Positions 1 through 12,275 of a stretch of DNA of 12,275 bases are shown piece by piece. The position numbers were made by a program, and so were the translations under genes. The stretch spans positions 1 through 12,275 of the forward strand of contig JAKBAC010000102.1 in NCBI GenBank assembly GCA_021809365.1, in the 5' to 3' direction. Source of the DNA: Planctomycetota bacterium (GTDB taxonomy: Bacteria; Planctomycetota; Phycisphaerae; WQYP01). How positions within the stretch are numbered: the stretch's first letter is position 1; the number at the start of each line of letters is the position of its first letter. The notes below the pieces were generated by a model. It was not told the origin of the DNA and did no database searches. It worked only from the letters and a program-made list of their open reading frames with translations.

Positions 1-1
1 C

Positions 2-214
2 CCGCGTTCCGATGCACGCCGTGAAATGATCGGCAGCGGTGATCGCAATGAACGCATCCGCACCTATAATTTTCCCCAGAATCGCCTGACCGACCACCGC
101 CTGAACCGCAACTTCCCGCTGGAGAACATCGTCGCCGGCGACATGTCCGATCTCCTGCTGGCCCTCCGTGATCTCGCCCGCGAACGCCAACTGGAATCCA
201 TGCTCGATTCTTAA
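2..214 (+). CDS. prfA: Peptide chain release factor 1, C-terminal fragment
   Basis: This is the last 70 codons of release factor 1, which recognises UAA and UAG stop codons on the ribosome and triggers release of the finished protein. The frame is open from base 2, so the gene begins before the window and the catalytic GGQ loop is not seen. What is visible is the conserved block after [22 protein letters not shown], then LTDHRLN and a tail with [18 protein letters not shown]. The [15 protein letters not shown] form is typical of RF1; RF2 has a different sequence at this place. The stop is TAA at 212-214. A small hairpin follows directly, and the next gene converges from the other strand. No prmC-like methyltransferase gene, a frequent neighbour of prfA, lies just downstream. 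Confidence 0.93.
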
Positions 215-216
215 CT

Positions 217-241
217 GTTCCGCCATCTTATTTGGCGGGGC
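217..241. terminator. Hairpin between convergent genes, possible bidirectional terminator
   Basis: CCGCCA (220-225) pairs with TGGCGG (233-238) around a 7-base loop, and weaker G-T and G-C pairs could extend the stem outward. It lies between the prfA stop and the stop of the minus-strand gene, and overlaps the last codon of the latter. Neither side has a clear T-run, so a terminator role is inferred from position rather than from a full intrinsic terminator. Confidence 0.35.
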
Positions 242-575
242 TTATCGCGGTGGTTTCCATCGCGAATGTTGCGTGGACCGTATTGCCGGCGAAGGCTACG
301 GTTTTAGTCCCTGAGGCCGCCGGTACTAACGCGGCGGGGGGGTGGATCAGCGGGGGGCTGATCTGGGGCGGGGCGGACATAACCCAGTTACACAACGCCA
401 TGATAATGAGCAGTAACGCAAGAATATAGCCGGGAATGATGAATACTGTGGCAAGCATTCGGATAAGACGGGGACTTGCCAATTTCTCCCACGCTTCAGG
501 ATCCAGGGTTTTCCTGACCTTGCGGGCTTTGGGAAAAGAATCAGACCAATCCATTTTGAAGGGAATTTGCAGCAT
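228..575 (-). CDS. Small single-span membrane protein of unknown function
   Basis: I do not recognise a family. The 115-residue product has a charged, mostly basic N-terminal segment (about residues 1-38, including KARKVRK and LDPEAWEKL), one strong hydrophobic segment at about 40-66 (LATVFIIPGYILALLLIIMA), then a Pro/Ala-rich tail with PPQISPPLIHPPAALVP. This suggests a cytoplasmic N-terminus, one membrane helix and an outer tail. That it is a real gene is supported by AAGGAG placed 8 bases before the ATG and by a near-perfect sigma-54 promoter on the same strand at 679-693, which predicts a leader of about 90 nt. It runs toward prfA and is divergent from the ammonium transporter. Shared sigma-54 control suggests a role under nitrogen limitation; that is inference. 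A second ATG at codon 8 has no comparable ribosome binding site. Confidence 0.7.
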   Translation of the reverse strand: MLQIPFKMDWSDSFPKARKVRKTLDPEAWEKLASPRLIRMLATVFIIPGYILALLLIIMALCNWVMSAPPQISPPLIHPPAALVPAASGTKTVAFAGNTVHATFAMETTAISPAK

Positions 576-583
576 CGCTGGTA

Positions 584-589
584 CTCCTT
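584..589 (-). promoter_or_regulatory. Ribosome binding site of the small membrane protein gene
   Basis: Read on the minus strand, AAGGAG lies 8 bases before the ATG at 575-573. This is a full-strength Shine-Dalgarno match at good spacing. It fixes the start codon and is a main reason to accept the gene as real. Confidence 0.7.
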
Positions 590-678
590 ATGTAAGCTTG
601 TCGATGCCTGGGCCTCCGTTCTCACCTGAAATTTCGGCCGCAACATACGGTTGCCGCCACACGCAGGAATACTTAGCA

Positions 679-693
679 GCAAATTCTGTGCCA
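679..693 (-). promoter_or_regulatory. Sigma-54 (-24/-12) promoter for the small membrane protein gene
   Basis: On the minus strand the sequence reads TGGCAC, five bases (AGAAT), then TTGC followed by T. The invariant GG and GC doublets are exactly 10 bases apart, and the site matches the sigma-54 consensus TGGCAC-N5-TTGCW. The predicted transcription start is about position 667, some 90 bases before the ATG at 575. Genes with such promoters need an activating ATPase bound upstream. The closest copy of the TTCGATGCA repeat is about 245 bp upstream of this start site. Confidence 0.7.
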
Positions 694-867
694 TAGATTG
701 CGTGTCCCTCTTTTTGTATGATGCCTACAAGCTTTTGGGACTTTACGCTCATAAGCGATTGCCTCAATATTCCACGATCCATTTTGCAGTGCCGAAATAA
801 TGTTCAACTGGCGGCTGCTTTACTGCACAGTATTGAATCAACTTCGAGAAATCCTGCCCAAGAAATA

Positions 868-900
868 GACAGGCACTTGGGGACGGCCCTTTTTTTGCCA
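868..900. repeat. Possible REP-like repeat fragment
   Basis: The stretch contains GACAGGCAC, then GGGGACGGCCC and a run of seven T. Similar GGGGAC-plus-T-run sequences occur as dispersed repeats near IS200/Y1-type transposase genes in several bacterial groups, as far as I recall. Here it is a single copy, with no transposase nearby. The hairpin it could form (GGG with CCC, GGCA with TGCC) is too weak to call a terminator. The identity is a guess from motif style. Confidence 0.2.
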
Positions 901-907
901 GGATTGA

Positions 908-916
908 TTCGATGCA
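908..916 (+). repeat. TTCGATGCA site 1, candidate activator site
   Basis: First of three exact TTCGATGCA copies between the divergent sigma-54 promoters. It continues as TTCGATGCATGAAC, the least symmetric copy. It lies about 245 bp upstream of the predicted minus-strand start site and about 345 bp upstream of the predicted plus-strand start site. Confidence 0.35.
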
Positions 917-1094
917 TGAACTGAATTAGATGCCGCCGATGCGTTGTATAGCTCTGCTGTGGTGAATGCCCGCGATGCTTCCAGGTTGCTGCGGAAATAG
1001 CAATGACCTTAAAAGTTCGCAAAATAAAAGAAATACTGCCCACAGTTTCAACGTGTTTCGGTTTTCTGTGCATAAAACAGGCAGAGGGGGTGAA

Positions 1095-1108
1095 TTCGAT
1101 GCACGGAA
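1095..1108 (+). repeat. TTCGATGCA site 2, candidate activator site
   Basis: The sequence TTCGATGCACGGAA agrees with the palindrome TTCGATGCATCGAA at 12 of 14 positions. Its centre is about 153 bp before the predicted transporter start site, within the usual range of sigma-54 activator sites. It is 38 bp from site 3. Confidence 0.45.
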
Positions 1109-1132
1109 TCGCTCCGGGCTGGAAGGTAGCAT

Positions 1133-1146
1133 TTCGATGCATCTAA
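1133..1146 (+). repeat. TTCGATGCA site 3, candidate activator site
   Basis: The sequence TTCGATGCATCTAA differs from the perfect palindrome TTCGATGCATCGAA at one position, so it looks like a dimer binding site. Its centre is about 115 bp before the predicted transporter start site. It does not resemble the enteric NtrC site TGCAC-N7-GTGCA beyond the short TGCA core, so the regulator may be a different activator. Confidence 0.45.
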
Positions 1147-1228
1147 GCGTATTAATGTGGCGATACTTTGAATTCCGCAGGCTTTTTTGCCCCTTTACCT
1201 ACTGGCCACGGCCAGGCTCCGGCCATTG

Positions 1229-1243
1229 TGGCACAACAATTGC
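1229..1243 (+). promoter_or_regulatory. Sigma-54 (-24/-12) promoter for the ammonium transporter
   Basis: TGGCAC, five bases (AACAA), then TTGC followed by A matches the sigma-54 consensus, with GG and GC exactly 10 bases apart. The predicted transcription start is about position 1255, giving a leader of about 300 nt before the Amt start codon. Control of ammonium transporter genes by sigma-54 and NtrC-type activators is well established in Proteobacteria, so the gene context supports the site. Confidence 0.78.
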
Positions 1244-1254
1244 ATTAATCCACG

Positions 1255-1556
1255 CAGTAATCGGTTGGCGTTGACGGCTTCCCGGACGGAAGCATCAAAG
1301 CCTTGAATTTCATTAAAAAGCCACGTGGGCTAGTGCGCCTGCTCACTCGCAGGATGATTTTAGTCGGTGTGCCGCAGATGCAAAGCGGCTCCGCGACGCT
1401 TGCAGAAGATGCTTTGAGCCTTACCGGCTCGTAAGGAGGTGATCTTATTTACAAGACCCTGTGCTAAGTGTTCAAAAGACAGTTCCGCACCCGTGTGTAT
1501 CGGGTGAGCAAGGAGAGCTGCGACTGACAAGATCGTTCGCTAAGAGGTATTTGAGT
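1255..1556 (+). promoter_or_regulatory. Long structured 5' leader of the ammonium transporter mRNA
   Basis: Several local hairpins can be read: TTGA/TCAA plus GCTTCC/GGAAGC (1271-1298), AGCC/GGCT (1319-1331), CCTGC/GCAGG (1338-1353), GCCGC/GCGGC (1371-1389) and GAGCC/GGCTC (1416-1430). The last overlaps a rival hairpin, CCTTAC (1419-1424) with GTAAGG (1431-1436), which would pair the start of the strong Shine-Dalgarno sequence at 1433. The two cannot form together, as expected of an RNA switch. No known riboswitch core was recognised. A frame open over 1261-1434 has an ATG at 1354 and would give a 26-residue peptide ending at the Shine-Dalgarno sequence, but that ATG lacks a proper ribosome binding site. 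Confidence 0.35.
1433..1444 (+). promoter_or_regulatory. Perfect 12-nt Shine-Dalgarno sequence without a normal start codon
   Basis: AAGGAGGTGATC is fully complementary to the conserved 3' end of 16S rRNA. At normal spacing there is no ATG, GTG or TTG, only ATT at 1447, which would open a 6-codon frame ending at TAA 1465-1467. The next in-frame start for the transporter is GTG 1461, 21 bases beyond GGAGG, which is too far. It may be a ribosome standby site, a leader-peptide start, or a remnant of a lost gene. Confidence 0.4.
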
Positions 1557-3080
1557 ATGGATTTGAGCAACTTTTTTACAAAAAAGCGACTGCGCTGGTG
1601 GTCGATTGTTTCGCTGCTTGCGATGTTATCACTTTACGCCGGTCCGCTGGTAGCCCAAGTAGTCGCGCCGGCACCCACGCCGGCACCGGCGGTTGCGCCG
1701 GCGGCTGCAGCCACGGCCCCCGCAGCTTCTGCCCCTGCGGCACCGAATTATGCTACGCCCACATGGTTAAGTCACGGCGATACCTGCTGGCAGTTAATTG
1801 CCGCCACTATCGTCGGTATGCAAAGCATTCCCGGCCTGGCCATATTGTATGGCGGTGTCGTGAAGAAAAAATGGGCGATTAATTCTGCGTTCATGGTGTT
1901 TTATGCGTTTGCAGCCGTGCTGATTGCATGGTTGCTTTGGGCGTATAACATGGGCTTTGGTCCGCAGTGGTTCCCATTTGTGGGCCATCCCACTCCGGTG
2001 GCCAGTATTATGGACGAATTGAATCAGGCCATTGTGCCGGGTGCTAACGCCGCGTCACCTTTTGCCACGGCCGCGTTCCCAATGTCTGCCATGGTTTACT
2101 TCCAATTTGTGTTTGCCGCTATCACCCTGATTCTGATTGCAGGTTCACTGTTTGGTCGAATGAGCTTTGTGGCCTGGATGCTTTTTGTTCCGCTGTGGCT
2201 CACGTTCTCTTACGCTGTTGGTGCATTTACCCTGTGGGGCGGGGGTTTTCTGGCGCTCAAGGGAGTTATTGATTATTCAGGTGGGTACGTCATCCACCTG
2301 GCTGCGGGCGTCAGTGCATTTACCGCCGCTGCGATTATCGGGCCGCGATTAAAGCAGGATCGCACCAACTTCAAGCCCAATAATATTCTCATGGTTCTGG
2401 CCGGTGCCGGTATGGTATGGCTGGGATGGAACGGCTTTAATGGTGGCGACCCCTATTCGGCCAATGCCGACGCCGCTGTCGCTGTTCTGAACACCAACGT
2501 CGCCACGGCCATGGCACTGCTGGTCTGGATGTTCTGTGATTATGCCCGTTATGGCAAGCCCTCGGTGCTTGGCGCTGTGAATGGTATGATCGCCGGATTG
2601 GTGGCCATCACTCCTTCCGCCGGTGTATGCAACGGATACGGTGCATTGCTGGTTGGACTGTGTGCCGGCACCATTCCCTGGTTTACCATGAATGTTCTTA
2701 GCCAGAAGATGAGTGTATTTAAGAAAGTTGATGATTGCCTGGGAGTCATCCATACCCACGGCTTTGCCGGCTTGACCGGTGGGCTGCTGGTGGGCTTGTT
2801 GGCCACGACGCAAGGCGAAAGTGCGTTTGCCTGCGTGAATACCAATGGCGGATTATTTTACGGCGGCGGCTTCCAGCAGCTTTGGCTCCAGGCTGAAGGC
2901 GCCCTATTCATCATCGTACTTAATGTTGTGGTCACCGCTGCTATCTGCTACCTGATCAGGCTGTTTATTCCGCTTCGCATGTCTGATGAAATGCTGCGAA
3001 TTGGAGATCATGCCGTTCACGGTGAAGAAGCCTACGGTTTGGCTGAAGAAGATGATGCTGATGAATTAGTTCCAGCATAA
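1557..3080 (+). CDS. amt: Ammonium transporter, Amt family
   Basis: The 507-residue product is an inner-membrane ammonium channel of the Amt/MEP/Rh family, which works as a trimer and brings in ammonium when nitrogen is scarce. A signal peptide (about 1-34, ending LVAQ) and an Ala/Pro-rich linker (35-63) precede about eleven membrane helices. Family marks include DYSGG at 239-243 with the recruitment-site Asp, His247 and His401 as the twin pore histidines (IHTHGFAG), DYARYGKPSVLGAVNG at 328-343, and a C-terminal tail with HGEEAYGL. I chose ATG 1557 because AAGAGG sits 9 bases upstream and a signal peptide starts there; an in-frame GTG at 1461 would add 32 unlikely residues. No glnK gene is adjacent, although PII proteins often control such channels. 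Transcription is probably from the sigma-54 promoter at 1229, ending at the terminator at 3113. Confidence 0.96.
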   Translation: MDLSNFFTKKRLRWWSIVSLLAMLSLYAGPLVAQVVAPAPTPAPAVAPAAAATAPAASAPAAPNYATPTWLSHGDTCWQLIAATIVGMQSIPGLAILYGGVVKKKWAINSAFMVFYAFAAVLIAWLLWAYNMGFGPQWFPFVGHPTPVASIMDELNQAIVPGANAASPFATAAFPMSAMVYFQFVFAAITLILIAGSLFGRMSFVAWMLFVPLWLTFSYAVGAFTLWGGGFLALKGVIDYSGGYVIHLAAGVSAFTAAAIIGPRLKQDRTNFKPNNILMVLAGAGMVWLGWNGFNGGDPYSANADAAVAVLNTNVATAMALLVWMFCDYARYGKPSVLGAVNGMIAGLVAITPSAGVCNGYGALLVGLCAGTIPWFTMNVLSQKMSVFKKVDDCLGVIHTHGFAGLTGGLLVGLLATTQGESAFACVNTNGGLFYGGGFQQLWLQAEGALFIIVLNVVVTAAICYLIRLFIPLRMSDEMLRIGDHAVHGEEAYGLAEEDDADELVPA

Positions 3081-3112
3081 GCTTGAACGAACATCAGAAA
3101 TCCCCCAATTTT

Positions 3113-3149
3113 GGGCGGTCAAGGTGCCTACCTTGACCGCCCTTTTTTT
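3113..3149 (+). terminator. Strong rho-independent terminator after the ammonium transporter
   Basis: A 13-bp perfect stem, GGGCGGTCAAGGT (3113-3125) with ACCTTGACCGCCC (3130-3142), has a GCCT loop and is followed by seven T. It ends the amt transcript about 30 bases after the stop and separates it from the next gene, which therefore needs its own promoter. Confidence 0.95.
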
Positions 3150-3230
3150 ATCAGAGCTTTTCGCAGGTTTCCGCTTTTCTCCCTGAGATGTCACGGCTTT
3201 CGGCTGCGTACGGTAGAATCTGTAAGTGCT

Positions 3231-4349
3231 ATGACTGATCAGAACAGTGAATTATCTCCGTTGCATCTAGCCTTGTGGCTGGATCCCCGGCAACTTCCGC
3301 AGGAGGCGGGGTTTATCTATTCACTGGCCGTGGCCGCAAAGGCTGAGGGGTGCCGGATTTCCCTCATCGCACCCGCGAATGCGGATTTAAGCTTTCTGCC
3401 GAATCTGGGCGCACCGATTTTATCCCTTCCCACCCCTTCCGGACCGCGCTGGCTGAATTCCATCCGGCGACCATCCATGGCGATTATTAACCAGTTGAAA
3501 AAAACGCAGGTCGATGTGGTGCTGCAATTCGCCCCGCGCCAGGCACCCAATTCTCTGCAATTGCGTCTGGTGCAGGAATTTCCGGTGGTGCGATGGCTAT
3601 GGGATGCTTCCGATTTGGCACTTGGTTCCGGGCTGACTATTGATACGGCGCAACTGATCGTACCCTCACAGTATGCCATGGATCACTGCGGCTCCGACCG
3701 CGCCAAGGTATCTCTGATTCGCCCCGGTGTTATCGTGCACGAGCCGCCGGTCTCATCACACGGTACGCCTAATCGGCCGGCCTTCATGGTTTGCCTGGAT
3801 GTCATTTCAGATTATGCGTTATTCGCGGACCTGCTTGACGCGTGCCGCCGGCTGATGGATGAAAAGGCGGATTTTTTTCTCTTTCTTTGTGATGCCGGAA
3901 AAGACGCGCATAGCGCGTGGAAACTCTCGAATGATTTAGGGTTGCTTGATCGCATCAGCTTTATTCCCTATCGCTATGATATTGATCCATTGTTGAGCCA
4001 GGCGGACATATACATCCAACTTGGTGCTGCTTCGCGATTCAACTACACCACGCTGCGGGCCATGTCACGGAGAATTCCTGTTGTCGCCAATCCGGGAGTT
4101 CATGACGAGTTCTGCATCGACGGCCAAACATGTCGTGTATTTAACCGCGGCCAACCCGAAACGCTTTCCTCCGCCCTGGCAAACATGTTGGCCCATCCTG
4201 CGGCAGGGCGCGAAATGGCGCAGCGTGCCGCCACCCATTTACAACGACATTACAGCATGAGCGACGCCGTGCAGCGCCTGATCGCCCTGTGCCGACAGGC
4301 CGCCGGCATTCCGCTGACGTTGCCCAAAGCGCCGCCGTCTATTGTATAA
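3231..4349 (+). CDS. Glycosyltransferase-like protein, GT-B fold (family 4 type)
   Basis: The 372-residue product has the two-domain layout of GT-B enzymes that move a sugar from a nucleotide donor to an acceptor. The N-terminal half ends with VPSQYAM (144-150) and LIRPGV (162-167), equal to the usual linker region; the C-terminal Rossmann domain (about 184-372) has RISFIPY (241-247), ADIYIQLG (258-265) and RIPVVANPG (281-289). The EX7E motif of the nucleotide-binding site is altered: the two expected Glu positions read Ser268 and Arg276. It may use another donor, have another mechanism, or be inactive. The start ATG 3231 has no strong ribosome binding site. An in-frame TTG at 3111 lies in the terminator and is unlikely. 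No signal peptide or other polysaccharide gene is nearby, so the substrate cannot be guessed. Confidence 0.75.
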   Translation: MTDQNSELSPLHLALWLDPRQLPQEAGFIYSLAVAAKAEGCRISLIAPANADLSFLPNLGAPILSLPTPSGPRWLNSIRRPSMAIINQLKKTQVDVVLQFAPRQAPNSLQLRLVQEFPVVRWLWDASDLALGSGLTIDTAQLIVPSQYAMDHCGSDRAKVSLIRPGVIVHEPPVSSHGTPNRPAFMVCLDVISDYALFADLLDACRRLMDEKADFFLFLCDAGKDAHSAWKLSNDLGLLDRISFIPYRYDIDPLLSQADIYIQLGAASRFNYTTLRAMSRRIPVVANPGVHDEFCIDGQTCRVFNRGQPETLSSALANMLAHPAAGREMAQRAATHLQRHYSMSDAVQRLIALCRQAAGIPLTLPKAPPSIV

Positions 4350-4513
4350 TTTCCCTGCCGGGAGTATGTCCACCGTGCATCAGAACGGCCTCAAAGGCGG
4401 CGGGGCGATTCGTCAACGGACCGATGCGTCGCTTTAATTTTAACTGACCTGACGATATGGTAAACTACCTGACTCCTGGACTGTCCGGTAAGTCGTTGAA
4501 GACGGAGCTTCGC

Positions 4514-6469
4514 ATGTTTTGGCAACAGGCCTTTGCACCACGGGAATCGGCGAAGAAAAGCAAAGCTCTGAAATCCGATGGCGGTATTCCGGTCGCCCTG
4601 CCTGAATCCGTGCCTTTTACCGCCACCTACGCCTCTGATCCCGACTTCATTCGTTTACGCCTGGAATTGGAAAAACTCAAACTGCTTCGCGGCTTTGATG
4701 AACTGCTGTGTCTGGAGGGACTTCGGGGGGTGGATCAACTGCCGCATCAGATTGAAACCGTGCGCAAGGTGTTGCGGTATTTTCATGGGCGCGTGCTGCT
4801 GGCGGATGAAGTGGGGCTGGGAAAAACCATCGAGGCCGCTTTGTTGCTGCGGGAATATGTGCTCCGGGGAATGATTAAACGCATTCTTATTCTTGTACCC
4901 TCGCCGCTGACGGGACAGTGGCGGGATGAGTTGTCCGGTAAATTTGATCTGGATTTTGACCTTGCCGCTTCCGGCTGGAATCGCGATCATTGGACCCAGC
5001 GCCAGCGGGTTATCGCGTCCATTTCCCTGGCGAAAAGTCGGCGGCATTTTGATCTCTGCTCGGCTGATCCCTGGGATCTGGTGGTCGTGGATGAAGCCCA
5101 TCATTGTAAAAACCGCACCACGCGAAACTGGCAACTGGTCAATGCGCTGAAACGTCGGCATATTTTCCTGCTCACCGCCACGCCGGTGCAGAATAACCTC
5201 ATTGAACTGTACAACCTGCTGACCCTATTGGAACCGGGGCATCTGAAAACCGAATCCGATTTCAAAAAGAATTTTGTCACGCGCGGTAATCCACGCGATC
5301 CGCGCAACCGCCGGGTTCTGCGGGATTTGCTTTCCCAGGTGATGGTCCGCAATACCCGCAGCCTCGTGAATATTCAGTTGCCGCGCCGCTATGCCCAGAC
5401 CTTTGCAATCGAGGCCGGCGCGGAAGAGGCACAACTCTACCGCCATCTGGATTCTTATTTGCGATGGCGCTGCCAGCCGCTGCATGCCCAGCCTGGCCGA
5501 GAGGAAGACAATAACTCAGGCGACGCCGAGCAGGCCATTGAAGAATCATCCGTGCTGGCGAGCATTTCCGAAGGCGTCGTGCAAAGTTCCGCCGCGCACG
5601 AGCGTGCGGACAGATTCTTACCCGGGGCCGGGGCGGGCAAATGGGCGACCCTGGAAGAACTTTGGCGGTATCCTCCGGACGATCTTCCGCTGCTGAACCG
5701 CTTGCAGATTAACGCCGTTCTCATGGCCGCCGGCAGTCATCCACTGGCTTTGCGTCCGGCATTGGAGCGTCTGGGCGTGCAGGATCCGCGGGTTGCACCA
5801 TTGCTGCAACTGGCAAGGGATCTGACTCAATCAGCCAAGGAAACCAAGCTGCTTGAACTGCTGAAGAAAAACCAAACGGATAAAACACTGGTGTTCGCGA
5901 ATTTCCGCGCAACGCTTGATTGTCTGGCCGGATTGCTGGAGCGCCACGGGATACGCTTCGTACTTTTCACCGGCAGCCAAAGCCAGTTGGAAAAGGAAAT
6001 GGCCATTGATCAATTCCGGCATGACGTGCCGGTGATGCTCTGCTCTGATTCCGGGGGAGAAGGTTTTAATCTGCAGTTCTGCAATACGCTCATTAACTTT
6101 GATCTGCCGTGGAACCCCATGCGCATTGAGCAGCGTATCGGGCGGGTGCACCGCATCGGGCAGACGCGCGACGTTTTTGTTTTCAATTTATGCACGCGCG
6201 GTTCGCTGGAGGAAAAAATTCTGGCTGTGCTCAACGACAAATTGCGAATGTTTGAACTGGTGGTCGGAGAAATCGGTTCCATTCTCGGCAACACGGAAAA
6301 TGGGGAGGATTTTGAGTCGCTGGTGCTGAATCTATGGATCAAATCCGCCGGTCCCGCCGAACTGGATACAGCCTTTGATGATCTTGGGGACACTTTGGTG
6401 CAGGCCCAGGGTGACTATCTCAAAACCAAGGAACTGGACGAAGCACTATTCGGGGAGGATTTTGCTTGA
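4514..6469 (+). CDS. SNF2/RapA-type helicase-like ATPase
   Basis: The 651-residue product has all the motifs of a SNF2-family ATPase, motors that move along double-stranded DNA to remodel bound protein. Visible are LADEVGLGKTIEA (Walker A Lys104), ILILVPSPLTGQW, VVVDEAHHCKN (DEAH at 193-196), FLLTATPVQNN (TAT at 221-223), KTLVFANF, CSDSGGEGFNLQ and the arginine finger block EQRIGRVHRIGQ (about 539-550). The ADEVGLGKTIEA form is that of RapA/HepA and of DISARM-type helicases. About 70 residues of low-similarity sequence (322-391) sit between the two motor domains. I prefer ATG 4514 because GGAG lies 6 bases upstream; ATG 4457 would add 19 residues and has a weak site. The downstream gene starts inside its stop codon, so the two products probably act together. 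No endonuclease or methylase gene adjoins it. Confidence 0.9.
   Translation: MFWQQAFAPRESAKKSKALKSDGGIPVALPESVPFTATYASDPDFIRLRLELEKLKLLRGFDELLCLEGLRGVDQLPHQIETVRKVLRYFHGRVLLADEVGLGKTIEAALLLREYVLRGMIKRILILVPSPLTGQWRDELSGKFDLDFDLAASGWNRDHWTQRQRVIASISLAKSRRHFDLCSADPWDLVVVDEAHHCKNRTTRNWQLVNALKRRHIFLLTATPVQNNLIELYNLLTLLEPGHLKTESDFKKNFVTRGNPRDPRNRRVLRDLLSQVMVRNTRSLVNIQLPRRYAQTFAIEAGAEEAQLYRHLDSYLRWRCQPLHAQPGREEDNNSGDAEQAIEESSVLASISEGVVQSSAAHERADRFLPGAGAGKWATLEELWRYPPDDLPLLNRLQINAVLMAAGSHPLALRPALERLGVQDPRVAPLLQLARDLTQSAKETKLLELLKKNQTDKTLVFANFRATLDCLAGLLERHGIRFVLFTGSQSQLEKEMAIDQFRHDVPVMLCSDSGGEGFNLQFCNTLINFDLPWNPMRIEQRIGRVHRIGQTRDVFVFNLCTRGSLEEKILAVLNDKLRMFELVVGEIGSILGNTENGEDFESLVLNLWIKSAGPAELDTAFDDLGDTLVQAQGDYLKTKELDEALFGEDFA
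6452..6458 (+). promoter_or_regulatory. Ribosome binding site that sets a TTG start
   Basis: GGGGAGG lies inside the end of the helicase gene, 7 bases before TTG 6466 and 19 before ATG 6478. The spacing supports TTG as the true start of the second gene and indicates translational coupling with the helicase. Confidence 0.6.
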
Positions 6470-7476
6470 GCCAGGCCATGGATCAGCGTCTGAAAACATT
6501 CGCCGTGTCGTTGTTGGAGCGCAACGGCGGACTTGTGGAATGGCCGGCGTATCTTAAAAGCGGTTTTGCCGTTCTGCCTTCCGGGACCGCGCAACTTCTG
6601 GAATGCCCGGAAAATACGGAAATCACCGCGGAATCCGTCAATTCCGGCCTGACGATTAATCTTGCCTCGATGTTTTTGCAGCGCACAGAGCGTCTGTTTC
6701 CCCCTGACGCTTCGGCCATCTGCCTGAAAATTGATGCCCTGTATCTGAAAAAGTCCGCGATGGATGAACCGGTCGCACGGGCCTTCGCGTTTCCCAATAC
6801 GCGGGTAAAAGTCATCGGTGCTTCGGCGGATCGCGTGGAGTATCAGTTCTGGCATTTTGCCGCCGCCATTGAATCGGACGAGAAATGGGAGGACGTAATC
6901 AGCCTCGCAAGAAACAGCCGCACCGGGGCCATGTTGGACCTGCCTGATCCCTTAACGAATTATGACGCGCATCCCACGCGCCCCGATGAGACGACGCCGG
7001 ATATGACGCGTGTTATGGCCCAGGCCGCCGCTGCGGCCGCCAGGCGTTCGCAGGCGTTCGTCCAGCGCCTGGAAGAGCGGATGGATCGGGACATGAAGCG
7101 GCTCAAAAGTTATTATCATGCACTGGTGGATGACGCGGCGGATCATAAAATCCGCGGGGCGGCAGACATGGAAAAGTTAGATGCCCGTACCCGTGCGGTT
7201 GAACTGGAACTTGAGCGGAAGACCGATGAATTGCGCGATCGCTATACGCTGCGGCCCGTCCTGCGTCCCGTGGCACTGGTCAGGCTTGATGCCCCGGCTC
7301 TGAGAGTGGAACTCAACGTCCAGCGCCGCAACGCGGAAAAGCGAATCGGCGTTTACTGGAACGCGGTAACCAAAGCACTTGAACCGCTGGCCTGTTCAAA
7401 GTGCGCCGCCGACAGTTTCACAGTTTATTTTGATGACCAACTCCAGACACTTTGTGCCCAATGCGCCAAGGCGTGA
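6466..7476 (+). CDS. Helicase partner protein with coiled coil and zinc-ribbon-like C-terminus
   Basis: I do not recognise a named family. The 336-residue product is soluble, with no signal peptide or membrane segment. An N-terminal domain (about 1-170) is followed by an Ala-rich helix and a highly charged coiled coil (about 183-262, with QRLEERMDRDMKRLK and ELELERKTDELRDRY). At the end CSKC (310-313) and CAQC (330-333) form a likely zinc ribbon. The TTG start at 6466 overlaps the helicase TGA and has GGGGAGG at ideal spacing. The tight coupling suggests a subunit or regulator of the helicase, for instance a nucleic-acid or RNA-polymerase binding arm; that is inferred from context. The layout could also represent a single protein split into two genes, since the coiled coil and zinc ribbon resemble accessory C-terminal parts of large helicases. 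Confidence 0.75.
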   Translation: MSQAMDQRLKTFAVSLLERNGGLVEWPAYLKSGFAVLPSGTAQLLECPENTEITAESVNSGLTINLASMFLQRTERLFPPDASAICLKIDALYLKKSAMDEPVARAFAFPNTRVKVIGASADRVEYQFWHFAAAIESDEKWEDVISLARNSRTGAMLDLPDPLTNYDAHPTRPDETTPDMTRVMAQAAAAAARRSQAFVQRLEERMDRDMKRLKSYYHALVDDAADHKIRGAADMEKLDARTRAVELELERKTDELRDRYTLRPVLRPVALVRLDAPALRVELNVQRRNAEKRIGVYWNAVTKALEPLACSKCAADSFTVYFDDQLQTLCAQCAKA

Positions 7477-7598
7477 CCGCACGGCCCGGGAAGCGCCGAC
7501 AAAGCCGGTAAAGGTTTGCTCGAAATACGCGCGGGCCGGCCGGCGGATAAGCTGCGCCGTGCCGGAGTCACAAAACCGCGTTGGTAAGAGATGCGGCC

Positions 7599-7627
7599 TT
7601 GGCAAATGGCGTTATTAAATCTATCAT
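7599..7627 (+). promoter_or_regulatory. Sigma-70-like promoter upstream of dxr
   Basis: TTGGCA (7599-7604), 17 bases, then TATCAT (7622-7627): each hexamer matches the consensus at five of six positions and the spacing is ideal. It lies in the 193-bp gap before dxr, 42 bases from the chosen start codon. It probably drives dxr, rseP and perhaps the genes after them. No terminator was seen between the helicase partner gene and this site. Confidence 0.5.
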
Positions 7628-7669
7628 CACGATATTGGCGGATTTCCGCTCGTGAAGGAATTGCTTTTG

Positions 7670-8875
7670 ATGAACGTAAAATCTTCGACCGCGGCAGCAT
7701 TGCATCGGGATCCCCGCGGCATTGCCGTGCTTGGCAGCACCGGCTCGATTGGTACCAATACTCTTAATGTCATGGCTCATCTGGCTACGCAAGGCCAGCC
7801 CTTTGAGGTTATCGGACTTGCCGCTGCATCTAATTGGCAGAAGCTCTCGCAGCAGGCGTTGGCGTTTAAGCCAAAAGTTGTGATTTTAAGCCAACCGGCA
7901 TCGACCGGAGATTTATCCGAACTTAAAGCGGCTTTGGCCCATACGGATATTCAAGTACTGACCGGCGATGCGGCGGTGTCGCAGTTAGCCCGGCGGGATG
8001 ATGTGGCCGTGGTGGCGGCTTCGGTGGTAGGGGCGGCAGGGTTGGCACCTGTGCTGGCGGCAGCCGAGGCCGGCAAATGGATTGCTCTATCGAATAAAGA
8101 GGCTCTGGTGGTGGCCGGTTGTCTGGTTATGCCGCTGGCGGAGAAATACGGGGCTACAATACTACCGGTGGATTCCGAACATTCCGCCATATTTCAATCT
8201 CTTCGTTCCGGCGAAGCGCGGGAGATTGATCGCATCATTCTTACGGCCAGCGGCGGTCCATTCCGCAGTTGGCCCGCTGAAAAGATGCAAACAGCCACGG
8301 TCGATGAGGCGTTAAATCATCCTAATTGGCGGATGGGCCCCAAGATAACCATTGATTCCGCCACAATGATGAATAAGGCGCTGGAAATTGTTGAAGCGCA
8401 CTGGCTTTTTAATCTGCCCGCGGAAAGAATTGATGTGCTGGTGCATCCACAGTCGATCATTCACAGTATGATTGAATTTGTGGATGGCAGCATCATCGCA
8501 CAACTTGGAACACCCGATATGCGAACCGCCATCCAATATGCCCTTACGCACCCCCAACGCCATCAGGGGTGCAGTTCCCGGCTGGATTGGACCAAAATTA
8601 AAGAGATGACCTTTGAACAGCCGGACGGCCGATTTCCGGCATTGGAAATCGGCTATGAAGTGATTCGTCACGGTGGAACCAGCGGCGCTGTGGCCAACGC
8701 CGCCAATGAAGCGGCTAATGCTCAGTTCCGTGACGGAAAAATTCAGTTCGGTAAAATTATTGACATAACATCCGGCATATTGAAGAAACATCTTGCTAAC
8801 GGTTTTGTGGCCCGGCCCCAGCTTGCCGATTTATTGGCGGCGGACGCCTGGGCACGTGCGGAGGCGGCTCTATGA
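7670..8875 (+). CDS. dxr: 1-deoxy-D-xylulose 5-phosphate reductoisomerase
   Basis: The 401-residue cytoplasmic enzyme turns 1-deoxy-D-xylulose 5-phosphate into 2-C-methyl-D-erythritol 4-phosphate with NADPH and a divalent metal, the first committed step of the non-mevalonate isoprenoid pathway. Length is normal. Seen in order: the NADPH loop VLGSTGSIGTN (20-30), ALSNKEALVVAG (139-150), PVDSEHSAIFQSL with metal ligands Asp168 and Glu170, TASGGPFR (192-199), HPNWRMGPKITIDSATMMNK (217-236) with Glu239 as third metal ligand, and HPQSIIHSM. All key residues are present. ATG 7670 is chosen because AAGGA lies 10 bases upstream; GTG 7652 overlaps that site. The stop overlaps the start of rseP by ATGA, so the two are co-translated, an order also seen in other bacteria. 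Confidence 0.97.
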   Translation: MNVKSSTAAALHRDPRGIAVLGSTGSIGTNTLNVMAHLATQGQPFEVIGLAAASNWQKLSQQALAFKPKVVILSQPASTGDLSELKAALAHTDIQVLTGDAAVSQLARRDDVAVVAASVVGAAGLAPVLAAAEAGKWIALSNKEALVVAGCLVMPLAEKYGATILPVDSEHSAIFQSLRSGEAREIDRIILTASGGPFRSWPAEKMQTATVDEALNHPNWRMGPKITIDSATMMNKALEIVEAHWLFNLPAERIDVLVHPQSIIHSMIEFVDGSIIAQLGTPDMRTAIQYALTHPQRHQGCSSRLDWTKIKEMTFEQPDGRFPALEIGYEVIRHGGTSGAVANAANEAANAQFRDGKIQFGKIIDITSGILKKHLANGFVARPQLADLLAADAWARAEAAL

Positions 8876-10980
8876 CAACCCGACAGATTCAACTCACAAC
8901 TCACAGATTGCGGCGAAACCTCAGGCGCGGCCGCGTGATGCTGTTTTCAATCGGCCTGCCGCTGGTCCTGGCCTATTCCCTGGCCACGGCAGCCGGAAGT
9001 GTGTGGAAATCACTTCTCGTGCTGGTGGGCTTTGGGTCCGTTATTTTCTTTCATGAACTGGGGCACTTTCTCGCGGCCAAGAGCTTTGGCGTTCGCTGTG
9101 ATGTTTTTGCTGTGGGCATTGGTCCGCGGTTGTGCGGCTGGCGAAAAGGAGCGGGGTTTTCATTTGGAGAAGTCGAAATCGGGCCGGCTAAAACTGATGC
9201 CCCAACTGCCTCTGTGGACACGGCTGATCTGGTAAAAAGGCCGGTGCTGGGAGAAACGGATTATCGTCTGGCGTGGCTGCCCTTCGGCGGATATGTACGC
9301 ATGTTGGGGCAGGATGACATGGATCCGGCCAAGGTCAGCGAAGACCCCGCATCCTTTGGTAAAAAACCCATCTGGCAGCGCATGGTAATTATCTCCGCCG
9401 GCGTAACGATGAATATCCTTTTTGCCATTGTTGTATTTGCCATCGTTTTTCGTCTGGGTATAGAGGTGCAGCCTGCGATTATTGGCTCTGTGGCGTACAA
9501 CAGTCCGGCTCAAAAGGCCGGTTTGCATGTCGGGGATGATGTTGTTTCCATTAACCATCGCAAACCGCGTGGCTTTCTGGAGTTTCCTGATTTACAAATG
9601 GCGGCGGCTCTGGGCGGGCGCGGGCAGGTCATTAACCTGCAATATTATCCCAACGGCAGCAAGCAGTTGCGTGATGTTGAGCTTCGGGCCGTCATCCCTC
9701 CGGGCGGCGGCTTACTTGGGATCGGCGTGGCTTCCGCGCCGTCGCTAAATATCCCGCCCATGTCCAAGTCGAATTATCAAAAGCTTGTCAAGCTTGATCC
9801 CAATCAGGCGGCATTCAGGCCGGGCTGCCGGATCGTGACTTGCGACGGCGTTGCGGTGCGCGATTGGGGCCAGCTTTATGCGGTGATGCAGGCTTCTAAT
9901 GGCCGCGTCATGCACTTTACGCTGCGGTCCAGGCACGGGAAAATATATCACAGTACAGGCAGTGCAACGCTGTTTCCCCGCAGTTGGGTTACTTCCATGC
10001 CGCCGATTCTGGGGATGTATCCCCGTATTATTTTGGACGCCGTGGAGGCGGGAAGCGCCGGAGCCAAGGCCGGCCTGCGCGCCGGCGATGTCATTTTACG
10101 AATCGGATCGCTGACCAATCCGGATATTGCTTCGTTCCGGAAGAGCATTGAAGAAAACGCGGGACAAAAAATAGCCGTGGAAGTGTTGCGCGGCAAAAAA
10201 CAGATCACGGTCAATTGCACACCGCAAAGCCAGTCCGGCAAAGGATTTCTGGGCGTGGCCATGGGACTGGATTTTGCTTCGCCCGTCATCGGCAGTGTGT
10301 CGCATCGGATGGCGGCTCTGGGGGTAAGCCCCGGATCGACGTTATCCGCGATCGGGCCGCAGGGAATGGCCTTGACGAAATTGCAAAGGGTTAAAAATTG
10401 GTATGACCTGTTTGCTCTGGCCAAAAAATTCAATGGACAGACGATCCAGATAACTTTTGCCGGAAAAACCACCCCGGTGACCTTGCCTTTGGGCGGCAGA
10501 CTGATGAACTTTCTGCGGCAATATCATTACCGCGTCGGCTTAGCCCTGCTGCCGGCCCTGCGCGTGCAGAAAAGCCACAGCGTGTATGGTGCTGTGGCCA
10601 TGGGAGTAAATCACACCTGGAACTGGATTTTGCGCACGTATTCCACATTGCGCGGATTGGGTTCCGGTACGGTTCCGGCGCATGAACTGCATGGTGTGGT
10701 GGGCATTGTGCCGATCTTGTATGAATCTGAAAGCATGGGCAATACGACGCTGCTTTATTTTCTGGGATTAATTTCCGTCAATTTGGCGGTTATCAATTTC
10801 CTGCCTCTGCCGGTCCTGGATGGAGGTTTGTTTGTGATGCTGCTAATTGAAAAAATCCGGGGACGGCCTCTGTCGGTGAAGGTTCAAACGGCGATTCAAC
10901 TTGTGGGCATCACACTCATTGCGGGTATATTTTTATATGTGACCATCTTTAATGACCTGCCGAGCTTCTTTGGGCATTGA
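8872..10980 (+). CDS. rseP: Enlarged RseP-like site-2 intramembrane zinc metalloprotease
   Basis: The 702-residue inner-membrane protease cuts substrates within the membrane; in E. coli RseP frees sigma-E from its anti-sigma factor RseA. The zinc site is complete: HELGH at 61-65 in a membrane helix and NFLPLPVLDGG at 642-652 in a late helix. FGGYVRMLG (138-146) is the usual conserved loop. Between the catalytic halves lie two clear PDZ domains, around 200-285 (SPAQKAGLHVGDDVVSINH) and 380-470 (GAKAGLRAGDVILRIG), plus two degenerate PDZ-like stretches at about 300-370 and 472-540. E. coli RseP has about 450 residues and two PDZ domains, so this copy is much longer. The start is set by GGAGG 7 bases upstream and the ATGA overlap with dxr. 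No sigma or anti-sigma gene is nearby, so its substrate is unknown. Confidence 0.93.
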   Translation: MTTRQIQLTTHRLRRNLRRGRVMLFSIGLPLVLAYSLATAAGSVWKSLLVLVGFGSVIFFHELGHFLAAKSFGVRCDVFAVGIGPRLCGWRKGAGFSFGEVEIGPAKTDAPTASVDTADLVKRPVLGETDYRLAWLPFGGYVRMLGQDDMDPAKVSEDPASFGKKPIWQRMVIISAGVTMNILFAIVVFAIVFRLGIEVQPAIIGSVAYNSPAQKAGLHVGDDVVSINHRKPRGFLEFPDLQMAAALGGRGQVINLQYYPNGSKQLRDVELRAVIPPGGGLLGIGVASAPSLNIPPMSKSNYQKLVKLDPNQAAFRPGCRIVTCDGVAVRDWGQLYAVMQASNGRVMHFTLRSRHGKIYHSTGSATLFPRSWVTSMPPILGMYPRIILDAVEAGSAGAKAGLRAGDVILRIGSLTNPDIASFRKSIEENAGQKIAVEVLRGKKQITVNCTPQSQSGKGFLGVAMGLDFASPVIGSVSHRMAALGVSPGSTLSAIGPQGMALTKLQRVKNWYDLFALAKKFNGQTIQITFAGKTTPVTLPLGGRLMNFLRQYHYRVGLALLPALRVQKSHSVYGAVAMGVNHTWNWILRTYSTLRGLGSGTVPAHELHGVVGIVPILYESESMGNTTLLYFLGLISVNLAVINFLPLPVLDGGLFVMLLIEKIRGRPLSVKVQTAIQLVGITLIAGIFLYVTIFNDLPSFFGH

Positions 10981-11106
10981 TGTTGCCTTTTTTCGGCACG
11001 CGGCTCCAGAGTTTCCGCACTGGGAAATTGCAACAGGCAATGGGCATGAAAATTCGGAGCCTGATAGGCAGTTTCCCGTGAACACAAAGGCGATTATGCT
11101 ATCGGC

Positions 11107-11682
11107 ATGAAGCAACGAAACGTTATAACCCTGGCTCTTTTAGTCGCAACGCTGGCTTTGGCCGGATGCAAATCATTTGGGCCTATGCGCATCAAACCCG
11201 TTGGCTCCAGCAGTGGTGCGGCCCTACGTCCGGACTTTACCAGCGGATATTTCCGCTTCAGCCGTAATCAGGCCTACCATTTTATTCTTTTTGCCACGAC
11301 CCGAACTCCGCATGGCGGCACAGTGCGGCAGGTTATGATTCTGCGGGTGTTCTGGACACCGGTGCCGGGCGTAACTCCCATTGTCCGCACAGCGATTAAT
11401 GCCACGATACGCTATGTGATTTTTACACCACATGGATGCGGCATGTATCAGGGTGCCGGCTTTGTCCGACTGCATAACAGTCCGCACGCCCGGGAAATGC
11501 ACGCCTCCCTGGTACAAGGCGATTTACGCCTGACCGGTGCCAGTGGAAATTTTGTCGACGCCATAGGGCCATCACGCATAACCGGCGATTTTTCCGCCCT
11601 TCGCTCAGCGGAAAGAACCCTGACTCTGACCCTGCGCACCAAGCGCCGGTTCTTCACCGCCACACTTTCCAATGGCCGCTGA
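11107..11682 (+). CDS. Predicted lipoprotein of unknown function
   Basis: The 191-residue product begins with a lipoprotein signal peptide: basic MKQRN, a hydrophobic core, and lipobox LAGC at 18-21, so Cys21 would be lipidated after cleavage. Lys at the next position lacks the Asp that keeps E. coli lipoproteins in the inner membrane, which would fit an outer-membrane place if that rule holds here. The mature part (about 170 residues) is rich in Thr, Arg and alternating hydrophobic residues, suggesting a beta-rich fold; no family was recognised. The ribosome binding site is weak (AAAGGCG, about 14 bases upstream). It lies 126 bases after rseP and 23 before ald on the same strand, so it could share a transcript with either. 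Confidence 0.7.
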   Translation: MKQRNVITLALLVATLALAGCKSFGPMRIKPVGSSSGAALRPDFTSGYFRFSRNQAYHFILFATTRTPHGGTVRQVMILRVFWTPVPGVTPIVRTAINATIRYVIFTPHGCGMYQGAGFVRLHNSPHAREMHASLVQGDLRLTGASGNFVDAIGPSRITGDFSALRSAERTLTLTLRTKRRFFTATLSNGR

Positions 11683-11705
11683 CGTACCGTTGCAGGAGAA
11701 TTCAG

Positions 11706-12275
11706 ATGCTCATTGGTGTACCCAAAGAAATTAAAAGTGATGAATATCGTGTGGCCGTCATACCGGCTGAAGTGGAATTCCTGACGCGCCACGGCCATCG
11801 GGTGATGGTGCAGGCGCAGGCCGGCATGGGCAGCGGAATTGAAGATTCGCAGTATCGTGAGGCGGGCGCTGAAATTATTCCGACGGCGGAAAATGTGTGG
11901 CGGCAGGCGGAATTAATTGTGAAGGTCAAAGAACCGCAGCCTGCTGAATACCCCTTGATGGGTTCGGGTCAAATGGTGTTGACCTATTTTCATTTTGCCG
12001 CAGCACCGCAGTTGGCTTCGGAATGTATGTCGCGGGGCATAACGGCCATCGCCTATGAAACCATTCGGGATAAGCGAGGACTCTTGCCGTGCCTGACGCC
12101 CATGAGTGAAATAGCGGGAAAAATGTCAATTCAGGAAGGTGCCAAATACCTGGAGAAGCCCATGATGGGGCGGGGAATTCTTTTAGGCGGTGTGCCGGGC
12201 GTGGCCCCGGCCAACGTGGTGATTCTGGGCGCGGGAATTGTCGGGCAGAATGCCGCGAAAGTGGCTGCCGGCCTC
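11706..12275 (+). CDS. ald: Alanine dehydrogenase, N-terminal part
   Basis: The first 190 codons of alanine dehydrogenase, which oxidises L-alanine with NAD+ to pyruvate and ammonium, and can run in reverse to fix ammonium. The frame is open to the last base, so the gene is cut by the window end. It starts MLIGVPKEIKSDEYRVA, with substrate residues Arg15, Lys75 (VKVKEP) and His96 (YFHFAAA) at the positions known from the family. A Rossmann fold begins near 170-190 with VILGAGIVGQNAAKVA. AGGAG lies 7 bases before the ATG, giving a firm start. It follows the lipoprotein gene by 23 bases and is probably co-transcribed with it. It is a second ammonium-linked gene in this window, though far from amt and without a sigma-54 site of its own. 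The NAD/NADP transhydrogenase alpha subunit shares the fold but fits less well. Confidence 0.95.
   Translation, partial: MLIGVPKEIKSDEYRVAVIPAEVEFLTRHGHRVMVQAQAGMGSGIEDSQYREAGAEIIPTAENVWRQAELIVKVKEPQPAEYPLMGSGQMVLTYFHFAAAPQLASECMSRGITAIAYETIRDKRGLLPCLTPMSEIAGKMSIQEGAKYLEKPMMGRGILLGGVPGVAPANVVILGAGIVGQNAAKVAAGL

Follow-up and report, generated by a model that had tools for sequence, protein, structure and literature searches.

In the 12,275-nucleotide stretch of planctomycete DNA analysed here (hereafter the window), an ammonium transporter gene (amt) and a small gene diverge from a gap of 981 bp, with a sigma-54 promoter-like sequence facing each of them. This arrangement raises the question of whether the gap is a control region shared by both genes, and whether the small protein thereby belongs with Amt to the response to nitrogen starvation.

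Two exact sigma-54 sites face outward from the gap

We scanned the whole window for the sigma-54 promoter pattern TGGCACNNNNNTTGCW (TGGCAC-N5-TTGCW). Seven matches were listed, and only the two in the gap, one on each strand, were exact; the remaining five had two mismatches each. The initial annotation had described an outward-facing pair of near-perfect sites, each facing a gene and each with GG-N10-GC spacing. The pair and its orientation were confirmed, and both sites carry the -24 GG and the -12 GC with ten bases between them that characterize a sigma-54 promoter. "Near-perfect" proved too modest a wording, as all ten consensus bases match at both sites. The accompanying judgement that two such matches in one gap are very unlikely by chance was borne out by simulation. 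Among Markov copies of the 981-bp gap, 0.4% contained at least one 10/10 site and 0 of 4,000 contained two. Per 500 bp of one strand, the chance was ~0.0017 for a 10/10 site and 0.022 for a site of 9/10 or better. Across four genomes, the slightly relaxed pattern TGGCAY-N5-TTGCW gave 70 matches vs 12 for its reversed control. The coordinates of the sites and of the other features of the region are given in Table 1.

Table 1 Features of the small gene-amt region of the window.
Feature	Position	Strand	Details
Small protein gene, 115 aa	228-575	-	Open reading frame; homologues; dN/dS; no Pfam or NCBIfam family
SD-like AAGGAG of the small gene	584-589		
Hairpin in the predicted 5' leader of the small gene	636-658 (core 640-654)	-	GCAAC-N5-GTTGC
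Sigma-54 promoter of the small gene, TGGCACAGAATTTGCT	678-693	-	Predicted start near 667; site kept in relatives
TGCCGAAATAATGTTCA, best match to the candidate enhancer motif in the gap, still weak	790-806		In an extra stretch found only in the window and L001
Conserved central block, candidate activator-binding region for both promoters	1037-1083		Kept in all clade gaps, including L002
TGCCCACAGTTTCAACG, possible half site	1037-1053		Does not score as a motif match
TGTGCATAAAACAGGCA, weak form of the candidate enhancer motif	1067-1083		Right half of the block
Sigma-54 promoter of amt, TGGCACAACAATTGCA	1229-1244	+	Predicted start near 1255; site kept in relatives
amt leader, ~300 nt, possibly structured	1255-1556	+	Includes hairpin CACCCG-CGGGTG at 1488-1506
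amt, ammonium transporter, 507 aa	1557-3080	+	PF00909, 282.6 bits; TIGR00836, 358.3 bits (cut-off 343.3)
Terminator-like hairpin after amt	3113-3142	+	13-pair stem, T-tract

The small gene and its predicted membrane protein

The product of the small gene had been called an undescribed small membrane protein, and our searches support this description. Neither Pfam nor NCBIfam yielded a family for it at E values up to 0.1, the PDB had no matching sequence up to E 1, and the 26 homologous clusters retrieved from a protein database at E ≤0.01 are all unnamed or "hypothetical". Among six clade members, dN/dS ranged from 0.04 to 0.38 and was at or below 0.10 in 10 of 15 pairs, and we therefore regard the gene as real and under purifying selection. 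Two loci, L001 (a near copy of the window) and L003 (a near copy of L004), were excluded from the conservation and dN/dS counts. An alignment of 28 sequences revealed that W10 and P15 are invariant and that P5, K19, L52 and L55 are nearly so.

The protein has a basic N-terminal segment (residues ~1-34), one long predicted membrane helix (residues 35-66) and a proline-rich C-terminal tail. An AlphaFold model of low confidence (pLDDT 60.2, pTM 0.25) contains the long helix at 35-66, a short helix at 26-32 and otherwise little structure. The helix and the basic segment preceding it would fit a single-pass topology with the N terminus inside. In the predicted leader of the gene, the core pairs of the hairpin are unchanged in all six clade sequences and outer pairs are broken in some; no compensatory changes were found among these six. 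The small gene is convergent with a stretch (26-214) resembling the 3' end of prfA, which, as a fragment, stays under the family cut-offs. The distance between the small gene and prfA is ~3.8 kb in L001 and ~1.2 kb in L002 vs ~20-25 bp in the other five loci.

The amt gene and its leader

The product of the gene on the other side of the gap scored above the cut-offs of both Amt families, PF00909 and TIGR00836. Position 1557 is the best-supported start, because in L006 a stop codon breaks the in-frame extension from the GTG at 1461 (alignments inspected by eye). Given the terminator-like hairpin that follows it, amt is probably transcribed alone.

In the amt leader, 16 of 69 predicted pairs are changed on both sides, a level reached by 0 of 500 shuffles; this apparent covariation comes from six related sequences, from which the structure itself was derived. 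No Rfam family matched the window at gathering score, and none matched positions 560-1600 up to E 5. From the 34 sources searched, a model built on the 3' portion of the leader retrieved only its six source sequences and L001, and among those sources this portion is thus confined to the window's clade.

Both sites and the pairing are kept in relatives

The relatives compared are 28 draft metagenome-assembled genomes (MAGs) of Planctomycetota, all of one order. An alignment search with the small protein identified seven loci (L001-L007), all in Planctomycetota MAGs, one of them labelled Phycisphaerales. L001 is not an independent witness, since its small protein and Amt are 100% identical to those of the window. 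In six of the seven loci amt adjoins the small gene in divergent orientation. The minus-strand site, before the small gene, is perfect in all seven, and the plus-strand site, before amt, is present in all six loci with an adjacent amt, perfect in L001 and 9/10 (TGGCAT) in L003-L007. From the 12.3-kb locus L002 amt is absent, and the sequence abutting the gap reads, by eye, like the glycosyltransferase gene of the window; yet the small-gene promoter and the central block are kept there.

Across the order, homologues of the small gene were found in 13 of 28 genomes at E ≤0.001, six of them remote (~25-53% identity). In four of the remote cases (L117-L120) two perfect sites again face outward, and amt lies downstream together with one or two glnK-like genes; the other two (L121 and L122) have no adjacent amt but a 9/10 or 10/10 site before the small gene. 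A 14th, more remote homologue (in G024, E 6e-4) is likewise divergent from amt-glnK, with two 9/10 sites. Of the 14 genomes in total, 11 have the small gene and amt in divergent orientation; the amt partner is of the amtW type in nine of these and of the amt-glnK type in G027 and G024.

Conservation of the -24/-12 elements in relatives had been proposed as a check on the promoters, and it was found on both sides. Each of the 13 homologues is preceded, at a distance of 103-160 bp, by a sigma-54 site (10/10 in 12 cases and 9/10 in one), and all 11 adjacent amt genes have a site of 9/10 or 10/10. The sigma-54 promoter is the most consistent trait of the small membrane protein. That both promoters were kept in evolution among related planctomycetes suggests a role of the protein in the nitrogen-starvation response. 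A search of 397 genomes from the class returned 15 hits, 14 homologues and one rejected, all within the order, and at the limited sensitivity of this search the family was not found outside the order. The remote hit in G016 was rejected as a homologue, as it lies in a 1245-aa frame.

A candidate enhancer motif recurs at nitrogen genes

An enhancer-binding activator, as we propose below, would open the sigma-54 promoters, and upstream regions were analysed for a shared motif. A palindromic 17-mer, TGCCTaATaATtAGGCA (consensus TGCCTaAtaaTtAGGCA), was learned from 14 of 21 regions cut, with a log-likelihood of 134 vs 28 for one shuffled set. The learning set comprised gaps of remote pairs, stretches preceding the unlinked small genes, and promoters of amt or amt-glnK, a number of these promoters being from genomes of the window's clade. 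The regions left out were the gaps of the window's type (W, L004, L006 and L007) and a167, a182a and a182b. In the learning set, both kinds of amt promoter have motif occurrences whose starts precede that of the -24 element by ~168, 116, 61 and 30 bp. The motif is present at amt-glnK and in the gaps of L117-L120 and L172, all of which belong to the learning set.

Two groups of genes from which the motif was not learned also carry it. For glnN, which encodes type III glutamine synthetase (PF12437), a score of 15 is reached in 17 of 27 upstream regions vs 0.12 expected by simulation. This count covers 27 of the 28 genomes, G013 being excluded because only the 3' part of its gene is present. For glnN outside the window's clade, 10 of 20 regions reach this score vs 0.07 expected. 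Upstream of a NifA-like activator gene (stretches of 221-700 bp), 11 of 19 do so vs 0.1 expected. As a harsher control, 269 pieces of real sequence, each 700 bp long, were scored; 1.9% attained 15, equivalent to ~0.5 of 27 and several times the simulated rate; some of these pieces flank activator genes and sigma-54 sites and may contain true sites. Scanning four genomes for a consensus version of the motif yielded no more matches than the control did (46 vs 68). In L207 (2081-4665), glnN with a 9/10 sigma-54 site and a motif match is convergent with the NifA-like activator gene. We interpret the TGCCTaAtaaTtAGGCA motif as probably the enhancer of the activator. Its recurrence at glnN and at the NifA-like gene, both outside the learning set, strengthens the proposed link to nitrogen.

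The conserved central block of the gap

Within the window's own clade, the motif over the whole gap was not significant (p 0.066-0.75; 0.105-0.33 with a refined matrix). The best match in the gap of the window, at 790-806, had p 0.04 between the promoters and 0.066 over the whole gap, and p 0.105 with the refined matrix. With this matrix, the match at 1067-1083, in the right half of the central block, was the top gap match in L004, L006 and L007 and ranked fourth in the window. Measured from its start, its distance to the -24 element of amt is 159-162 bp in the window and these three loci (162 bp in the window), vs ~167-169 bp for the sites of relatives. Because of this placement near that of the relatives' sites and its top rank in the three loci, we take it to be a decayed or specialised activator site.

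In the five clade gaps, invariant positions make up 50% of 1035-1080, 22% of 1081-1228 and 1% of 694-1034, the last value being depressed by the extra stretch present only in the window and L001. At 50%, the block is barely above the two leaders (43 and 45%). The direct repeats ATTCGATGCA (at 907, 1094 and 1132) were considered as activator sites and rejected, since they are not conserved in relatives. The block core CTGTGCATAAAACAGGCA, allowing up to three mismatches, gave 36 matches in five genomes vs 8 in the control. At zero mismatches it occurs only in the gap copies of four genomes, and the divergent gap copy of G004 was missed. We rejected CTGTGCATAAAACAGGCA as a repeated element: among 30 matches viewed, those outside the gaps were, by eye, mostly coding-like and some were common to genomes.

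A NifA-like protein is the best candidate activator

The gene for sigma-54 itself, rpoN (PF04552), was identified in all five relative genomes searched, each of which also encodes several sigma-54 activators (PF00158). The best candidate among these has GAF, Sigma54_activat and HTH_8 domains (a GAF-AAA+-HTH architecture). It resembles NifA in these domains and in having TIGR01817 (nifA) as its top NCBIfam match, and differs from it in scoring 507 bits, below the cut-off of 528.85, and in that none of the 28 genomes of the order had a nifH above its cut-off (26 had weak matches below it). NifA binds TGT-N10-ACA, and the motif TGCCTaAtaaTtAGGCA is not that site.

The NifA-like protein is 76-100% identical across 19 of 28 genomes. 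A search at E ≤1e-120 did not recover its gene from the other nine, including G024, G025, G026, G027 and G002, which bear the small gene-amt pair; G002 has a piece of the gene at a contig end, and the genomes are draft MAGs. In 8 of 11 genomes examined, an 8/10 or 9/10 sigma-54 match lies at ~-120 to -200 relative to the NifA-like gene, and these promoter candidates always lack the full -24 GG. Taken together with the motif upstream of its gene, the protein may be an autoregulated nitrogen activator.

The proposed regulon can also be compared with that of amtB-glnK and glnA in Pseudomonadota, which is under NtrC and sigma-54. The two resemble each other in RpoN promoters, upstream enhancer sites (here candidates) and the genes amt, glnK and glutamine synthetase. 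Unlike that system, none of the eight activators scored here passes the NCBIfam ntrC cut-off (TIGR01818, 558.6 bits; best score 429.6), the glutamine synthetase is of type III, and there is an additional gene for a small membrane protein. The eight were five of the eight strong activators of G001 and one each from G002, G019 and G015. The binding site of NtrC differs from the motif TGCCTaAtaaTtAGGCA. Ammonia permease and glutamine synthetase are among the sigma-54 targets in Pseudomonadota in a sigma-54 regulon survey, in whose available sections the single mention of Phycisphaerae concerns GrpE (PMC12316311).

A proposed two-way control region for amt and the small gene

Sigma-54 control of both genes is well supported, about as well as evidence from sequence can do. 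On this basis, we propose that the gap is a two-way control region with RpoN-dependent promoters directed to amt (start at ~1255) and to the small gene (start at ~667). An enhancer-binding activator located between the promoters, most likely on the block at 1037-1083, would open both by DNA looping. The best candidate would be the NifA-type GAF-AAA+-HTH protein, which seemingly controls its own gene, amt-glnK and glnN. When combined nitrogen is scarce, both amt and the small gene would be switched on, and the small protein would take part, at the membrane, in the response that governs ammonium assimilation, most likely as a partner or modulator of Amt. We consider this joint reading, of a two-way sigma-54 region, a shared NifA-type activator and a nitrogen-responsive small protein tied to Amt, to be likely, though with room for doubt. 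The analysis supports the suggestion of the initial annotation that the small protein is a candidate membrane factor of nitrogen stress. Membership of the small gene in a nitrogen regulon is probable, and a partnership of its product with Amt is our leading guess.

The most serious alternative accepts the promoter of the small gene as true and assigns it an activator and a signal other than those of amt, the gap being merely common to both. Such an activator would be available, as each genome has several activator genes, and the three small genes without an adjacent amt (L002, G019 and G015) lack a strong motif match. Those of G019 and G015 have a sigma-54 site and no motif match scoring 9 or more within ~1.2 kb, and L002 has no match above 9.6 near the small gene. 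The findings in G019 and G015 keep a separate activator in play, and in these two genomes the small gene has the gene of a response-regulator activator nearby, at 1.4 kb (L121) and 4.7 kb (L122); however, the receiver sequences of these activators differ from each other by eye, which argues against a common partner. Divergent pairing in 11 of 14 genomes, with two types of Amt, and the position of motif sites or the conserved block between the two promoters also speak against separate control, and we regard it as unlikely.

Less probable still, and in our view quite improbable, is that the divergent order is inherited synteny without function, with amt under sigma-54 control and the real promoter of the small gene serving a role unrelated to nitrogen. 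The small gene does exist without an adjoining amt (L002, L121 and L122), and the amt-glnK regions of six genomes (G006, G013, G014, G021, G022 and G023) had no small gene that we could find; simple inheritance, however, does not predict a pair that formed or was kept with both amtW-type and amt-glnK-type genes. That the sites are chance matches and not promoters is hardly credible, given their retention at all homologues and all adjacent amt genes vs a chance of ~0.002-0.02 per gene, and the 69 and 75% invariant positions within them vs 27% over the whole gap in the five clade gaps.

For the proposed action of a small protein on Amt there is a precedent in sP36 of Methanosarcina mazei. As described in the portions of the report used here, this 61-aa protein binds AmtB1 and GlnK1, is raised under nitrogen limitation, lacks a transmembrane helix and was proposed to assist GlnK1 in inhibiting AmtB1 (PMC10714827). 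The planctomycete protein differs from it in length (115 aa) and in its helix at 35-66, predicted in a low-confidence model, and does not have the features of the sP36 type as far as these are described. From the description of sP36, we can only hypothesize that the two are functionally alike. If the small protein does act on Amt, it would add a membrane-anchored player beside GlnK.

The fullest version of our proposal is a new family of bacterial, membrane-anchored Amt partners, found to date in one planctomycete order. RpoN and a NifA-like activator would direct their synthesis along with that of Amt, and in lineages without detectable nitrogenase this activator would have become the master switch of ammonium assimilation, using its own palindromic enhancer, TGCCTaAtaaTtAGGCA. 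We put this version forward tentatively and, taken as a whole, consider it doubtful. In the literature, searched mainly at the level of abstracts, we found neither the small protein described nor any account of amt being under sigma-54 in Planctomycetota. For an order met here only as MAGs, the promoters, the candidate motif, the candidate activator and the small protein together offer a testable nitrogen regulon.

Additional observations

Motif sites within one region are often ~40-55 bp apart (52 bp in the activator region of G001), a spacing that may reflect helical phasing. The far end of the amt upstream region of G023 (L177) resembles the L172 gap by eye, and this genome may carry a further remote homologue of the small gene that was missed by the searches; it was excluded from the counts. 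In L167, L169, L118, L120 and L182, the interval from the sigma-54 promoter to amt contains other open reading frames of ~180-240 aa, each with a single strongly hydrophobic stretch. Similar stretches were detected by tblastn in L119 and L174, and the amt leader of the window has none. Elsewhere in the window, two open reading frames match no Pfam family: one at 6466-7476, which overlaps the end of a gene for an SNF2-type helicase, and one at 11107-11682, whose product has, by eye, a lipoprotein-like start.
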